64,000 nt of DNA from NCBI GenBank assembly GCA_947446925.1, contig CANFHU010000006.1, positions 62,001 through 126,000 on the forward strand, given 5' to 3'. The notes beneath the pieces were generated by a model. That model was not told the DNA's origin. It made no database searches and saw nothing but the letters and a program-made list of their open reading frames with translations. Origin of the DNA: Flavobacteriia bacterium. GTDB lineage: Bacteria; Bacteroidota; Bacteroidia; Flavobacteriales_D; Crocinitomicaceae. Below are positions 1-64,000 of the stretch, in pieces. A program made the position numbers and the translations under genes. Position 1 is the first letter of the stretch; the number at the start of each line of letters is the position of its first letter.

Positions 1-513
1 AGCGCCAATACTTTGTTCTAATTGTTCTAATTCAGTATAGATTTGGAGTGCTTTTTCGTTTCCACCAATCAATAACGTTTTAAATCCATCTCTGCGATTT
101 TGAATTTTTTTAACTAGAATTGATACGAATAAAAGTCTCGGAATAAGTGTTACACCAAAATGAATCGAAAATAATGCTACTAATGACTTGTAATAAGACT
201 GATGACTTGGTATCACGTCATCAAGTAACAGAATAAAGAATAAACATAATGCACCGATGGTTGTTCCAAGTAAAGTAAGTTTAATTATACGTATTCGGTA
301 TAATTTTTTCACTTCGATATAAGTTCCTTGTAAAGCGTATAGCGAGATCCAAAATAAAGGAATGAATATTATACCAAGGTAAAATTGTTGGTCGCGCGTA
401 AAAATTGAAAATTCGATATACGTTTTCCGAAAATAAAAAAATAAAATCCAGGCTGAGACAGCACTGCAAAAGTCAATAATAAGTAAACTATAGGATTTTT
501 TGTATCTGTTCAT
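1..513 (-). CDS. Polyprenyl glycosylphosphotransferase, N-terminal part (3' end outside window)
   Basis: An open minus-strand frame runs from an ATG at 511-513 to the window edge, giving 171 codons without a stop. It starts MNRYKKSYSLLIIDF and has several hydrophobic segments typical of the N-terminal membrane half of WcaJ/WbaP-type sugar-phosphate transferases. These enzymes load the first sugar phosphate onto undecaprenyl phosphate for exopolysaccharide or O-antigen synthesis. Near the edge LLIGGNEKA looks like the start of the Rossmann-like CoA_binding_3 domain. The catalytic C-terminal Bac_transf domain would lie outside the window, so the assignment rests on the N-terminal architecture only. 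The start lies 1 bp after the stop of the upstream lipoprotein gene, which suggests co-transcription. Confidence 0.7.
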   Translation of the reverse strand, partial: MNRYKKSYSLLIIDFCSAVSAWILFFYFRKTYIEFSIFTRDQQFYLGIIFIPLFWISLYALQGTYIEVKKLYRIRIIKLTLLGTTIGALCLFFILLLDDVIPSHQSYYKSLVALFSIHFGVTLIPRLLFVSILVKKIQNRRDGFKTLLIGGNEKALQIYTELEQLEQSIGA

Positions 514-514
514 T

Positions 515-1375
515 TTAGAAATAAACAAGTTTAATATTGTCAATATAAATATCGGAAGAATCTTTACCGGAATCTAATTCTGCCTCTAAGTATTGTTCAA
601 AAAGGTTGTAATTAGTTGAATAGGAAAGTATTTCCTTTAAGTCAATATATATTTTTTTCCATTTTTTTTCAGAATTCGTTTGTGCATTTAATTGAATATT
701 TGGATTTGCACGAAAGGCGAGCGAACCATATGCGTTTACTCCAGTCAATAATCGATTTGTATTCATATAATCGATTTCTAAATAAACTTCACTTCCGTAT
801 TGTGGTAAACTCATTTTTGTTGTGGTTCCCATCCATATAGAATCACTTTTGGTTAAATGAATCCATCCATAACGCTGTCCATATTTTAGAATGGAAGGGT
901 CAGAAGCAGTAGTTAAAATAGGGGAGAAGTTAGGAGAAGTTTCTAATTTGATACCTGCATCTTCAAAGTTTTCAATCCAAAATTTAGTGTTTGTATAATA
1001 TTTCGTAGATGGATTTATTTTTACTGTTTCATTTTTTGTTAGCGAAGTAATAATCGTGTAAGGTTGTAAGAAAGGATATGTTTTTTTTGTTGAGGAGATG
1101 CCATTATTGTGAATCGCTGGATATAAAGTTATTTTTTTTGAACCGTTTTGAAGTAAAGGAATTTTAATAGGTAATTCAAAATAACCAATAACTTTATCAT
1201 CTATAAGGACATATGCATCTGTTATATTGTGTGTCAATTCACCTTCTAGATTGGTTTGATTTGCTTGAAGTACCCAAGCATCAATGTATAACCAAGAAGG
1301 ATCTGTATTATTTTTAACACAAGCATTAACAAGTAAAACGATAATACTTGTGATAAATATTAATTGTAGTTTCAT
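515..1375 (-). CDS. Putative lipoprotein of unknown function
   Basis: Starting at the ATG at 1373-1375, a basic and hydrophobic leader leads to a lipobox LVNAC with the cysteine near residue 19, so this is a predicted lipoprotein of about 286 residues. A TTG two codons upstream is a weaker alternative start. The mature part is rich in Asn, Thr and Tyr and ends in DIYIDNIKLVYF, which suggests a beta-sandwich; I recognise no catalytic motif. It sits 1 bp upstream of the polyprenyl glycosylphosphotransferase and 39 bp downstream of the oxidoreductase-like gene, so it probably belongs to the same minus-strand transcript. A link to surface polysaccharide is possible but unproven. Confidence 0.75.
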   Translation of the reverse strand: MKLQLIFITSIIVLLVNACVKNNTDPSWLYIDAWVLQANQTNLEGELTHNITDAYVLIDDKVIGYFELPIKIPLLQNGSKKITLYPAIHNNGISSTKKTYPFLQPYTIITSLTKNETVKINPSTKYYTNTKFWIENFEDAGIKLETSPNFSPILTTASDPSILKYGQRYGWIHLTKSDSIWMGTTTKMSLPQYGSEVYLEIDYMNTNRLLTGVNAYGSLAFRANPNIQLNAQTNSEKKWKKIYIDLKEILSYSTNYNLFEQYLEAELDSGKDSSDIYIDNIKLVYF

Positions 1376-1414
1376 GCCCAATATAAACGTAAGAAATATA
1401 ATATTATTGTCTGA

Positions 1415-2299
1415 CTAATGTACAAGTTTAGCAATTATTTCTTTAGTAATATAAATGGCTTGAAGTCCGTCTTCTATCGATACTGCTGGTAACGTGTTTT
1501 TTGTAATCGAATCGTAAAAATTATTTAATTGCGCTTTAAAAATCTCTTCTTGTTTTGTATGTGCTGTGAGTTGTTCGAATTTCAATGTTTCTTGCTCTGA
1601 TTCATTTTTCAGATGAATTTTATTTTCATTAAAATCAAGGCAAATTAACGATTTGTTATTGAATAATTTAAGCGTGTGTCTTGGAGTATCATAGATAGAT
1701 GAAATGAGCAAAGTTGTTACACAACCATTATCGAATTCTAAACGCGCATCAACGGTTTCTATCTCAAAACCATCTTCTGGTATCAAAAAGGAATAGGTCT
1801 TTCGCACCTTTGCTTTTAAGAGTGAGATTATATTCTCTATTTCATAAAAGAGGATTTCTTGTAACGTAGCATTCGTATGATCTTCATCAATGAATGTCCG
1901 CTGTAGATTGATTAAGTTTGGTGTTTTAAAATTATTCGAAATGCTTTGCGTTATTTTTTCAAATCGCAAAGGTGAATTCAATTGAATAATAGACTCTGCC
2001 TCTGAAGATAAACGAAAAAGTGTGTTTACTTGCGCAATATCTAAGGATAATAAATTATTGATGAAAATTGGTTTTCCTTTTTTTATCGCATAACACGCAT
2101 CATCAAAATAAATAAGAATAGAAGTGAAATAGATACAATCGGAATTGTCGATTACTTCCTTACTAGAAGATTTGATTTCTTTTAAATCGAACTTTGGGTA
2201 GTTTAGGTCATAAATAAAATCGACTTCAAAAAGTGGTTGTAATTTACGTAATTGGTAAATTTCTTCTTGATGGTACCCGATAACTCCTAGTTGCAACAT
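1415..2299 (-). CDS. Gfo/Idh/MocA-like oxidoreductase family protein
   Basis: The 294-residue protein begins MLQLGVIGYH, a beta strand and glycine turn like the start of a Rossmann fold, but without the usual GxGxxG. The middle (FINNLLSLDIAQVNTLFRLS, then LNSPLRFEKI) and the C-terminal half follow the Gfo/Idh/MocA layout: a nucleotide-binding domain and then a large beta-sheet domain. The EKP motif that normally carries the catalytic lysine appears here as KGKPIFINN, so a KP pair is retained but the glutamate is not. It could be a degenerate sugar dehydrogenase or a non-catalytic relative. It lies upstream of the lipoprotein and glycosyl-phosphotransferase genes on the same strand. Confidence 0.5.
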   Translation of the reverse strand: MLQLGVIGYHQEEIYQLRKLQPLFEVDFIYDLNYPKFDLKEIKSSSKEVIDNSDCIYFTSILIYFDDACYAIKKGKPIFINNLLSLDIAQVNTLFRLSSEAESIIQLNSPLRFEKITQSISNNFKTPNLINLQRTFIDEDHTNATLQEILFYEIENIISLLKAKVRKTYSFLIPEDGFEIETVDARLEFDNGCVTTLLISSIYDTPRHTLKLFNNKSLICLDFNENKIHLKNESEQETLKFEQLTAHTKQEEIFKAQLNNFYDSITKNTLPAVSIEDGLQAIYITKEIIAKLVH

Positions 2300-2394
2300 A
2301 ATGACTGCAAATTTAGGGGGTATTTAGGAAGATTTTCCATGAATCGAAGGTAGTTTTTAACACCTAATTACTCATTACCTAAATTAGGTCGTAT

Positions 2395-2419
2395 AAAAAA
2401 AGCCTCCGAAGAGGCTTTT
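2395..2419 (-). terminator. Rho-independent terminator after dnaJ
   Basis: Perfect inverted repeat AAAGCCTC / GAGGCTTT around a CGAA loop, followed on the minus strand by a run of seven T residues. It lies 8 bp past the dnaJ stop codon and would end the grpE-dnaJ transcript. Confidence 0.85.
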
Positions 2420-2426
2420 AATTAGT

Positions 2427-3548
2427 TTATTGAAACATGTCTTTCACTTTTTGAAAGAAACCTTTTTCAGAACCATCTAATTTTGGTTGAAAATTTTCAC
2501 TTTTTTGAAGTTTCTCGAGTAATTCTTTTTCTTCCTTACTCACTTTATTTGGTGTCCAAATGTTGATATGAACAAACAAATCTCCCGTTCCGTATCCCTG
2601 AAGTTGCGGTAATCCCTTTCCTTTTAAACGAAGCATTTTTCCACTTTGTGTTCCAGGTTCTACTTTTATTTTCGCTTTTCCAGATATTGTTGGAATTTCA
2701 ATACTTTCTCCTAATACTGCATCTGCAAAATTGATATATGCATCGTAGTGAATATTATCACCTTCACGTCTTAGAGTTTCGTGTTGTATTTCTTCAATTA
2801 CTACAATTAAATCTCCAGGTATACCATTGAATGGTCCTGCATTTCCTTTTCCAGTAACGCTCAATTGCATTCCTTCTTCAACACCTGCAGGGATATCAAT
2901 TTCGATAACTTCTTCTTGACGTTTTAAACCATTTGCATCCGCGTCTGCAGGTTTGTAATCAATCATCTTACCTGCTCCTTGACACGTTGGACAAGTCGTT
3001 TGTGTTTGCATGTTACCCAAGAAAGTTTGAGCCATACGAGTAACGCGACCTTGACCATTACATGTTGCACATGTTTTGGAGGTTACTCCTTCTGCGTTAA
3101 CTAATTTATTTACTTTAATTTTTTTCTTAACACCTTCAGCAATTTCTTCTAGTGTTAACTTCATTTTTACACGAAGATTACTACCCTTGATAGTTCTTTG
3201 TCCGCCGCTTCTTCCTCGACCTCCGCCGAAACCACCTCCAAAGCCTCCTCCGAAAACGTCGCCAAATTGACTGAATATGTCATCCATATTCATACCTCCA
3301 CCACCGAAGCCTCCGCCTCCGTTCATACCAGCGTGTCCAAATTGATCGTATCGCGCTTTTTTGTTTGCATCGCTCAAAATTTCGTATGCCTCAGCCGCTT
3401 CTTTGAATTTTTCTTCCGCTTGTGCATCATCTGGATTTTTATCTGGATGATATTGTAACGCTAATTTACGATACGCTTTTTTTATTTCTGCTTCGGAAGC
3501 ACTTTTGCTAATACCTAATACTTCGTAGTAATCTCTTTTTTGACTCAT
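2427..3548 (-). CDS. dnaJ: Chaperone protein DnaJ (lacking zinc centre I)
   Basis: This Hsp40 co-chaperone stimulates DnaK ATPase and delivers unfolded clients. An N-terminal J domain (residues 5-68) carries HPD at 34-36, a Gly/Phe-rich linker spans about 75-115, and a DnaJ C-terminal substrate domain ends at residue 373. Only two of the four CxxCxGxG motifs are present: CATCNGQG at 160-167 and CPTCQGAG at 186-193. They correspond to motifs 2 and 3, which form zinc centre II. Motifs 1 and 4 (zinc centre I) are replaced by NKLVNAEG and a [11 protein letters not shown] stretch. My recollection is that Flavobacterium DnaJ shows the same pattern. It follows grpE with a 7-bp gap. Confidence 0.97.
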
Positions 3549-3555
3549 AATTATC

Positions 3556-4128
3556 TTATTGACCTACAACTACTTTTGCATAACGTATAACTTTGTCGTG
3601 GATGTAATATCCTTTCTCTACATCGTCTACTATTTTTCCTTTTAAATCTTCAGATGGAGCAGGGATATTTGCTATTGCCTCGTGTAATTCACTATCAAAA
3701 ACTTCCCCTTTAGAAACCATTGGTTTTAAACCTTTCGTTTCTAAAGTGCTTTTAAGTTTATTGTAAATTAGTTGAAACCCTTCCTTTAATGAAGTAGTAT
3801 CTTCTACCGTTTCGTTATTGGTAATTGCTCTTTCGAAATCATCTAATACCGCTACTAAATCTTTAATTACACCCGAACTTGCAGTAGAAATCAATTCTAA
3901 TTTCTCCTTATTCGTACGTTTTCTGTAATTATCAAATTCAGAATATAAACGTAAAAATTTATCATTTAATTCCGCATATTTTTCCTCAGCAGTAGGTTCA
4001 CTTACTGTTTCTTCTACAGGAGTTTCTTCGGCAACTGTTTCGTTTACTTGTTCTTCTGTTGCTGTATCTTGCGTATCAGAAGTAGTTTCGTTTTTTACTT
4101 CTTCGTTAAATTCTTTTTCTTCAGACAT
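3556..4128 (-). CDS. grpE: Nucleotide exchange factor GrpE
   Basis: GrpE releases ADP from DnaK and is the third member of the DnaK-DnaJ-GrpE machine. The 190-residue protein has an acidic, low-complexity N-terminal tail (Glu/Thr/Val rich to about residue 48), then the coiled-coil segment ending [15 protein letters not shown], and the C-terminal beta domain with LHEAIANIP and the terminal [18 protein letters not shown], all typical of the family. Gene order grpE-dnaJ with a 7-bp gap indicates an operon. A possible minus-strand promoter lies upstream (ACTCTTTG at 4157-4164 with TTG 21 bp further up), followed by the repeat-rich spacer. Confidence 0.95.
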
Positions 4129-4195
4129 AGTATTTTGATTTGTGATTTATGTATAACAAAGAGTTTGCCATTCGATTTTAATTGTCAAAATGTCA

Positions 4196-4380
4196 TAGTT
4201 TAATGGCTTAATGTACCAATTTTTCAATGTATCAATTAAACAATGTGTCAATTTAACAATTTAACAATGTACCAATGTATCAATGTACCCATTAAACAAT
4301 TAAAACAATCAATAATTTACACATTGTTACATTAGATCATTGCTACATTAGAATATTGTTACATTAGTTCATTTCACATT
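4196..4380. repeat. Degenerate tandem and inverted intergenic repeats (CAATGTAnCAAT type)
   Basis: The spacer between murA and grpE is built of short degenerate words. From about 4207 to 4310 units such as CAATGTATCAAT, CAATTTAACAAT and CAATGTACCAAT recur. From 4323 to 4370 a 16-bp unit occurs three times (ATTGTTACATTAGATC, ATTGCTACATTAGAAT, ATTGTTACATTAGTTC). The second block is the reverse complement sense of the first (TAATGTAACAAT), so the two halves could pair into an imperfect long hairpin. No reading frame is supported. It resembles the filler repeats I know from other Bacteroidota intergenic regions. Confidence 0.75.
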
Positions 4381-4382
4381 AA

Positions 4383-5690
4383 TTAACCAATACGTCTAAT
4401 ATCCGCTCCTAAATTGCGTAAACGTAAGTCGATATCTTGGTATCCACGATCAATTTGCTCGATGTTTTCGATAATACTTTTTCCTTTCGCAGATAAAGCA
4501 GCAATTAATAAGGATACACCCGCACGAATATCTGGGGAAGACATGGTGATTCCTTTAAGTGTATGTTGATTATTTAAACCTATAACAGTTGCTCTATGTG
4601 GGTCACAAAGAATGATTTGAGCACCCATATCTATTAATTTATCGACAAAAAACAAACGTGATTCAAACATTTTTTGATGAATCAAAACACTTCCTTTTGC
4701 TTGTGTTGCAACAACTAATACAATGGAAAGTAAATCAGGTGTAAACCCTGGCCATGGTGCATCCGCTATCGTTAAAATAGAACCATCTATAAATGTGTCT
4801 ATTTCATAATGGTCTTGCGATGGAATATAAATATCATCTCCGCGACGTTCGATTACGATTCCTAATTTTCGAAATACATTTGGAATAACACCTAAATCAT
4901 CATAACTAACATCTTTAATCGTAATTTCAGATTTTGTCATTGCGGCTAAACCAATGAAACTTCCAATTTCAATCATGTCCGGTAAAATGCGGTGAAAACA
5001 ACCGTTTAATGATGTAACACCTTCTATATGTAACATGTTTGAGCCAATACCGGTAATTTTAGCACCCATATTATTCAACATTTTACATAATTGTTGTAAA
5101 TATGGTTCGCAAGCAGCATTATAGATGGTCGTTTTCCCTTCTGCAAGTACAGCAGCCATTAATACGTTTGCAGTTCCTGTAACAGATGCTTCGTCCAAAT
5201 GGATGTATGTACCTGTTAATTTTTCTGCTTCGATCGAGTAAAAGTGCTCGTTTAAATCATAGTTGAATTTCGCACCTAACATGGTGAATCCTTCGAAGTG
5301 CGTATCTAATCTTCTACGACCAATTTTATCCCCTCCTGGCTTTGGAATAAATCCTTTACCGAAACGTGCTAATAATGGCCCAACAATCATGATGGAACCT
5401 CTTAGTGCTGCAGCTCTTTTCTTGAAGTCAGCAGTTTCTAAGAATGGTAAATCGATTTCTTTCGCTTGAAAAATATACGTTCCTTTTTCCACCTTTTCGA
5501 TTTTCACTCCCATTACTTGAAGCAAATCAATTAGTTTGTTGACATCGATGATATCAGGAATGTTAGAAATTGTAATTTTTTCTGGTGTAAGTAAAACTGC
5601 ACACAAGATTTGTAGTGCTTCGTTTTTTGCTCCTTGTGGAGTTAATTCACCTTTTAGTTGTTTTCCACCATGAATTTCGAAAGATGCCAT
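4383..5690 (-). CDS. murA: UDP-N-acetylglucosamine 1-carboxyvinyltransferase MurA (Cys-to-Asp active site)
   Basis: MurA catalyses the first committed step of peptidoglycan synthesis, moving enolpyruvyl from PEP to UDP-GlcNAc in the cytoplasm. The 435-residue length and the two repeated EPSP-synthase-like domains fit the family, with conserved GGKQLKGELTPQGAKNEAL at the N-terminus. In the active-site loop the sequence reads KPGGDKIGRRRLDTH, so residue 121, equivalent to E. coli Cys115, is aspartate (codon at 5328-5330). Asp at this position is known to keep activity while preventing covalent inactivation by fosfomycin. The gene starts 3 bp after the DUF4290 gene and is followed by repeat-rich DNA. 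Confidence 0.96.
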   Translation of the reverse strand: MASFEIHGGKQLKGELTPQGAKNEALQILCAVLLTPEKITISNIPDIIDVNKLIDLLQVMGVKIEKVEKGTYIFQAKEIDLPFLETADFKKRAAALRGSIMIVGPLLARFGKGFIPKPGGDKIGRRRLDTHFEGFTMLGAKFNYDLNEHFYSIEAEKLTGTYIHLDEASVTGTANVLMAAVLAEGKTTIYNAACEPYLQQLCKMLNNMGAKITGIGSNMLHIEGVTSLNGCFHRILPDMIEIGSFIGLAAMTKSEITIKDVSYDDLGVIPNVFRKLGIVIERRGDDIYIPSQDHYEIDTFIDGSILTIADAPWPGFTPDLLSIVLVVATQAKGSVLIHQKMFESRLFFVDKLIDMGAQIILCDPHRATVIGLNNQHTLKGITMSSPDIRAGVSLLIAALSAKGKSIIENIEQIDRGYQDIDLRLRNLGADIRRIG

Positions 5691-5693
5691 GAC

Positions 5694-6335
5694 TTAATAT
5701 TTTTTCTTAAACTTAAATTTATTGTTCTGGTTATTTTTAGAAGGCATGTTTTGCTTCTTTCTATTTGGTTGAATCCCCATTGTTTTTAAAATTTGATTGG
5801 TATGCATCAAAATTTCAGGGTTCTCCAAGGTTAATCCGCCATTCGTAATTTCAGAAAGGTGTTGTGCAATGACATTATTTTCAACAGCATCATTGTTATA
5901 GGCTAAATATTGCTTTTTCATGAAGTTAGCCATCGTATTTTTTAAATACATTTTAGCATCCTCATCTGATTCTGCCATTGTTTTACTTAATATCTTTTCG
6001 GTGTATTTACCGTAGTGACCAAAACGAATTTTAGAGTTTGGATATGGAATTTGTTGAGGTTTTTCATATAATATCTCCAAATTTGGTAGTTCATAAGGAG
6101 AATCTACATCTAACTGAAATTTAGACATGATGAAAAGGTGCGTCCACAATTTATGTCTATAATCATCCACGTCACGTAAATGCGGGTTTAATTGCCCCAT
6201 TACTTCAATAATTGCTCGAGCAGCGCTGTTGCGTTCTTCTTTGTTTTCGATTTCCATTGCGTGGGAAATCATGTTTTGTACGTTTCTTCCGTATTCTGGA
6301 AGTAACATCTGAGAACGTTGTGTATTATATTCCAT
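5694..6335 (-). CDS. DUF4290 family protein
   Basis: The 213-residue protein begins MEYNTQRSQMLLPEYGRNVQ, a start I associate with the Bacteroidota-specific DUF4290 family, whose function is unknown. The body is mostly helical and charged. The last 25 residues are a strongly basic Asn/Lys tail (NRKKQNMPSKNNQNNKFKFK), which suggests contact with nucleic acid or an acidic surface. There is no signal peptide or membrane segment. It is directly upstream of murA with a 3-bp gap, a pairing I recall from other Bacteroidota and which hints at a role tied to the cell envelope or growth. A TAAATTTG element on the minus strand at 6352-6359 may be its promoter. Confidence 0.85.
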   Translation of the reverse strand: MEYNTQRSQMLLPEYGRNVQNMISHAMEIENKEERNSAARAIIEVMGQLNPHLRDVDDYRHKLWTHLFIMSKFQLDVDSPYELPNLEILYEKPQQIPYPNSKIRFGHYGKYTEKILSKTMAESDEDAKMYLKNTMANFMKKQYLAYNNDAVENNVIAQHLSEITNGGLTLENPEILMHTNQILKTMGIQPNRKKQNMPSKNNQNNKFKFKKKY

Positions 6336-6466
6336 AGTGATTATTGTAAGTCAAATTTAGGAAGAAAGTTTTAGTCTTACCGCTTTATTCTAAAAAGTAT
6401 ATTAACAATTTGTATAAATTTGAAATAATTTCTTTTTTTAAGCGTTAGTACTTCAAATTCCATAAC

Positions 6467-7009
6467 ATGAAAATTACAGCCTTCGTACTTTTATTCATTC
6501 TTTCAGGATTTACGAGTAAGACACAACAAATAGATTTTAAAGTGAAAACTGAATCTCCCTTTGTTTTTAATGTTAAATCATTAGATGATAATAAATTACA
6601 AGTTTCTTTGACTTCAAATTCAAAGGATAGTATTTTATATCGATCTTTTACACTGAATTTAAAAGATTACGACGATACGAAACTGAATAATTTTTTCAAA
6701 ATCGATTATGATTCTAAGAATAAGGTCACGATTCTAAATGAACAAATTAATCCTGCTTTTAATTGGATTAAAATTCAGAATTTAGAACGAAAAATTGAAC
6801 TGAAAAACGGAATTTTCCCTAAGATATCTGATGTTTTATCTTTAAATACTAACTCAAATTCATCTCTGGTTGTAATACAATTTGAACTGAATTTGAATAA
6901 ATACAAAAACGAACAAATTATTCAAAAACCTTTGAATTTTGATCAGTCTAAGTTTGATGTTAAGTCATTGAAAAATAATTCTCAAGAAACTTTTCTAATT
7001 AGTTTCTAA
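6467..7009 (+). CDS. Hypothetical secreted protein
   Basis: I do not recognise this 180-residue protein. MKITAFVLLFILSGFTSKTQ is a plausible signal peptide with cleavage near residues 17-20. The remainder is rich in Asn, Lys, Ser and Leu with alternating hydrophobic residues, consistent with beta structure and export to the periplasm or outside. There is no T9SS tail or lipobox cysteine. A TAAATTTG element at 6415-6422 is a possible promoter. Its TAA stop (7007-7009) overlaps by 3 bp the stop of the convergent CPBP-like gene, so the two genes share their ends with no terminator between them. Confidence 0.65.
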   Translation: MKITAFVLLFILSGFTSKTQQIDFKVKTESPFVFNVKSLDDNKLQVSLTSNSKDSILYRSFTLNLKDYDDTKLNNFFKIDYDSKNKVTILNEQINPAFNWIKIQNLERKIELKNGIFPKISDVLSLNTNSNSSLVVIQFELNLNKYKNEQIIQKPLNFDQSKFDVKSLKNNSQETFLISF

Positions 7010-7506
7010 TTAGAATCTTTTAGAAAATACACGATTGAATTATTTACAAGATGAATAAAAAAGATTGGCCAGAAGTAATTCTTCTCTTTTTCTGAATAAT
7101 ACATGGTAAGAGAAATTAGAATTATTCCTGTAAAGCTCATGGCAATTTGATAACCTAGTGTATAACTATGAGCGAGACCAAATATTATTCCAGTAATAGC
7201 ACAAAATAAGATTTCCAACTTTTTTGTTGTTTTAAAATAGTTGAAAAGCAATGTTGGTAACCACTGGAAAATAGCAGTTTCAATCAATGGACCTAGAATC
7301 ACAAGTACAGCAAAGTAAAGGTAAATGTTGTTTTGAATTTTTTGGATAATCCCATCTTTAGGATATTCAATTTTTAATCCTACAACTTCTAAAAGAATTA
7401 AGTTTAAACTAATGGATAAAAATAAAGTATAAAAGGTAAGTGTGAGCAATTGCAACCAATAGTTCTTCGGTGTAATTCGGTCGATTAAATTATAAATTTT
7501 GTTCAT
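7006..7506 (-). CDS. CPBP-like intramembrane protein (degenerate protease motifs)
   Basis: The 166-residue protein has four or five hydrophobic segments and the order of motifs found in CPBP/CAAX intramembrane glutamic proteases: GPLIETAIFQWLP, then ITGIIFGLAHS, then FFIHLVNNSIVYF. In active enzymes the first motif is EExxxR. Here only one glutamate remains and the arginine position is glutamine, while FxxAH and the final HxxNN are kept, so catalytic activity is doubtful. Members process membrane peptides or act in immunity and sorting, but nothing here points to a substrate. It ends by overlapping the convergent gene and starts 11 bp below the recG remnant. Confidence 0.65.
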   Translation of the reverse strand: MNKIYNLIDRITPKNYWLQLLTLTFYTLFLSISLNLILLEVVGLKIEYPKDGIIQKIQNNIYLYFAVLVILGPLIETAIFQWLPTLLFNYFKTTKKLEILFCAITGIIFGLAHSYTLGYQIAMSFTGIILISLTMYYSEKEKNYFWPIFFIHLVNNSIVYFLKDSN

Positions 7507-7517
7507 GTACTCTGATG

Positions 7518-7844
7518 TTAAGAAATCTTACTCCAATTTGGTTTCTCCTTTAAAATCGAAATGATTTTATGTCGAATAATTTTATTCTCTGGTAACTCTA
7601 AATTGGGGTCTTTTTGTAATACTTCTCGTGCTTTTTCGCGTGCAGTAACTACCAAATGATTGTCTTTAACCAAATCTGCAATTTTTAAATCGAGGATACC
7701 GCTTTGTTGTGTCCCCATGATGTCGCCTGGACCACGTAGTTCTAAATTTACTTCCGATATTTTAAAACCATCTTGGGTGCTAACTATCTTTGACATTCTT
7801 TTTTCACTTTCTTTAGTTTGGCTTCGGTTAATAAGATTTACCAT
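7518..7844 (-). pseudogene. Duplicated recG 3'-end fragment
   Basis: This 108-codon frame repeats the last 98 or so residues of RecG, from KESEKRM to the identical end ILKEKPNWSKIS, but has none of the helicase motifs and cannot act as RecG. Compared by eye with 9278-9600, about nine bases in ten agree. Most differences fall at third codon positions, and 68 consecutive bases are identical (7651-7718 versus 9411-9478). Similarity stops abruptly at the stop codon on one side and near 7835 on the other. Its apparent ATG (7842-7844) overlaps the stop of the ATPase gene. The reading frame is still open, so the duplication may be fairly recent or the peptide may be tolerated. Confidence 0.85.
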
Positions 7845-9052
7845 ACATCTGCTAATAAAAAATCAATAAGATTCATCCATTTAATTCCATTACTTGAAGT
7901 TTCAAAACCGTTATCAAGCGATAAAACATATTTTGGAAAACTATCTTTAACCATTTCTAATGAACGATATTCACGTTCAATAACTTTGTCATTGTTCAGT
8001 TGCGTACATACTTGAATGTATAATTTTTCACTTCCTTTAGAAGCAATAAAATCAATTTCCAAATCATCAAACTTACCAATTGTTATGGTGTAATCTCTTG
8101 ATTTCAATTCTAAATAAACGATATTTTCCAATTGAGCCGAAATGGATTCAGGTGTATATCCTAATGTTGCAAATCTTAATCCGATGTCAGACATATAATA
8201 CTTTTCGTATGTTTCTAACAAGCGCTTTCCTTTCAAATCAAAACGTTCGACTTTTTCAAATAATAATGCATCACAACTAAAACGTATATAGTTTAGTACA
8301 GTATCAACTGAAACTTTTCTTTTCTGTGATTTCATAAAATCACTTATACTTTTTGCACTAGTAATTTTACCGCTATTATCTATTAAATATTTCCCAATAA
8401 CATCTAACATCGCAGCATCTCTTATACTATTCCTGACTATTATATCTTTTAATAATACACTATTATAAATAGATTGTAAGTATTGTCTTATTACGGTATC
8501 ATCCAATTCCATGTGATGCAATCCAGGAAAACCACCAAGCTTTAAAAACCGATTAAATTGCTGTTCAATAGTATAGTTAAGACTTTTTATCTGGTAAAAT
8601 GCTAAAAATTCTGAGAAAACTAAAGAATACATTTTAAATTCTATATACCTTCCAGAAAGTAGTGTTGCTAATTCAGAAGAAAGAAGTTTTGCATTCGAAC
8701 CAGAAATATAGATGTCACTTTTTCCTTCTGCTAATAGTGAGTTGATCGCTTTTTCCCAATCCTCTACCTCTTGTACTTCATCTATAAAGACATAGTATGT
8801 AACACCAGAATTTGTTTGTCTTTCTTGTATATAGGTGTATAAATCCTTGTAATTTTTTAAGCCATCAAATTCCATCAACTCCATATTGATATGTATGATT
8901 TGTTCAATAGCAACTTTTCTGTTTTCTAATAACTGTATGATTTGTTTGAGCAATGTACTTTTACCACATCGACGAATCCCAGTAATGACTTTAATAACAG
9001 GCTTATCAATAAACGAAATAAGTTTATCTAAATATCTTTTTCTTTCTATCAT
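7838..9052 (-). CDS. AAA_14/DUF4143 ATPase
   Basis: The 404-residue protein is a typical member of the mobile ATPase family with an N-terminal AAA_14 domain and a C-terminal DUF4143 (PD-(D/E)XK-like) domain. Walker A is GIRRCGKST (residues about 25-33), Walker B is YYVFIDEVQEVEDW, and YISGSNAKLLSSELATLLSG is the sensor region. The C-terminal half contains LENIVYLELKSRDYTITIG and DDLEIDFIASKGSEKLYIQV, the degenerate nuclease-like core. The cellular role of this family is not established. The gene is trapped between the complete recG and a second copy of the recG 3' end, and its stop overlaps the start of that fragment, so it is most likely acquired DNA. Confidence 0.9.
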   Translation of the reverse strand: MIERKRYLDKLISFIDKPVIKVITGIRRCGKSTLLKQIIQLLENRKVAIEQIIHINMELMEFDGLKNYKDLYTYIQERQTNSGVTYYVFIDEVQEVEDWEKAINSLLAEGKSDIYISGSNAKLLSSELATLLSGRYIEFKMYSLVFSEFLAFYQIKSLNYTIEQQFNRFLKLGGFPGLHHMELDDTVIRQYLQSIYNSVLLKDIIVRNSIRDAAMLDVIGKYLIDNSGKITSAKSISDFMKSQKRKVSVDTVLNYIRFSCDALLFEKVERFDLKGKRLLETYEKYYMSDIGLRFATLGYTPESISAQLENIVYLELKSRDYTITIGKFDDLEIDFIASKGSEKLYIQVCTQLNNDKVIEREYRSLEMVKDSFPKYVLSLDNGFETSSNGIKWMNLIDFLLADVW

Positions 9053-9090
9053 AATCGAATTTATATGTAAATATATAAATAATTTCGATT
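9053..9090. promoter_or_regulatory. Inverted repeat directly upstream of the ATPase gene
   Basis: AATCGAA at 9053-9059 and its reverse complement TTCGATT at 9084-9090 flank an AT-only stretch immediately before the ATPase start codon. It could be an operator or a hairpin in the 5' leader. The position is suggestive, but no regulator is known. Confidence 0.35.
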
Positions 9091-9164
9091 ACAATATAAA
9101 TAATTCACGTATTATTGTGTTTATTTGACTATAAGCGAATGCTTTGTCAGGTTTTTACTCCGAA

Positions 9165-9178
9165 TAACAACGTTGTTA
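9165..9178. repeat. 14-bp perfect palindrome in the recG-ATPase spacer
   Basis: TAACAACGTTGTTA is a perfect palindrome inside the 225-bp spacer between the ATPase gene and recG. The spacer otherwise holds no frame I would call a gene. The palindrome could be an operator or a remnant of the event that brought in the ATPase gene. Confidence 0.4.
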
Positions 9179-9277
9179 ACCCACTACGTTGGATTTTGAA
9201 AATAAAAAGCAATTCTTGTAGACTCCATAAAATAATAAAAGTATTTTTTTCATGACTTTGTGTATTGATTCAATTCA

Positions 9278-11374
9278 TTAAGATATCTTACTCCAATTTG
9301 GCTTCTCCTTTAAAATCGAAATGATTTTATGACGAATAATTTTATTCTCGGGTAATTCTAAATTAGGGTCTTTCTGTAAAATTTCTCTTGCTTTTTCTCT
9401 TGCAGTAACCACCAAATGATTGTCTTTAACCAAATCTGCAATTTTTAAATCGAGGATACCGCTTTGTTGTGTCCCCATAATATCTCCTGGTCCACGTAGT
9501 TCTAGATCGACTTCTGCAATTTCAAAACCATCTTGCGTGCGAACCATCGTAGCCATACGTTTTTTACTTTCTTTGGAAAGTTTGTCCTTAGTCATTAAGA
9601 TACAATAGGATTTTTCAGAGCCACGACCAACACGACCACGTAATTGATGTAATTGGGACAAACCAAATCGTTCCGCGCTTTCAATAATCATAATGGATGC
9701 ATTTGGGACATTGACACCTACTTCGATCACGGTAGTAGCGACCATGATTTGCGTATGGCCTTCAATGAATTGACGCATTTCAAAATCTTTGGCTTCGGGT
9801 TTCATTTGTCCATGAACGATACTTACATGGTATTGGGGTCTTGGAAATGCACGGGTTACGGATTCGTATCCTTCCATTAAATTGTGGTAATCCAAGGATT
9901 CAGATTCATTGATCAAAGGGAAAACAATATACACCTGTCTGCCTTTCGCGATTTCATTTCGCATGAACCCAAAGATGCGCGAACGATCCCCTTCAAAACG
10001 GTGTTCGGTCGTAATTGGTTTTCTTCCAGGTGGTAATTCATCGATCACCGAAACATCCAAATCACCATAAACAGTCATTGCTAAGGTTCGTGGAATCGGT
10101 GTTGCTGTCATGACCAAAATATGTGGCGGTGTTTCACTTTTTGCCCATAAACGAGAACGTTGTGCTACTCCAAAACGATGTTGTTCATCAATGACAACCA
10201 ATCCAAGTTTGGTGAATTTGACATTATCTTCTAATAAAGCATGTGTTCCAACCAAGATGTGCGCTTCACCGGTTTCTAATTCTTGATGAATTACTTTACG
10301 AGCCGATTTCTTAACCGAACCTGTCAATTTTTGAACTTTGATTGGTAAGTTTTTTACCAAGTCGGAGATGGTTTCAAAATGTTGTTGCGCTAATATTTCA
10401 GTTGGTGCCATGATGGCTGCTTGGTAACCATTTCCGACTGCCATGAGCATGCATAATAACGCGACCAAGGTTTTACCAGATCCAACATCTCCCTGGAGTA
10501 AGCGATTCATGTGGTGACCACTTTTGATGTCGTGGCGAATTTCTCGTATTACTCTTTTTTGCGCATTTGTTAACGGAAAGGGAAGGTGATGCTCATAGAA
10601 ATCCATGAAGACACTCCCGACTTCAGCAAACACATTTCCTTTGTTTTTTTGTAACGCAATTTGTTTACGGAGTAATAATTCAAGTTGTAAAAAGAATAAT
10701 TCCTCAAATTTTAGTCTGTATTTTGCCGCTTCTGCAAGTTCTAAGTTTTGTGGGTAATGTATTTGTTTGATGGCTGTTTCTCTTGGGAGTAGTTGCAGTT
10801 CTTTAATAATTTCAGGAGAAAGATTCTCTGGAATGTGATTATTCAGTTGTATGACCAATGCACTTGTTAGTTTCTCAATCCCTTTGGAATGTAACCCTTT
10901 AACAGCTAATTTTTCGGTGGAAGAATAGATGGCTTTTAATCCTTTTCTCGGGTCTGCTTGTTGGATAGGAATGATTTCTGGATGAGGTATGCTGTAATTG
11001 TTTCCAAATATTTTGGGTTTACCATAAACTTGATAAACTGCATTTAATATTAGGGTTGGTTTCACCCATTTAATACCCTGAAACCATACCAAGTCAATAA
11101 TACCTGTATTGTCCTCAAATTTTACATTTAAGCGACGTTGTTTTCCTAGTCCAACTTCTTCGATTCGAATGATTTTTCCAGTTAGTTGAACAAACCCTTC
11201 GGATTGTGGTAATTCAGAAACTTTATTGTAGTAGGAGCGATCGACATACCGAAAAGGGTAGTAATCCAATAAATCGCCAAAAGTTTTGATGTTAATTTCT
11301 TTACGTAGGATTTCTGCACGTTGTGGACCAACACCTTTGAGGAATTCAATGGGAGTTTGCAGAAATTCAGACAT
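9278..11374 (-). CDS. recG: ATP-dependent DNA helicase RecG
   Basis: RecG remodels stalled replication forks and Holliday junctions. The 698-residue protein is full length: an N-terminal wedge/OB domain (residues about 1-170, with the ILRKEINIKTFGDLLDYYPF helix-hairpin region), then helicase motifs GDVGSGKT (motif I), VIDEQHRFGVAQR (DEQH, motif II), LVMTATPIPRTL (motif III), and the RecG-specific QLHQLRGRVGRG and LRGPGDIMGTQQSG segments near the C-terminus. The last third of the C-terminal domain is duplicated at 7518-7844. If the duplicate arose by insertion of foreign DNA, the 3' end joined here to recG may be the incoming copy. Confidence 0.97.
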   Translation of the reverse strand: MSEFLQTPIEFLKGVGPQRAEILRKEINIKTFGDLLDYYPFRYVDRSYYNKVSELPQSEGFVQLTGKIIRIEEVGLGKQRRLNVKFEDNTGIIDLVWFQGIKWVKPTLILNAVYQVYGKPKIFGNNYSIPHPEIIPIQQADPRKGLKAIYSSTEKLAVKGLHSKGIEKLTSALVIQLNNHIPENLSPEIIKELQLLPRETAIKQIHYPQNLELAEAAKYRLKFEELFFLQLELLLRKQIALQKNKGNVFAEVGSVFMDFYEHHLPFPLTNAQKRVIREIRHDIKSGHHMNRLLQGDVGSGKTLVALLCMLMAVGNGYQAAIMAPTEILAQQHFETISDLVKNLPIKVQKLTGSVKKSARKVIHQELETGEAHILVGTHALLEDNVKFTKLGLVVIDEQHRFGVAQRSRLWAKSETPPHILVMTATPIPRTLAMTVYGDLDVSVIDELPPGRKPITTEHRFEGDRSRIFGFMRNEIAKGRQVYIVFPLINESESLDYHNLMEGYESVTRAFPRPQYHVSIVHGQMKPEAKDFEMRQFIEGHTQIMVATTVIEVGVNVPNASIMIIESAERFGLSQLHQLRGRVGRGSEKSYCILMTKDKLSKESKKRMATMVRTQDGFEIAEVDLELRGPGDIMGTQQSGILDLKIADLVKDNHLVVTAREKAREILQKDPNLELPENKIIRHKIISILKEKPNWSKIS

Positions 11375-11394
11375 AGTATTTATTTTCTGGTTAA

Positions 11395-11541
11395 CACAAA
11401 GGACTCAAAGATAATGCACAAAGTGCACAATTTTTTAGATTTAATTTGAACTTTTTTTTTGCAAAGCGACTTTGTGTGCGAAGCAAGTTATTCAATTAAA
11501 CTTTGTGTACTCAGTGACCTTTTTTTTTCTTTGTGTTAAAA
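11395..11541. repeat. CTTTGTGT-type intergenic filler between recG and paaD
   Basis: The spacer repeats variants of the words ACACAAAG and CTTTGTGT on both strands (for example AACACAAAGGACTCAAAG near 11394, GCACAAAGTGCACAA near 11417, ACTTTGTGTGCG near 11469, CTTTGTGTACTCAGTGACC near 11502, CTTTGTGTT near 11531). It has no supported gene. This vocabulary is common between genes in Bacteroidota genomes. Confidence 0.6.
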
Positions 11542-12021
11542 TCACTTCAAACACTTAAAATAATCAAAGGGTTCCAAGCAATCCAAACATTGGTAATGTG
11601 CTTTACATGCGGTACTTCCAAATTGACTAATCATTTTTGTATGGCTGCTTTTACATTTCGGACAAGGAACAACAGTTGGTTTTGCAAAAAGTACACTTTT
11701 ATCTACTTCATGTTCTGGTGGAGCAATACCGTATTCGCGTAATTTGTTTCTTCCGTTTTCACTCATCCAGTCGGTTGTCCAAGCAGGAGAAAGTGTCATT
11801 TCAACCTTGGTGTTTACCGTTGGAGATAATAATTTGATAATATCCTCTTGAATGACATTCATTGCTGGACATCCACTATAGGTTGGAGTGATTGTTACAA
11901 TGCATGAATCATCTGAAATAGAAACAGTTCGTACGATTCCTAAATCAACAATGCTAAGTACAGGAATCTCAGGATCAGAGATTTGTTCTAATTGCTCCCA
12001 AATATCTTTTTCTGTTACCAT
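11542..12021 (-). CDS. paaD: Phenylacetyl-CoA epoxidase complex protein PaaD
   Basis: PaaD is a MIP18/DUF59-type protein thought to help mature the iron centre of the phenylacetyl-CoA epoxidase rather than catalyse the reaction. The N-terminal half has the DUF59 hallmark VTITPTYSGCPAMN with its reactive cysteine. The C-terminal half carries two Cys pairs (CPKCKSSH and CLDCLEPF) that would bind zinc or iron-sulfur. Its 159 residues match family length. The start overlaps the paaC stop by 7 bp, so translation is probably coupled. It is the last gene of paaABCD. Confidence 0.93.
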   Translation of the reverse strand: MVTEKDIWEQLEQISDPEIPVLSIVDLGIVRTVSISDDSCIVTITPTYSGCPAMNVIQEDIIKLLSPTVNTKVEMTLSPAWTTDWMSENGRNKLREYGIAPPEHEVDKSVLFAKPTVVPCPKCKSSHTKMISQFGSTACKAHYQCLDCLEPFDYFKCLK

Positions 12022-12773
12022 TCCATGTTTGGGTAAGCGCGTTGCATATATTGCATTTCAGATAATAAATAACCAAAATGTTCTGTATGAATTCCTTTTC
12101 TACCTCCAGTATGTTGCCAAGAATTGGTAGGAATAGTCAATGTTGCTTCTGTTAATACTTGCTCTACATGCGTATTCCAAGTTGCTTTAAAAATAGAATT
12201 GTCTACACCTAGACCCAATTCAATTACGTTTTGATCTACTTCATCTTGGTAGAATAGTTCATCTGTGAATTTCCAAAGTGTATTCACTGCTTCTTGCACA
12301 CGTCGATGTGATTCTTCTGTACCGTCTCCTAAGCGAATAACCCATTCCGAGGAATGTTTTAAATGATATTTAGTTTCTTTCAAAGATTTTTCTGCAATTC
12401 CAGCCAATCTTTCATCCGTTGAATTACAAAGTGACTCGAATACCAATTTGCGATATACATCAAAAAAGAATTGACGCACAATAGTATAGCCAAAATCTAC
12501 ATTTGGTTGTTCAACTAATAATAGGTTAGAATATTCTTTTTCTAAACGTAAAAACGCTAATTGATCTATGTTTTTACCTTTGTTTTCAATGGAAACAGCA
12601 AGTTCGTATAGATTGTTAGTTTGACCAATTAAGTCTAATGCGATATTTGTTAACGCAATATCTTCTTCTAAAATTGGTCCATGACCACACCATTCAGAGA
12701 TACGTTGCCCTAAAATTAGACTATCGTCTCCAAGGCGAACGATGTAATTATAAAATGCTTCTTGAGTTGTCAT
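12015..12773 (-). CDS. paaC: Phenylacetyl-CoA epoxidase structural subunit PaaC
   Basis: PaaC is the ferritin-like subunit that pairs with PaaA to form the core of the epoxidase. The 252-residue protein has the expected helical layout with SEWCGHGPILEEDIALTNIALDLIGQ near the N-terminus and ETKYHLKHSSEWVIRLGDGTEESHRR in the middle, a region strongly conserved in PaaC. It is thought to be structural, with PaaA holding the working di-iron site. It begins 5 bp after paaB and overlaps paaD by 7 bp, consistent with one tightly packed transcript. Confidence 0.94.
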   Translation of the reverse strand: MTTQEAFYNYIVRLGDDSLILGQRISEWCGHGPILEEDIALTNIALDLIGQTNNLYELAVSIENKGKNIDQLAFLRLEKEYSNLLLVEQPNVDFGYTIVRQFFFDVYRKLVFESLCNSTDERLAGIAEKSLKETKYHLKHSSEWVIRLGDGTEESHRRVQEAVNTLWKFTDELFYQDEVDQNVIELGLGVDNSIFKATWNTHVEQVLTEATLTIPTNSWQHTGGRKGIHTEHFGYLLSEMQYMQRAYPNMEW

Positions 12774-12778
12774 AAGGA

Positions 12779-13066
12779 TTACATATGAGATATTCCATCG
12801 GGAACATTATAAAAAGTTGGATGTCTATATATTTTACTTTCAGATGGTTCAAAAAATTCTGCTGACTCATCTGGATCAGATGCGGTAACTAATTTAGATT
12901 CAATTACCCAAATACTAATTCCTTCACTTCTGCGTGTATAAACATCACGTGCATTGTCAATTGCCATTTGTGCATCAGCAGCACGAAGACTTCCAACATG
13001 TTTGTGACTTAATCCTTGTTTACTTCGAATAAAAACCTCCCAAAGTGGCCATTCTTTTGAACTCAT
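12779..13066 (-). CDS. paaB: Phenylacetyl-CoA epoxidase subunit PaaB
   Basis: PaaB is the small subunit that bridges PaaAC heterodimers. The 95-residue protein begins MSSKEWPLWEVFIRSKQG and contains HKHVGSLRAADAQMAIDNARDVYTRR, the segment that identifies the family. Length is normal. It lies between paaA (10 bp upstream) and paaC (5 bp downstream) in paaABCD order. Confidence 0.95.
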   Translation of the reverse strand: MSSKEWPLWEVFIRSKQGLSHKHVGSLRAADAQMAIDNARDVYTRRSEGISIWVIESKLVTASDPDESAEFFEPSESKIYRHPTFYNVPDGISHM

Positions 13067-13076
13067 AGTGTATGTA

Positions 13077-14027
13077 TTAATGTGTCAATTCTTTTTTCTT
13101 TCTTTTTTCAGCGAATGCATTTGCAGCCTCTCTTACCCAAGCACCATTTTCTTTTGCATTACGACGTGCGTCAATACGTTCTTTATTGCATGGTCCGTTT
13201 CCTTGAATAACTTGATTAAACTCTTCCCAATTAATAGTTCCAAAATCATAACTACCTCGTGCTTCATTCCATTTCAAATCTTTGTCTGGAATTGTTAAAC
13301 CAACCATTTCTGCTTGAGCAACTGTAACATCTATAAATTGTTGACGTAATTCATCATTTGAGGAACGTTTGATTTTCCATTTTATAGATTGTGCTGAGTT
13401 GGGTGAGTTGTCATCGTTAGGTCCAAACATCATTAATGCTGGCCACCAAAAACGATTCAAAGAATCTTGTGCCATCTGTTTTTGTTCCGGTGTTCCGTTT
13501 GCTAATAAACTTACAATTTCGAAACCTTGGCGTTGGTGAAAAGATTCTTCTTTACAAACACGAACCATTGCACGTGCATAAGGTCCGTAAGAACAACGGC
13601 ATAACGGCACCTGATTCATGATAGCAGCACCATCAACTAACCAACCGATAGTTCCCATATCTGCCCATGTCAAAGTTGGGTAATTAAAAATGGAGGAGTA
13701 TTTCGCTTTACCACTATGTAAATCATCAATGCTTTTTTCTCTATCTAAGCCTAAAGTTTCCGCTGCAGAATATAGATATAAACCATGTCCAGCTTCGTCT
13801 TGCACTTTGGCAAGTAAAACCGCTTTGCGTTTCAAACTTGGCGCTCGGGTAATCCAATTACCTTCAGGCAACATCCCTACAATTTCAGAATGTGCATGCT
13901 GGGAGATTTGGCGCATTAATGTTTTACGATATCCCTCAGGCATCCAATCGTTTGGTTCTATTTTGATATCAGCATCGATTTTTGCTTGAAATTCTCTTTC
14001 TAATTCCTCAATATTTTTTGTGCTCAT
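13077..14027 (-). CDS. paaA: Phenylacetyl-CoA epoxidase catalytic subunit PaaA
   Basis: PaaA carries the di-iron site that inserts oxygen into the aromatic ring of phenylacetyl-CoA, giving the 1,2-epoxide of the phenylacetate pathway. The 316-residue protein shows the ferritin-like iron motifs [17 protein letters not shown] and [15 protein letters not shown], and the central [20 protein letters not shown] region conserved in PaaA. It is the first gene of the minus-strand paaABCD unit and diverges from paaE, with 166 bp between them. A minus-strand TAAATTTG (14045-14052) lies 17 bp from its start and is a good candidate for the promoter. Confidence 0.96.
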
Positions 14028-14044
14028 ATGGAAAGTTTAGTAAA

Positions 14045-14052
14045 CAAATTTA
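14045..14052 (-). promoter_or_regulatory. Candidate -7 box for paaABCD
   Basis: On the minus strand this reads TAAATTTG, matching the Bacteroidota consensus TAnnTTTG, just upstream of the paaA start codon. No clear TTG element was found at the ideal spacing, so only the -7 box is called. Confidence 0.45.
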
Positions 14053-14167
14053 CATAAAATCGCACTAAAATAAAATCTATATGCTAGAATAAATTAAAAT
14101 AATCACCAATCTTACCATCGTATACAAAGTGTGGATATTTATTTTAAAATTATACTTAACTTTTTAG

Positions 14168-14175
14168 TAATTTTG
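14168..14175 (+). promoter_or_regulatory. Candidate -7 box for paaE
   Basis: TAATTTTG matches TAnnTTTG and ends 18 bp before the first paaE start codon, which would give a short leader. The 166-bp paaA-paaE spacer would then carry two divergent promoters. Confidence 0.45.
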
Positions 14176-14193
14176 AAATCGAAAAAATAGAAT

Positions 14194-15258
14194 ATGAAGC
14201 CAAGTTTTCATCGATTAATAATTAAAGACATTGTAAAAGAAACAAAAGATGCTGTGTCTGTTTCTTTTGAAGTGCCAGAAGAACTTAAATCCTCTTTTTC
14301 GTACAAGTCAGGACAATATTTAACACTCAAAGCAATAATAAACGGAGAGGATGTTAGGCGTTCTTACTCCTTATGTTCAGCACCTCATGAAGATAGTTGG
14401 AAGGTTGCAATCAAAGCAATTGATGCTGGTAAATTTTCTAATTATGCTAATAACGAATTAAAAAAAGGAGATTTGCTAGAGGTGATGAATCCGATGGGGA
14501 GTTTTGTTTTACCACACGAAATTGAAAATAAGAATTTTGTTTTTTTTGCGGTTGGTAGTGGTGTGACACCAGTTTTATCCATGATAAAGTCTGTTCTTGC
14601 AGGATCAAAAACTTCTAATATTAGCTTTTTTTATGGGAATAAAGGGTTTGCATCTATTATTTTTAGAGAAGAAATTGAGGCGCTAAAAAATAAATACATG
14701 GATCGATTGCGTGTGGTGCATGTATTATCGCGTGAAAGTCTTGGGAATGCTATTCAAAAAGGAAGAATTGACGGACAAAAATGTAGCGATTTGATAGATG
14801 CTTTTGTTCCAGTAAAAACAATTGATGATGTTTTTATTTGTGGGCCAAAAGAGATGATTTTTGCAGTTAGAGATACTTTTGTTTCTAAAGGGATTGAAGA
14901 GAAATCAATTCATTTTGAGTTGTTTACATCTGGAGATTCTAATGTTAAACAAGAGGTGGAGAAACAAGAAGATGCGATTAGTTCATTAGTTACTGTAATT
15001 GTAGATGGTGATGTATTGGAAATTCCTTTGAAGTCTAACGATATCAATATCTTAGATGCTGCATTGAATGCTGGTGCTGATCTACCTTTTGCTTGTAAAG
15101 GTGGAGTTTGTTGTACATGCAAAGCGAAAATAGTAGAAGGTACTGCAAAAATGGATGTAAATTATGCATTAGAAGCGGATGAAGTAGAAGCGGGATATAT
15201 TCTTACGTGTCAATCTCATCCTACATCCGAAAAATTAATTGTTTCATTTGACGAATAA
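14194..15258 (+). CDS. paaE: Phenylacetyl-CoA epoxidase reductase PaaE (copy 1)
   Basis: PaaE passes electrons from NADPH through FAD and a plant-type 2Fe-2S cluster to the PaaA di-iron site. The 354-residue protein has the FAD motif RRSYSLCSAP (about residue 52), the NAD(P)-binding AVGSGVTPVLSMIKS (about 124) with a later FICGPKEM, and a C-terminal ferredoxin domain with CKGGVCCTC and a final cysteine in ILTCQ. It is divergent from paaA and starts a three-gene plus-strand set; the next gene is a paralogue 2 bp away. Confidence 0.92.
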   Translation: MKPSFHRLIIKDIVKETKDAVSVSFEVPEELKSSFSYKSGQYLTLKAIINGEDVRRSYSLCSAPHEDSWKVAIKAIDAGKFSNYANNELKKGDLLEVMNPMGSFVLPHEIENKNFVFFAVGSGVTPVLSMIKSVLAGSKTSNISFFYGNKGFASIIFREEIEALKNKYMDRLRVVHVLSRESLGNAIQKGRIDGQKCSDLIDAFVPVKTIDDVFICGPKEMIFAVRDTFVSKGIEEKSIHFELFTSGDSNVKQEVEKQEDAISSLVTVIVDGDVLEIPLKSNDINILDAALNAGADLPFACKGGVCCTCKAKIVEGTAKMDVNYALEADEVEAGYILTCQSHPTSEKLIVSFDE

Positions 15259-15260
15259 AT

Positions 15261-16340
15261 ATGGGATTTTTAGATAAAATATTCAAGAAAAAAGAGGACG
15301 TAAAATCTCCTAAGGGATATAATACATTACGTGTAAAAGAAGTAGTTAAGGTAACTACAGACAGTGTGAAAATAGTGTTTGATATTCCAACGGAATTAAG
15401 TAAGCAGTATGTTTTTGTTCCAGGACAGTATGTAACACTTTCCATTACAGTGGAAGGAAAAGAAGAACGTCGTTCTTACTCCATTTGTAGCGGACCGCAT
15501 GAAGCATTGGCTGTAGCAATAAAAGTAGTTCCAAATGGTAAAGTTTCGACATGGGCTAACCAAAAATTGAAAGTAGGCGATGAAGTTTTTGTTTCCAAAC
15601 CGGAGGGTAACTTTAATTGGAATACAAAAGATGCGTTTATTGTTGCTTTTGCTGCTGGAAGTGGTATTACTCCAATGCTATCTATCGCAAAACATTTGGA
15701 AAGTCAAATCGGTGACATGCGCCTTTTTTACGGAAACAAAAGCGAATCAACTACTATGTTCTTAAGTGACTTAAAAACATTGAAAAACACAAATACGCAT
15801 TTGTTTTTAACACAAGAAATAAAAGAGGGTACTACAAATAGTCGATTAAATAAAGAAGCGATTAGTGAATTAATAAAGTCTGATTTGAATTTATTGAAAG
15901 CGGACGCCTATTTCTTATGTGGTCCTGAAGAAATGATTAAAAGTGGATTAGAAACATTTAAGTTATTTGGTGTGTCTAAAGAAAAAATTCACTACGAATT
16001 ATTTACGACACCTGTTTTGTTGGTTGAAAAACAAGATGAAGTAACGGAGGTTTTTAAAGGGACTAGTCAAGTAACTGTTTTTTTAGATCAAGAAAAAATT
16101 GAACTTACAATGGATGAGAATTCCACTTCTGTCATAGATTCTTTAAACAGAGAAGGATATGATCCTCCATATTCTTGTCGTGGTGGTGTATGTTGTGCGT
16201 GTCAAGCAAAAGTTATCGAAGGAAAAGTAACGATGAAAATGAATTATTCGTTAACAGAGCAAGAGGTTGAAAATGGCTATATTTTAACTTGTCAAGCGCA
16301 ACCAGCTTCTGAAAAAGTTACCATTAGTTATGATGCGTAG
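15261..16340 (+). CDS. PaaE-like ferredoxin reductase (copy 2)
   Basis: This second reductase of 359 residues has the same domain order as its neighbour: FAD domain with RRSYSICSGP, NAD(P) domain with AAGSGITPMLSIAKHL and FLCGPEEM, and C-terminal 2Fe-2S ferredoxin domain with CRGGVCCAC and ILTCQ. The N-terminus has an extra basic stretch (FLDKIFKKKEDVKSPKG). The two proteins share architecture but differ at many positions, so this is an old duplication rather than a recent one. It begins 2 bp after copy 1. It may serve the same epoxidase, or another oxygenase, or use a different nicotinamide. Confidence 0.9.
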   Translation: MGFLDKIFKKKEDVKSPKGYNTLRVKEVVKVTTDSVKIVFDIPTELSKQYVFVPGQYVTLSITVEGKEERRSYSICSGPHEALAVAIKVVPNGKVSTWANQKLKVGDEVFVSKPEGNFNWNTKDAFIVAFAAGSGITPMLSIAKHLESQIGDMRLFYGNKSESTTMFLSDLKTLKNTNTHLFLTQEIKEGTTNSRLNKEAISELIKSDLNLLKADAYFLCGPEEMIKSGLETFKLFGVSKEKIHYELFTTPVLLVEKQDEVTEVFKGTSQVTVFLDQEKIELTMDENSTSVIDSLNREGYDPPYSCRGGVCCACQAKVIEGKVTMKMNYSLTEQEVENGYILTCQAQPASEKVTISYDA

Positions 16341-17019
16341 TGCTATTGTAATTGGAGCAAGTAAAGGAATAGGTGCAGAACTGGTTTCTTTATTAGCGCA
16401 AGATCCATCGATTCAGGTACATGCTTTAGCAAGAAAAATCGAAAGTGAAAATAAATGGGAAGCATATAAAAATGTGCAAGTACATAATTTTGACTTACAA
16501 TCGGAAAATTTAACTGCAGAATTACAGAGCATACTGTCGAACATTTCTACTGTCGATTATGTCATAAATAATGCTGGATATTTAGTGAATAAGCCTTTTT
16601 TAGAACTTTCACGAGAAGAAATTTTAGATAGTTATAATGTAAATGTATTAGGGGTTATGTCTGCACTACAGCTTCTTATTCCGAAAATGTTACCAATGGG
16701 CGGGCATGTGGTAAATATAAGTTCGATGGGTGCTTTTCAAGGAACCGTAAAATTTGCAGGTTTATCTACTTATTCTTCTTCCAAAGCTGCATTGACCAAT
16801 TTAACGGAAATGTTAGCAGAAGAGTTTAAAAATACAAGTTTGAAATTCAATTGTTTGTGTTTAGGTGCGGTACAAACAGAAATGTTAGCGAAAGCGTTTC
16901 CTGGTTATTTAGCGCCCGTTACTGCACCGGAGATGGCAGAATACATTGTTGATTTTACGCTAAAACAATGGAAATGGATGAATGGAAAAATTATACCTGT
17001 TTCTTTGTCAACGCCTTGA
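16330..17019 (+). CDS. Short-chain dehydrogenase/reductase (SDR)
   Basis: A classical SDR of 229 residues. The cofactor motif is GASKGIG (near residue 9), NNAG follows in the middle, and the active site is the Ser before TYSSSKAAL (YxxxK). Family members reduce or oxidise alcohols and ketones with NAD(P)H; the substrate here cannot be read from sequence. The start overlaps the end of the second reductase gene by 11 bp (a second ATG lies one codon later), so it is probably translated with the paaE pair and may act on a phenylacetate-pathway intermediate. That link is inference from position only. Confidence 0.85.
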   Translation: MMRSAIVIGASKGIGAELVSLLAQDPSIQVHALARKIESENKWEAYKNVQVHNFDLQSENLTAELQSILSNISTVDYVINNAGYLVNKPFLELSREEILDSYNVNVLGVMSALQLLIPKMLPMGGHVVNISSMGAFQGTVKFAGLSTYSSSKAALTNLTEMLAEEFKNTSLKFNCLCLGAVQTEMLAKAFPGYLAPVTAPEMAEYIVDFTLKQWKWMNGKIIPVSLSTP

Positions 17020-17057
17020 TTTATTTAATACAGTCTAAAATGAAATCTACTACATAG

Positions 17058-17089
17058 TTGATAACTTTCAACAATCTAGATTATCTTTG
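17058..17089 (+). promoter_or_regulatory. Promoter of the DUF1566 lipoprotein and possibly gldFG
   Basis: TTG at 17058-17060 and TATCTTTG at 17082-17089 are separated by 21 bp, close to the Bacteroidota TTG-N19-TAnnTTTG pattern. The position rules out the farther upstream start at 17087 and favours the ATG at 17120. Confidence 0.6.
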
Positions 17090-17119
17090 TGTTTAATTAT
17101 TAGGATTTTAATTATAAAA

Positions 17120-17653
17120 ATGAAAATAACTCTCAATTACGTAATTGCTTTTAGTTTGGTGTTGTTTTTTGCCAGTTGTGCAAAATCTAAACATAAAATA
17201 GGAAGTATGTATAAAGGTGGATATGTGTTCAAAATCAATATGTTTGGTCATGGTTTGTGTGCAGCTCCGAAAGATTTGAAACCGCAAGAATGGGGGTGTT
17301 ATGGAACATTAATCAACGGTGCAAATGGGGATGCTATTGGCGATGGAAAACAAAACACAAAAGATATTGTTGCTGGTTGCACTTCATTTTATCCATTTGC
17401 TGCTAAGTCTTGTGATGAATTGGTGGTGGATTCATACGATGATTGGTATTTACCATCTTTAGATGAACTTTTATTAATGCACCGTGAATTATATTCGCAA
17501 TCTTTAGGAGGTTTGAGTTCTGGAGAATATTGGAGTTCAACCCAAAATTATTCTTTAGGGGCTTGGAAAGTTGATTTTTCTACTGGTGAGAAAGGAAATA
17601 ACTCTAATAAAGCAAATAAAGGTTTGAGAGTAAGAGCAATTAGATCATTTTAA
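17120..17653 (+). CDS. DUF1566/Lcl C-terminal domain lipoprotein
   Basis: Starting at 17120, the protein (177 residues) has a basic-hydrophobic leader MKITLNYVIAFSLVLFFASC ending in a lipobox cysteine. The mature part matches the Lcl/DUF1566 fold: DDWYLPSLDELLLMHREL, EYWSSTQNYSLGAWKVDFSTG and a final GLRVRAIRSF. Proteins with this C-type-lectin-like fold are exported and have been linked to adhesion, but no ligand is known here. A further in-frame start at 17087 lies inside the promoter and is rejected. The stop is 3 bp before gldF, so this gene may be the first of a gldFG transcript. Confidence 0.85.
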   Translation: MKITLNYVIAFSLVLFFASCAKSKHKIGSMYKGGYVFKINMFGHGLCAAPKDLKPQEWGCYGTLINGANGDAIGDGKQNTKDIVAGCTSFYPFAAKSCDELVVDSYDDWYLPSLDELLLMHRELYSQSLGGLSSGEYWSSTQNYSLGAWKVDFSTGEKGNNSNKANKGLRVRAIRSF

Positions 17654-17656
17654 TAT

Positions 17657-18388
17657 ATGAAGGCACTCTATTTAAAAGAAATACGTAGTTTCTTAAGTTC
17701 GGTTATTGGTTACGTCTTTATATTAATTTTTTTGATTACTTCTGGTTTGTTCCATTGGGTGATTTCTTATGAGACCAATTTATTAGAAGGTGCAGAATCA
17801 GATTTAATTCCTTTTTTTAATTTATCACCTACCATTTTTCTAATTCTTATTCCGGCAATTACCATGCGTTCTATAGCGGAAGAGAGAAAAAATGGCACGA
17901 TCGAATTACTTTTTACGAGACCAATTTCAGATCTAAATGTGCTGTTAGCAAAATATTTTGCAGGAGTTACGCTTGTAGCAATTGCGTTAATTCCAACGGT
18001 GGTATTTTATATTTCCATGCATTTTTTAGGGAGTCCTGTTGGTGTTATAGATGATGGTGCAACGATTACTTCTTACTTAGGTTTATTGTTACTTGGTGCC
18101 TCTTTTGTTGCCATTGGAATTTTTTCGTCCTCCTTAACAAGTAGTCAGATTGTTGCTTTTATTCTTTCAATGTTTCTTTGTTGGGTATTCTATAATGGAT
18201 TAACACTTCTAGGATCTTTTAATTTAATGGGAGATTTTGATTTTATCATTAAATATTTTGGAATGAGTTATCATTACGATTCCATTCAAAGAGGTGTTAT
18301 TGATTCAAGTGATATTATTTATTTTCTAAGCTTGATCTTTTTGTTTATTGCAGGTTCATTGACAGTTATTAAATCATTAAAAAAGTAA
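17657..18388 (+). CDS. gldF: Gliding motility ABC transporter permease GldF
   Basis: GldF is the multi-span permease of the GldAFG ABC transporter associated with gliding in Bacteroidota. The 243-residue protein has six predicted membrane segments, starts MKALYLKEIRSFLSSVIGYVF, and carries the ABC-2 signature MRSIAEERKNGTIELLFTRP after the second membrane span. Length is as expected. It is followed 5 bp later by gldG. The ATPase GldA is not in this window. Confidence 0.93.
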   Translation: MKALYLKEIRSFLSSVIGYVFILIFLITSGLFHWVISYETNLLEGAESDLIPFFNLSPTIFLILIPAITMRSIAEERKNGTIELLFTRPISDLNVLLAKYFAGVTLVAIALIPTVVFYISMHFLGSPVGVIDDGATITSYLGLLLLGASFVAIGIFSSSLTSSQIVAFILSMFLCWVFYNGLTLLGSFNLMGDFDFIIKYFGMSYHYDSIQRGVIDSSDIIYFLSLIFLFIAGSLTVIKSLKK

Positions 18389-18393
18389 GCAAA

Positions 18394-20184
18394 ATGTCTG
18401 AAAAAAAAGCCAAAAGTTTTGTTTATAATTGGACATTCCTAACCATTATTGTTACCGCAATTATATTAATTAATGTGATTGCTGGAATTGTATATTTTCG
18501 TTACGATGCTACGGAAGACAAACGTTATTCGCTTTCGGATGGTACGATTGAGTATCTTTCGAATGATAAGAATTTCTCCGATCGATTATTACTGAAGATT
18601 TATTTAGATGGAAATTTACCTGCAGAATTAAAACGCTATAAAAATGCAATTGAAGATAAATTAAAAGAGTTTAAACAATATGCTGGTAGTCGTTTAGAAT
18701 ACGAATTCATAGACCCTATGGAGGGTACGGAAGAAGATCGGCGTGCGCTCTATGAAATTTTGTATAATCGAGGAAAAGGCATCATGCCGATGGAATTGAT
18801 GTACATGAAGGATGGGACGAATAATCAAATGTTACTTTGGCCTGGGGCTGAGATCGAATATGGAGGTAGTACCGTCAGTCATATTCAATTAATGCCTGGG
18901 ACACCTCAAGGCCAATACTATACCTTAAATCCAAAATTAGAATCTCAAATTCAAAATTCCATTAATAATTTGGAATATATGTTGTTGAGTTCAATTCGAC
19001 GAGCAACACAAACTGAAAAACCTCGCTTAGCTTTTCTACAAGGCCATGGAGAATTGTCGTTTATTCAAACACAACGAGTTAGAACATTAGTTTCTCCTTA
19101 TTATTCGGTGGAGGATATTTCTTTAAATGATTCCATAGATGCACTTAAAGGGGTGGATGGATTGGTAATTGCAAGGCCTACAAAGCCGTTTTCTGAAAAA
19201 GATAAATATATTATTGATCAGTTTTTGATGAACGGAGGACGTTTAATTTGTTTTATTGACAAATTATTTGTGCCAGAAGATTCCTTGAATCGAAATGGAT
19301 TTACACATACTATGCGATATTCACTCGAATTAGATCGTATGTTGTTTGATTACGGTATAAAAATTAACGATAATTTAGTGTTTGATAAAGAATGTGCTCC
19401 AAAACATATTCCAACTGCAAAACAACAGTTAATTCCTTGGTTTTTTGCTATCCGAGCCTCATCAACTTCGCATCCAATTTCTCGAAATATTGAACCTGTT
19501 TTGTTAAAATATGCATCTCAAATTCAATTTGTTGGCAATGGTAAAACGGTAAAAAATCCAATTTTAACTTCTTCTTCCAATGCTTTAATGACTGGTTTAG
19601 CACCAATTATTAGTATTGTCATGCATAAAGATGCTTGGAATAATCCGCAATTTGTCGCTGATCCTACGGATGAGGTGAATAAAATTTGTTTAGGTGGATT
19701 AGTAGAAGGATATTTTGATTCACATTTTAAAAATAGAATTATAGGTGCGTTTGCAAATAACCCAGAATCTGGATTCAAAGAGAAAAGTACGAAAGAAGGC
19801 AAGGTTTTGGTTGTCGCAAATGGACGATTTATTGAAAATAAATACGATTCAATGCCAAATAAATCTGGAGGATATTTATATAAAGCACGTTCATTTAATG
19901 AATTGAAAATGGATGAAACGATGGCAAGTTTAAATATGCAGCCACTAATTTATGGTAATCAAGAATTTTTTCAAAACCTGGTTGATTACATGATGGGCGA
20001 TAACTCTGTTTTAGATTTAAGAAGTAAACAAATCGATATTCATGCTATTGATAAGGAGAAGGTTAAATTGGAAGCTGGTTATTACAAATTTGTAAATATG
20101 TTTTTTCCGAGTGTAATCGTAATTACATTTGCTACTTTGATTTATTTTATCCGTAAACGAAAATATATTAGAAATGAGAAATAA
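18394..20184 (+). CDS. gldG: Gliding motility substrate-binding protein GldG
   Basis: GldG is the membrane-anchored partner of GldF in the gliding ABC transporter. The 596-residue protein has one membrane helix near the N-terminus (FLTIIVTAIILINVIAGIVY), the GldG-type domain with RYSLSDGTIEYLSN and EFIDPMEGTEEDRRALYE, a central ABC_transp_aux region with LAFLQGHGEL and LICFIDK, and a second membrane helix near the C-terminus followed by a basic tail. Its end overlaps the start of the next gene by 11 bp. Confidence 0.93.
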   Translation: MSEKKAKSFVYNWTFLTIIVTAIILINVIAGIVYFRYDATEDKRYSLSDGTIEYLSNDKNFSDRLLLKIYLDGNLPAELKRYKNAIEDKLKEFKQYAGSRLEYEFIDPMEGTEEDRRALYEILYNRGKGIMPMELMYMKDGTNNQMLLWPGAEIEYGGSTVSHIQLMPGTPQGQYYTLNPKLESQIQNSINNLEYMLLSSIRRATQTEKPRLAFLQGHGELSFIQTQRVRTLVSPYYSVEDISLNDSIDALKGVDGLVIARPTKPFSEKDKYIIDQFLMNGGRLICFIDKLFVPEDSLNRNGFTHTMRYSLELDRMLFDYGIKINDNLVFDKECAPKHIPTAKQQLIPWFFAIRASSTSHPISRNIEPVLLKYASQIQFVGNGKTVKNPILTSSSNALMTGLAPIISIVMHKDAWNNPQFVADPTDEVNKICLGGLVEGYFDSHFKNRIIGAFANNPESGFKEKSTKEGKVLVVANGRFIENKYDSMPNKSGGYLYKARSFNELKMDETMASLNMQPLIYGNQEFFQNLVDYMMGDNSVLDLRSKQIDIHAIDKEKVKLEAGYYKFVNMFFPSVIVITFATLIYFIRKRKYIRNEK

Positions 20185-21190
20185 AAATATAGGTATAGTT
20201 ATAGGTTTAGTGGTAATTGGTGTTCTAGGTTTTTTTGCTACAAATTTGGTGAGAAATCGTGGTAAATCAGATACGGAATTATTGGAATTTTCTATAAAAG
20301 ATACGACAACAATTAATAAAATCATTGTTACAGAACCAAATGGTATGAAAATATCACTGGTTAAAAAGGATGGTTTATGGTCAGATGAAGATGGAGTTTG
20401 TGTTACCCAAGAACCGATTTTTACGATGTTGGAAACGTTCAAGAACATCCAATTCAAAGGATACGTGCCTGAAAACTCAAGACAAAACATCGTGAAATTA
20501 ATGATGGCTTCGCACACCAAGGTGGAGATTTTTCAAAATGGAGAATGGACTAAAACTTGGTATGTTGGTTTTTCTACACAAGATCATTATGGTACCTATA
20601 TGTTATTGGAAACACCAGATGAAAAAAGCGATTTACCAGTAATTATGAAAGTTAAAGGGCTTTCGGGTATTATTGACCCTAGATTTTTTGCGGATAAACG
20701 CAAATGGAAATGCACCGATATTTTTAATTTAAGTCTAGAGGAAATAGCAGAAGTCAATGTGAAATTTTATGATGAACCATCCAGAAGTTTTTCTGTGACC
20801 AAGAATAAAGCACATTATTCTGTAAAACAAAATGGAAAACGTTTGGTTAAATTAGATACTTCCATGGCAATACAATATCTGTCTAATTATCGAAAAGTGC
20901 ATTTTGAATTGGCGAATTTTGAGTTAAATACCAAACAAGTGGATAGTTTAAAGCGAACCATGCCATTTGGAAAAATCAGTGTGAAAGAACAAAATGGCAA
21001 AAGTACTAAACTCAAAATGTATCGAATGCCTTCTGAAGTGAAAACACTTGGGTATTATGGTGATTCTGTTACGTACAACCCAGATCGTTTCTGGTGTGAG
21101 TTGCCTTCTGGCGAATTGGTAAAATGTCAATATTTTGTTTTTAATCCATTACTAATGGGTCATATTTATTTTGCAACGAAACCGGAATAG
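20174..21190 (+). CDS. DUF4340-like membrane-anchored protein
   Basis: The 338-residue protein has a single N-terminal membrane helix (IGIVIGLVVIGVLGFFATNL) and an extracytoplasmic region resembling DUF4340 domains: short repeated units such as INKIIVTEPNGMKISLVKKDG followed by WYVGFSTQDHYGTYMLLE. DUF4340 proteins often lie beside GldG-like ABC transporter genes, which matches the position here. It overlaps gldG by 11 bp and is probably translated with it. A role in the same envelope complex is likely, but the molecular function is unknown. Confidence 0.8.
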   Translation: MRNKNIGIVIGLVVIGVLGFFATNLVRNRGKSDTELLEFSIKDTTTINKIIVTEPNGMKISLVKKDGLWSDEDGVCVTQEPIFTMLETFKNIQFKGYVPENSRQNIVKLMMASHTKVEIFQNGEWTKTWYVGFSTQDHYGTYMLLETPDEKSDLPVIMKVKGLSGIIDPRFFADKRKWKCTDIFNLSLEEIAEVNVKFYDEPSRSFSVTKNKAHYSVKQNGKRLVKLDTSMAIQYLSNYRKVHFELANFELNTKQVDSLKRTMPFGKISVKEQNGKSTKLKMYRMPSEVKTLGYYGDSVTYNPDRFWCELPSGELVKCQYFVFNPLLMGHIYFATKPE

Positions 21191-21207
21191 GTTTTAAAAA
21201 CTTAATG

Positions 21208-21215
21208 TATCTTTG
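21208..21215 (+). promoter_or_regulatory. Candidate -7 box of dnaN
   Basis: TATCTTTG matches TAnnTTTG exactly and lies 21 bp before the dnaN start. No TTG was seen at the ideal spacing upstream. Confidence 0.5.
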
Positions 21216-21236
21216 TTCACATAAAATAATATTACT

Positions 21237-22355
21237 ATGAATTTTGTTGTATCAAGTAACGTACTTTTAAAACATTTACAAAGCATCAGTGGTGTATTAA
21301 CAACCAATAATTCACTACCAATTTTAGATAATTTTTTATTCGAAATTCAAGATAATCAATTAGTAGTTTCTGCTTCTGATGTCGAAACAACGATGAAAAC
21401 AACCTTGGAAGTACAAGCGACAGATTCAGGTAAAATTTGTATTCCTGCTAAAATTTTGTTAGATATTCTTAAAAATCTACCAGACCAACCTTGTACCTTT
21501 CTAGTGGATAATTCCAATTTTGGGATTGAAATTTCTTACGACAATGGTAAATCTAAAATGGTCGGCTATAATGGTGAGGATTATCCAAAATCCCCAGCGA
21601 TGGAGGGTGGAAGTCAAGTGAAATTATCTGCTGAAATTATTTCTAAAGCAATTAACAAAACTATTTTTGCTACTGGTAATGATGAATTAAGACCTGTAAT
21701 GAGTGGTGTGTATTGTCAGTTTTCACCAGCAGAGATTTTATTTGTCGCTACTGATGCGCATAAATTAGTGAGGTACAAACGTACGGATATAGTAACTTCT
21801 TCAAGTGCAGCATTTATTCTGCCTAAAAAACCATTAAATCTGTTAAAAGCAAACGTAGGGAATGAGGGAGAAGTATTGGTAGAATTTAATGATTCTAATG
21901 CTGTATTTACGTTTGGTGACATTATTTTAATGTGTCGTTTAGTAGATGGTAAATACCCAAATTATGAAGCGGTTATTCCGAAAGAAAATCCAAACGTTTT
22001 AACGGTAGATAGAGCACAATTTTTAAGTTCTATCAAACGTGTTTCTATTTTCGCAAATAAATCAACACATCAAATAAAATTACATATTGCCGGTTCGGAA
22101 TTATCTATTTCAGCGGAAGATTTAGATTTTAATAATGAATCAAAAGAACGATTAACGTGTTCTTTTGACGGTGATGATATGGAGATTGGATTTAACGCAC
22201 GTTTTTTAATGGAGATGCTTTCCAATATGGAATCCTCCGAAATTAAAATCCAAATGAGCGTACCGAGTAGGGCAGGATTACTTGTACCTGCAAACAAGGA
22301 TAATGAAAATGAAGATATACTTATGCTGGTAATGCCAGTAATGTTAAATAGATAA
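21237..22355 (+). CDS. dnaN: DNA polymerase III beta subunit (sliding clamp)
   Basis: DnaN forms the ring that tethers the replicative polymerase to DNA. The 372-residue length and three repeated clamp domains fit. Typical segments are MNFVVSSNVLLKHLQSISGV at the start, FATGNDELRPVMSGVY in the middle and a C-terminus ending LMLVMPVMLNR, which is the family's conserved tail. It has its own candidate promoter and a terminator directly after it. There is no sign of a nearby origin or of dnaA in this window. Confidence 0.97.
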   Translation: MNFVVSSNVLLKHLQSISGVLTTNNSLPILDNFLFEIQDNQLVVSASDVETTMKTTLEVQATDSGKICIPAKILLDILKNLPDQPCTFLVDNSNFGIEISYDNGKSKMVGYNGEDYPKSPAMEGGSQVKLSAEIISKAINKTIFATGNDELRPVMSGVYCQFSPAEILFVATDAHKLVRYKRTDIVTSSSAAFILPKKPLNLLKANVGNEGEVLVEFNDSNAVFTFGDIILMCRLVDGKYPNYEAVIPKENPNVLTVDRAQFLSSIKRVSIFANKSTHQIKLHIAGSELSISAEDLDFNNESKERLTCSFDGDDMEIGFNARFLMEMLSNMESSEIKIQMSVPSRAGLLVPANKDNENEDILMLVMPVMLNR

Positions 22356-22362
22356 TAATTTG

Positions 22363-22384
22363 AGCCATCGAAAGATGGCTTTTT
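22363..22384 (+). terminator. Rho-independent terminator after dnaN
   Basis: AGCCATC / GATGGCT stem with a GAAA loop followed by TTTT. It ends 12 bp before the next start codon, so read-through may still express the following gene. Confidence 0.75.
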
Positions 22385-22396
22385 AATGAAATAAAG

Positions 22397-22885
22397 ATGA
22401 ATACAATCCATATTACACATACAAGTATTGGTAAAGCAATCGAAATTATTGATAATTTAGATGATGATGCATTAGATGCAATTGCGGAAAAATATGCGGA
22501 AGAACAACCAGTATTAATTGGGTATGCTTTGTCAGCAGCACAAGAATATGAAAATGAACAACTACAAGGATTGGTTATTTATTATTTCTGTTTGTTAAAC
22601 GAAACTTTTGCACAACAAGGAGTTAAATGTCGTCAAATTGAAGAAGAAGATTTAGATGCTTTTGAAGGACCTTTTCACGAAATGTTAGATCAGTTTTTTG
22701 AAGAAGATGACGAAGCAATTCTGGAAGATTTCTGTGATCAACCAGATTTAAATCAATTTATTGCGATAGAAATTAGTGAGGAGGATGAAGATGGGACATC
22801 TTTAGATGACGATACTGCGACACAATTATTTATTGTTGCAACTGCATTAATTACCTTGTTGTCTAGAGCAATCGTTTCCGAATGA
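22397..22885 (+). CDS. Acidic conserved hypothetical protein
   Basis: I do not recognise this 162-residue protein. It is strongly acidic, with clusters such as DNLDDDALDAIAEKYAEEQ, QIEEEDLDAFEG and EISEEDEDGTSLDDDT, and a hydrophobic C-terminal helix (TQLFIVATALITLLSRAIV). The acidic body and possible terminal helix could suit a small regulator or a peripheral membrane protein, but no domain supports a function. The stop overlaps the start of the thioesterase gene (ATGA), implying coupled translation. Confidence 0.7.
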   Translation: MNTIHITHTSIGKAIEIIDNLDDDALDAIAEKYAEEQPVLIGYALSAAQEYENEQLQGLVIYYFCLLNETFAQQGVKCRQIEEEDLDAFEGPFHEMLDQFFEEDDEAILEDFCDQPDLNQFIAIEISEEDEDGTSLDDDTATQLFIVATALITLLSRAIVSE

Positions 22886-23289
22886 AATCACCAGCGAGTA
22901 TTGTTGCACAGATGTTAGCGTGCGACGATTTTAGCACATGGTTAGGGATTAAGATTCTAAAAGTGAATCTAGAAGAAGTAGTCCTAACACTAGAGGTACA
23001 AGAAATTCATACAAATGGATTTAAAATTGCACATGGTGGTATTTGTTATGCACTAGCAGATACCTGTCTTGCATTTGTTTCTAATTCCTATGGCTATAAA
23101 GCCGTAAGTGTTGAAACAAGTATTTCGCATTTTACAAAAGTTTATGCTGGTGATCAGTTGGTTGCGACTTCTAAATTGGTTTACAAAGGAAATTCATCTG
23201 CTGTTTATATGGTGGAAATTGAAAATCAAAATAAAACAATTGTAGCCCATTTCAAAGGTACTGTTAGAATATCCAAAGAATTGTGGTAG
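22882..23289 (+). CDS. paaI: PaaI-type hotdog thioesterase
   Basis: The 135-residue protein is a hotdog-fold acyl-CoA thioesterase of the PaaI/YdiI group. It has the characteristic NGFKIAHGGICYALADTCLAF helix with HGG, and ALADT holds the acidic residue used in catalysis. PaaI hydrolyses stalled hydroxyphenylacetyl-CoA intermediates and prevents CoA depletion. Its place near the paa and beta-oxidation genes supports that role, though substrate is not proven. It starts inside the stop codon of the acidic gene. Confidence 0.85.
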   Translation: MKSPASIVAQMLACDDFSTWLGIKILKVNLEEVVLTLEVQEIHTNGFKIAHGGICYALADTCLAFVSNSYGYKAVSVETSISHFTKVYAGDQLVATSKLVYKGNSSAVYMVEIENQNKTIVAHFKGTVRISKELW

Positions 23290-23320
23290 ACTTTAAATAT
23301 TATTTCTATATTTAAATATT

Positions 23321-23356
23321 GGGTTGAATAAGGATTGTAAGAATCTATTTCAACCC
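23321..23356. promoter_or_regulatory. Inverted repeat upstream of the fadN-type gene
   Basis: GGGTTGAA (23321-23328) and TTCAACCC (23349-23356) form perfect 8-bp arms with 20 bp between them, 24 bp before the fadN start. The short spacer and lack of a T run argue against a terminator and for an operator of a TetR or GntR type regulator. A TTTAAATATT direct repeat lies just before it. Confidence 0.4.
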
Positions 23357-23380
23357 TGTTTATATTGAAATTGTAGAAAA

Positions 23381-25786
23381 ATGAATAGAAATATTAGAAA
23401 AGTTGCCATCCTTGGTTCCGGTGTGATGGGGTCAAGAATTGCTTGTCATTTTGCAAATATTGGGTGTGAAGTAGTATTGTTAGATATTCAGCCAAAAGAA
23501 TTAAATGATAAAGAAGTAACTGCTGGATTGACAATTGAATCCGCTTCTTTTAAAAATCGAATTGTAAATGATGCGCTTCAATTTGCATTAAAAACAAATC
23601 CTTCTCCAATTTATTCAAAACGTTTTATTTCTAGAATAGTTACTGGAAATTTCACGGACAATATGCCATTAATTTCAGATTGTGATTGGATTATTGAAGT
23701 TGTTATTGAACGTTTAGATATTAAAAAACAAATATTTGAACAAGTAGAAAAATTCAGAAAACCGGGTACTATTATTTCTTCTAATACTTCAGGGATTCCT
23801 ATACACTTAATGTTGGAAGGTAGAACTGAAGACTTTCAACAACATTTTTGCGGGACGCATTTTTTCAATCCTCCACGATATTTGCAATTGTTAGAGATTA
23901 TTCCGACATCTCAAACAAAAAGTGAAATTGTCGCTTTTTTAATGGATTTTGGAAGTCGTTTTCTAGGGAAAAAGACGGTATTGTGTAAAGATACTCCTGC
24001 TTTCATTGCGAATCGTGTAGGGGTTTATTCGATTATGTCTTTGTTTCATTTAGTTGGTGAAATGGATTTAACGGTGGAAGAGGTAGATAAATTGACAGGT
24101 CCTGTTTTAGGTCGACCTAAATCTGCGACATTCCGTACCTGTGATGTTGTAGGTTTAGACACCCTAGTACACGTTGCAAATGGTTTGAGAGATAACTGTA
24201 TACAAGACGAAGAAAATAAAAAATTTGATCTACCTAAATATGTATCGACCATGGTTGAAAACAATTGGTTAGGTTCAAAGTCAAAACAAGGATTCTATAA
24301 AAAAGGGACGAATGCAGAAGGTAAAAGTGAAATTTTCACATTAGACCTTAATTCCATGGAATATCGTTCTGCAATTAAAGCAAAATTTAGTTCATTAGAA
24401 GCAGTTAAATCGATAGATGACTTAAAACAAAGAACCAAAGTTCTTGCTTCAGCGAAGGATAAAGCGGGAGAATTCTATAGAAAATTATTTGGAGGTTTAT
24501 TTGCTTATGTTTCAAATCGTATTCCTGAAATTTCAGATCAGTTGTATAAAATTGATGATGCATTAAAAGCAGGATTCGGTTGGGAATTAGGTCCTTTTGA
24601 GACTTGGGATGCAATAGGTTTAGAAGCAGGTTTGAAATTGATTGAGGATGCTGGTTGTAAAGTAGCCCCATGGGTTTTGGATTTTGTTAAAACTGGTCAA
24701 AAAACATTTTATACGCAATGTGAAGGAAAAAAATATTTTTATAATCAGATAGATAAAGAAAATCAGATTATACCTGGAACGGAAGATTTGATTATTTTGG
24801 ATTCATTAAGAGAGTCACATACCGTATGGAAAAATTCGGATGTTTCGATTATAGATATCGGAGAGGGTATTTTGAATGTTGAGTTTCATACAAAAATGAA
24901 TACCATTGGTGGCGGGGTAGTGCAAGGACTTCATAAAGCAATTGATTTAGCCGAAAAAGAATACCGTGGTTTAGTGATTTATAACAATGGTCAAAATTTT
25001 TCTGCAGGTGCAAATGTCGGAATGATTTTTATGATGGCAATCGAGCAAGAATACGATGAGTTAAATTTTGCAATAAAGGCTTTTCAAGATGTGATGATGC
25101 GTATACGTTATTGTAATGTTCCAGTTATTGTAGCACCCCATAATATGGCTTTAGGTGGAAGTTGTGAAATGTCGATGCATGCGGACAAAGTAGTTGCGCA
25201 CGCTGAGTTATATATGGGATTAGTCGAATTTGGCGTTGGTTTAATTCCTGGTGGCGGTGGTACGAAAGAGTTTGCTAAACGACTTTCAGATGAATTAAAA
25301 GATGGTGATATAAAAATCAATAGATTTAGAGATAAATTTCTAACAATTGGACAAGCGAAAGTTTCTACATCGGCTTATGAAGCATTTGATCTTGGGTATC
25401 TACGTGTTGGTGTAGACGAAGTAGTTGTAAGTAGAGATCATCAGTTGTTACGTGCTAAACATGCGTGTTTAGAATTGGCGGATGCTGGTTATATTGCACC
25501 AAAAAGAGCAAAAAATATTACAGTCCTTGGAAAAGAAGCTTTAGGTATTGTCTATGTTGGTGCTCATTCTATGTTATCTGGAAATTATATGTCTAAACAT
25601 GATCAAGTGATTTCAGAAAAACTTGGGTATGTATTAGCAGGTGGTGATTTATCTGAAAACACATTAGTTTCCGAACAATATGTTTTGGATTTGGAAAGAA
25701 AAGCATTTCTTCAACTATGTATGGAAAAGAAAACATTAGAACGCTTACAAAGTATTTTGAAACAGGGAAAAATTTTACGTAATTAG
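23381..25786 (+). CDS. fadN: 3-hydroxyacyl-CoA dehydrogenase/enoyl-CoA hydratase (FadN-type)
   Basis: This 801-residue bifunctional beta-oxidation enzyme hydrates enoyl-CoA and oxidises the 3-hydroxyacyl-CoA. The dehydrogenase comes first (NAD motif ILGSGVMGSRIACHFANIG, CGTHFFNPPRYLQLLEIIP, then the C-terminal HCDH domain), and the crotonase domain is at the C-terminus (NGQNFSAGANVGM, ALGGSCEMSMHADKVV, GVGLIPGGGGTKE). That order is reversed relative to E. coli FadB and matches Bacillus FadN. A thiolase gene follows, but the two are separated by a four-helix-bundle insertion whose first flanking repeat contains this gene's stop codon. Confidence 0.93.
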   Translation: MNRNIRKVAILGSGVMGSRIACHFANIGCEVVLLDIQPKELNDKEVTAGLTIESASFKNRIVNDALQFALKTNPSPIYSKRFISRIVTGNFTDNMPLISDCDWIIEVVIERLDIKKQIFEQVEKFRKPGTIISSNTSGIPIHLMLEGRTEDFQQHFCGTHFFNPPRYLQLLEIIPTSQTKSEIVAFLMDFGSRFLGKKTVLCKDTPAFIANRVGVYSIMSLFHLVGEMDLTVEEVDKLTGPVLGRPKSATFRTCDVVGLDTLVHVANGLRDNCIQDEENKKFDLPKYVSTMVENNWLGSKSKQGFYKKGTNAEGKSEIFTLDLNSMEYRSAIKAKFSSLEAVKSIDDLKQRTKVLASAKDKAGEFYRKLFGGLFAYVSNRIPEISDQLYKIDDALKAGFGWELGPFETWDAIGLEAGLKLIEDAGCKVAPWVLDFVKTGQKTFYTQCEGKKYFYNQIDKENQIIPGTEDLIILDSLRESHTVWKNSDVSIIDIGEGILNVEFHTKMNTIGGGVVQGLHKAIDLAEKEYRGLVIYNNGQNFSAGANVGMIFMMAIEQEYDELNFAIKAFQDVMMRIRYCNVPVIVAPHNMALGGSCEMSMHADKVVAHAELYMGLVEFGVGLIPGGGGTKEFAKRLSDELKDGDIKINRFRDKFLTIGQAKVSTSAYEAFDLGYLRVGVDEVVVSRDHQLLRAKHACLELADAGYIAPKRAKNITVLGKEALGIVYVGAHSMLSGNYMSKHDQVISEKLGYVLAGGDLSENTLVSEQYVLDLERKAFLQLCMEKKTLERLQSILKQGKILRN

Positions 25787-25810
25787 ACAAAAGAAGTGTA
25801 GACAAAAGAA
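25784..25810. repeat. Left flank: 12-bp direct repeat (TAGACAAAAGAA twice)
   Basis: TAGACAAAAGAA occurs at 25784-25795 and 25799-25810, 3 bp apart, and is followed by another AAAAGAC. The first copy supplies the fadN stop codon. It forms one edge of the S23 cassette. Confidence 0.75.
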
Positions 25811-25821
25811 AAAAGACATAC

Positions 25822-26175
25822 GTGAAGCATAATTTTAGAGAATTGAAAATATGGAAAGACTCAATGAGTTTAGTTAAAATTGTTTATCTAACTACTCAAA
25901 ATCTTCCATCGAATGAAAAATTTGGATTAATTTCTCAAGTTAATCGATCAGCCGTTTCTATTCCATCTAACATTGCTGAAGGTTCAGGTAGGACCAGTGA
26001 AAAAGAGTTTGTTCATTTTTTTAATATCGCAATTTCATCTTCATTCGAATTAGAAACGCAATTAATATTAATTTCTGATTTATTTGAATTAGATACTTCT
26101 CATTGTTTACAGAAAATAGTAGAAATACAGAAAATGATTTCAGGATTTAAAAAATCCTTAATAAAAATTAACTAA
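25822..26175 (+). CDS. Four-helix-bundle protein (S23/IVP family)
   Basis: The 117-residue protein has a GTG start and is a member of the four-helix-bundle family first seen inside 23S rRNA intervening sequences and related to the Avd accessory proteins of diversity-generating retroelements. The family signature is clear: FRELKIWKDSM at the N-terminus, then FGLISQVNRSAVSIPSNIAEGSGRTSEKEF. The cellular role is unknown. It separates the beta-oxidation genes fadN and thiolase and is bordered by short paired repeats on both sides, so it looks like an inserted cassette rather than an operon member. No reverse transcriptase or template repeat was found nearby. Confidence 0.9.
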   Translation: MKHNFRELKIWKDSMSLVKIVYLTTQNLPSNEKFGLISQVNRSAVSIPSNIAEGSGRTSEKEFVHFFNIAISSSFELETQLILISDLFELDTSHCLQKIVEIQKMISGFKKSLIKIN

Positions 26176-26199
26176 GTCAAAAAAATAAAGGAAAGCCAA

Positions 26200-26232
26200 G
26201 TCTTTAATCTTTGTTCTTTTCGTCTTTAATCT
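26200..26232. repeat. Right flank: paired 11-bp repeat (GTCTTTAATCT twice)
   Basis: GTCTTTAATCT occurs at 26200-26210 and 26222-26232 with TTGTTCTTTTC between. Its reverse complement AGATTAAAGAC resembles the left-flank words TAGACAAAAGA and AAAAGAC, so the cassette edges are loosely inverted. Confidence 0.7.
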
Positions 26233-26247
26233 AAAAAAAATATAACA

Positions 26248-27426
26248 ATGAAACAAAACTCATACATAGTAGCAGGTTACAGAACTGCAATAGGAAAAGC
26301 TGGTAAAGGTGGTTTTCGCTTTTCTAGACCGGATGAATTAGGTGCAGAGGTAATTCGACATTTAATGAGTCAGTTTCCTCAATTAGATCCAGATCGTGTA
26401 GATGATGTGATTGTTGGTAACGCAACTCCAGAAGCGGAACAAGGGTTAAATATGGGGAGAATGATTTCTTTGATGGGCTTTGATTCCGTGAAAGTTCCTG
26501 GAATTACTGTAAACAGATATTGTTCTTCAGGGTTAGAAACAATTGCGATGGCAAGAGCAAAAATCGAAGCAGGAATGGCTGACTGTATTATCGCAGGTGG
26601 AGCTGAGTCTATGTCGATTATGGCAATGGGAGGATGGAGAATTGTTCCTGGTTCCAAAGTAGCAAAAGAACATCCGGAATGGTATTGGGGGATGGGATTA
26701 ACGGCGGAAGCGGTAGCTAATCAATTTAAAATATCTAGAGAAGCGCAAGATACTTTTGCGGTTCATTCACATGAAAAAGCCCTAAAGGCGATTGCAGAAG
26801 GGAAGTTTAAAGAAGAAATAGTACCAATTACCGTGGAGCATATTTTTTTGGATAAAAACGAAAAACGTCAAGTTAAATCCTATGTCGTAGATACCGATGA
26901 AGGCCCACGAAAAAGTACAGTTGAAGGACTTGGTGCATTAAAACCTGTTTTTGCAAATGGTGGTTCAATTACAGCTGGAAATTCCTCGCAAACTTCAGAT
27001 GGTGCTGCATTCGTACTTGTAATGTCAGAACGTATGGTGAAAGAACTGAATATTGAACCAATCGCGCGATTAGCAAGTTATTCTGTAGTAGGTTTAGAAC
27101 CAAGAATTATGGGGATGGGACCAGTTGGAGCAATACCAAAAGCAATTGCGCAAGCAGGCATAACAATGAATGATATTAGTTTAATAGAGTTGAACGAAGC
27201 TTTTGCTAGTCAGTCGTTAGCGGTAATAGAAGAATTAAAATTAAATACCGAAATTGTCAATGTAAATGGGGGCGCCTTGGCCTTAGGTCATCCACTTGGT
27301 TGTTCAGGTGCAAAGTTAACGGTTCAAATGTTGTCAGAATTGAAACGAAGAAAACAAAAATATGGTATCGTAACGATGTGTGTGGGTACAGGTCAAGGTG
27401 CGGCAGGTGTTATTGAGATGCTATAG
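26248..27426 (+). CDS. fadA: Acetyl-CoA C-acyltransferase (thiolase)
   Basis: A degradative thiolase of 392 residues that cleaves 3-ketoacyl-CoA to acetyl-CoA and a shortened acyl-CoA. The nucleophilic cysteine is in NRYCSSGLETIAMA (about residue 91), the histidine in NGGALALGHPLGCSGA and the second cysteine in TMCVGTGQGAAGV. It follows the fadN-type gene, as in Bacillus fadNA, but with the four-helix-bundle cassette between them. A terminator follows, so the unit ends here. Confidence 0.94.
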   Translation: MKQNSYIVAGYRTAIGKAGKGGFRFSRPDELGAEVIRHLMSQFPQLDPDRVDDVIVGNATPEAEQGLNMGRMISLMGFDSVKVPGITVNRYCSSGLETIAMARAKIEAGMADCIIAGGAESMSIMAMGGWRIVPGSKVAKEHPEWYWGMGLTAEAVANQFKISREAQDTFAVHSHEKALKAIAEGKFKEEIVPITVEHIFLDKNEKRQVKSYVVDTDEGPRKSTVEGLGALKPVFANGGSITAGNSSQTSDGAAFVLVMSERMVKELNIEPIARLASYSVVGLEPRIMGMGPVGAIPKAIAQAGITMNDISLIELNEAFASQSLAVIEELKLNTEIVNVNGGALALGHPLGCSGAKLTVQMLSELKRRKQKYGIVTMCVGTGQGAAGVIEML

Positions 27427-27454
27427 ATTTAGAGAATAAAATAAGTTAAAAAAT

Positions 27455-27487
27455 GAAAAAGGTTACTTGAAAAAAGTGACCTTTTTT
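27455..27487 (+). terminator. Terminator after thiolase
   Basis: AAAAAGGTTACTT / AAGTGACCTTTTT stem with one G-T pair, loop GAAAA, then a T run. It lies about 30 bp after the thiolase stop. Confidence 0.8.
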
Positions 27488-27603
27488 TATGTTTCAAAAA
27501 TTTAATTTTTTATAACTAATTGTGGATAAAAACAAGTGTGAAATATTAATTCATAGACTTTTTCTTGTATTTTTGTTTCTAGTATTAATTTAAAATTTTA
27601 TCT

Positions 27604-29511
27604 ATGAAGAAAAAATTACTATTATCATTTGCAGTTTTCGCTACGGCGTTGAGTGTGAATGCACAAAAAAAGAATGCATTAAGAGTTAAAGACTCTGATA
27701 ATTCCTTGAAAACAATTGAATACTATACTTCTGCTGAAAGAAGTACTTTCGAGGGAGTAAAAAGTAACAAAAGAGGTGGTGTTTTAGTTGTTGATACTGT
27801 AGGTATGTTGCAAGAAAAATATTATTATGCTTCTCCATTTAGAAGAACTAAAACAGTTCAAAATTATTTTTATAATGATGCTACTGATTTATCAGTTGCA
27901 AATGCAAATAATTTAGATACTACAGATTTAGAGTTTACTACTTATACTCAAATGGTTGTAAATAACGCGAAATTTACATTGAAAGGTTTGAAATTTCCAT
28001 ATGTAGCAATTAATCCTAATTCATTTGATGTTAAGGTATATGCTGTAAGAGATGGTAAATTGCAAAAATTAGCTTCTAAAACAGTTACACCTACTAAGAC
28101 TGGTGCTTGGGTTACTGGTAGAGTTATTTTTGATGCTGCAGTAAATGTTGTAGATGATACTTTGTTATACCAATTTGAACCAGCTGAAGTTAAAACTAAA
28201 TTTGTATTACAAGTTGGAGGTATTTATGGTAAAGCTTTTGAATCAACAGTTGCTACTGTAATTAAAGGAACAGCTGACGCTGATACTTTAAGTGTTACTA
28301 CTTGGAAAAAGGAAGGTAATTATTCGCATTCGTATTTCTTTGGAGGTCAAGTGGTTAAAGGTGATTTTTTAGACGCTGGAACTACAATTATTAAGCGTGT
28401 AGGTCTAAATAAATATTTAATTAAGCCTCAAGCTAAACTAGGTGCTAATTTTGCAGTTGCAGGTGATGCCTTAAGATATTTGGCAGATAACAAAAGTGAT
28501 GCTTATGTTATTTATACTAAGTTTCCTACTGTAAAATCAGCGTCTGGTATTGAACCAGATTTTAATCAAAATCCAAGTATTACTCAAGAAGGTATGTATT
28601 ATACTCAAACTGGTGTAGATGCTAATCAAAGACCTATTTACAGAATGGAAGATACTGATATTGATTTTTCACCAATTGTTGAATATACATTGGAAAGATC
28701 TGCTACGATTAGTAATAAATGTTTAGCTACTTCTAAGACTGTAGAAATTACTGTTACACCAAATGATTATTCTAAAAATCCTATGTTTAATTACTATGCA
28801 TTTGCTGCTAAGTTTTTGAATAAAAAAGGTACTGATGGTATTTTATACTCTCGTATTTTTAGTACAAATTCATTAGTTTCTGGTGATACTATCGATGTTG
28901 ATAATGATGTAAATAAATATACTTTTACATATGCAGCTACTGACAAAAATGATACTTTAAGAATGTATGATAGATTTTTTGCTTGGTCTAAAGGTGCGAA
29001 TTCTCCAGGGGTTGATTTCTTAATTAGTTCAACAGTTTCTGCTACTACTTCTTCTGTAAAAGCTACTTATAGTCAGTCAAATGGTAAAGCAAGTGCAACA
29101 GTTGCAGGAGGTTTTTCACCTTACACTTACTTATGGAGTAATACAGCAACTACTGCTGATATTAATGTTGCTAAAGGAGATTATTCAGTTGTTGCTACTG
29201 ATGCTAATGGATGTGCATCTGCTAGTGCTAATGTGACTGTTGGTGAATATGCTCTTTCAATTCAAGATTTAGCAATTTCTAGTTTAGCTATTTTCCCTAA
29301 CCCAACTGCAAATGAATTAAACGTTAAATTTAACGCAAACTCAAATGCTACAATTGAATTAGTAAATGTTTCAGGTCAAGTTATTGATACAAAGGTTGCA
29401 AACCAATTTGCTAATGTAACTTTCAATACTTCTGCTTTAAATGCAGGTGTTTATTTTGTAAACATCAAAGTTGCTGAAGGTACATTCACACAAAAAATCA
29501 TCAAAGAATAA
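27604..29511 (+). CDS. T9SS-sorted surface protein with SprB-like repeat
   Basis: The 635-residue protein has a signal peptide (MKKKLLLSFAVFATALSVNA) and ends in a type A T9SS sorting domain: LAIFPNPTANELNVKF, then GQVIDTKV, and the final NAGVYFVNIKVAEGTFTQKI. One SprB-like repeat precedes it (FSPYTYLWSNTATTADIN, then GDYSVVATDANGCASA). The rest is an unknown beta-rich exported region. Codons are strongly biased toward a few A/T-ending types, suggesting high expression as an abundant outer-surface protein. It has its own terminator. Function unknown; a cell-surface or adhesive role is inference. Confidence 0.9.
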   Translation: MKKKLLLSFAVFATALSVNAQKKNALRVKDSDNSLKTIEYYTSAERSTFEGVKSNKRGGVLVVDTVGMLQEKYYYASPFRRTKTVQNYFYNDATDLSVANANNLDTTDLEFTTYTQMVVNNAKFTLKGLKFPYVAINPNSFDVKVYAVRDGKLQKLASKTVTPTKTGAWVTGRVIFDAAVNVVDDTLLYQFEPAEVKTKFVLQVGGIYGKAFESTVATVIKGTADADTLSVTTWKKEGNYSHSYFFGGQVVKGDFLDAGTTIIKRVGLNKYLIKPQAKLGANFAVAGDALRYLADNKSDAYVIYTKFPTVKSASGIEPDFNQNPSITQEGMYYTQTGVDANQRPIYRMEDTDIDFSPIVEYTLERSATISNKCLATSKTVEITVTPNDYSKNPMFNYYAFAAKFLNKKGTDGILYSRIFSTNSLVSGDTIDVDNDVNKYTFTYAATDKNDTLRMYDRFFAWSKGANSPGVDFLISSTVSATTSSVKATYSQSNGKASATVAGGFSPYTYLWSNTATTADINVAKGDYSVVATDANGCASASANVTVGEYALSIQDLAISSLAIFPNPTANELNVKFNANSNATIELVNVSGQVIDTKVANQFANVTFNTSALNAGVYFVNIKVAEGTFTQKIIKE

Positions 29512-29534
29512 TAATTAGTTATTATTGATTGGAG

Positions 29535-29560
29535 AAAGCCGACGAGAGTCGGCTTTTTTT
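29535..29560 (+). terminator. Terminator after the 635-aa surface protein
   Basis: AAAGCCGAC / GTCGGCTTT perfect stem with a GAGA loop followed by a T run. It lies inside the upstream part of the open frame of the next gene, which shows that the next gene cannot start at its first possible codon. Confidence 0.9.
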
Positions 29561-29595
29561 ATACCTAATAATTTAAGTTTTCAATGTATTCTTTT

Positions 29596-29603
29596 TATCT
29601 TTG
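29596..29603 (+). promoter_or_regulatory. Candidate -7 box of the 794-codon T9SS gene
   Basis: TATCTTTG matches TAnnTTTG. Transcription would begin near 29610, supporting a translation start at about 29633 rather than at the terminator-spanning start at 29525. Confidence 0.5.
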
Positions 29604-29632
29604 AAAAGATTAAAAAAATTAATATTTGTTGT

Positions 29633-32017
29633 TTGATTGCTAGGTGTTTATTTCTGATTTTTAGTTCCGTGTTTATGTCTTTCATAAATGCACAAGTTTT
29701 GTTTTCTGAAAATTTTGAAGGAGTAATTTCTAATACTACAAAACTACCTTTGAATTGGCAAGAAACAGGTAGTTCATTAGATGGTATTTATACAGTTGGA
29801 GATAGCAGCCTTGCCAATTATTTACTGAATCAAACATCACTATGGAAAGTTCCAAATCACACCAAATTTGTCATGACCAATGATGTTAGGTGTAGTTATG
29901 AAAAAGGAATAGGCTATTGTAATAAATCAAAAGACCGATTAATACTTCCGGTATTGAATATTCCAAATTATTCAGGTAGTTTAATCCTTAATTTTGATCA
30001 TTTTTTCACGGGTAAACTAGGTTCTCAAGCTGCAATCGAGGTAAGTATTAATGGAGGAAGCACTTGGATTAAAGAATTTGATTTAATTGCAGACGAATCT
30101 AAATGGAGATCAAATTCAGTTAATTTATCTAAATATATTGGTGTTGCCAATGTCTTAATCTCATTTTTATATAATGATAATGATTTGGTGAGAGATGGTT
30201 TAGCAATTGACAATGTAGAATTAAAAAAACAAGTGCCTTGGAAAGATGTTAGTCTGGACTACGTCGATGCTGCAAAATATTCAATTATTCCGATTGCACA
30301 AGTAGATTCGATACCATTGCGATTTATATTTCATAATGAAGGAACACTTGTACTGGATACCGTTCAATTAAACGTACAAATTATAGAGCAAGGATTCCCA
30401 AAAAAAATTCTATTTAATGCAACAGAAATATATCAAAACTTAAAATTAAAGGATACAGTTTCATTCTTATTAGGTAAATTCTTACCAACAAAAAAAAATA
30501 CTACCTATATTATTAAACATTGGGTGAAAACATCTAAAGATACAGTGATTCGAAATGATTCATTAAATATTCCAATATACATTTCACAGGGTTGTTATGC
30601 AAGAGATAATGCATCCGTTAATTCAACATTTGATTTATCGAGTGCAAATACTATTACCATCGGGAATTTATTTTCGTTTAATAAAAAGAGTTTTATAGAT
30701 TCAATTTATTTTGAATCGGGTAGTGCTACAAATGGAACAAGTGTACAAGCCTTTATTTTTCCTGTTATCGATGGAAAAGTATCACTTGTGGAAATAGGAA
30801 AAAGTGATGTCTTTACCCTTTCTAATGGAGTAAACACGAAGTTTTTAAAAGTGAAAAGTAATTTATCGGACAAGGTTTTAATAGATACAGGTGAATATTT
30901 AGTAGCAATTCAAAAAACGAATGGTGGTGGTTCGATGGGGATAAAGTTATGCGATAATTTTTATCAAAAAAACACTGTGTTTATGCGTATTGGACAAGTC
31001 TCTTTTCAAACATTAGACTCTTATTTTTCTGGCACAAAAAAATCAGTCCCAATAATTCAGGCTTTTACCTCTCCATTTTGTAATTTATCTACAAAAATTG
31101 ATAAAATTAATACCAAATGTCAGTTCGCTACTGGTGAATTGAAAGTTACACCTGTACAAGCAACGTTTCCTGTAACTTATTTATGGAATACAGGTGAAAC
31201 GGATTCTGTTATTTCTAAACTTCCAGTAGGACTATATTCTGTTAAAGTGACGGATTATCATAATTGTGTCTTTGATTCGATAAACATTTCTTTAAACCCT
31301 TTTTCCAAGCCAATCATCGAAATAGATAGCCTAAGAAATCCGTTATGTTACAACCAATCAAGTGGATATATTTCAATAACAACTGATAATCCAGGTATTA
31401 TTACGAAAGTGAAATGGAATGGAGTTACTAGTAATCAAGTTTTTATTGATAATGCAAAATCTGGGCTGTATACAGTTAAAGTGGTAGATGGTAATAATTG
31501 TGAGGACTCCTTAAAGGTGACTCTCAGTAATCCTGATTCTTTAACGATTGATTATTTAGTTAAAGATGAGTCTGTGAAAGCGAAAGGTATAATTTCTTTA
31601 TTTGTTTCGGGTGGTAATTCGCCTTATTCTTATTATTGGGGGGATACTATTTATACGAAAAATAGAACGGAATTGATCGGGGATTCTTCCTATGTTGTGG
31701 TAGTGTCTGATACAAATGGGTGTAAAAAATCTACGCAAATATATGTTGGTAGTACCCTAGCGATAGAGGAGGAAGAGTTAGAATTTATTACTTTTTACCC
31801 GAATCCAGTAGAGGATATTTTAAATATAGAAACTTTAGTAGATATTAATAAAATAGCGGTAGTTGACTTGTCTGGGAAAATTTGTAAGCAAGTTGATTTT
31901 ATTCGAAATTTGAATACAATTTTTTCGATTGATTTACATCAACTGGAGAAAGGAGTTTATTATTTGTATGTGCAAAGAAACGGACTAAATAATCAATATA
32001 AATTCCTTAAAAATTAA
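29633..32017 (+). CDS. Large T9SS-sorted surface protein (non-ATG start)
   Basis: A secreted surface protein of about 794 residues. No ATG lies in frame before the signal peptide, so a TTG at 29633 is chosen: it gives IARCLFLIFSSVFMSFINAQ as a good signal sequence and lies about 30 bp after the candidate -7 box. An ATT at 29609, followed by two lysines, is an alternative. The mature part has an MAM/jelly-roll-like segment (LILNFDHFFTGKLGSQAAIE), two SprB-like repeats (FPVTYLWNTGETDSVISKLP and a second before NCEDSLKVTL) and a C-terminal T9SS domain (FYPNPVEDILNI, LEKGVYYLYVQ). Confidence 0.8.
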   Translation: MIARCLFLIFSSVFMSFINAQVLFSENFEGVISNTTKLPLNWQETGSSLDGIYTVGDSSLANYLLNQTSLWKVPNHTKFVMTNDVRCSYEKGIGYCNKSKDRLILPVLNIPNYSGSLILNFDHFFTGKLGSQAAIEVSINGGSTWIKEFDLIADESKWRSNSVNLSKYIGVANVLISFLYNDNDLVRDGLAIDNVELKKQVPWKDVSLDYVDAAKYSIIPIAQVDSIPLRFIFHNEGTLVLDTVQLNVQIIEQGFPKKILFNATEIYQNLKLKDTVSFLLGKFLPTKKNTTYIIKHWVKTSKDTVIRNDSLNIPIYISQGCYARDNASVNSTFDLSSANTITIGNLFSFNKKSFIDSIYFESGSATNGTSVQAFIFPVIDGKVSLVEIGKSDVFTLSNGVNTKFLKVKSNLSDKVLIDTGEYLVAIQKTNGGGSMGIKLCDNFYQKNTVFMRIGQVSFQTLDSYFSGTKKSVPIIQAFTSPFCNLSTKIDKINTKCQFATGELKVTPVQATFPVTYLWNTGETDSVISKLPVGLYSVKVTDYHNCVFDSINISLNPFSKPIIEIDSLRNPLCYNQSSGYISITTDNPGIITKVKWNGVTSNQVFIDNAKSGLYTVKVVDGNNCEDSLKVTLSNPDSLTIDYLVKDESVKAKGIISLFVSGGNSPYSYYWGDTIYTKNRTELIGDSSYVVVVSDTNGCKKSTQIYVGSTLAIEEEELEFITFYPNPVEDILNIETLVDINKIAVVDLSGKICKQVDFIRNLNTIFSIDLHQLEKGVYYLYVQRNGLNNQYKFLKN

Positions 32018-32072
32018 TTATATCAAATAAAATAAACAAAATTAATCGTTATATTAGATAAAATTAAACGTC

Positions 32073-33860
32073 ATGATAGATACAAATAAAGCAATAAAAG
32101 GAGGGGAATTTTTAATAGCTAAAACCTTACCTTCCGCTATTTTTACACCAGAAGAATGGGAGGAAGAGCAGTTGATGATTGCGGAAATGTGTAATGATTT
32201 TATCGCACATGAAGTTACTCCCATACTCGATCGTATCGATGCAATGGAACCTGGTCTAATGCAAGTTTTGTTAGATAAAGCAGGGGAACTCGGTTTGTTA
32301 GGTCTTTCGGTTCCAGAAGAATTTGGAGGGATGGGGGTAGATTTTAAAACTTCGTTACTTGCTACGGAATATTTAGGAAAAGGGCATTCTTTTTCGGTTG
32401 CTTACGGCGCGCATACAGGAATTGGATCATTACCACTTTTATATTATGGTACCCAAGAACAAAAAACAAAGTATTCTCCTTTATTAGCATCAGGTGAATG
32501 GAAAGCAGCTTATTGTCTTACAGAACCTTCTGCTGGATCTGATGCCAACTCAGGAAAAACAAAAGCTGTCCTATCGGAAGATGGTAGTCATTATGTATTA
32601 AACGGTCAGAAAATGTGGATTACCAATGGTGGTTTTGCAGATTTATTTACTGTTTTTGCAAAAATTGATAACGACGCAAATTTGACTGCTTTTTTAGTGG
32701 AGGCAAAAAGTGAAGGTATTTCACTAAATCCAGAAGAGAAAAAAATGGGAATCAAAGGTTCGTCAACCCGTCAAATCTTCTTTAATAACGTAAAAGTTCC
32801 AGTGGAAAACATGCTTTCTACGCGTGAAAATGGGTTTAAAATTGCTATTAATATTCTAAATATTGGGCGTATTAAATTATCTGCAGGCGTTTTGGGTGGT
32901 TCTAAAGAAACAATCTCCGATACGGTTGTGTATGCGAATGCACGTGAACAATTTGGAAGATCTTTAGCAAAATATGGAGCAATTAAACATAAAGTTGCAG
33001 AACAAGTAATACGTACTTTTGTTTTAGAGTCCGCAACATACAGAGCAGGACAAAATATTGAAGATGCAATCAATCATTTGATTGAAGGGGGGATGACGAA
33101 AGGGCAAGCAACTTTGAAAGGTATCGAAGAGTTTGCTGCTGAATGTGCTATTTTAAAGGTTGCTGCATCTGAATGTTTAGATTTTGTAGCAGATGAAGCA
33201 GTACAGATATATGGAGGTATGGGATATTCTTCTGAATCCGCTGTAGAAAGATCTTATAGAGATTCAAGAATTAATAGAATATTCGAAGGTACGAATGAAA
33301 TAAATCGTATGCTTTCAGTAGACATGATATTGAAAAAAGGGTTGAAAGGCGAATTAGATTTGTTAGGTGCTGCTACAAAAGTTGCTGGTGAGTTAATGAG
33401 CATTCCTGATTTTGAAGATACAGAAGTGACAGTCTTGTCACAACAATACGCGTTGTTAGAAGGTTTGAAGAAAACAATACTATTAGTTGCCGGTGCAGCT
33501 GTTCAAAAGTTGGCAACTTCATTAGGAAAAGAACAAGAAATTCTAATGAATATTGCGGATATGTTAATTCTTACCTATCAAGCGGAATCAGCCCTATTAA
33601 GAGTAGATAAAATTATTCAAAATAAAGGTGAAGAAAATTCTTTGGTACAATTAGCGATTGTGAAAACGTACTTTTATGATGCTGCCGATAAAATTGCTAA
33701 ATCTGCAAAAGATGCATTAAACGCTTTTATGGAAGGGGATGAATTACGTATGACATTGATGGGGGTAAGAAGATTTACGAAATTAGAACCTTTTAATTCA
33801 AAAGAAGCAAGACAAATAATTGCAAATTCAATCCTTGAAAAAGGAGGATATGAATTTTAA
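32073..33860 (+). CDS. Acyl-CoA dehydrogenase
   Basis: An FAD-dependent acyl-CoA dehydrogenase of 595 residues that introduces the trans-2 double bond, the first step of beta-oxidation. The three usual domains are present: N-terminal helical, middle beta domain (YCLTEPSAGSDANSG and MWITNGG), C-terminal helical domain with the IFEGTNEINR motif and catalytic Glu region YGGMGYSSESAVERSYRD. The extra C-terminal 180 residues are typical of the long bacterial group. It lies downstream of the thiolase but is separated from it by two surface-protein genes, so it is probably its own unit; a terminator follows. Confidence 0.92.
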   Translation: MIDTNKAIKGGEFLIAKTLPSAIFTPEEWEEEQLMIAEMCNDFIAHEVTPILDRIDAMEPGLMQVLLDKAGELGLLGLSVPEEFGGMGVDFKTSLLATEYLGKGHSFSVAYGAHTGIGSLPLLYYGTQEQKTKYSPLLASGEWKAAYCLTEPSAGSDANSGKTKAVLSEDGSHYVLNGQKMWITNGGFADLFTVFAKIDNDANLTAFLVEAKSEGISLNPEEKKMGIKGSSTRQIFFNNVKVPVENMLSTRENGFKIAINILNIGRIKLSAGVLGGSKETISDTVVYANAREQFGRSLAKYGAIKHKVAEQVIRTFVLESATYRAGQNIEDAINHLIEGGMTKGQATLKGIEEFAAECAILKVAASECLDFVADEAVQIYGGMGYSSESAVERSYRDSRINRIFEGTNEINRMLSVDMILKKGLKGELDLLGAATKVAGELMSIPDFEDTEVTVLSQQYALLEGLKKTILLVAGAAVQKLATSLGKEQEILMNIADMLILTYQAESALLRVDKIIQNKGEENSLVQLAIVKTYFYDAADKIAKSAKDALNAFMEGDELRMTLMGVRRFTKLEPFNSKEARQIIANSILEKGGYEF

Positions 33861-33886
33861 TTCTTGATATATTAATTAATTTTGTG

Positions 33887-33916
33887 AAAAGGGTTACATC
33901 GATGTAGCCCTTTTTT
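33887..33916 (+). terminator. Terminator after acyl-CoA dehydrogenase
   Basis: AAAAGGGTTACATC pairs with GATGTAGCCCTTTT (one G-T pair) and is followed by T residues. It ends 14 bp before the next start codon. Confidence 0.8.
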
Positions 33917-33929
33917 AGTTTTTTATTTG

Positions 33930-34898
33930 ATGAAAAAAATTCTTATTATACAAACAGCATTTATTGGGGATGTTATTTTAGCTACTCCAGTAATAGCTGA
34001 AATATATAGATTGTGTCCAAATAGTAAGATAGATGTATTAGTCCGTAAAGGAAATGAAAGTTTGCTTTTGAATAATCCCACAGTAAATTCTGTTTATGTA
34101 CTTGATAAGAAAAAAAATAAAATATCCGAACTGATACGATTATTAAAATTGATAAGAGGAAACAAATACGATGAAATAATTAATTTACACCGTTATTTAA
34201 GTTCTGGAATTTTAACCTGTTTAGGTGCTGCAAATGAAACAACTGGATTCAAATCTAATCCGTTGTCTTTCTTTTATTCAAGGAAGATTGAGCATTCATT
34301 GAACATAGAAAAACATGAAGTAAATCGAAATTTGGAGTGCATCTCACATATCGGTAAGACTCATTTTATTCGTCCTCTTCTTTATCCTTCTCCTCTAGAT
34401 TTTGAAAAAGTGAAAGAGTATACAAATGAGGTTTATTTTTGTTTAGCGCCATCGTCTGTTTGGTTCACAAAAATGTTACCGGTTCAAAAATGGGTTGAAT
34501 TAGTCAAAATACTTTCTGAAAAAGGTAAAGTTTATTTGTTGGGTGGTCCAAGTGATTTTTCGTTATGCGAATTAATTATTCAACAATCAAATATCAAATC
34601 TGTAGAAAATTTTGCTGGTAAATTTAGTTTTTTAGAATCTGCTGCTTTAATGAAAACTGCAAATCGTAATTTTGTAAATGATTCTGGACCATTACATATG
34701 TGTTCGGCAATGAATGCGCCAGTTACTGTATTTTTTTGTTCTACAATTTTAGGATTTGGTTTTGGTCCGCTTAGTGAAGACGCTAAGGTTGTTGAAGTAG
34801 TAGGTTTAAATTGTAGACCTTGTGGGATTCATGGACATAAAGCATGTCCGTTAGGACACTTTAAATGTGGTATTGAAATAGAATTAAATATTGATTAA
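33930..34898 (+). CDS. Glycosyltransferase family 9 (heptosyltransferase-like)
   Basis: A family 9 glycosyltransferase of 322 residues, related to the LPS core heptosyltransferases. It starts MKKILIIQTAFIGDVILATP, the conserved N-terminal Rossmann start; a TTG one codon earlier is rejected. The C-terminal half has KGKVYLLGGPSDFSL and NFVNDSGPLHMCSAM, the donor-binding signature. It ends with a Cys-rich stretch (LNCRPCGIHGHKACPLGHFK). It is likely cytoplasmic and acts in lipooligosaccharide core assembly. It is followed 15 bp later by apaG. Confidence 0.88.
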   Translation: MKKILIIQTAFIGDVILATPVIAEIYRLCPNSKIDVLVRKGNESLLLNNPTVNSVYVLDKKKNKISELIRLLKLIRGNKYDEIINLHRYLSSGILTCLGAANETTGFKSNPLSFFYSRKIEHSLNIEKHEVNRNLECISHIGKTHFIRPLLYPSPLDFEKVKEYTNEVYFCLAPSSVWFTKMLPVQKWVELVKILSEKGKVYLLGGPSDFSLCELIIQQSNIKSVENFAGKFSFLESAALMKTANRNFVNDSGPLHMCSAMNAPVTVFFCSTILGFGFGPLSEDAKVVEVVGLNCRPCGIHGHKACPLGHFKCGIEIELNID

Positions 34899-34913
34899 TA
34901 AAATCAGGAATTT

Positions 34914-35300
34914 ATGTCAGTCGAAATTACAAATGGAATCAAAGTAAGTGTTGAATCTAGATTTAGCGAACGTTTTTCTACTATTGTGGAAAACAAATAT
35001 ATATATCAATATACCATTTCAATTACGAATAAAAGTAATTTTAGTGTGCAATTACTTAAACGAGAGTGGTTTATTTTTGATTCCTTGGATTTTCCTAGAA
35101 TCGTAAGAGGTGAAGGAGTAATAGGTGAACAACCTATCATTGAGCCAGGAGACACGTTTTCATATTCGAGTTCCTGTGATCTTCAAAGTACATTAGGTAA
35201 AATGGAAGGGAATTACATTTTTCAGAACTTAGTAACCTCTGAAATTCTGAAAGTGAAAATACCTACTTTTCAATTACTGTACCCAAACTTATTGAATTAA
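34914..35300 (+). CDS. apaG: ApaG protein
   Basis: The 128-residue protein is a single ApaG domain (fibronectin-III-like beta sandwich): YIYQYTISITNKSNFSVQLLKR, then GEGVIGEQPIIEPGDTFSYS with the GxGxxG-like turn, and GNYIFQNL. ApaG is conserved next to metabolic and stress genes, but its biochemical role is unsettled. It is downstream of the GT9 gene and upstream of pruA, which has its own promoter. Confidence 0.93.
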   Translation: MSVEITNGIKVSVESRFSERFSTIVENKYIYQYTISITNKSNFSVQLLKREWFIFDSLDFPRIVRGEGVIGEQPIIEPGDTFSYSSSCDLQSTLGKMEGNYIFQNLVTSEILKVKIPTFQLLYPNLLN

Positions 35301-35317
35301 GAAAGCGTAACCACAAC

Positions 35318-35347
35318 TTGTAAGTTGATAAACATTCATTAAATTTG
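35318..35347 (+). promoter_or_regulatory. Promoter of P5C dehydrogenase gene
   Basis: TTG (35318-35320), 19 bp, TAAATTTG (35340-35347): an exact match to the Bacteroidota primary sigma consensus. It lies 14 bp before the start codon. Confidence 0.75.
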
Positions 35348-35361
35348 AAAAAAAATAGATT

Positions 35362-36990
35362 ATGGCAAATGCAATATCAAAAGTACCTGTAGCGATTAAC
35401 GAACCTGTTAAATCCTATGCTGCTAATTCTCCTGAAAGAACAGAATTATTAGCGATGTATGATAAAATGTATCAACAAGAACCGATAGATATACCGATGT
35501 ATATAGGTTCTGAAAAGATATATACTTCCAATAAAAAGAATTTAACTTCTCCCCACGACCATAAAAAGGTTTTAGGTTATTACAATGCTGGTGAAGCAAA
35601 ACATGTTGAAGAAGCAATAGAAAAGGCTTTGTCTGCTAAAGATGCTTGGGCAACTTTACCATGGGAAGAAAGAGCAGCTGTATTTTTGAGAGCAGCAGAT
35701 TTATTAGCGGGTCCATTTAGAGCTAAACTGAATGCAGCAACTATGTTGGCACAATCTAAGAATGTTTTTCAAGCAGAAATTGATGCAGCATGTGAATTGA
35801 TTGATTTTTTCCGATTCAATGTACAATACATGTCGGAAATATACCGTGAACAACCAGAATCTTTACCTGGAATGTGGAATCGTTTACAATATAGACCTTT
35901 AGAGGGATTTGTTTTTGCATTAACTCCATTTAATTTTACATCGATTGCAGCGAATTTATCAGCTGCACCGGCGATGATGGGGAATGTTGTTGTTTGGAAA
36001 CCAGCAGAGACACAAATTTATTCAGCGCAAGTTATAATGGAATTGTTTCAAGCTGCAGGATTACCAGATGGTGTTATCAATATGGTTACTGTGAGTGGTG
36101 AAATTGCGGGCGATGTTATTTTTAAACACAAAGATTTTGCTGGAATTCATTTTACTGGATCTACAGCAGTGTTTAGAAGTTTATGGAAAACAATTGCTAA
36201 CAATATTGAAAATTATAGAAGTTATCCTCGAATAGTTGGAGAAACTGGTGGAAAAGATTTTGTGATGGTACATAAATCTGCGAATGCTAAGGAGGTAGCT
36301 ACAGCATTGACGAGAGGTGCTTTTGAATTTCAAGGTCAAAAATGCTCTGCCGCTTCTAGGGCTTATGTTCCATCCAATTTATGGGGAGATGTAAAACAAA
36401 TATTAGTTGAGCAATTAGGTTCTATAAAAATGGGGACACCAGCAGATACGTCTAATTTTGTTAATGCAGTTATTAGTGAACGTTCTTTTGATAAAATTGC
36501 AAGTTATATTGATTTTGCAAAACAAGCTGCAGATGCAGAAATCATAGCCGGCGGTAAATACGATAAATCAGTAGGGTATTTTATCGAGCCAACGGTGATT
36601 GTTACCACAAATCCGAAATTCAAATCGATGGTGGAAGAAATTTTCGGCCCAGTATTGACAATTTTTGTTTACAATCAAGATGCATATGAAGAAACTTTAA
36701 AAATTGTTGATACTACTTCTGAATATGCTTTAACAGGTTCGATAATTGCAAATGACCGATATGCAATACAGAAAGCGTTAATTGCTTTAGAGAATAGTGC
36801 TGGAAATTTTTATGTGAATGATAAGCCAACCGGAGCTGTTGTAGGTCAACAACCTTTTGGAGGTGCTAGAGGTTCTGGTACAAATGATAAAGCAGGTGCA
36901 CCATTAAATTTATTACGATGGGTTTCTGCACGAACAATCAAAGAAACATTTATTCCTGCAAATGATTATAGATATCCATTTTTAGGGTAG
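35362..36990 (+). CDS. pruA: L-glutamate gamma-semialdehyde (P5C) dehydrogenase
   Basis: Oxidises the proline breakdown product glutamate semialdehyde to glutamate with NAD. The 542-residue protein is the monofunctional group 1 type. Key segments are LTPFNFTSIAANLSAAP, GIHFTGSTAVFRSLWK, VGETGGKDFVMVHKSA (general base Glu), FEFQGQKCSAASRAYV (nucleophile Cys) and EEIFGPVLTIFVYN. Length is typical. It has a strong own promoter and a large bidirectional terminator after it. Confidence 0.95.
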   Translation: MANAISKVPVAINEPVKSYAANSPERTELLAMYDKMYQQEPIDIPMYIGSEKIYTSNKKNLTSPHDHKKVLGYYNAGEAKHVEEAIEKALSAKDAWATLPWEERAAVFLRAADLLAGPFRAKLNAATMLAQSKNVFQAEIDAACELIDFFRFNVQYMSEIYREQPESLPGMWNRLQYRPLEGFVFALTPFNFTSIAANLSAAPAMMGNVVVWKPAETQIYSAQVIMELFQAAGLPDGVINMVTVSGEIAGDVIFKHKDFAGIHFTGSTAVFRSLWKTIANNIENYRSYPRIVGETGGKDFVMVHKSANAKEVATALTRGAFEFQGQKCSAASRAYVPSNLWGDVKQILVEQLGSIKMGTPADTSNFVNAVISERSFDKIASYIDFAKQAADAEIIAGGKYDKSVGYFIEPTVIVTTNPKFKSMVEEIFGPVLTIFVYNQDAYEETLKIVDTTSEYALTGSIIANDRYAIQKALIALENSAGNFYVNDKPTGAVVGQQPFGGARGSGTNDKAGAPLNLLRWVSARTIKETFIPANDYRYPFLG

Positions 36991-37000
36991 AACGATACAA

Positions 37001-37048
37001 TATCACATAAAAAAACCAGAGTGAAAACTCTGGTTTTTTTATGTGATA
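37001..37048. terminator. Bidirectional terminator, 21-bp perfect arms
   Basis: Arms of 21 bp pair perfectly around a TGAAAA loop (37022-37027). The core is ACCAGAG / CTCTGGT with seven A and seven T bases outside it, so it works for pruA on the plus strand and the T9SS gene on the minus strand. Confidence 0.92.
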
Positions 37049-37053
37049 TAAAA

Positions 37054-38760
37054 TTATATTTTGTGTATTTTATAGGTATAACTATTAGTTCCAGAAGTTA
37101 ATTGAACAAAATAGATTCCTGGTATTAATTCGTTAGTATTTAAAATTTCAAAAGTTTGGCCTTGTGATAATTGTTTCGTTTGAATCGTTTGACCAGTTAA
37201 TGTTGTAATAGATAATGAACCACTCTCAAGTAATTGGTCAAAAGTTACGTGTAAATTATCCGAAACAGGATTCGGATATACTTGAATATTTAAGGAGTTT
37301 TCGGTAATAGACGATTGAATTTCATAAAAATATACATCGCTTTCTTTGAATAGTAAAGATTTATAGATAAAAATATCATTTGTTCCAGCACTTGTATTCG
37401 ATTTTGAATCCTCCAATGATATACTCCCGCTATACGATCCAGAAATAAAGACATTATTCATTGTATCTGCTTTAATGGCAGAACCGTAATCAGAACCAGA
37501 ACCAGCAAATTGTTTTACTAAGAATTTTCCATCTTTGTCCAATTTAATTTTTCCTTGTTGGTCAAATTTAATGCAAAACGCATTTGCACTACCTGATGAT
37601 CCTAATGGTTTCCCTAAAAAATCAGTAGTAGTTCCAACTGAATTATTAAAAGTGCCTGATAAATAGATGTTATTGTATTTATCGATTTCTAATTGTCTTG
37701 AATTATCGTCTTTGTCGTTACCTATTTGCTTTATCCAAAGTAATTTACCATTTAAATCATATTTTCCAATAAAGATGTCTTTACTTCCAGCACTTTTTAA
37801 ATTAGAAATTCCAATAGTTGAAAAGTCAAAATCAACCGTTTGAGATGTTGAACTGATGTACCCAGATACATACATCTCATTTCCTTTAATTACTATAGTA
37901 TTTGCCTCATCTGCTGCAGTACTTCCTGTTTTTTTAACCCAAATAAACTCGCCTTTTGCATTTAATTTTTGTATAAAAATATCAGCGACAGAATTAAAAG
38001 TGGTTGATAGTAATGAATCTTTTATACTTGAAGGATTAAAATCTACGTTAGTTCCAAATAATCCGCCAACATTGTATAGATTACCAAGTGAATCTGTAGT
38101 AATTGAATTACTTACTACACTACCTTTAGTACCAAAAGTTTTAGTCCAAGTTACATTTCCATCAAAATCACGTCTTTGGATAAACATAGTATTAGTATAA
38201 CTTACATTTTCCAATTTACCAGTAATTTCACCGGATAAATAGATTCCATCATTATTTATTGATAAACTTCTTGCTCTAGAATATAAGGAGTCACCAATTG
38301 ATTTTACCCATACAAAATTCCCTAGAGTGTCCATTTTTGCAATAAAAATTATACGTTTTGCTTTAGTAGAAGGAGCTATTCTTACGACTCCAAAATCTAC
38401 AGTATCTTCTATAGTACCTGTGATGTAGATGGATCCTTTGTGATAAATCATCGCATTAGGACGATCATTTCCTTTGCCACCGATTTTTTTGGAGCGAATA
38501 TAGTTTCCTTTTTTAGTTCTTTTTTGCAAAAAGATATCGTCCTTGCCGGTTGATGTAAGTTTATCCGATCCTCCATCATTTCTGAATTCTCCGTTTCCTG
38601 AAAAACTCCCAAGTATGTATAAATTTGCTTGATTGTCAACTGCTAACGCAGCACACGTATCCGCGCTAGATCCTCCAATAGATGTACTCCAACCGTAAAA
38701 TTGAGCGGACGCAGAAATAGAAACTGAAATTAAAATAAATGATAATAAAATTTTAAGCAT
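37054..38760 (-). CDS. T9SS-sorted beta-propeller (SBBP-repeat) protein
   Basis: A secreted 568-residue protein. After the signal peptide (MLKILLSFILISVSISASA) come about eight repeats of roughly 50-60 residues, each with a motif like SIGGSSADTCAALAVDNQ followed by NLYILGSFSG, the SBBP/delta-60-like beta-propeller pattern; other copies read IGGKGNDRPNA, IGDSLYSRARSL and FAGSGSDYGSAI. The last 75 residues are a T9SS type A sorting domain (VYPNPVSDNLHVTF, then LIPGIYFVQLTS and KIHKI). It is probably displayed on or released from the outer membrane. Partner unknown. Confidence 0.9.
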   Translation of the reverse strand: MLKILLSFILISVSISASAQFYGWSTSIGGSSADTCAALAVDNQANLYILGSFSGNGEFRNDGGSDKLTSTGKDDIFLQKRTKKGNYIRSKKIGGKGNDRPNAMIYHKGSIYITGTIEDTVDFGVVRIAPSTKAKRIIFIAKMDTLGNFVWVKSIGDSLYSRARSLSINNDGIYLSGEITGKLENVSYTNTMFIQRRDFDGNVTWTKTFGTKGSVVSNSITTDSLGNLYNVGGLFGTNVDFNPSSIKDSLLSTTFNSVADIFIQKLNAKGEFIWVKKTGSTAADEANTIVIKGNEMYVSGYISSTSQTVDFDFSTIGISNLKSAGSKDIFIGKYDLNGKLLWIKQIGNDKDDNSRQLEIDKYNNIYLSGTFNNSVGTTTDFLGKPLGSSGSANAFCIKFDQQGKIKLDKDGKFLVKQFAGSGSDYGSAIKADTMNNVFISGSYSGSISLEDSKSNTSAGTNDIFIYKSLLFKESDVYFYEIQSSITENSLNIQVYPNPVSDNLHVTFDQLLESGSLSITTLTGQTIQTKQLSQGQTFEILNTNELIPGIYFVQLTSGTNSYTYKIHKI

Positions 38761-38826
38761 AATGAAAAGTATTGATTTTGTATTAAAGATAATAAATAAA
38801 GTTAATATAAGCCAATCTAGGCAGTA

Positions 38827-40596
38827 TTAATTCTTGGTCAATTTTTCCATCGGAATTAATATGTTTTTTCCTGGGTACAGATTCGTAAAATCTTGCATTA
38901 TTCGCTTGGTTTTGTTAGAACTCCAAGAATGACTAGGGAAAACAAAATAATTTGTCGTATTTGACTTTATTATTTGAAAATTAGGATATTCTGAATGTAT
39001 ATATTTAAAATTCATTTTATTGTTGTTTAATCGAACATAAAATATATGGGTAGAAATTATGAAACTAAAAAACAAAGCAAGGTAAGTCAATTTAATCTTT
39101 TTTTGAATTAATGAGATAAACAACAAACCTATAATAGCATATAAAATTAAAATTGTCAATTTGTTCATGCTAAAACCTTTAGCAGTTGCAAAAGGGAGTT
39201 GACTAAAAAAGTTAACAATCACTAACATACAAGTCATCGTTTTTTGGAGTATGATACCTAGGATAAGTTTTATTGGGGTAATCCAAAAAAAAGAAAATAA
39301 TAATATGCCAAGTAGTAGTATTACAAATGAAAAAGCCATCAATGCAATATTTGTAAGTATAAAGTAATTAGGGAATTGATGAAAATAAAAAATGGTTAAA
39401 GGGATAGTAGTTATTTGAGCAGCTATACCTACCATCGTACCTTCAATGATCAGTTGTATTATTCTGAATGGTGAAATAATAACATTTTTTAAAAAAGGAT
39501 AGAATAAATATATCCCTAACATAGCTGTATACGAAAGTTGAAAACCAATATCGTATAGATAGATTGGTTTCCAACTTAAGATTATAAAAGCAGAAAAAGC
39601 GAGAAGGTTCAATTCAGAATTTTCTTTTCCTTTCATTTTCCCAATAAGTAAAAAACTAAACATGATAACGGAACGAATGACAGATGGCGAAAAACCTGTA
39701 ATTAGTGCGTATACCCAAACAATGCATAGTGAGAATAGAATGGCTTGATTTTTGGTTATCCACTTTTCAAAAAAATGAAAAATGCGCAGCATAATTTGCA
39801 GTAAAATTCCTATATGTAATCCAGAAACAGCTAAAATATGCATTGCTCCAGTATCACTAAATCCTTGTGTTGTTTCTTTTGTTAATAGATTTCGTTCTCC
39901 TAATATTAATGCATTTGCCAAGGCAAGTTCTTGTCCAGAGAGCACTGATTTTAATATTTCAGTGAGTTTTTTTCGGAAGTAGGTACTGGATAAATATGTT
40001 TGTTTTCCTTGATTTAATAGTTGAATATTTGATTCGTTATTGATGAATCCAATTTCGTTTATCTCTTTATTTTTCCAATAATATTCGCTGTCAAATTCAC
40101 CAGGGTATCCTAAATTCCGAATTTGTTGAAAATTACAATGAAAAACAATTGTGTTATTTTCATTTAAAGGTGAATTTTTGTGGTTGTTTTTTATAAATAG
40201 CAGTTTTTTGCTGGGGATAAGTGTTGTTTTACTTTGTTTAATTGGTTTACATAATACTATGTATTTTATATATCCCGATTTTGTAACGGAAGCTTCTTGA
40301 ATAGTGCCAAAGTACTTTGAATTAGTAGTCTGTTTTTTTTGTGAAGAGTTATAGTTCATTTTATCGATAGTCGTAATGCAATTACCAAGCATGAAAAAGC
40401 ATGAAAAAAGCAAGATAGATCGAATAAAAGTTTTAGTAATTAAGTTATTTGTTTTAAAAACAAATAGCAGTAGTAATAGATTAAAAACACATAAGGGAAA
40501 TCCAATTAAAAGGGGAAGTTGAACAATTTTAGATGAAGTAATTCCTAAAATAAATGGAGTTATTAACCAAATAAATGGAATTTTATAAAATTTCAT
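38827..40596 (-). CDS. ComEC/Rec2-family competence membrane protein
   Basis: The 589-residue protein has an N-terminal DUF4131-like region with two membrane spans and an extracytoplasmic loop, and a multi-span Competence domain starting at GQELALANALILGERNLLTKE and HILAVSGLHIGILLQ, the segment that identifies ComEC. ComEC carries single-stranded DNA through the inner membrane during natural transformation. The C-terminal metallo-beta-lactamase domain seen in many homologues is absent; only about 45 residues follow the last membrane span. It stands alone, with no other competence genes near it. Confidence 0.88.
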   Translation of the reverse strand: MKFYKIPFIWLITPFILGITSSKIVQLPLLIGFPLCVFNLLLLLFVFKTNNLITKTFIRSILLFSCFFMLGNCITTIDKMNYNSSQKKQTTNSKYFGTIQEASVTKSGYIKYIVLCKPIKQSKTTLIPSKKLLFIKNNHKNSPLNENNTIVFHCNFQQIRNLGYPGEFDSEYYWKNKEINEIGFINNESNIQLLNQGKQTYLSSTYFRKKLTEILKSVLSGQELALANALILGERNLLTKETTQGFSDTGAMHILAVSGLHIGILLQIMLRIFHFFEKWITKNQAILFSLCIVWVYALITGFSPSVIRSVIMFSFLLIGKMKGKENSELNLLAFSAFIILSWKPIYLYDIGFQLSYTAMLGIYLFYPFLKNVIISPFRIIQLIIEGTMVGIAAQITTIPLTIFYFHQFPNYFILTNIALMAFSFVILLLGILLFSFFWITPIKLILGIILQKTMTCMLVIVNFFSQLPFATAKGFSMNKLTILILYAIIGLLFISLIQKKIKLTYLALFFSFIISTHIFYVRLNNNKMNFKYIHSEYPNFQIIKSNTTNYFVFPSHSWSSNKTKRIMQDFTNLYPGKNILIPMEKLTKN

Positions 40597-40679
40597 TTCG
40601 TGTGTTTTTAAAAGTTTACAAAAATCCTAATAAAAAATGTTTTTCTAGTGTTTATTACATGATTTTTCCATGTTTTCGG

Positions 40680-40710
40680 TTGATTTAACAGTAGTTTAAG
40701 TGTATATTTG
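40680..40710 (+). promoter_or_regulatory. Promoter of thrS
   Basis: TTG at 40680-40682, 20 bp, then TATATTTG at 40703-40710. Because the box covers the more upstream possible start, it also fixes the start codon at 40729. Confidence 0.65.
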
Positions 40711-40728
40711 CTTTCAAAATTGAATAAA

Positions 40729-42684
40729 ATGATAAAAGTTACATTGCCAGATGGTACTTTGCGTGAATATGCGAAAGGAACTACTGCATTTGATGTCGCA
40801 TTGAGTATTTCAGAAGGTTTAGCGCGTAATGTGTTAGCTGCGAAAGTGAATAATGAAGTTGTGGATGCAACTAAGGTATTGCCAGAAACAAGTACTTTGA
40901 GTTTGTTGACTTGGAATGATGCTGAAGGGAAATCTACGATGTGGCATTCATCTGCGCATTTGATGGCGGAAGCATTAGAATTTTATTACCCAGGAATTAA
41001 ATTAGCAATCGGTCCACCTGTTACCAATGGTTTTTACTATGATGTCGATTTTATGGAGTATTCTATAAAAGAAGAAGATTTGGTGAAGGTGGAAAATAAA
41101 ATGAAAGAATTAGCGAAAGAAAAATTAAAATTCATTCGTCAAGAAATTTCTAAAACTGATGCAATAGCCTATTTTACAGATAAAAATGACCCGTATAAAT
41201 TAGAATTGTTAGATAATTTAGAGGATGGAAATATTACTTTTTATACACAAGGTAATTTCACAGATTTGTGTCGTGGACCACATATTCCGGATACATCTCC
41301 TATTAAAGCGGTTAAATTGACTTCAATTGCTGGAGCTTACTGGAGGGGAGATGAAAAAAACAAACAACTAACACGTATTTACGGAATTACTTTTCCTAAG
41401 CAGGCTGAATTAACAGAATATTTAGAGAAAGTAGAAGAAGCCAAACGCAGAGATCATAGAAAACTAGGGAAAGAATTAGAATTGTTTACTTTTTCTCAGC
41501 GAGTAGGTCAAGGGTTACCTTTGTGGTTACCTAAAGGAGCTGCATTACGCGAAAGACTTGAAAACTTTTTAAAGAAAGCACAAAAAAGATCTGGTTATGA
41601 ACAAGTAATTACACCACATATTGGTAGTAAAGAATTGTATGTATGTTCCGGTCACTATGAAAAATATGGGGCAGACTCCTTTCAGCCTATTAAAACACCA
41701 GATGCAAACGAGGAATTTTTATTAAAGCCGATGAATTGTCCACATCATTGTGAGATTTTCAAGTCTAAACCACGTTCATATAAAGATTTACCTGCTCGTT
41801 TTGCTGAGTTTGGAACGGTGTATCGTTACGAACAAAGTGGAGAGTTACATGGGTTGACACGTGTAAGAGGTTTTACACAAGATGATGCGCACATATTTTG
41901 TACCCAAGACCAAGTATTGGGAGAGTTTAAAAAAGTAATCGATTTAGTTTTGTATATTTTCAAGACTTTAAAGTTTGAAAATTTTAAAGCTCAAATATCG
42001 CTGAGAGATCCTGAAAATGAAACTAAATATATTGGTTCGGATGAAAATTGGGAGAAGGCAGAATCTGCAATTATCGAAGCTGCAGAAGCAAAAGGCTTAC
42101 CGACTGTTGTAGCGTATGGCGAGGCTGCTTTTTACGGACCAAAACTTGATTTTATGGTGCAAGATGCCTTAGGTCGTGAGTGGCAATTAGGTACAATTCA
42201 AGTAGATTATAATTTGCCAGAACGTTTTGAACTTGAGTATACTGGAAGTGATAATACTAAGCATCGTCCTGTAATGATTCATAGAGCACCCTTCGGTTCC
42301 ATGGAAAGATTTGTGGCGGTATTATTAGAACATTGCGCTGGAGATTTTCCATTGTGGTTAGCCACAGAGCAAGTATATATTTTACCAATTAGTGATAAAT
42401 ACAACGAGTTTGCTGAAAATGTATGTAGTTTGCTAAATAATTCCGATATTCGCTCTTTGGTTGACGACCGAAATGAAAAAATCGGAAAGAAAATCCGTGA
42501 GGCTGAACTTAAAAAAGCTCCATTTATGTTAATAATTGGAGAAAAAGAATTTGAAAGCCAAACAGTTTCTGTAAGACAAAGAGGTTCGGGAGATTTAGGG
42601 TCTATGACGATTGAATCTTTTACCGAAACCATAGAAGTCGCAATTAAAAATGAATTAGCAACAAATGCTTTAGTAACTGAATGA
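40729..42684 (+). CDS. thrS: Threonyl-tRNA synthetase
   Basis: Charges tRNA-Thr. From the ATG at 40729 the protein is 651 residues, beginning [17 protein letters not shown], the N-terminal TGS domain. A SAD editing domain follows ([20 protein letters not shown]), then the class II catalytic core ([36 protein letters not shown]) and a C-terminal anticodon domain. Zinc ligands are kept (Cys in KPMNCPHH, His in DDAHIF). It is the first gene of thrS-infC-rpmI-rplT; the infC start overlaps its stop. Confidence 0.97.
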
Positions 42685-43232
42685 GAAAAGAGCCAAGAAA
42701 AAGATTAGTACCTCAGCAAGAGCCTGATCAGCACAAAATTAACGATAAAATTTCCGCAAGAGAAATACGTCTTGTCATGGAAGGTGAGGAACCAAAAGTA
42801 ATGTCTACGTATGATGCTATTAAATTAGCAGAAGAGCAAGAGATGGACTTAGTTGAAATTTCACCAAATGCTGTTCCTCCTGTTTGTAAAATCATGGATT
42901 ATAGAAAGTTTTTATATAATCAAAAGAGAAAACAAAAGGAATTAAAGGCGAAACAAAGCAAGGTCATAATTAAAGAGATTCGATTTGGTCCAAATACAGA
43001 TGAGCACGATTTTCAATTTAAATTAGTACACGCTAAGAAATTCTTGGAAGAAGGTTCAAAGGTTAAGGCGTATGTTTTCTTCCGTGGTAGAACAATTGTT
43101 TTTAAAGATCGTGGTGAGATTTTATTATTACGTTTTGCACAAGAAATTGGCGATTTAGGGGTATTAGAGTCAATGCCAAAATTAGAAGGTAAGCGAATGA
43201 TTATTATGCTTAACCCTAAGAAAGGAAAATAA
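42681..43232 (+). CDS. infC: Translation initiation factor IF-3
   Basis: IF-3 binds the small ribosomal subunit and checks start codons. The 183-residue protein has the N-terminal domain ([17 protein letters not shown]), a basic linker ([20 protein letters not shown]) and the C-terminal domain ([20 protein letters not shown]). It begins with ATG overlapping the thrS stop (ATGA), rather than the rare AUU start of many infC genes, so the classic AUU-based autocontrol is not available here. Confidence 0.97.
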
Positions 43233-43291
43233 GAAATTGTCGATAGACAAAAAATAGCTGATATAGAGGTAACACTTAAAAAAAAGTAAAG

Positions 43292-43489
43292 ATGCCAAAA
43301 ATGAAAACTAAATCCAGTGCGAAGAAGAGATTCACGATAACTGGAAGTGGTAAAATCAAGAGAAAACACGCTTTTAAAAGCCACATTCTTACGAAAAAAA
43401 CTAAAAAGCAAAAGAGAAATTTGACACATGCAGGACTTGTTCATGCTTCAGATGAGTCAAATATCAAATTGCAATTATGTATGAAATAG
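43292..43489 (+). CDS. rpmI: 50S ribosomal protein L35
   Basis: The 65-residue basic protein begins [20 protein letters not shown] and has the [14 protein letters not shown] segment of L35. It sits between infC and rplT in the standard order. Confidence 0.97.
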
Positions 43490-43577
43490 TTTCATACAGG
43501 TTCAACGTTTAACCCAATAGTGGAGTATATAAGCCTTCTGAAATAGTGAAGCACCCTCTTTTAAAAAACAAAAAAAT

Positions 43578-43925
43578 ATGCCAAGATCGGTAAATCACGT
43601 GGCTTCAAGAGCGAGAAGAAAATCGTTCATGAAGTTAGCCAAAGGTTACTTTGGAAGAAGAAAAAATGTTTGGACAGTAGCAAAAAATGCTATTGAAAAA
43701 GGTTTGAATTACGCCTATGAAGGCCGTAAACAAAAGAAAAGAAATTTCCGTTCGTTATGGATTGCGCGTATCAACGCGGGGGCTCGTCAACACGGATTAA
43801 GCTATTCTCAATTTATGGGTGCTGTTCATAAAAGCGGAATCGAATTAAATCGTAAAGTATTAGCTGATTTAGCAATGAATCATCCTGAAGCTTTCAAAGC
43901 AGTTGTAGATACTGTAAAAAAATAA
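43578..43925 (+). CDS. rplT: 50S ribosomal protein L20
   Basis: The 115-residue protein starts [20 protein letters not shown] and contains [22 protein letters not shown] and [20 protein letters not shown], all typical of L20. L20 is required early in 50S assembly. The 88-bp spacer before it could hold a control site for L20 feedback, but I see no clear structure. A bidirectional terminator follows. Confidence 0.97.
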
Positions 43926-43950
43926 TAAGTAACTGACTCTATATCGCATA

Positions 43951-43979
43951 AAAAAGGCTCTCAATTTGAGAGCCTTTTT
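43951..43979. terminator. Bidirectional terminator between rplT and the sigma factor gene
   Basis: AAAAAGGCTCTC / GAGAGCCTTTTT perfect 12-bp stem with AATTT loop; A/T tracts on both sides serve both strands. Confidence 0.9.
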
Positions 43980-43985
43980 GTTTTT

Positions 43986-44591
43986 TTATATACTTTCTTT
44001 TGTGTTTTCAATCATATTTGCTAAGAAATCTCTAGCTCGGAATAGTTGCGCTTTAACGGTTCCTAATGGAAGATTAAGCGTATCAGATATTTCTTCATAA
44101 CTTAACTCATCAAAGTATCTTAATTCCACTAATTCACGGTATCTAGGTTTTAATTTGGTTACAAGATGTCGCATCATTTTTACTTTTTGGGCATGAATGA
44201 TAGCTTCCTCTGGGTTGTGCACATCTGTGCGAGCATCGAAATGTATCACTTCGCCATCGTCGGTTGTATATCCCGCATCCATAGAGGTAACTTTAATTCT
44301 TTTTTTTCGGATAAAATCAATACAATTGTTAGAGGCGATTTTGAATAACCAAGTACTAAAAGCAAAATTTGGCGAATATTGGTCTAATCTACTAAATGCT
44401 TTTCCGAATGCTTCAATTGTTAAATCATCTGCATCATCTGTGTTTTTGACCATTTTAAACATCATAAAGTATATGGAATCTCTATATCGCTCCATTAACT
44501 CAGCATAAGCAGATTGACTACCTTTTTTTGCTGCATCTAGTAATACTAAATCATGTTTGGCTTTATCCGATAAATTTTCGCTTACTTCCAT
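43986..44591 (-). CDS. ECF-type RNA polymerase sigma factor
   Basis: The 201-residue protein is a sigma-70 family ECF factor. Region 2 is ELMERYRDSIYFMMFKMVKN with DDLTIEAFGKAFSRLDQY and FSTWLFKIASNNCIDFIRKK; region 4 is LKPRYRELVELRYFDELSYE followed by EEISDTLNLPLGTVKAQLFRAR. No anti-sigma gene adjoins; the upstream gene is a GT2 glycosyltransferase whose stop overlaps its start by 10 bp, so the two are co-expressed. The insert between regions 2 and 4 (about 35 residues, TSMDAGYTTDDGEVIHFDAR) is somewhat long. Its regulon is unknown. Confidence 0.92.
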   Translation of the reverse strand: MEVSENLSDKAKHDLVLLDAAKKGSQSAYAELMERYRDSIYFMMFKMVKNTDDADDLTIEAFGKAFSRLDQYSPNFAFSTWLFKIASNNCIDFIRKKRIKVTSMDAGYTTDDGEVIHFDARTDVHNPEEAIIHAQKVKMMRHLVTKLKPRYRELVELRYFDELSYEEISDTLNLPLGTVKAQLFRARDFLANMIENTKESI

Positions 44592-45724
44592 TTTGATATT
44601 CTTGGTTTTTCCGAAGTATAGTATAAAACAGGTAGTAAGATTGCGTAGAATAACTCAAAAAACGGGAAGAATGCTATAAAGTTTTTACCTTTTAATTTGG
44701 TAAAGCATCTACCCTGAATTATCCATTTTACTGTAATTACACCAGTAAAAATACTACTTGTAAAAATGGTATACTCTGTATCAAGGAGTAAAATAACAAA
44801 AGAAAACCATAATAATATGAGTGTTAACGGATAGATTCCTAACAATGCTTTTTTAATAACCTGGTATTTTCCAGCAGTAGAGTAGTGTCTTGATTTTTGT
44901 GCAATCCAAGATTTCCAGGTATTTTTTGGTGTTGAGTAGCAGTAAGTTTCAGGATTAAGTTGAATGTTGTAGTTGTTTAATTGCGTTGCTTCTTGAATAA
45001 ATAAATCATCATCTCCAGAACTAATCGCATAATGAGATTTAAATCCACTCACTGATTTGAAAGCAGTCTTGGTATATGCTAAATTTCTGCCAACCCCCAT
45101 ATAAGGGATTTTAGCCAATGCGAATGAAAAATAATTCATCGCTATAAAAATAGTGTCGAATCGAATTACTTTATTTAAAAAACCTTCCTCTTCCCGATAC
45201 GGACCATATCCAAGTACTATTTGATTCTCGTTTGCAAAACCGTCCACCATACCTTTAAGCCATAAATTGCTATTTGGTTGGCAATCTGCATCTGTAAAAA
45301 CTAGATGCTCATATAATGCAGATTTAATACCAAGTGTTAATGGAAGTTTTTTGCCAATACCTATATGTTTACTTCTTTCTACTTCAATCATTCGTAGATG
45401 AGGGTATTGCATTTTATATGCGTTAATAATATGATATGATTCATCAATAGACTGGTGATTAACTACAATAACTTCAAAATTTGGATAATCTTGTTCTAAA
45501 ATTAATGGAAGATTGGCGAATAAATTATCGGAATCATTTCTTGCCGCAATGATAATAGATACAGGGGGTGTGGTAGGGTTTTGTATGTTTTTTTTCTTGA
45601 AAGAGGAAAATGCTAACCGACTGAAAAAGTAGAATATATAGATTAATTGTAGTAATGCGCAGAATGCAAAAAAGCAGAAGATAAAAAGTGAAAGTTGTGT
45701 CTCAAAACTTGGTAAAATTTCCAT
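44582..45724 (-). CDS. Membrane glycosyltransferase family 2
   Basis: The 380-residue protein has an N-terminal membrane helix, a GT-A catalytic domain (PPVSIIIAARNDSDNLFANL, VFTDADCQPNSNLW with the DxD, SGDDDLFIQEA as the acidic base region, then a QKSRHYST motif resembling QxxRW) and two or three membrane helices at the C-terminus. This layout fits processive or polyprenyl-linked GT2 enzymes such as those making poly-N-acetylglucosamine, but product and sugar are not determinable. It overlaps the sigma factor gene downstream. Confidence 0.85.
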   Translation of the reverse strand: MEILPSFETQLSLFIFCFFAFCALLQLIYIFYFFSRLAFSSFKKKNIQNPTTPPVSIIIAARNDSDNLFANLPLILEQDYPNFEVIVVNHQSIDESYHIINAYKMQYPHLRMIEVERSKHIGIGKKLPLTLGIKSALYEHLVFTDADCQPNSNLWLKGMVDGFANENQIVLGYGPYREEEGFLNKVIRFDTIFIAMNYFSFALAKIPYMGVGRNLAYTKTAFKSVSGFKSHYAISSGDDDLFIQEATQLNNYNIQLNPETYCYSTPKNTWKSWIAQKSRHYSTAGKYQVIKKALLGIYPLTLILLWFSFVILLLDTEYTIFTSSIFTGVITVKWIIQGRCFTKLKGKNFIAFFPFFELFYAILLPVLYYTSEKPRISKWK

Positions 45725-45772
45725 TTTAAATATCCTTTTTGTTAAAAATGAATCAAATCAGTAAATAGCAGT

Positions 45773-45780
45773 TATCTTTG
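45773..45780 (+). promoter_or_regulatory. Candidate -7 box of tgt
   Basis: TATCTTTG matches TAnnTTTG and lies 26 bp before the ATG at 45807; no well-spaced TTG is visible. Confidence 0.45.
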
Positions 45781-45806
45781 CTTTGTTTAATTTAGGTCAC
45801 AAATAT

Positions 45807-46937
45807 ATGCATTTTGAACTTCATCATACGGATTCTGCCTCAAAAGCACGCGCAGGAGTATTACATACAGATCATGGAATAATTGAAACTCCTATTTTTA
45901 TGCCTGTTGGTACTGCGGGTACAGTAAAAGGGGTTCATCAACATGAATTAAAAGAAGATGTAAAGGCACAGATAATATTAGGGAATACCTATCATTTATT
46001 TTTAAGACCTGGACTAGATGTCTTAAATGGTGCTGGTGGTTTACATAAATTTATGAACTGGGATGGACCTATTTTAACAGATAGTGGTGGTTATCAGGTT
46101 TATTCCCTTTCTAATTCGAATAATATTTCGGAAGAAGGAGTTCGTTTTCAGTCTCATCATGATGGAAGTTATCATTTTTTTACGCCTGAAAGAGCAATTG
46201 AAATACAGCGCGTGATTGGCGGGGATATTATTATGGCGTTTGATGAATGTACTCCTTTTCCATGTGATTATGCATATGCTAAAAAGTCATTAGCAATGAC
46301 ACATCGTTGGTTAGGTAGATGTTTTGATGCTATGGATAAGACGGAGCCATTATACGGACATAATCAGGCTTTGTTTCCAATTGTTCAAGGTAGCACTTAT
46401 AAAGATCTTCGAAAGGAGTCTGCAGAAGTGATTTCTTCGTTTGATGCAATAGGGAATGCGATAGGTGGTCTTTCAGTTGGTGAGCCGGATGAAGACTTAT
46501 ATGAGATGACTGATTTAGTTTGTTCGATTTTACCAAAAGATAAGCCTCGATATTTAATGGGGGTAGGTACGCCTGCTAATCTATTAGAATGTATTGCACT
46601 TGGTGTAGATATGTTTGATTGTGTGATGCCTTCTAGAAATGCCCGTCACGGAATGTTATTTACGTGGCAAGGTACTATAAATATAAAAAATGAAAAATGG
46701 AAATGTGATTTTTCTCCATTGGATTCATTAGGTGGCTCTTATGTGGATGGGACATATTCAAAAGCATATTTAAGACATTTGATAAAGTCGAATGAAAATT
46801 TAGGGATTCAAATAGCCACTCTTCATAATTTGAATTTTTATTTATCCTTGGTTAAAGAGGCGAGAAAGCATATTTTGGATGGTACATTTACAACATGGAA
46901 AAATACGTTAGTGCCAATTTTAAGTCAACGATTATAG
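45807..46937 (+). CDS. tgt: Queuine tRNA-ribosyltransferase (zinc site degenerate)
   Basis: Tgt swaps guanine-34 of tRNAs with GUN anticodons for the queuosine precursor preQ1. From the ATG at 45807 the protein has 376 residues. Catalytic residues are intact: Asp92 in ILTDSGGYQVYS and nucleophile Asp271 in MFDCVMPSRNARHG. The zinc site normally formed by CxCxxC and a histidine is not: the region reads LDSLGGSYVDGTYSKAYLRH, with no cysteine, although the His in ATLHNLNFY (about 340) remains. I believe other Bacteroidota share this. An upstream TTG start (45783) is rejected because it lies in the promoter zone. Confidence 0.95.
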   Translation: MHFELHHTDSASKARAGVLHTDHGIIETPIFMPVGTAGTVKGVHQHELKEDVKAQIILGNTYHLFLRPGLDVLNGAGGLHKFMNWDGPILTDSGGYQVYSLSNSNNISEEGVRFQSHHDGSYHFFTPERAIEIQRVIGGDIIMAFDECTPFPCDYAYAKKSLAMTHRWLGRCFDAMDKTEPLYGHNQALFPIVQGSTYKDLRKESAEVISSFDAIGNAIGGLSVGEPDEDLYEMTDLVCSILPKDKPRYLMGVGTPANLLECIALGVDMFDCVMPSRNARHGMLFTWQGTINIKNEKWKCDFSPLDSLGGSYVDGTYSKAYLRHLIKSNENLGIQIATLHNLNFYLSLVKEARKHILDGTFTTWKNTLVPILSQRL

Positions 46938-46941
46938 TGAT

Positions 46942-48018
46942 ATGCTTACTATATTAGATAAATATATAATTAAGAAATTCTTGTCGACATATTTTTTTAT
47001 GTTGGGGATAATAATGTTTTTATCTATAGTATTTGATATTTCCGATAAGTTGAGTGATTTTATTTCGAATAAAGCACCGATACGATTGATTTTTACAGAA
47101 TATTATTTGAATTTTCTTGTATACTACGGTAATACATTTTCTTCCATTATTGTATTTATTTCAGTTATTTGGTTTACGGCTAAGATGACACAAGATTCGG
47201 AGATTGTGCCAATGCTTTTTAGCGGTCGTCCTTTTATACGAATTTTGAAACCTTATGCTATAAGTGCTACCATTTTATTGCTGCTTTCGATATTTGTTAA
47301 TCATTATTTACTTCCTATTTCCAATAAAATTCGCTTAGATTTTGAGGAAAAATATTATAGAGCAAATATGATTGTTGAGAATTATCATGCAGAATTTAAT
47401 AAAGAAAAATATGTCTATTTTTCTTCTTATAATAATGAAGACAATATCGTTTATAATTTTAACTTGGAGCAGTGGAGTCCTACAAATACTCCGCTATATT
47501 TCATTCGTGCAACGATGGCAAAGAATTATCCGGGTACATTTCGTTGGGAGTTAACTAATTTTTACGAACGTAAAATTGGCGACTCAGTTGATAAATTGCT
47601 GGTTGGACAAAAGAAGGATACGGTTTTTACGTTTAAAATTGAAGATTTAGCATATCGAGATAATCGAAGCGAAATCATGAAAAATTCTGATTTGAAAGCA
47701 TTTATTAAAAGAGAAGAAGCAAAGGGATCTCCAAATGTTGCTGTACATAAAATTGTTTTGTATCAAAGAACTGCGATGCCATTTGCTGTTTATGTTCTTA
47801 CTTTAATAGGCGTATCAGTTTCTAGTAGAAAGAAACGAGGTGGAATTGGGTTGAATATTGCGATTGGATTAGGGTTTGTTTTTATTTATATCTTTTCAAT
47901 GAAGATAGCCGCTGTGGCTGCAATTAATGTTGGTTTTCCTCCATTATTAGCAGTTTGGATACCCAATATTTTGTTCGCTACAGTAGGTATTTATTTATAC
48001 AAAGTTTCACCAAAATAA
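46942..48018 (+). CDS. lptG: LptF/LptG-family LPS export permease
   Basis: A YjgP/YjgQ permease of 358 residues, one half of the LptB2FG transporter that extracts LPS from the inner membrane. It starts MLTILDKYIIKKFLSTYFFM, with three N-terminal membrane helices, a periplasmic domain (residues about 125-270) and three C-terminal helices (LIGVSVSSRKKRGGIGLNIA, AIGLGFVFIYIFSM). Whether it is LptF or LptG cannot be settled here; the single copy in the window is labelled lptG. It begins 4 bp after tgt and ends 7 bp before ybaB. Confidence 0.85.
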   Translation: MLTILDKYIIKKFLSTYFFMLGIIMFLSIVFDISDKLSDFISNKAPIRLIFTEYYLNFLVYYGNTFSSIIVFISVIWFTAKMTQDSEIVPMLFSGRPFIRILKPYAISATILLLLSIFVNHYLLPISNKIRLDFEEKYYRANMIVENYHAEFNKEKYVYFSSYNNEDNIVYNFNLEQWSPTNTPLYFIRATMAKNYPGTFRWELTNFYERKIGDSVDKLLVGQKKDTVFTFKIEDLAYRDNRSEIMKNSDLKAFIKREEAKGSPNVAVHKIVLYQRTAMPFAVYVLTLIGVSVSSRKKRGGIGLNIAIGLGFVFIYIFSMKIAAVAAINVGFPPLLAVWIPNILFATVGIYLYKVSPK

Positions 48019-48025
48019 ATTAGTT

Positions 48026-48325
48026 ATGTTTGGAAAAAATCAACAAGAGATGCTTTTAAAAATGCAACAAGCAATGGAAGAAAGCAAACAAAAATTAGAT
48101 CAAATTATCGTGAGTGGAGATGCTGGTGGAGGATTAATTCGAGTTGAATTTAATGGGAATCGAAAACTTACAAATTTAGAGATTAATGCATCATTGCAAG
48201 ATATTGATAAAGAGGATTTAGAAGATTTGTTATCTGTTGCAATATCAAAAGCGTTAGTTGAAGTTGAGATTGTCCATGAACGCACTATGTCTTCTTCTGC
48301 AATGAATTTTTTACCAAAATTCTAG
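48026..48325 (+). CDS. YbaB/EbfC family nucleoid-associated protein
   Basis: The 99-residue protein matches the YbaB/EbfC family: MLLKMQQAMEESKQKLDQI then GGGLIRVEFNGNRKLTNLEI and DKEDLEDLLSVAISKA. These small dimers bind DNA and are often near recR or dnaX, but here the gene lies between lptG and the cyclo-ligase gene. Its stop codon is immediately followed by the next start. Confidence 0.92.
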   Translation: MFGKNQQEMLLKMQQAMEESKQKLDQIIVSGDAGGGLIRVEFNGNRKLTNLEINASLQDIDKEDLEDLLSVAISKALVEVEIVHERTMSSSAMNFLPKF

Positions 48326-48895
48326 ATGAATAAGAAAACATTACGACTAGAATATATAGCCAAGCGTAATTCGTTAGACTTAACCGAAAAGAGAGAAAAA
48401 GAAGAAAAAATAAAACATATTTTATTTGAAAATTTTGACTTTTCAAATAAAATTACAAGTTGTTTTCTTCCAATAACTTCAAAAAATGAGATAGATACTT
48501 GGATTATCCTATCTGAAATAAAAAAAATAGGAGGTGCAATTGCTTTAACGATTTGGGATGTTCATACTAATTGCATCACCCATCGATTATGGACTAACGA
48601 AACACAGATTTTAATCAATTCATTTGGCATACCAGAACCGATTAATGGTGATTATATTCTTAATAATCAGTTGGATATAGTTTTGGTTCCGTTATTAGCA
48701 GTGGATAACATTGGAAATAGAGTAGGTTATGGTAAAGGTGTGTATGATCGTATGTTAGCTAGTTGCTCAGTTAAAACTATATTTATTGGACTATCACTTT
48801 TCGAATTGGTTGATCGAATTGAGGATGTAGACGCATATGACATTCCTTTAACTTATTGTATCACACCAACTAAATGTGTTTTTTTTGAAAAATAA
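48326..48895 (+). CDS. 5-formyltetrahydrofolate cyclo-ligase
   Basis: Converts 5-formyl-THF to 5,10-methenyl-THF using ATP, recycling a storage folate. The 189-residue protein has the family segments KKTLRLEYIAKRNSLDL, CFLPITSKNEIDTW and NRVGYGKGVYDRMLASC near the C-terminus. Its start is the base after the ybaB stop. Its 3' end overlaps the start of a small membrane-protein gene in another frame. Confidence 0.9.
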   Translation: MNKKTLRLEYIAKRNSLDLTEKREKEEKIKHILFENFDFSNKITSCFLPITSKNEIDTWIILSEIKKIGGAIALTIWDVHTNCITHRLWTNETQILINSFGIPEPINGDYILNNQLDIVLVPLLAVDNIGNRVGYGKGVYDRMLASCSVKTIFIGLSLFELVDRIEDVDAYDIPLTYCITPTKCVFFEK

Positions 48896-49046
48896 TCCAA
48901 GAAATCAAGGTAAGTTTCATTTACTCGCAATTTTTGGCATTCCAGTGCTTCTCATCTTGATATTTGTTGTAAAATTAATTTGGTTAGTTTTAGTTTACAT
49001 AGTTTTTTTGTTCTTACTTACCAAATACCTATTTAAAGGTAAATGA
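48876..49046 (+). CDS. Small membrane protein (about 53-56 residues)
   Basis: A short frame in a different register from the cyclo-ligase opens with GTG at 48876 (or TTG at 48885) and ends with TGA at 49044-49046. It encodes KNNPRNQGKFHLLAIF, then a long hydrophobic stretch (GIPVLLILIFVVKLIWLVLV, YIVFLFLLTKYLF) and a basic end KGK. That would span the membrane once or twice with positive ends. It overlaps the cyclo-ligase by up to 20 bp, typical of translational coupling. No family is recognised. It is the only coding signal in the 48896-49092 spacer. Confidence 0.5.
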   Translation: MFFLKNNPRNQGKFHLLAIFGIPVLLILIFVVKLIWLVLVYIVFLFLLTKYLFKGK

Positions 49047-49092
49047 AACAATAAATTAGTTCTTACGTATCTGTTCTAAAGTATTCAATTGT

Positions 49093-49650
49093 ATGAATAG
49101 GAACTTATTACATAGTTTAATTCTTCTTGTTTGGACTATCACTTGTTCTGTGAGGCCTAATCCTTCACTTCGAGGAGTGTTTGCAAGTAAAGTCTGTGTT
49201 CAAGGTAATGGAGATCTATTTATGTTGTTTGCTTTTATCGATAATGGCGTTACATTGTCACATATGAAAATTTTATCGAAAGATGAGTTTGTAAAATTTG
49301 CATCTGGTTATTGGCCAAGTATTTATAACCCTGAAAGAAGAGATTTTTTTAAAGAACATAATTTGGATTGTGGTGTAGTTGAAAATAAAGAATTTGATCA
49401 AAAAATTCCGTATTGTTTACCTTTAGATTCTATATGGAAAATTCGATACTCTATATATCCGTTTATAAACAATAATGATAAAGGTTGGAGCGAAGGGGTT
49501 TACAGGCCTTCAGACAAACAGTCTCTTTATTTGTTAAATAGATATGGAGTTAGTAGTTTTGAATCTAGTTATTTCTTAGACGAAAAGTTTTGGTTATTAT
49601 TGAAAGATATTCAAGATCCTGCATGGGTGTTGATGTATAAATCTTTATAA
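49093..49650 (+). CDS. Hypothetical lipoprotein
   Basis: I do not recognise this 185-residue protein. The leader MNRNLLHSLILLVWTITC ends in a cysteine in a lipobox-like context (TITC), so it is probably a lipoprotein. The mature region has several aromatic residues (Phe, Tyr, Trp) and no clear motif. It is directly upstream (36 bp) of the secreted M4 protease gene, which may mean shared expression, but no functional link is evident. Confidence 0.6.
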   Translation: MNRNLLHSLILLVWTITCSVRPNPSLRGVFASKVCVQGNGDLFMLFAFIDNGVTLSHMKILSKDEFVKFASGYWPSIYNPERRDFFKEHNLDCGVVENKEFDQKIPYCLPLDSIWKIRYSIYPFINNNDKGWSEGVYRPSDKQSLYLLNRYGVSSFESSYFLDEKFWLLLKDIQDPAWVLMYKSL

Positions 49651-49686
49651 TTTGTATTTTTAGCGTAATTAATACTTTTACGTTAT

Positions 49687-52521
49687 ATGATTAAAATATA
49701 TATTCTCTTAGTCATTGTATCTTGTACTTTTTCTTTAATTACATATTCAAATGTAAGTCCATTTTCTAAAGTTGTCCCTGAAAAAGTTTTGTATTCGGAG
49801 TATTCTACTATTCCAAGTTGGGTCGTTTTTACAAAAGGTAACGAATTAAAATTAGAAGATGTAACTAGTTTTTTAACCAATTATTCTGAAAGTAGTTCTT
49901 TTTTTGCATTGAAATTAATTGATAGTCAGAAAGATGTGCTTGGATTTATTCATAATCGATATCAACAACTAATCAATGGTATTCCCGTAAATTATGCTTA
50001 TTATGTAGTTCATATAAAATCCAATAAAGTGGTTTCTATGAACGGTCAATTATTTGATAATATATGGTTTAGTGAAGTTTTATTAAATGAATATATTGCC
50101 GTACAAAAAGCAATACAGCATATTTCTGCTGAATCTTACATGTGGGAGGATAAACAGGAAGAAAATTTATTGAAGAAACAAACAGGTAATCAAAATGCAA
50201 CCTATTTTCCAAGAGCTGAACTATGTTATTTTGTTGATCCATCGAATTTAAATAAACCAGCAACTAAAGCATATAAAATAGAAGTATATGCATCTTATCC
50301 ATTGTCAAAAAAAAATGTATTTATTGATGTATCTACTGGTGATGTATTATATGTCGAAAATCTTTTACAGTTTAAAGATGTAATAGGTACTGCAAAAACA
50401 GTGTATAGTGGTACACAGACTATAACTACAGATAGTTCAAGTATTGGTTACACATTAAAAGAAGTTGGTAGAGGGAATGGTATTGAAACCTATAATATGA
50501 AAAACTCAACTAATTTTTCTGTAGATTTTATAGATAAAAATAATCTTTGGGACACACTAAATAATCAAAAAGATCAATATGCAGTGGATGCACATTGGGG
50601 AGCAGAAAAAACGTATGATTATTATTTTCAGAAGCATAATCGAAATAGTGTTGATAATAATGGGTTTAAATTAATTAATATGGTTCATTATGGAAATGCT
50701 TATGGAAATGCATATTGGGATGGAAGTCGCATGGTTTTTGGAGATGGAGATAACGTCAATTCTATGAATCCGTTAGTTTCTTTGGATATTATTGGGCATG
50801 AAATTACACATGGAATTACTTCCTTTACTGCAAAATTAATATCACAAAATGAGTCCGGAGCTCTTAATGAATCCTTTAGTGATATTTTTGGTGCAACAAT
50901 TGATTTGTATACACGACCTGATAAAGCAAATTGGAAAGTGGGGGAAGAGGTAAGTTCAGTGTATCGTTCTTTAGAAGAACCAAATGCTACCAAGCAACCA
51001 GATACGTATCAAGGTAATTACTGGCTTCCAATAAATGATGTTGATTTTGGTGGGATTCATTGTAATAATGGCGTGCAAAATTTTTGGTACTATTTGTTAG
51101 TTTCGGGTGGAAACGGTACTAATGATAAAGGAAATAAATATAATGTTGCAGGAATTGGGTTAGATAAAGCGGCAGCAATTGCGTATCGAAATTTAACAGT
51201 TTATTTAACTAGTTTATCCAATTTTCAAGATGCAAGATTTTATTCTATAAAAGCTGCGATTGATTTGTTTGGATCTTGTTCACCTGAAGTAGAATCTGTA
51301 ACAAATGCTTGGTTTGCGGTAGGGGTAGGATCTCCATATCTATCGAAGGTTACAAGTGATTTTATTGCTACGTATGGTAAATCATGTAGAGAATTAAAAG
51401 TTAATTTCACAAACACTAGCAGTAATGCGAAGAGTTATTTTTGGGATTTTGGAGATGGAAATACTACGGATACTCCAAATCCAACGCACACATATACTAA
51501 ACCAGGAACATATACTGTTCAATTAATTGCTAGAGCTTCTAATGCTTGTGGAATTTCAGATTCTATTAGTAAGAAAGATTTGGTAGAGATACATCCTATC
51601 AATCCTAAGCCTATTCAAGTTACGATTTGTCCAGATGATTCAATTATATCTCTGATTTCTGAAATGAAAGGTCCATTAGCATGGTATTCTTCGGATACAT
51701 CACAAACAATTCTTGATACTTCAAATATTTTTACGTTTAATAATCCGAAAAATGATACGAGTTTCTTTCTAGCTAGTTCTAGGATAGTAACCGATAGTAT
51801 TATGTATGTTGGAGAAAAGAATGTAAATACAAATATTGGAAATTATGCTGCAACAGTTCGATATCAAATTTTTGATGTATTTAAACCTTTGGTACTAAAA
51901 TCAGTATTGGTAAATGCATACGCATCTGGAGAAAGGGTAATAGAGTTGCGTGATGCTTCAGGGAATGTGTTACAGTCAAAAAACATTAATATACCATTTG
52001 GAATTCAGCGGGTAGAATTGGGTTTTGAAGTGGATCCTGGAATGGATTATCAACTTGGTTTGAGTGGTACATTAGCTTCACTCGGTAGGTCTGATTCAGG
52101 GGTGAAATACCCTTATGAAATAAAGGATTATATTTCGATTAAAGCTAGTAATGCTTTAAATGCAGGGCTGCAATATTATTATTCTTTTTATGATTGGGAG
52201 ATAGTTTCTGTTGGATGTAACGATACTCGCCAGGAATATCAAGTGAAAATTATACAGGATGCATGTTTGAAAAATGGGTTGAATAATGTAATCCTAAACC
52301 ATGTAAGTATTTTCCCAAATCCGACACAACGATTTGTTAAAATAACAAACCTATCTAATGGCAAATTAATCGTGAAGGATTTATTGGGGAAAGTTATTTT
52401 AGATAAAATTACTGTAAATGGAGACTTAGATCTTGATTTATTTTCGTGGGAAAAAGGTGTCTATTTATTAGAACTTAACACCACGGATGGTGTGGGGGTT
52501 ATTCGTATCATAAAAGAATAA
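49687..52521 (+). CDS. Secreted M4 metalloprotease with PKD domain and T9SS tail
   Basis: A thermolysin-type zinc protease of 944 residues. A signal peptide and FTP/PepSY-type propeptide (to about residue 250) precede the catalytic domain: zinc motif HEITH in SLDIIGHEITHGITSF, the third ligand Glu in NESGALNESFSDIFG, and the later NFWYYLLVSGG region. A PKD domain follows (SYFWDFGDGNTTDTPNPTHT), then an Ig-like domain and a C-terminal T9SS sorting domain (IFPNPTQRFVKI, then WEKGVYLLELN). It is likely secreted as a zymogen to break down external protein. Confidence 0.95.
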   Translation: MIKIYILLVIVSCTFSLITYSNVSPFSKVVPEKVLYSEYSTIPSWVVFTKGNELKLEDVTSFLTNYSESSSFFALKLIDSQKDVLGFIHNRYQQLINGIPVNYAYYVVHIKSNKVVSMNGQLFDNIWFSEVLLNEYIAVQKAIQHISAESYMWEDKQEENLLKKQTGNQNATYFPRAELCYFVDPSNLNKPATKAYKIEVYASYPLSKKNVFIDVSTGDVLYVENLLQFKDVIGTAKTVYSGTQTITTDSSSIGYTLKEVGRGNGIETYNMKNSTNFSVDFIDKNNLWDTLNNQKDQYAVDAHWGAEKTYDYYFQKHNRNSVDNNGFKLINMVHYGNAYGNAYWDGSRMVFGDGDNVNSMNPLVSLDIIGHEITHGITSFTAKLISQNESGALNESFSDIFGATIDLYTRPDKANWKVGEEVSSVYRSLEEPNATKQPDTYQGNYWLPINDVDFGGIHCNNGVQNFWYYLLVSGGNGTNDKGNKYNVAGIGLDKAAAIAYRNLTVYLTSLSNFQDARFYSIKAAIDLFGSCSPEVESVTNAWFAVGVGSPYLSKVTSDFIATYGKSCRELKVNFTNTSSNAKSYFWDFGDGNTTDTPNPTHTYTKPGTYTVQLIARASNACGISDSISKKDLVEIHPINPKPIQVTICPDDSIISLISEMKGPLAWYSSDTSQTILDTSNIFTFNNPKNDTSFFLASSRIVTDSIMYVGEKNVNTNIGNYAATVRYQIFDVFKPLVLKSVLVNAYASGERVIELRDASGNVLQSKNINIPFGIQRVELGFEVDPGMDYQLGLSGTLASLGRSDSGVKYPYEIKDYISIKASNALNAGLQYYYSFYDWEIVSVGCNDTRQEYQVKIIQDACLKNGLNNVILNHVSIFPNPTQRFVKITNLSNGKLIVKDLLGKVILDKITVNGDLDLDLFSWEKGVYLLELNTTDGVGVIRIIKE

Positions 52522-52579
52522 AGTTAAATAATCGAAAAAAAAATAGGTGTTCGTATTTTTATTCGATTAAATTGCATAA

Positions 52580-52595
52580 ATTTACCATGGTAAAT
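52580..52595. promoter_or_regulatory. 16-bp perfect palindrome upstream of the YceI pair
   Basis: ATTTACCATGGTAAAT is a perfect palindrome 26 bp before the first YceI start codon. Its position suits an operator for a dimeric regulator; it overlaps a TAAATTTA sequence near the -7 consensus. Confidence 0.5.
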
Positions 52596-52620
52596 AAAAA
52601 TAACTTAATTAAAATTAAAA

Positions 52621-53199
52621 ATGAAAAAATTAACATTGATTGCAGGTCTTGCATTCGGATTATTTTCTTTTGTTCCAACAGAAGCTACAACTTGGGGGAT
52701 TGACGGTGTACATTCACGTGTAGGTTTTTCTATTAATCATTTAGGAATTAATGATGTATTAGGATACTTTACTAAATATGAGTCTATTATAACTTCTTCA
52801 AAAGAAGATTTCTCGGATGCAGTTTTTGAATTTTCTGCTGAAGCAGCAAGTGTAAGTACTGGATTTGATGGTTTAGATGGACATTTGAAACAACCTGATA
52901 TGTTTGATGTAGTTGCTCATCCAAGATTAACTTTCAAAAGTACTTCGGTAGCTAAAAAAGACGATAAAAATTACGAAGTGAAAGGTGATTTAACACTTCA
53001 TGGTGTAACAAAATCAATTACGTTGAAAGCTGTAAAAAGTGCTGCAATTGTTCATCCAATGACAAAGAAAACAGTTGTTGGATTTAAATTATCTGGTGTA
53101 ATTAACCGTAAAGACTTTAAAGTTGGTGTTGAATTACCTGGAGTTGTTGCTAGTGAAGAAGTTACAATCATTGCTAACACTGAGTTTGCTAAAAACTAA
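52621..53199 (+). CDS. YceI family periplasmic protein (first copy)
   Basis: The 192-residue protein has a signal peptide (MKKLTLIAGLAFGLFSFVPT) and a YceI lipocalin-like barrel: WGIDGVHSRVGFSINHLGI, then GLDGHLKQPDMFDVVAHPRL and DLTLHGVTKSITL, VNRKDF near the end. YceI proteins bind polyisoprenoid-type lipids. The next gene encodes a second YceI protein after a 1-bp gap, and a palindrome lies upstream. Confidence 0.93.
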   Translation: MKKLTLIAGLAFGLFSFVPTEATTWGIDGVHSRVGFSINHLGINDVLGYFTKYESIITSSKEDFSDAVFEFSAEAASVSTGFDGLDGHLKQPDMFDVVAHPRLTFKSTSVAKKDDKNYEVKGDLTLHGVTKSITLKAVKSAAIVHPMTKKTVVGFKLSGVINRKDFKVGVELPGVVASEEVTIIANTEFAKN

Positions 53200-53200
53200 T

Positions 53201-53737
53201 ATGAAACATATTACTATGTATGTTGCGACGCTGTCCATTCTATGGATGGCGTTTGCTTTTTTACCACAAGAGAAACTTGGGTGGAAAATAGATAAAAAAT
53301 ACAATGTTCATTTTTCTAGTCCTTCGGTAGGAGGGGTGTTTACTGTTTTTAAAGGAGAAGTAGTATTTGATAAAAATGATTTAAATACTGCTTCGTTTAA
53401 ATTAACAATTGATCCAACCTCTGTAAATACTGGAAATGCGATGCAGAATGGGCATATTCAACAAAAAGACTGGTTGGACTCAAAGAAATATAGCTCTATA
53501 GATTTTGTTTCCACTAGTTTCCTCAAAGATGGAGAGAAATATACCGTATTTGGTGATTTGACGCTACATGGAGTGAGGAAATCGATAAAAGTACCATTTA
53601 CTTATATTGAGGAGAAAAAGAAATCAAAAGTCTTGGCGGCTTTCTCGTTTAATCGATTTGATTATGGGGTGGGTAGTCCGAATGATGGAGTAGATTCTAT
53701 ATTGAATATAGATGTGGTAATGCCATTAAAAAGATGA
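53201..53737 (+). CDS. YceI family protein (second copy)
   Basis: From the ATG at 53201 (178 residues) the protein has an N-terminal hydrophobic leader (MYVATLSILWMAFAFLP), the YceI barrel with GWKIDKKYNVHFSSPSVGGV, QNGHIQQKDWLDSKKYSSID and DLTLHGVRKSIKVPF, and a basic final stretch. The start is 1 bp after the first copy's stop, so they are co-expressed. The two share the DLTLHGV core but little else, so they may bind different ligands. The frame is open further upstream but overlaps the first gene and is rejected. A strong terminator follows. Confidence 0.88.
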   Translation: MKHITMYVATLSILWMAFAFLPQEKLGWKIDKKYNVHFSSPSVGGVFTVFKGEVVFDKNDLNTASFKLTIDPTSVNTGNAMQNGHIQQKDWLDSKKYSSIDFVSTSFLKDGEKYTVFGDLTLHGVRKSIKVPFTYIEEKKKSKVLAAFSFNRFDYGVGSPNDGVDSILNIDVVMPLKR

Positions 53738-53771
53738 AAAAAAAATGGGGTTAATTAACCCCATTTTTTTT
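53738..53771. terminator. Bidirectional terminator after the YceI pair
   Basis: An almost symmetric sequence with ATGGGG / CCCCAT around TTAATTAA, framed by A and T tracts; it lies between convergent genes (YceI ends 53737, the minus-strand synthase ends 53775). Confidence 0.85.
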
Positions 53772-53774
53772 GTT

Positions 53775-55043
53775 TTATTTTTTGTCTATTTCAACAGACG
53801 CTAATTCATCGGATTTATATTCTCCTGAATCAAGTTTAGATTTTAATTTTTTGAATGTTTCCAATGTGTAATTTACATCTTCCAAGGTATGAGCAGCTGT
53901 AGGGATAATACGCAGCATAATTACATCTTTTGGTACAACTGGATAAATTACAATCGAACAAAAGATATTGTAGTTTTCTCTTAAATCATACGTTAAGTTT
54001 GTAGCTTCTGCTAACGAACCCTTCATAAATACTGGAGTTACAGGAGAATTAGTTGCTCCAATATCAAATCCTGCCTCTTTAAATCCAGTTTGTAATGCGT
54101 TTGTGATTTCCCATAATTTATTTTTCAATTCTGGACGTGTACGCAATAATTCTAAACGTTTACGCGCACCAATTGTAATTGTCATTGGCAACGCTTTCGC
54201 GAACATTTGCGAACGCATATTATAACGAAGGTATTCAATAATACTCTCATCACCACAAATAAATCCGCCTATAGAAGACATGGATTTTGCAAACGTACCA
54301 AATAAAACATCAATTTCATTTTGTACGCCTTGCGCTTCTCCGGCACCTTGTCCTGTTTCGCCAAGAGTTCCAAATCCATGTGCATCATCCACAAATAAAC
54401 GGAAATTGTATTTTCCAGACTTTCTAAATTCTACAATTTCTTTTAATTTTCCTTGATCTCCAGCCATACCGAAAACTCCTTCGGTAATCACCAAGATTCC
54501 TCCTCCAGTTTGTTCTGCTAAACGAGTTGCATTGCGCATTTGTTTATCAAAACTTTCCATGTCATTGTGTTGGAACACAAAACGTTTTCCTGAGTGTAAA
54601 CGCATTCCATCTAAAATACATGCATGCGATTCACTATCGTAAACAATAATATCAGAACGATCTACTAATGAATCAATTGCGGAAACCATACCTTGATAAC
54701 CAAAATTCAAAAGGATACAATCTTCTTTTTGCATGAAATCCGCTAGTTCATTTTCTAACTTTTCGTGCTCTGCTGTTTGACCAGTCATCATACGTGCACC
54801 CATCGGATATGCTAATCCATATTGTTTCGCTGCATTTGCATCTGCTTCACGAACTTCTGGATGATTTGCTAAACCTAAATAGTTATTCAATGACCAGATT
54901 AAACATTCTTTCCCTCTAAAAAGCATTTTGTTACCCAATTCACCTTCTAATTTTGGGAAAGTGAAATAACCATGAACCCCTTTTGAATATTGTCCAATAG
55001 GACCTCTATTTTTTTTGATTTTGTCAAATATGTCTTGTGCCAT
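53775..55043 (-). CDS. PLP-dependent alpha-oxoamine synthase (possible SPT or sulfonolipid enzyme)
   Basis: A 422-residue PLP enzyme of the alpha-oxoamine synthase family (KBL, BioF, serine palmitoyltransferase). Family motifs are SLNNYLGLANHPEV, NFGYQGMVSAIDSLVDRSD, ITEGVFGMAGDQG, FVDDAHGFGTLGETG (PLP pyridine-binding Asp) and the lysine motif GTFAKSMSSIGGF. Relatives in Bacteroidota include sphingolipid serine palmitoyltransferase and the cysteate fatty-acyl transferase of capnine sulfonolipids; the N-terminal GPIGQYSKGVHGYFTF region looks more like these than like biotin BioF. Substrate cannot be set from sequence. No biotin genes are nearby. Confidence 0.85.
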   Translation of the reverse strand: MAQDIFDKIKKNRGPIGQYSKGVHGYFTFPKLEGELGNKMLFRGKECLIWSLNNYLGLANHPEVREADANAAKQYGLAYPMGARMMTGQTAEHEKLENELADFMQKEDCILLNFGYQGMVSAIDSLVDRSDIIVYDSESHACILDGMRLHSGKRFVFQHNDMESFDKQMRNATRLAEQTGGGILVITEGVFGMAGDQGKLKEIVEFRKSGKYNFRLFVDDAHGFGTLGETGQGAGEAQGVQNEIDVLFGTFAKSMSSIGGFICGDESIIEYLRYNMRSQMFAKALPMTITIGARKRLELLRTRPELKNKLWEITNALQTGFKEAGFDIGATNSPVTPVFMKGSLAEATNLTYDLRENYNIFCSIVIYPVVPKDVIMLRIIPTAAHTLEDVNYTLETFKKLKSKLDSGEYKSDELASVEIDKK

Positions 55044-55212
55044 AATTGCAGTGTTTACTAAGTATAAAACAAATGTTAATTGATGCGAATTTAGTGAGTT
55101 TTTGGGTTGTTTTTTCGCACTAGTTTTCTTTTTATTAACAGCTTTGGTTCATAAAAAAGGATATTCTAGGTGACTATTAAAATGCTAGTGTATCTAGCTA
55201 CAAGGATTTATT

Positions 55213-55220
55213 TATATTTG
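55213..55220 (+). promoter_or_regulatory. Candidate -7 box of ychF
   Basis: TATATTTG matches TAnnTTTG, 16 bp before the ychF start; the 193-bp spacer contains no other gene. Confidence 0.5.
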
Positions 55221-55236
55221 CACAAAAAAATTACTA

Positions 55237-56334
55237 ATGGCTTTAAAATGTGGAATTGTTGGGTTACCAAATGTTGGGAAATCCACCTTGTTTAATTGTT
55301 TGTCTAACGCAAAAGCGCAGTCTGCAAACTTTCCTTTTTGTACAATTGAACCGAATGTAGGAACAATTTCAGTTCCAGATCCACGTTTAGAAGTCTTGGA
55401 GACAATTGTTAATCCTGAAAGAGTTGTTCCAACTACCATGGAGATAGTGGATATTGCTGGATTAGTAAAAGGTGCCTCAAAAGGAGAGGGTTTAGGAAAC
55501 CAATTTCTTGCAAATATTCGTGAAACAGATGCAATCATTCACGTTTTACGTTGTTTTGACGACGGGAATATTATACATGTGGATGGAAGTGTTAATCCAA
55601 TCAGAGACAAAGAGGTGATTGATATTGAATTACAGTTAAAAGATTTTGAAACGATCGAAAAACGAATTCTAGCACTTTCAAAAAGTTTAAAGACTGGGGA
55701 TAAAGATATTCTTAAAGAAAACGAAATAGCTTACCGCGTAAAAGATCATTTAGAAAAAGGACTTTCTGTTCGTTCCATGGAATTTGATGAAAAAGAAATT
55801 GAGTTTGTCCATAAATTTCAATTGATTACTTCAAAACCAGTTTTATATCTATGTAATGTAGATGAATCTTCTGTGAAAACGGGTAATAAATACGTGGATC
55901 AAGTAAGAGAAAACGTGAAAGCAGAAAACGCTGAAGTATTAGTGATTGGTGCGAAAATTGAAGCGGATATTACGGAATTAGAAACGTATGATGAGCGTCA
56001 AATGTTTCTTGAAGAATTAGGGTTAGAAGAGCCAGGTGTAAATAGATTAATCCGTTCGGCTTATTCCCTGTTAAATCTACAAACTTATTTTACTTGTGGT
56101 GTAAAAGAGGTTAGAGCTTGGACTATTACAAAAGGGATGACCGCACCTCAAGCAGCAAGTGTAATTCATACCGATTTTGAAAAAGGCTTCATTCGTGCAG
56201 AAGTCATGAAATATGTAGATTATACAACATTGAAATCTGAAGCAGCGGTTAAAGATGCCGGTAAATTTAAAGTCGAAGGAAAAGAATATGTTGTGGAGGA
56301 TGGTGACATTATGCATTTTAGATTTAATGTTTAA
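55237..56334 (+). CDS. ychF: GTPase/ATPase YchF (OLA1 family)
   Basis: YchF is a ribosome-associated P-loop NTPase of the Obg-related group that prefers ATP. The 365-residue length is standard. G1 is GLPNVGKSTLFN, G3 is DIAGLVKGASKGEG, and the nucleotide-specificity region reads LCNVDE instead of NKxD, which fits ATP preference. A C-terminal TGS domain ends in YVVEDGDIMHFRFNV. It stands alone, with two hairpins after it. Confidence 0.97.
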   Translation: MALKCGIVGLPNVGKSTLFNCLSNAKAQSANFPFCTIEPNVGTISVPDPRLEVLETIVNPERVVPTTMEIVDIAGLVKGASKGEGLGNQFLANIRETDAIIHVLRCFDDGNIIHVDGSVNPIRDKEVIDIELQLKDFETIEKRILALSKSLKTGDKDILKENEIAYRVKDHLEKGLSVRSMEFDEKEIEFVHKFQLITSKPVLYLCNVDESSVKTGNKYVDQVRENVKAENAEVLVIGAKIEADITELETYDERQMFLEELGLEEPGVNRLIRSAYSLLNLQTYFTCGVKEVRAWTITKGMTAPQAASVIHTDFEKGFIRAEVMKYVDYTTLKSEAAVKDAGKFKVEGKEYVVEDGDIMHFRFNV

Positions 56335-56335
56335 A

Positions 56336-56385
56336 TTTTTTTATTTGTAGAGATATGGTATGCCATATCTCTACAAATAAAAAAA
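56336..56385. repeat. Perfect 23-bp-arm palindromic repeat (GTAGAGATATGG type)
   Basis: Two perfect 23-bp arms with a TATG loop: left arm 56336-56358 ends GTAGAGATATGG, right arm 56363-56385 begins CCATATCTCTAC. This looks like the dispersed GTAGAGAC-type palindromic repeats scattered between genes in many Bacteroidota and cyanobacteria, inserted at the ychF 3' end. It could also end transcription. Confidence 0.8.
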
Positions 56386-56391
56386 AGTACA

Positions 56392-56431
56392 AAAAAATCC
56401 CGAATCAAAAAAAAATGATTCGGGATTTTTT
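56392..56431 (+). terminator. Terminator downstream of ychF
   Basis: AAAAAATCCCGAATCA pairs perfectly with TGATTCGGGATTTTTT around eight A residues. It can terminate in either direction but is best placed for ychF. Confidence 0.85.
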
Positions 56432-56556
56432 ATTGAATGAATTATAAGTTAGATTTTTTGAGGTAGATAAAAAATTAAATTCCGGAGTGTACAAAAGTAT
56501 ATGACGGATTTAATTTTGAAATCGAACGAAGAAAAAGCAGCTTATAATTTGTTCAA

Positions 56557-56778
56557 TTAATATTCATCTTCATTGAAAAGAAAATCATCTTTAGAAGGGT
56601 AGTCAGGCCAAATTTCTTCAATACTTTCGTATACATCGCCTTCATCTTCTAAATCTTGTAAGTTCTCAACAACTTCTAATGGTGCTCCATGACGAATTGC
56701 AAAATCGATTAATTCGTCTTTAGATGCTGGCCAAGGTGCATCTTCTAAGTAGGATGCTAATTCTAATGTCCAATACAT
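56557..56778 (-). CDS. DUF2795 family small protein
   Basis: The 73-residue protein reads MYWTLELASYLEDAPWPASK and DELIDFAIRHGAPLEVVENL, the DUF2795 pattern of a compact helical domain, with an acidic C-terminal half (YPSKDDFLFNEDEY). DUF2795 members are found across bacteria without a settled function. It stands alone between ychF and the cobalamin adenosyltransferase gene. Confidence 0.9.
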   Translation of the reverse strand: MYWTLELASYLEDAPWPASKDELIDFAIRHGAPLEVVENLQDLEDEGDVYESIEEIWPDYPSKDDFLFNEDEY

Positions 56779-56926
56779 AATATACTAGTTTATTAAGTTT
56801 TGTTTTTTGCACAAAAGTAATTTTATTTTGATAACATTATAATTTTTAATTATAATCTATTTGTTAATTTTTAAACAATTTTGAATGGATATCAAAATAA
56901 AACACAGTAAATATTTTTATATTTGA

Positions 56927-57475
56927 TTAATACCTTGGTTTCCAAGGTGATTCATTTGCGTTTAACTCTTGAGATAACTTTCTAGAAAGTACGAACAAAT
57001 AATCGCTTAATCGATTTAGATATTTTAGAATAACTGGATCTACAACACTAACTTCGTTTAAGTTATCTGTAATTCTTTCCGCACGTCTACATACGCATCT
57101 AGCAATATGACAATAGGAAACAGTTGAATGTCCTCCAGGTAATACAAATGATTTCATTTCAGGTAAATTTGTATCCATTTCATCCATGCAATTTTCAAGA
57201 AATACGACATCACTTTCCGATAATTCAGGAAGTGTCATGGTGTTTGTCTCAGGATCTGCAGCAAGTAACGAACCAATTGTAAATAATCGATCTTGAATTT
57301 CAAGAATTTGGTGGATATATAAAGAGTTTATTTCTTGGTCTCTTATTAAACCTAGATGTGCATTTAACTCATCGATTGTACCATAGGATTCAATACGTAA
57401 TGCATGTTTAGGGACACGTGTCCCTCCAATTAACTGGGTAGTTCCGGTGTCTCCTTTTTTAGTGTATATTTTCAT
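56927..57475 (-). CDS. Cob(I)alamin adenosyltransferase (PduO-type)
   Basis: Transfers adenosyl from ATP to cob(I)alamin to give adenosylcobalamin. The 182-residue protein has the PduO-type N-terminal motif KIYTKKGDTGTTQLIGGTRV, followed by RIESYGTIDELNAHLGLI and the later RCVCRRAERI, all known ATP and cobalamin contacts. No B12 riboswitch is visible upstream. It follows the methyltransferase gene after 7 bp on the minus strand, but a functional tie is unclear. Confidence 0.95.
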   Translation of the reverse strand: MKIYTKKGDTGTTQLIGGTRVPKHALRIESYGTIDELNAHLGLIRDQEINSLYIHQILEIQDRLFTIGSLLAADPETNTMTLPELSESDVVFLENCMDEMDTNLPEMKSFVLPGGHSTVSYCHIARCVCRRAERITDNLNEVSVVDPVILKYLNRLSDYLFVLSRKLSQELNANESPWKPRY

Positions 57476-57482
57476 AATTAGT

Positions 57483-58262
57483 TTATAGACTTGTTAATAC
57501 GTTTTTTAATTTTATAATAAAGTGTTCTTTTTCTTTTCCAGATTTCTTCATAATAATTCCCATTTTAAATAAATCTAATGTCAAATGAAAATCTTTGCTT
57601 GCAATTATTGTTTTCCATGCTTCAAACATATCTTTACTCCAACGAATGTCATCTAGTACAAAAATAGTATCATCATGACTATAATTTCCTAACATGTTCA
57701 AATACTTTAACAATGATTCGCCACGATGATCTCCGTCAATATAAATTAGGTCAAATTTTTGAGGTTCTAAATTTTTGATGAAATCTTCAAATTTGGATTG
57801 CACAAAAAGAAGGTTGTCGTGTGTAAGGTTTTGTTTCGCAATGTTTTGTGTTTCAATGCAACCATCAACACTAACAATTTTCGCATTCGGATTTCCTTCA
57901 TGTAAGAAAAAAGTTCCAACTCCGAGGTTTGTACCAAGTTCTAATACGGATTTTGGATGGTAGTAATTAGTTAACTTATAGAGTAATTGTGCATACGTCC
58001 TTTTACAACTAGCATTTTTATAAATAGCTGAAATTGTGCGAATTTCCCCCATTTTTTTGGATCCTGCTCCAAAATCGGTTGTCTTAACTTTTGTAAGGCT
58101 GGAGGATAAACGTTGTGTAAATTGTTTCGTTTTGTTTTTAAATGCTTGAGGTATCTTAGTTTTTAGGCAAGAATCAACAAAATTATACACAAAAGGGGAG
58201 TGTATTTGGTGTCTTCCTTGGGCTTTTCGAATGTAATTAATATATTCGCGTATCAAATGCAT
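57483..58262 (-). CDS. Class I SAM-dependent methyltransferase
   Basis: The 259-residue protein has a Rossmann-like SAM domain: motif I VLELGTNLGVGTFFLHEG, motif II IVSVDGCIETQNIAKQNL, and FDLIYIDGDHRGESLLKYLN with FVLDDIRWSKDMFEAW. This resembles O-methyltransferase-like enzymes of the Methyltransf_24 type. Substrate unknown. Its start and that of the DUF4301 gene face each other, only about 28 bp apart. It leads the adenosyltransferase gene with a 7-bp gap. Confidence 0.85.
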   Translation of the reverse strand: MHLIREYINYIRKAQGRHQIHSPFVYNFVDSCLKTKIPQAFKNKTKQFTQRLSSSLTKVKTTDFGAGSKKMGEIRTISAIYKNASCKRTYAQLLYKLTNYYHPKSVLELGTNLGVGTFFLHEGNPNAKIVSVDGCIETQNIAKQNLTHDNLLFVQSKFEDFIKNLEPQKFDLIYIDGDHRGESLLKYLNMLGNYSHDDTIFVLDDIRWSKDMFEAWKTIIASKDFHLTLDLFKMGIIMKKSGKEKEHFIIKLKNVLTSL

Positions 58263-58290
58263 AGTGCAAATTAATAAAAATGATCGTAGA

Positions 58291-59700
58291 ATGCATAATT
58301 CAATCGTAGAAATAACAAATGTGGAAACACAAAGAGAAAAAGTTTTTGGTGTTCAACCAGATTTAAAGTTGGTATCACCATGTAAATTAGGTGATGGAGT
58401 AATTGCTTTTCCGGAAGAACAAAAAGAATTGTTAATGGATAAGTTTGAAGCATCTACGCCAAAATCTACTTTTTTTATTCCTGCATCTGGTTCTGGTTCT
58501 CGTATGTTTCAATTTCTATTTGATTTTTTAGAAAATCCAAATGACGAAAATACGAGTCAAGTAGAACGTTTTTTAAATCATATTGAAGATTTTGCATTTT
58601 TTCATAAGTTACCATTAGAAATTCGTAAAAAAATAAAGAGTCAAGATATTATTTTGGATGATTTCGTACGCTATTTATTGACGGATATTGGAATGGGATT
58701 TGGAGATTTACCTAAAGGTTTGATTCCTTTTCATAAAAATGGACCTTTTGTATTGAATCCTTACCAAGAGCAAATGTTACAAGGATTGTCTGTGCAAGAA
58801 GAAAATATTGCATTTCATTATACCATCAAAGAAAATTTTGAATCCAAAATTCAAGAAGGGATTTTTGGTTTAAAAGAGTTTATTGGTCAAGATATAGATT
58901 TGTCATTTTCGTATCAAAATCCGGAAACAGATGCGGTAGCCTTTGATAGTGAACAAAATCCATTGATAACGGAGTCAGGGGATATATTGACTCGTCCTTC
59001 TGGACATGGTGCATTATTGGAAAATTTAAATGCGATTGAATCCGACGTTATTTTCATGAAAAATATTGACAATATTCAACACTACGATAAGTCAATTGAA
59101 ATGAATGAAACCTGGAAATATCTAGGTGGGATGGCAATTTGGTTTCAAGAAAAAATTACCAAATTGATGAAGTCTCCTTCTTTAGAGGAACTGACAAAGT
59201 TAAATACTACTTTTCAATTTATTTCTTCCAAGGAATTAGATAAAATCCAAGAAGAAGATATTCCAAAATTATTAAATAGACCGTTTAGAATTTGTGGAAT
59301 GGTTCGTAATGAAGGACAAGCGGGTGGAGGACCTTTCTGGGTGGAAGAAAATGGTTTTATTACAAAGCAAATCGTAGAAAAGTCTCAAATCAAAATGCAA
59401 GGACAACAATACCGTTTGATGGTACAAAGCACCTATTTTAATCCTGTTGTAATTGCTGCAGTAACAAAAGATGTTTATGGCAAAAAGTTTGATTTAAACG
59501 AGTTTTCAGATCCATCTAAATATTTTGTTGTCAAAAAGAAATACAAAGGAAAAGAAATCTTCTTCTCTGAATTACCTGGGTTATGGAATGGATCTATGGC
59601 TTTTTGGAACACGATATTTGTAGAAATACCTTCTAAAGCATTTAGTCCGGTTAAAACGGTGTTAGACTTGTTAGGGAATGAGCATAAATCAATTTTGTAA
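58291..59700 (+). CDS. DUF4301 family protein
   Basis: The ATG at 58291 is chosen over a GTG at 58264 because the latter is only 1 bp from the divergent methyltransferase start. The 469-residue protein matches DUF4301: TFFIPASGSGSRMFQFLFDF near the N-terminus (a nucleotidyltransferase-like glycine-rich loop), GHGALLENLNAIESD, and RICGMVRNEGQAGGGPFWV. These Bacteroidota proteins look like sugar-nucleotide or nucleotidyltransferase relatives, but their activity has not been defined. A palindromic sequence overlaps the stop, and the convergent DUF58 gene ends 5 bp beyond. Confidence 0.85.
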   Translation: MHNSIVEITNVETQREKVFGVQPDLKLVSPCKLGDGVIAFPEEQKELLMDKFEASTPKSTFFIPASGSGSRMFQFLFDFLENPNDENTSQVERFLNHIEDFAFFHKLPLEIRKKIKSQDIILDDFVRYLLTDIGMGFGDLPKGLIPFHKNGPFVLNPYQEQMLQGLSVQEENIAFHYTIKENFESKIQEGIFGLKEFIGQDIDLSFSYQNPETDAVAFDSEQNPLITESGDILTRPSGHGALLENLNAIESDVIFMKNIDNIQHYDKSIEMNETWKYLGGMAIWFQEKITKLMKSPSLEELTKLNTTFQFISSKELDKIQEEDIPKLLNRPFRICGMVRNEGQAGGGPFWVEENGFITKQIVEKSQIKMQGQQYRLMVQSTYFNPVVIAAVTKDVYGKKFDLNEFSDPSKYFVVKKKYKGKEIFFSELPGLWNGSMAFWNTIFVEIPSKAFSPVKTVLDLLGNEHKSIL

Positions 59701-59704
59701 TTGA

Positions 59705-60625
59705 TCAAATACGCATTTTTTGTCTTTTAAGTAAATATTGTTGAAGTACGAATTCTACTCCTTGTGTAATATCTATATCAACAAAATCGATATTTAATTG
59801 ACCACATTTTATTTTTATCTGTTCAAAATATTTTTTGGATTGTTCTGTAAAAGTCTTTTTAATTTCAGAAGGTTGTAGTTTCATTTCTTCTCCTGTTTCC
59901 ATATCTACAATTTTCAAAGGGCGATTTCCTAATTCTAACTCTAATTCGCTTGATTTCTCTAGGGTATGAAAGACAATAACTTCATGTTTGTTGTGTCTTA
60001 AATGTTGAAGTGCCTCAATAAACGCTTGTTCGTTGTGTACATTATCCATTAAGTCGGTGAAAAGTAAAATTAAACTTCGTTTATGTGTTAATTCTGCAAT
60101 AGAATGAATACAAGCAATGCTATTCGTTGGTTGCATTTTGTTAGGTGTAAACAAATGCAAGCGTTTTTCTAATTCTTGAAGTAAATAATGTTGATAAGTT
60201 AAAGAGGATTTTGCTAGGGTGTTCAGTTCTAAAGTGTCTGTAAATAAAGAAATTCCTATCGCATCACGTTGTTTTTTTAACAACTCCATAAACGATGCGG
60301 CACATAATAAAGCAAACTCCATCTTGTTTAACTGATTTTGTTTTCCAAAATACATAGAACTTGAACAGTCAATTACAATTTGGCATCGTAAATTAGTTTC
60401 TTCATCATATTTTTTGGTGAATAATTTATCTGTTTTACCATATAGTTTCCAGTCTATGTGTTTTGTAGACTCTCCGGTATTGTATAAACGATGCTCTGCA
60501 AATTCGACTGAAAAACCATGAAAAGGACTTTTGTGAAGTCCTGTTATAAATCCTTCAACAACTTGTTTTGCCAATAATTCTAGGTTCCCAAATTTTGCTA
60601 AATCTGCTTTATTGATTTTATTCAT
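59705..60625 (-). CDS. DUF58 domain protein
   Basis: The 306-residue protein matches the DUF58 family that acts with MoxR ATPases. Near the start are HKSPFHGFSVEFAEHRLYNT and IDWKLYGKTDKLFTKKYDEE, followed by a vWA-like domain with a DCSSSMYFG MIDAS-type motif and a later LLFTDLMD. No moxR gene lies in the window. It overlaps the EamA gene upstream by 8 bp. In Bacteroidota such genes often belong to bat/moxR operons; here that context is missing. Confidence 0.88.
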   Translation of the reverse strand: MNKINKADLAKFGNLELLAKQVVEGFITGLHKSPFHGFSVEFAEHRLYNTGESTKHIDWKLYGKTDKLFTKKYDEETNLRCQIVIDCSSSMYFGKQNQLNKMEFALLCAASFMELLKKQRDAIGISLFTDTLELNTLAKSSLTYQHYLLQELEKRLHLFTPNKMQPTNSIACIHSIAELTHKRSLILLFTDLMDNVHNEQAFIEALQHLRHNKHEVIVFHTLEKSSELELELGNRPLKIVDMETGEEMKLQPSEIKKTFTEQSKKYFEQIKIKCGQLNIDFVDIDITQGVEFVLQQYLLKRQKMRI

Positions 60626-61520
60626 GTTTTTTAGGTTTTACAAAAAGATTAACTAAAACACCCGACAAAATGAAAATAATACCTAAAATAGAAAGAAAAG
60701 GTAAACTTTCATTAAAAAAATAAATTCCAATGATTAATGCATAAATAGATCCTAAGTATTGAAAAGGACTAATAATACCAATTTCTGCAATCATAAATGC
60801 GCGGGTCATCAATACCTGAGCAATTTGCGTAAATATCCCTAGTAAAAGCAGGTATATCCATTCTTCCTTTTGAGGGAGTACAAAATCAAAACAGGACCAT
60901 ATACCCATTACTGGTAAGGAAATCATTGGGAAATAAATTACAATGTTTAAAGGAGTTTCCGTAGCTTTTAAACGTGCTACAGAGATGTAAGCGATACCGG
61001 AGAAGAATGCAGAGATAACCCCGATAATTATCCATTTCCAGGAGATTTTACTAGCCAATGTAGTGACTTCTAGTTTGGAAAAACCAAGAATGAAGACTCC
61101 TACAAGTGCAATGGATATACATACCCATTGGGCAATAGTAATGCGATCTTTTAAAAAGTAAGAAGCTAAAATGATGGTGAAAATTGGTGCAAGATATTGA
61201 AGTGTCGAAGCGATAGCAATAGGAAGATGGTGAATTGTGTAAAAAAATAAGGTGAGTGCGATCATGCCAGAAAATCCTCTAACAAATAAACCCTTCCGGT
61301 TTGTACCTAAAATGGAAAGATTTCGTTTGCGAAGTAAAAAAGCACTTATGGAGAATGAGATTATCGAACGAAAAAGTACAAGTTCATGTGTTGGAAATTT
61401 AGAATATACCGGTAATTGTGCAATAGTATCTTGACCTCCAAGCAGTTTTACAAGAAAGTTTACGACCATAAAGCAGAGTCCAGAACCTATGATGTAAACA
61501 ATTCCTTTGCTATTATTCAT
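60618..61520 (-). CDS. EamA/DMT-family transporter
   Basis: A ten-helix drug/metabolite transporter of 300 residues formed by two EamA repeats; the first contains FVRGFSGMIALTLFFYTIHH and YLAPIFTIILASYFLKDRIT, the second QYLGSIYALIIGIYFFNESL. Members export amino acids, nucleosides or other small metabolites; the substrate is not predictable. It overlaps the DUF58 gene by 8 bp. Confidence 0.88.
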   Translation of the reverse strand: MNNSKGIVYIIGSGLCFMVVNFLVKLLGGQDTIAQLPVYSKFPTHELVLFRSIISFSISAFLLRKRNLSILGTNRKGLFVRGFSGMIALTLFFYTIHHLPIAIASTLQYLAPIFTIILASYFLKDRITIAQWVCISIALVGVFILGFSKLEVTTLASKISWKWIIIGVISAFFSGIAYISVARLKATETPLNIVIYFPMISLPVMGIWSCFDFVLPQKEEWIYLLLLGIFTQIAQVLMTRAFMIAEIGIISPFQYLGSIYALIIGIYFFNESLPFLSILGIIFILSGVLVNLFVKPKKHE

Positions 61521-61614
61521 GTAAATTTTGAAATTATTTGTTTTTGAGTATTATTAATGTTAAATTTATGTTATCAAGTTTAATTTAATGTTAATACCTT
61601 AATATTTTAATATC

Positions 61615-62247
61615 ATGAAAACAGTTGTTTACACATTAAACCTATTTTTTGTTGTTTCATTAATGACAAATGTAGTATTATCTCAAAGAATAAAAGAGGT
61701 GAAAGATATAGATGGTAATAATTATTCAGTAGTACGTATTGGTAAGTCTGAATGGATGACTGAAAACTTGAGGGCAATGCATTTTAATAATGGAGATTCT
61801 ATTTTAGATGAACATTTAACAATTTCAAATCCAAATTCTTTATATGTAGGAAAATATTATTCCTGGAAGGTAGTTAATGATAAAAGAAATGTTTGTCCTT
61901 CTGGATGGACAGTACCTTCAGATCAAGATTGGTTTTATTTAGAAAACAAGTTGGGTGGTGAAGATATTGCAGCAATAGATATGAAATCCGATAAAAAAGG
62001 AGTTTGGGAAGATCTCGATTTTTTTGATTTAAACGCTTCTGGATTCAGTGCTTTTCCTATTGGGTATGTTACAGAAAAAGGAAAGTTATCCAATGTAGGT
62101 ATTCATGCTTATTGGTGGAGTTCTACTGAACAGAACGAAAAACAAGCGATTGGAAGAGCCATTGGAATAAATGAAGATAACGTATACAAAGGTTTTGCCT
62201 CCAAAGAAGATGGGTTAACCATACGTTGTTTTCGTTATGTTAAGTAA
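61615..62247 (+). CDS. FISUMP domain secreted protein (first copy)
   Basis: The 210-residue protein has a signal peptide (TVVYTLNLFFVVSLMTNVVL) and one Fibrobacter succinogenes major paralogous (FISUMP) domain: IDGNNYSVVRIGKSEWMTEN, NVCPSGWTVPSDQDWF, AYWWSSTEQNEKQ and GLTIRCFRY. This C-type-lectin-like fold is typical of exported, probably surface proteins. It is followed 67 bp later by a paralogue and is a distant relative in fold of the Lcl lipoprotein at 17120. Confidence 0.9.
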   Translation: MKTVVYTLNLFFVVSLMTNVVLSQRIKEVKDIDGNNYSVVRIGKSEWMTENLRAMHFNNGDSILDEHLTISNPNSLYVGKYYSWKVVNDKRNVCPSGWTVPSDQDWFYLENKLGGEDIAAIDMKSDKKGVWEDLDFFDLNASGFSAFPIGYVTEKGKLSNVGIHAYWWSSTEQNEKQAIGRAIGINEDNVYKGFASKEDGLTIRCFRYVK

Positions 62248-62314
62248 TTGTTAATGGATTGTAATCAAGTTTTATTTTAATTAATATTGCGAATTAAAAA
62301 ACAAATTTACTTCG

Positions 62315-62962
62315 ATGAAAAATAGCTTGATTATACTTTTAATAGCATTGACAACTATTCTCAATTCTAATGCACAAACTTCTGGAAATGGAGTGATTGA
62401 TATTGATGGTAATACTTACAAGACGATATTACTTGGAAAACAAGAATGGATGATGGATAACCTGAAAGTTACAAAATTTAAAAATGGTCAGCCTATTCCG
62501 CATATTCAAGATAGTATTGTTTGGAATGCCTGGAAAAATGGTGCTTATGTTTTTTATAAAAATGATACTAAACACGGAATTTTATACAATTGGATGGCAG
62601 TAAACGATGTTAGAGGCGTTTGTCCAACTGGATGGCATGTTCCGGCAGGATTTGAATGGGATACACTTGCTAAGTATTTAGGTGGAGATGAGGTTGCAGG
62701 GGGTAAAATGAAAGCCAAATTGCATTGGGAAACACCAAACACATCTGCAACGAACGAAAGTGGCTTTCATGCTTTACCAAAAGGAATGTATGGTGTAAAT
62801 GGATCCTTCAATAATATTGGTAAAAATGCCTACTGGTGGAGTTCAACAGAACACGGTGTTTCTAGTGCTTGGGGAAGAGAAATAGGTTTTAATGAATCTG
62901 GACTTTTCGCAGGGCATGGAGATAAACGAGATGGATTATCTATTCGCTGTATTAAAGACTGA
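62315..62962 (+). CDS. FISUMP domain secreted protein (second copy)
   Basis: The 215-residue paralogue has a signal peptide (MKNSLIILLIALTTILNSNA) and the same FISUMP domain: IDGNTYKTILLGKQEWMMDN, GVCPTGWHVPAGFEWDTLAK, AYWWSSTEHGVSS and DGLSIRCIKD. Sequence identity to the first copy is moderate. A terminator follows. Tandem FISUMP genes often vary in number between strains, but copy-number change is not testable here. Confidence 0.9.
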   Translation: MKNSLIILLIALTTILNSNAQTSGNGVIDIDGNTYKTILLGKQEWMMDNLKVTKFKNGQPIPHIQDSIVWNAWKNGAYVFYKNDTKHGILYNWMAVNDVRGVCPTGWHVPAGFEWDTLAKYLGGDEVAGGKMKAKLHWETPNTSATNESGFHALPKGMYGVNGSFNNIGKNAYWWSSTEHGVSSAWGREIGFNESGLFAGHGDKRDGLSIRCIKD

Positions 62963-62986
62963 TTTTAGATAATAAATGTTAATCAT

Positions 62987-63019
62987 AGGGGGTGTTTCAA
63001 ATAGAACACCCCCTTTTTT
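62987..63019 (+). terminator. Terminator after the FISUMP pair
   Basis: AGGGGGTGTT / AACACCCCCT perfect 10-bp stem with a short loop, followed by six T residues. It ends 26 bp before the next start codon. Confidence 0.88.
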
Positions 63020-63044
63020 GTATATTTACTTTTCAAATTAAAAT

Positions 63045-64000
63045 ATGCGAGCTTTAGAGTTTTATTCTAATCTTTTAGGGGATTTAGAAATAGAAAAACA
63101 AAAATTACAACGTATCTTACGAAATTATAGGGGGGTACGTTTAGGGATTTTTTTAATAACCATTATTGGAACTTATCTGACTTTTGGGAATCAACTTCCA
63201 TTTTTTGTAGTAGTTCTTTTTTCTATTGTTTTGTTCTTGCTAGTGTTAACAAAATATACGGATTGTAAGACAGCACTTGAAATAGTACAGAATAAAATCA
63301 AATTGATAAATTCTGAAATTAATGCTTTACATGGTGATTTTACAGAATTTAATGCAGGGGAAAAATACGCTTCAAATAACCATCCTTTCTCAGGAGATTT
63401 AGATGTATTTAAGCATAATGGTTTATTTTCATTTATCAATAGAACTACGAGTAATTTAGGGGAAAAAGAACTTGCTGCTATGTTAATGTTTGGGAATGAA
63501 AAACCAAAGGAGGTGAATGAAATAGTAGAGAAATTAGCGCAAAATACCAAATGGGCTTTGCATTTCCGAGCAGTAGGTGTCATGAATTCAAGTGACAAGG
63601 TGAAGGATGTTTCTTTAAATCCTATTTTGGATTCCACATTTTCTGTCAAATCTTGGTTTAATCTAGCCAAATTAAGCATTCCAATTATTGCTTTTACATC
63701 TATAATCCTATTTAACATAGATGTTATATCTACTTCTATTTTTTCGTTGCTAGTCCTATTAACTTTAATCCCTACAAGTTTAGAACTTAAAAACACAAAT
63801 GCTATCGCAAATCAAATTTCAACGATAGAAAATAGATTAGTGGTAATGCGTAATCAGTTTAATGCTTTGGACGAACTCTCTCAGAAGGTGACCAATGATC
63901 CTTGGATTTCTACTTTTTTCGAGGAGAATCCTAAAGTTATAGTAGAAGAATTAAATCAATTAATAAAAATCATTGGAAGATTTCATACTAGAAATAATAT
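63045..64000 (+). CDS. Membrane-anchored MutS-like protein (5' part, continues past window)
   Basis: An open frame from ATG 63045 runs to the window edge (318 codons and two bases). It starts MRALEFYSNLLGDLEIEKQK, and has hydrophobic pairs near residues 32-67 (LGIFLITIIGTYLTFGNQLP and FFVVVLFSIVLFLLVLTKYT) and near 205-245. Between them is a MutS lever-like segment: FSGDLDVFKHNGLFSFINRT then NLGEKELAAMLMFG. This matches the MutS-related membrane proteins of Bacteroidota, which carry a C-terminal MutS ATPase domain; that part lies beyond the window. It is not the canonical mismatch repair MutS, because the mismatch-binding domain is missing. Confidence 0.75.
   Translation, partial: MRALEFYSNLLGDLEIEKQKLQRILRNYRGVRLGIFLITIIGTYLTFGNQLPFFVVVLFSIVLFLLVLTKYTDCKTALEIVQNKIKLINSEINALHGDFTEFNAGEKYASNNHPFSGDLDVFKHNGLFSFINRTTSNLGEKELAAMLMFGNEKPKEVNEIVEKLAQNTKWALHFRAVGVMNSSDKVKDVSLNPILDSTFSVKSWFNLAKLSIPIIAFTSIILFNIDVISTSIFSLLVLLTLIPTSLELKNTNAIANQISTIENRLVVMRNQFNALDELSQKVTNDPWISTFFEENPKVIVEELNQLIKIIGRFHTRNN

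Follow-up and report, generated by a model that had tools for sequence, protein, structure and literature searches.

S23 four-helix-bundle genes between inverted arms at operon junctions: a probable IVS-like, homing-like cassette outside rRNA between fadN and a thiolase gene

The intervening sequence (IVS) of the Coxiella burnetii 23S rRNA has a length of 428 nt and contains an S23 open reading frame (ORF) between complementary ends with a 28-bp stem (PMC4990558). The same report places tandem heptamers before the ORF, describes RNase III cleavage in vitro, cites older proposals of IVS mobility and calls IVS origin and function unclear (PMC4990558). The Coxiella IVS agrees with a cassette located between fadN and a thiolase gene in the 64,000-nt stretch of DNA analysed here as a whole (the window; contig CANFHU010000006.1 of assembly GCA_947446925.1) in the possession of a sense S23-family ORF, complementary stem ends and heptameric repeats, in its similar size and in its patchy distribution. 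In contrast to the Coxiella IVS, the window cassette resides in a protein-coding operon and belongs to a class that occupies numerous junctions, with a separate lineage for each of them.

According to a second report, PF05635 proteins resemble Avd (4DWL compared with 2GSC), which is essential for retrohoming (PMC10053308). Unlike Avd of diversity-generating retroelements, the S23 gene of the window has no reverse transcriptase or template/variable repeat visible beside it, and the criterion for such a retroelement, namely a reverse transcriptase together with an accessory protein, is not met, as the window's genome contains no match to PF00078. Intergenic arrays of the heptamer TAACTGA, found also in five Bacteroidetes, likewise consist of tandem 7-nt words in intergenic spacers, as do the S23 arms described below; however, these arrays are made of one fixed word in direct repeats, and a search of passages of the text gave none of the terms four-helix, S23 or intervening sequence (PMC4679880). 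A survey of open-access literature at the level of titles and abstract openings revealed no description of S23 genes that lie at operon junctions and are flanked by heptad arms.

Homing elements include group I introns, inteins and homing endonuclease genes. They share with the S23 cassettes the formation of site-specific lineages, presence/absence polymorphism and same-site replacement between species, whereas the S23 cassettes have no endonuclease, intron or intein part and sit between genes, not inside one. The reading that we favour, and regard as somewhat probable, is that the window cassette is an IVS-like, homing-like element outside rRNA, representing a site-specific lineage at the fadN|thiolase junction; both its mode of movement and its excision at the RNA level are inferred, and no RNA data are at hand. 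PF05635 proteins are common, being present in 129 of the 150 genomes sampled from the window's family, and owe their name to the intervening sequences of 23S rRNA. If most S23 genes sit in swappable cassettes between co-transcribed core-metabolism genes, IVS movement and the role of S23 could be tested in harmless laboratory bacteria, where naturally occupied, exchanged and vacant junctions would serve as controls, and operon junctions would represent slots for small mobile units that are annotated merely as 'four helix bundle protein'.

The cassette between fadN and the thiolase gene

The upstream host gene (23381–25786, + strand) encodes an 801-aa FadN/FadB-type 3-hydroxyacyl-CoA dehydrogenase/enoyl-CoA hydratase with profile matches to 3HCDH_N, 3HCDH and ECH_1, its match to the Staph_FadB profile remaining below the cut-off of that profile. 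The downstream host gene (26248–27426, + strand), assigned from its ORF and profile matches, encodes a 392-aa acetyl-CoA C-acyltransferase (thiolase). Between the two and on the same strand lies an ORF of 117 aa with a GTG start (25822–26175), which an initial annotation, made from the sequence alone, had taken for a four-helix-bundle (S23/IVP) gene. This assignment was confirmed by matches to PF05635 (23S_rRNA_IVP; E = 3.7e-33, 114.4 bits at a curated cut-off of 33.8, which satisfies family membership) and TIGR02436 (four helix bundle protein; E = 3e-32, 111.1 bits at a cut-off of 24), and comparison with PDB 2gsc gave E = 3.9e-18, with 2rld being another relative of solved structure.

The repeats that had been reported on both sides of the S23 gene were located exactly where the initial annotation had placed them. 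The left arm (25784–25817, + strand) is composed of words of about 7–8 nt and contains TAGACAAAAGAA twice (25784–25795 and 25799–25810), followed by AAAAGAC. As the fadN stop codon TAG occupies positions 25784–25786 and thus lies within this arm, it is supplied by the first left repeat, as had been proposed. The right arm (26200–26234, + strand) contains GTCTTTAATCT twice (26200–26210 and 26222–26232) and, judged from its sequence, from arm scoring and from the predicted fold, is inverted relative to the left arm. The exact repeats are spaced 15 nt on the left and 22 nt on the right, corresponding to about two and three periods of 7 nt. Comparison of the left spacer with the reverse-complemented right spacer yielded a score of 24.0, while 50 shuffles of the right spacer averaged 11.8 and none of them reached 24. 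In the predicted RNA fold of positions 25781–26250 (MFE −86.7 kcal/mol, z = −2.63, with 0 of 100 shuffles as low), the structure closes from the fadN stop to position 26234 with the left arm paired to the right arm. In the reading that we favour, a single discrete cassette begins with the fadN stop codon, extends almost to the start of the thiolase gene and consists of a promoterless S23 gene between inverted arms.

With regard to the features of an IVS, complementary stem-forming ends are present according to arm scores and predicted fold, and heptameric repeats before the S23 ORF are present in the form of a class-wide 7-nt period. Location in a 16S or 23S rRNA gene is not fulfilled, since the window unit lies between fadN and the thiolase gene, and we therefore call it IVS-like only.

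The window's genome (3.15 Mb) harbors three PF05635 genes, at sufB|S23|sufC, fadN|S23|thiolase (the window locus) and scoA|S23|scoB, all of which split operon pairs and are flanked on both sides by words of their own. When up to three mismatches were allowed, the border words of the window were found at one place in this genome. The same words flank the orthologous cassette in two related genomes (G001 and G085), and a remnant persists in a third (G077). The recurrence of border words, which the initial annotation had proposed as a check, therefore holds for orthologous cassettes, but does not extend to S23 genes in general. The idea that S23 genes are generally marked by fixed border words was rejected, the recurring feature being the layout of inverted arms with words of about 7 nt. 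Since every cassette has private words, there is no fixed border sequence, and the criterion for a transposase-mobilised insertion sequence or MITE, i.e. fixed terminal inverted repeats common to the copies, is not met.

S23 loci at operon junctions and their arms

Two sets of S23 loci were analysed. The first comprises 113 loci, drawn from among the matches listed together with the three of the window's genome, and as these loci were taken from the top of the list, they do not constitute a random sample. The second, hereafter the named set, comprises the best 80 of a longer list retrieved with an alignment of fadN-type S23 proteins and is mostly derived from Bacteroidota. Gene starts and neighbours were obtained with a simple longest-ORF caller, so that some neighbours were misjudged (e.g. 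at L106). An rRNA location of S23 loci outside the arm test of the named set was rejected, with no rRNA detected in the 14 of the 80 named loci that were scanned with Rfam.

Both neighbours lie on the S23 strand at 97 of the 113 loci and at 73 of the 80 named loci, compared with 196 of 379 control gene triples in which all genes share one strand (Fisher, p = 1e-11 and 3e-12, respectively), and both lie opposite to it at only two loci of either set. A small number of conserved operon junctions harbor S23 genes repeatedly, largely as site-specific lineages. Among the 113 loci, the recurrent sites are sdhA|sdhB (23), fadN|thiolase (20), sufB|sufC (18), DNA polymerase IV|DnaE (dinB|dnaE; 8) and panB|RluA-family (5). 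Sites with two to three members, for which representatives were scanned, include PAPS-reductase-type|GTPase (which we take to be cysD|cysN), hisH|hisA type and kynureninase|FAD monooxygenase, and 26 of the 113 loci stand alone by site. The fadN|thiolase site was also encountered in named loci from other Bacteroidota groups, as judged from ORF sizes and, for L221 and L271, from sequence.

On a tree of the 113 S23 proteins, for which few columns were available and many forks remained unresolved, the sufB|sufC (18) and dinB|dnaE (8) members each occupy one side of a branch, while sdhA|sdhB requires three and fadN|thiolase five site changes; all 12 site labels together require 22 changes versus 73.4 after shuffling. 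Free hopping between sites is not supported, as identities between S23 proteins of different sites are mostly 77% or lower, and the highest values (97% and 94%) concern loci whose neighbours the ORF caller could not classify. The S23 genes are under purifying selection, with dN/dS values of 0.02–0.27 in 16 of 18 pairs, the remaining two (0.60 and 1.01) being very recent pairs with few changes, and a value of 0.15 was obtained for the window gene against its orthologue in G001. In contrast, the ORF of the Coxiella IVS is reported as decaying (PMC4990558).

The arms were compared at loci with co-directional neighbours and spacers of at least 15 nt, which retained 87 of the 113 loci (26 being dropped for a missing or non-co-directional neighbour or a short spacer) and, by the same standards, 68 of the 80 named loci (12 dropped). 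In inverted orientation, own arms reached a mean score of 28.4 versus 15.2 with the arms of other loci, the maximum of 5000 permutations being 17.5 (n = 87), and the named loci gave 28.0 versus 14.5 with a permutation maximum of 17.5 (n = 68). The own right arm was the best partner in 19 of 87 cases and among the best five in 49. Inverted scores of at least 24 were found at 55 of 87 S23 loci versus 2 of 78 control genes with co-directional neighbours, one of the two being the window S23 gene itself (1 of 77 without it), and scores of at least 28 at 42 of 87 versus 0 of 78, while 32 of the 87 S23 elements remained below 24. The likeness of own arms in direct orientation is also raised (22.8 versus 14.0 for those of other elements), which counts against a purely inverted picture, and at some loci (L028, L043, L099 and L105) the arms look direct, not inverted. 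The excess self-match at a lag of 7 nt amounted to +0.138 in 144 arms and +0.174 in 94 named arms versus +0.002 in 100 control spacers. Harmonics of this period appear at 14, 21 and 28 nt in the arms and on average not in the control spacers, and the best single lag was 7, 14 or 21 in 80 of 144 arms, 71 of 94 named arms and 23 of 100 control spacers.

These results also bear on the explanation that the repeats arose by chance, as simple repeats in AT-rich spacer DNA that happens to adjoin a small gene unrelated to them. The window's own arms, taken by themselves, would be compatible with this, as they are modest for the class (the own right arm ranks 6th of 87, with 5 of the 86 other right arms scoring at least as high) and their exact words do not recur elsewhere in the genome. 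However, permutation and control tests on two locus sets together with the 7-nt period refute chance for the class, and at the window locus the presence of the same words at the orthologues in G001 and G085 leaves it hardly credible.

Filled, swapped and empty junctions

FadN was found in 120 of the 150 genomes. Eight of 111 fadN loci were not accompanied by a thiolase gene, and the rest reduced to 94 genomes with a readable fadN|thiolase junction, 44 of which contain an S23 gene within a gap of 416–635 nt. The other junctions measure 12 nt or less (11 genomes), 13–40 nt (6), 41–200 nt (31) or more (2). The empty site that the initial annotation had suggested looking for in relatives does exist: it is represented by the 11 tight junctions and, within the window's own genus, by G101 and G109, where 6 nt separate the fadN stop from the thiolase start. 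The fadN stop codon is TAG at 31 of the 44 filled junctions versus none of the 11 tight ones (p = 2e-5), as if the cassette brought its own stop.

Comparison of close relatives showed that cassettes are exchanged, gained or lost whole, with boundaries near the upstream stop and the downstream start and with the flanking genes nearly unchanged. Among 14 pairs of genomes in which the identity of either flank is at least about 90% (flank identities rounded; pairs share genomes), five pairs carry the same cassette (86–99%), four carry different S23 cassettes (60–64%), one is intermediate (74%) and four have S23 on one side only. The genomes G000 (that of the window) and G001 share one cassette, while their near relative G054 has another, whose S23 is 98.6% identical to that of G024, with the flanks of G024 and G054 being only 81–85% identical. 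One cassette has moved between the two lineages, this being the clearest transfer; the foreign tract in G054 reaches no further than about 22 nt into fadN and, on the other side, stops where the right arm has its outer edge. In G077, the cassette is of the G054 type and is followed by a leftover right arm of the window type.

For G112 and G132 (flanks 98% and 98%), a spacer of 29 nt in the former is opposed to a cassette in the latter; as the G112 spacer resembles that of G104 and the cassettes of G088 and G080 show 79% likeness to the one in G132, the direction of change is unsure. G029 and G058 (flanks 97% and 99%) show a cassette versus another hairpin at fadN|thiolase, and at sdhA|sdhB the two genomes carry different S23 cassettes, with 96–100% identity per 50-nt segment up to the sdhA stop, 69.7% identity in S23 and both arms changed. 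In this latter comparison, the first downstream segment reads 0, since the sdhB start of L024 was called 51 nt too early. Many of the genomes probably represent metagenome bins, so that any single pair may still reflect a chimeric assembly.

This pattern could also be accounted for by ordinary allelic exchange, in which the cassettes are old vertical occupants, often lost and reshuffled by short-tract homologous recombination without any self-driven movement. Most S23 lineages keep to one site and their inheritance may be mainly vertical, and as a rule S23 diverges with or faster than its flanks: in 126 same-site pairs it is usually less conserved than they are (median −7 points), and G024/G054 is the only fadN|thiolase pair in which the likeness of the cassettes clearly exceeds that of either flank. 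The likeness of the G132 cassette to those of G088 and G080 implies that the near-empty G112 spacer could be a loss, and no partner enzyme was found when reverse transcriptase and Y1 transposase were looked for. In contrast, the abrupt change at the sdhA stop in G029/G058, where the tracts end near the cassette, the narrow limits of the foreign tract in G054 and the high turnover, with 8 of the 14 close pairs differing (pairs sharing genomes), argue against allelic exchange alone, which we regard as a real possibility, though not a probable one.

The finding is real and larger than the sequence-only annotation could reveal. Its suggestion that the gene moves as a small unit is supported by the repeated exchange of whole cassettes among close relatives and holds in its main point, but free hopping of the unit is not supported. 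S23 lineages are mostly bound to their own junction, and the unit therefore behaves as a homing element or an exchanged allele, the mechanism being unsettled.

Proposed mechanism and RNA-level signal

In the favoured reading of an IVS-like, homing-like cassette, the unit would correspond to an IVS element like those of 23S rRNA, placed in a polycistronic mRNA and oriented in sense to the operon. All of the following steps are inferred. The host promoter would transcribe the cassette, the arms would pair and thereby present S23 in the loop of a long stem, and RNase III may cut this stem as in rRNA IVSs without stopping the expression of either neighbour. Spread would be homing-like: a donor cassette would take the place of the stop-to-start interval in a second strain, at the corresponding operon, presumably by way of short homologous stretches in the conserved ends of the two genes, and lineages would in this manner remain bound to single junctions. 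The S23 protein, which is related to 2gsc and Avd, both toroidal pentamers, may assist as a nucleic-acid-binding or annealing factor. The cassette shows the features by which a homing element was judged, namely a lineage bound to its site, relatives in which this site is either occupied or vacant, and transfer between species, and the data suggest that an element known from rRNA genes is resident and mobile in ordinary operons as well. A more far-reaching version, namely transposase-free homing in which an Avd-like pentamer, encoded within the loop of a stem built from private heptad words, drives precise stop-to-start replacement at one junction and the 23S rRNA IVS is the rRNA-dwelling special case of a general element of operon junctions, appears rather unlikely to us.

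We know of no enzyme for the movement of the cassette. Reverse transcriptase (PF00078), present in 65 of the 150 genomes, gave no match in G003 and G004, which have nine and eight S23 genes, just as it gave none in the window's genome. Y1 transposase (PF01797), the enzyme that mobilises IS200/REP elements, is present in 97 of the 150 genomes, with two matches in the window's genome, and was not detected in G005, G019 and G044, which have seven, six and six S23 genes, respectively. With S23-rich genomes lacking one or the other, neither is supported as a necessary standing partner; a trans-acting mover could have been lost since or could stem from another family.

In partition function calculations, own arms formed 21.5 expected pairs versus 8.0 for decoys (p = 4e-10). 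The arms lie nearer to the neighbouring genes than to S23: a median of 9 nt separates the left arm from the stop codon upstream, and a median of 10.5 nt separates the right arm from the start codon that follows, compared with 20 and 22.5 nt between the arms and S23 (n = 48 elements). If arms are kept alike for the sake of RNA pairing, G·U is expected to outnumber A·C mismatches. Such an excess was absent from the arms of 66 elements (105 versus 93), 51 stricter stems gave no RNA-strand signal either (28 versus 26), and RNA-level selection is thus not supported by either G·U test. Nor did predicted cross-arm pairing favour the sense strand over the antisense strand (p = 0.51). The missing G·U excess and sense preference point either to a strand-symmetric cause of the arm likeness or to a turnover too fast for selection to show, and they are the weakest point of the IVS-RNA step.

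The same data can be weighed for a host-selected RNA device, in which the arm stem regulates, insulates or couples translation, S23 is a regulator or passenger and mobility is incidental. The proximity of the arms to the neighbouring genes, their pairing above decoys and the sense orientation of S23 to both neighbours (97 of 113 loci, versus antisense to both in 2) would be in keeping with such a device, as would hairpins that beat all 60 shuffles in 10 of 31 S23-less spacers of 41–200 nt. However, neither a G·U excess nor a sense-strand preference is seen, and 11 of 94 genomes have tight junctions of at most 12 nt without any device, so we consider this explanation quite unlikely.

Finally, a case from the literature fits the pattern of S23 cassettes between genes outlined above: in Flavobacterium columnare, guanylate kinase and nadD are listed with a four helix bundle gene between them, the region being assigned to phage in a table (PMC5524665).

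Arrays and heptad words around S23

Left-type and right-type arrays were found together in the spacer to the right of the S23 four-helix-bundle gene at four of the compared loci (L046, L047, L051 and L054), and at a further locus, L007, they occurred together in the spacers on both sides of the gene. These double-array spacers look as if they were the remains of a second cassette that is missing its S23. At the fadN-thiolase junction of L141 (genome G069), heptad words resembling those of the arms were also observed close to the S23 coding start.

Beyond Bacteroidota, arm-like repeats and a same-strand layout accompany S23 genes of Gracilibacteria (L239), Patescibacteria (L252) and Gastranaerophilales (L258), all among the best 80 of the matches listed for the fadN-type S23 alignment.

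The fadN-thiolase gap and its downstream region

REP-like palindromes of the CCCTCC/GGAGGG type were observed in fadN-thiolase spacers (L131, L135, L136, L139, L163 and L203) of some S23-less genomes. The gap appears as if it were a slot for different hairpins.

Downstream of the thiolase gene, the window contains two large ORFs of 635 and 830 aa (27604-32017), ending in repeats which, by their appearance alone, resemble secretion-sorting tails.
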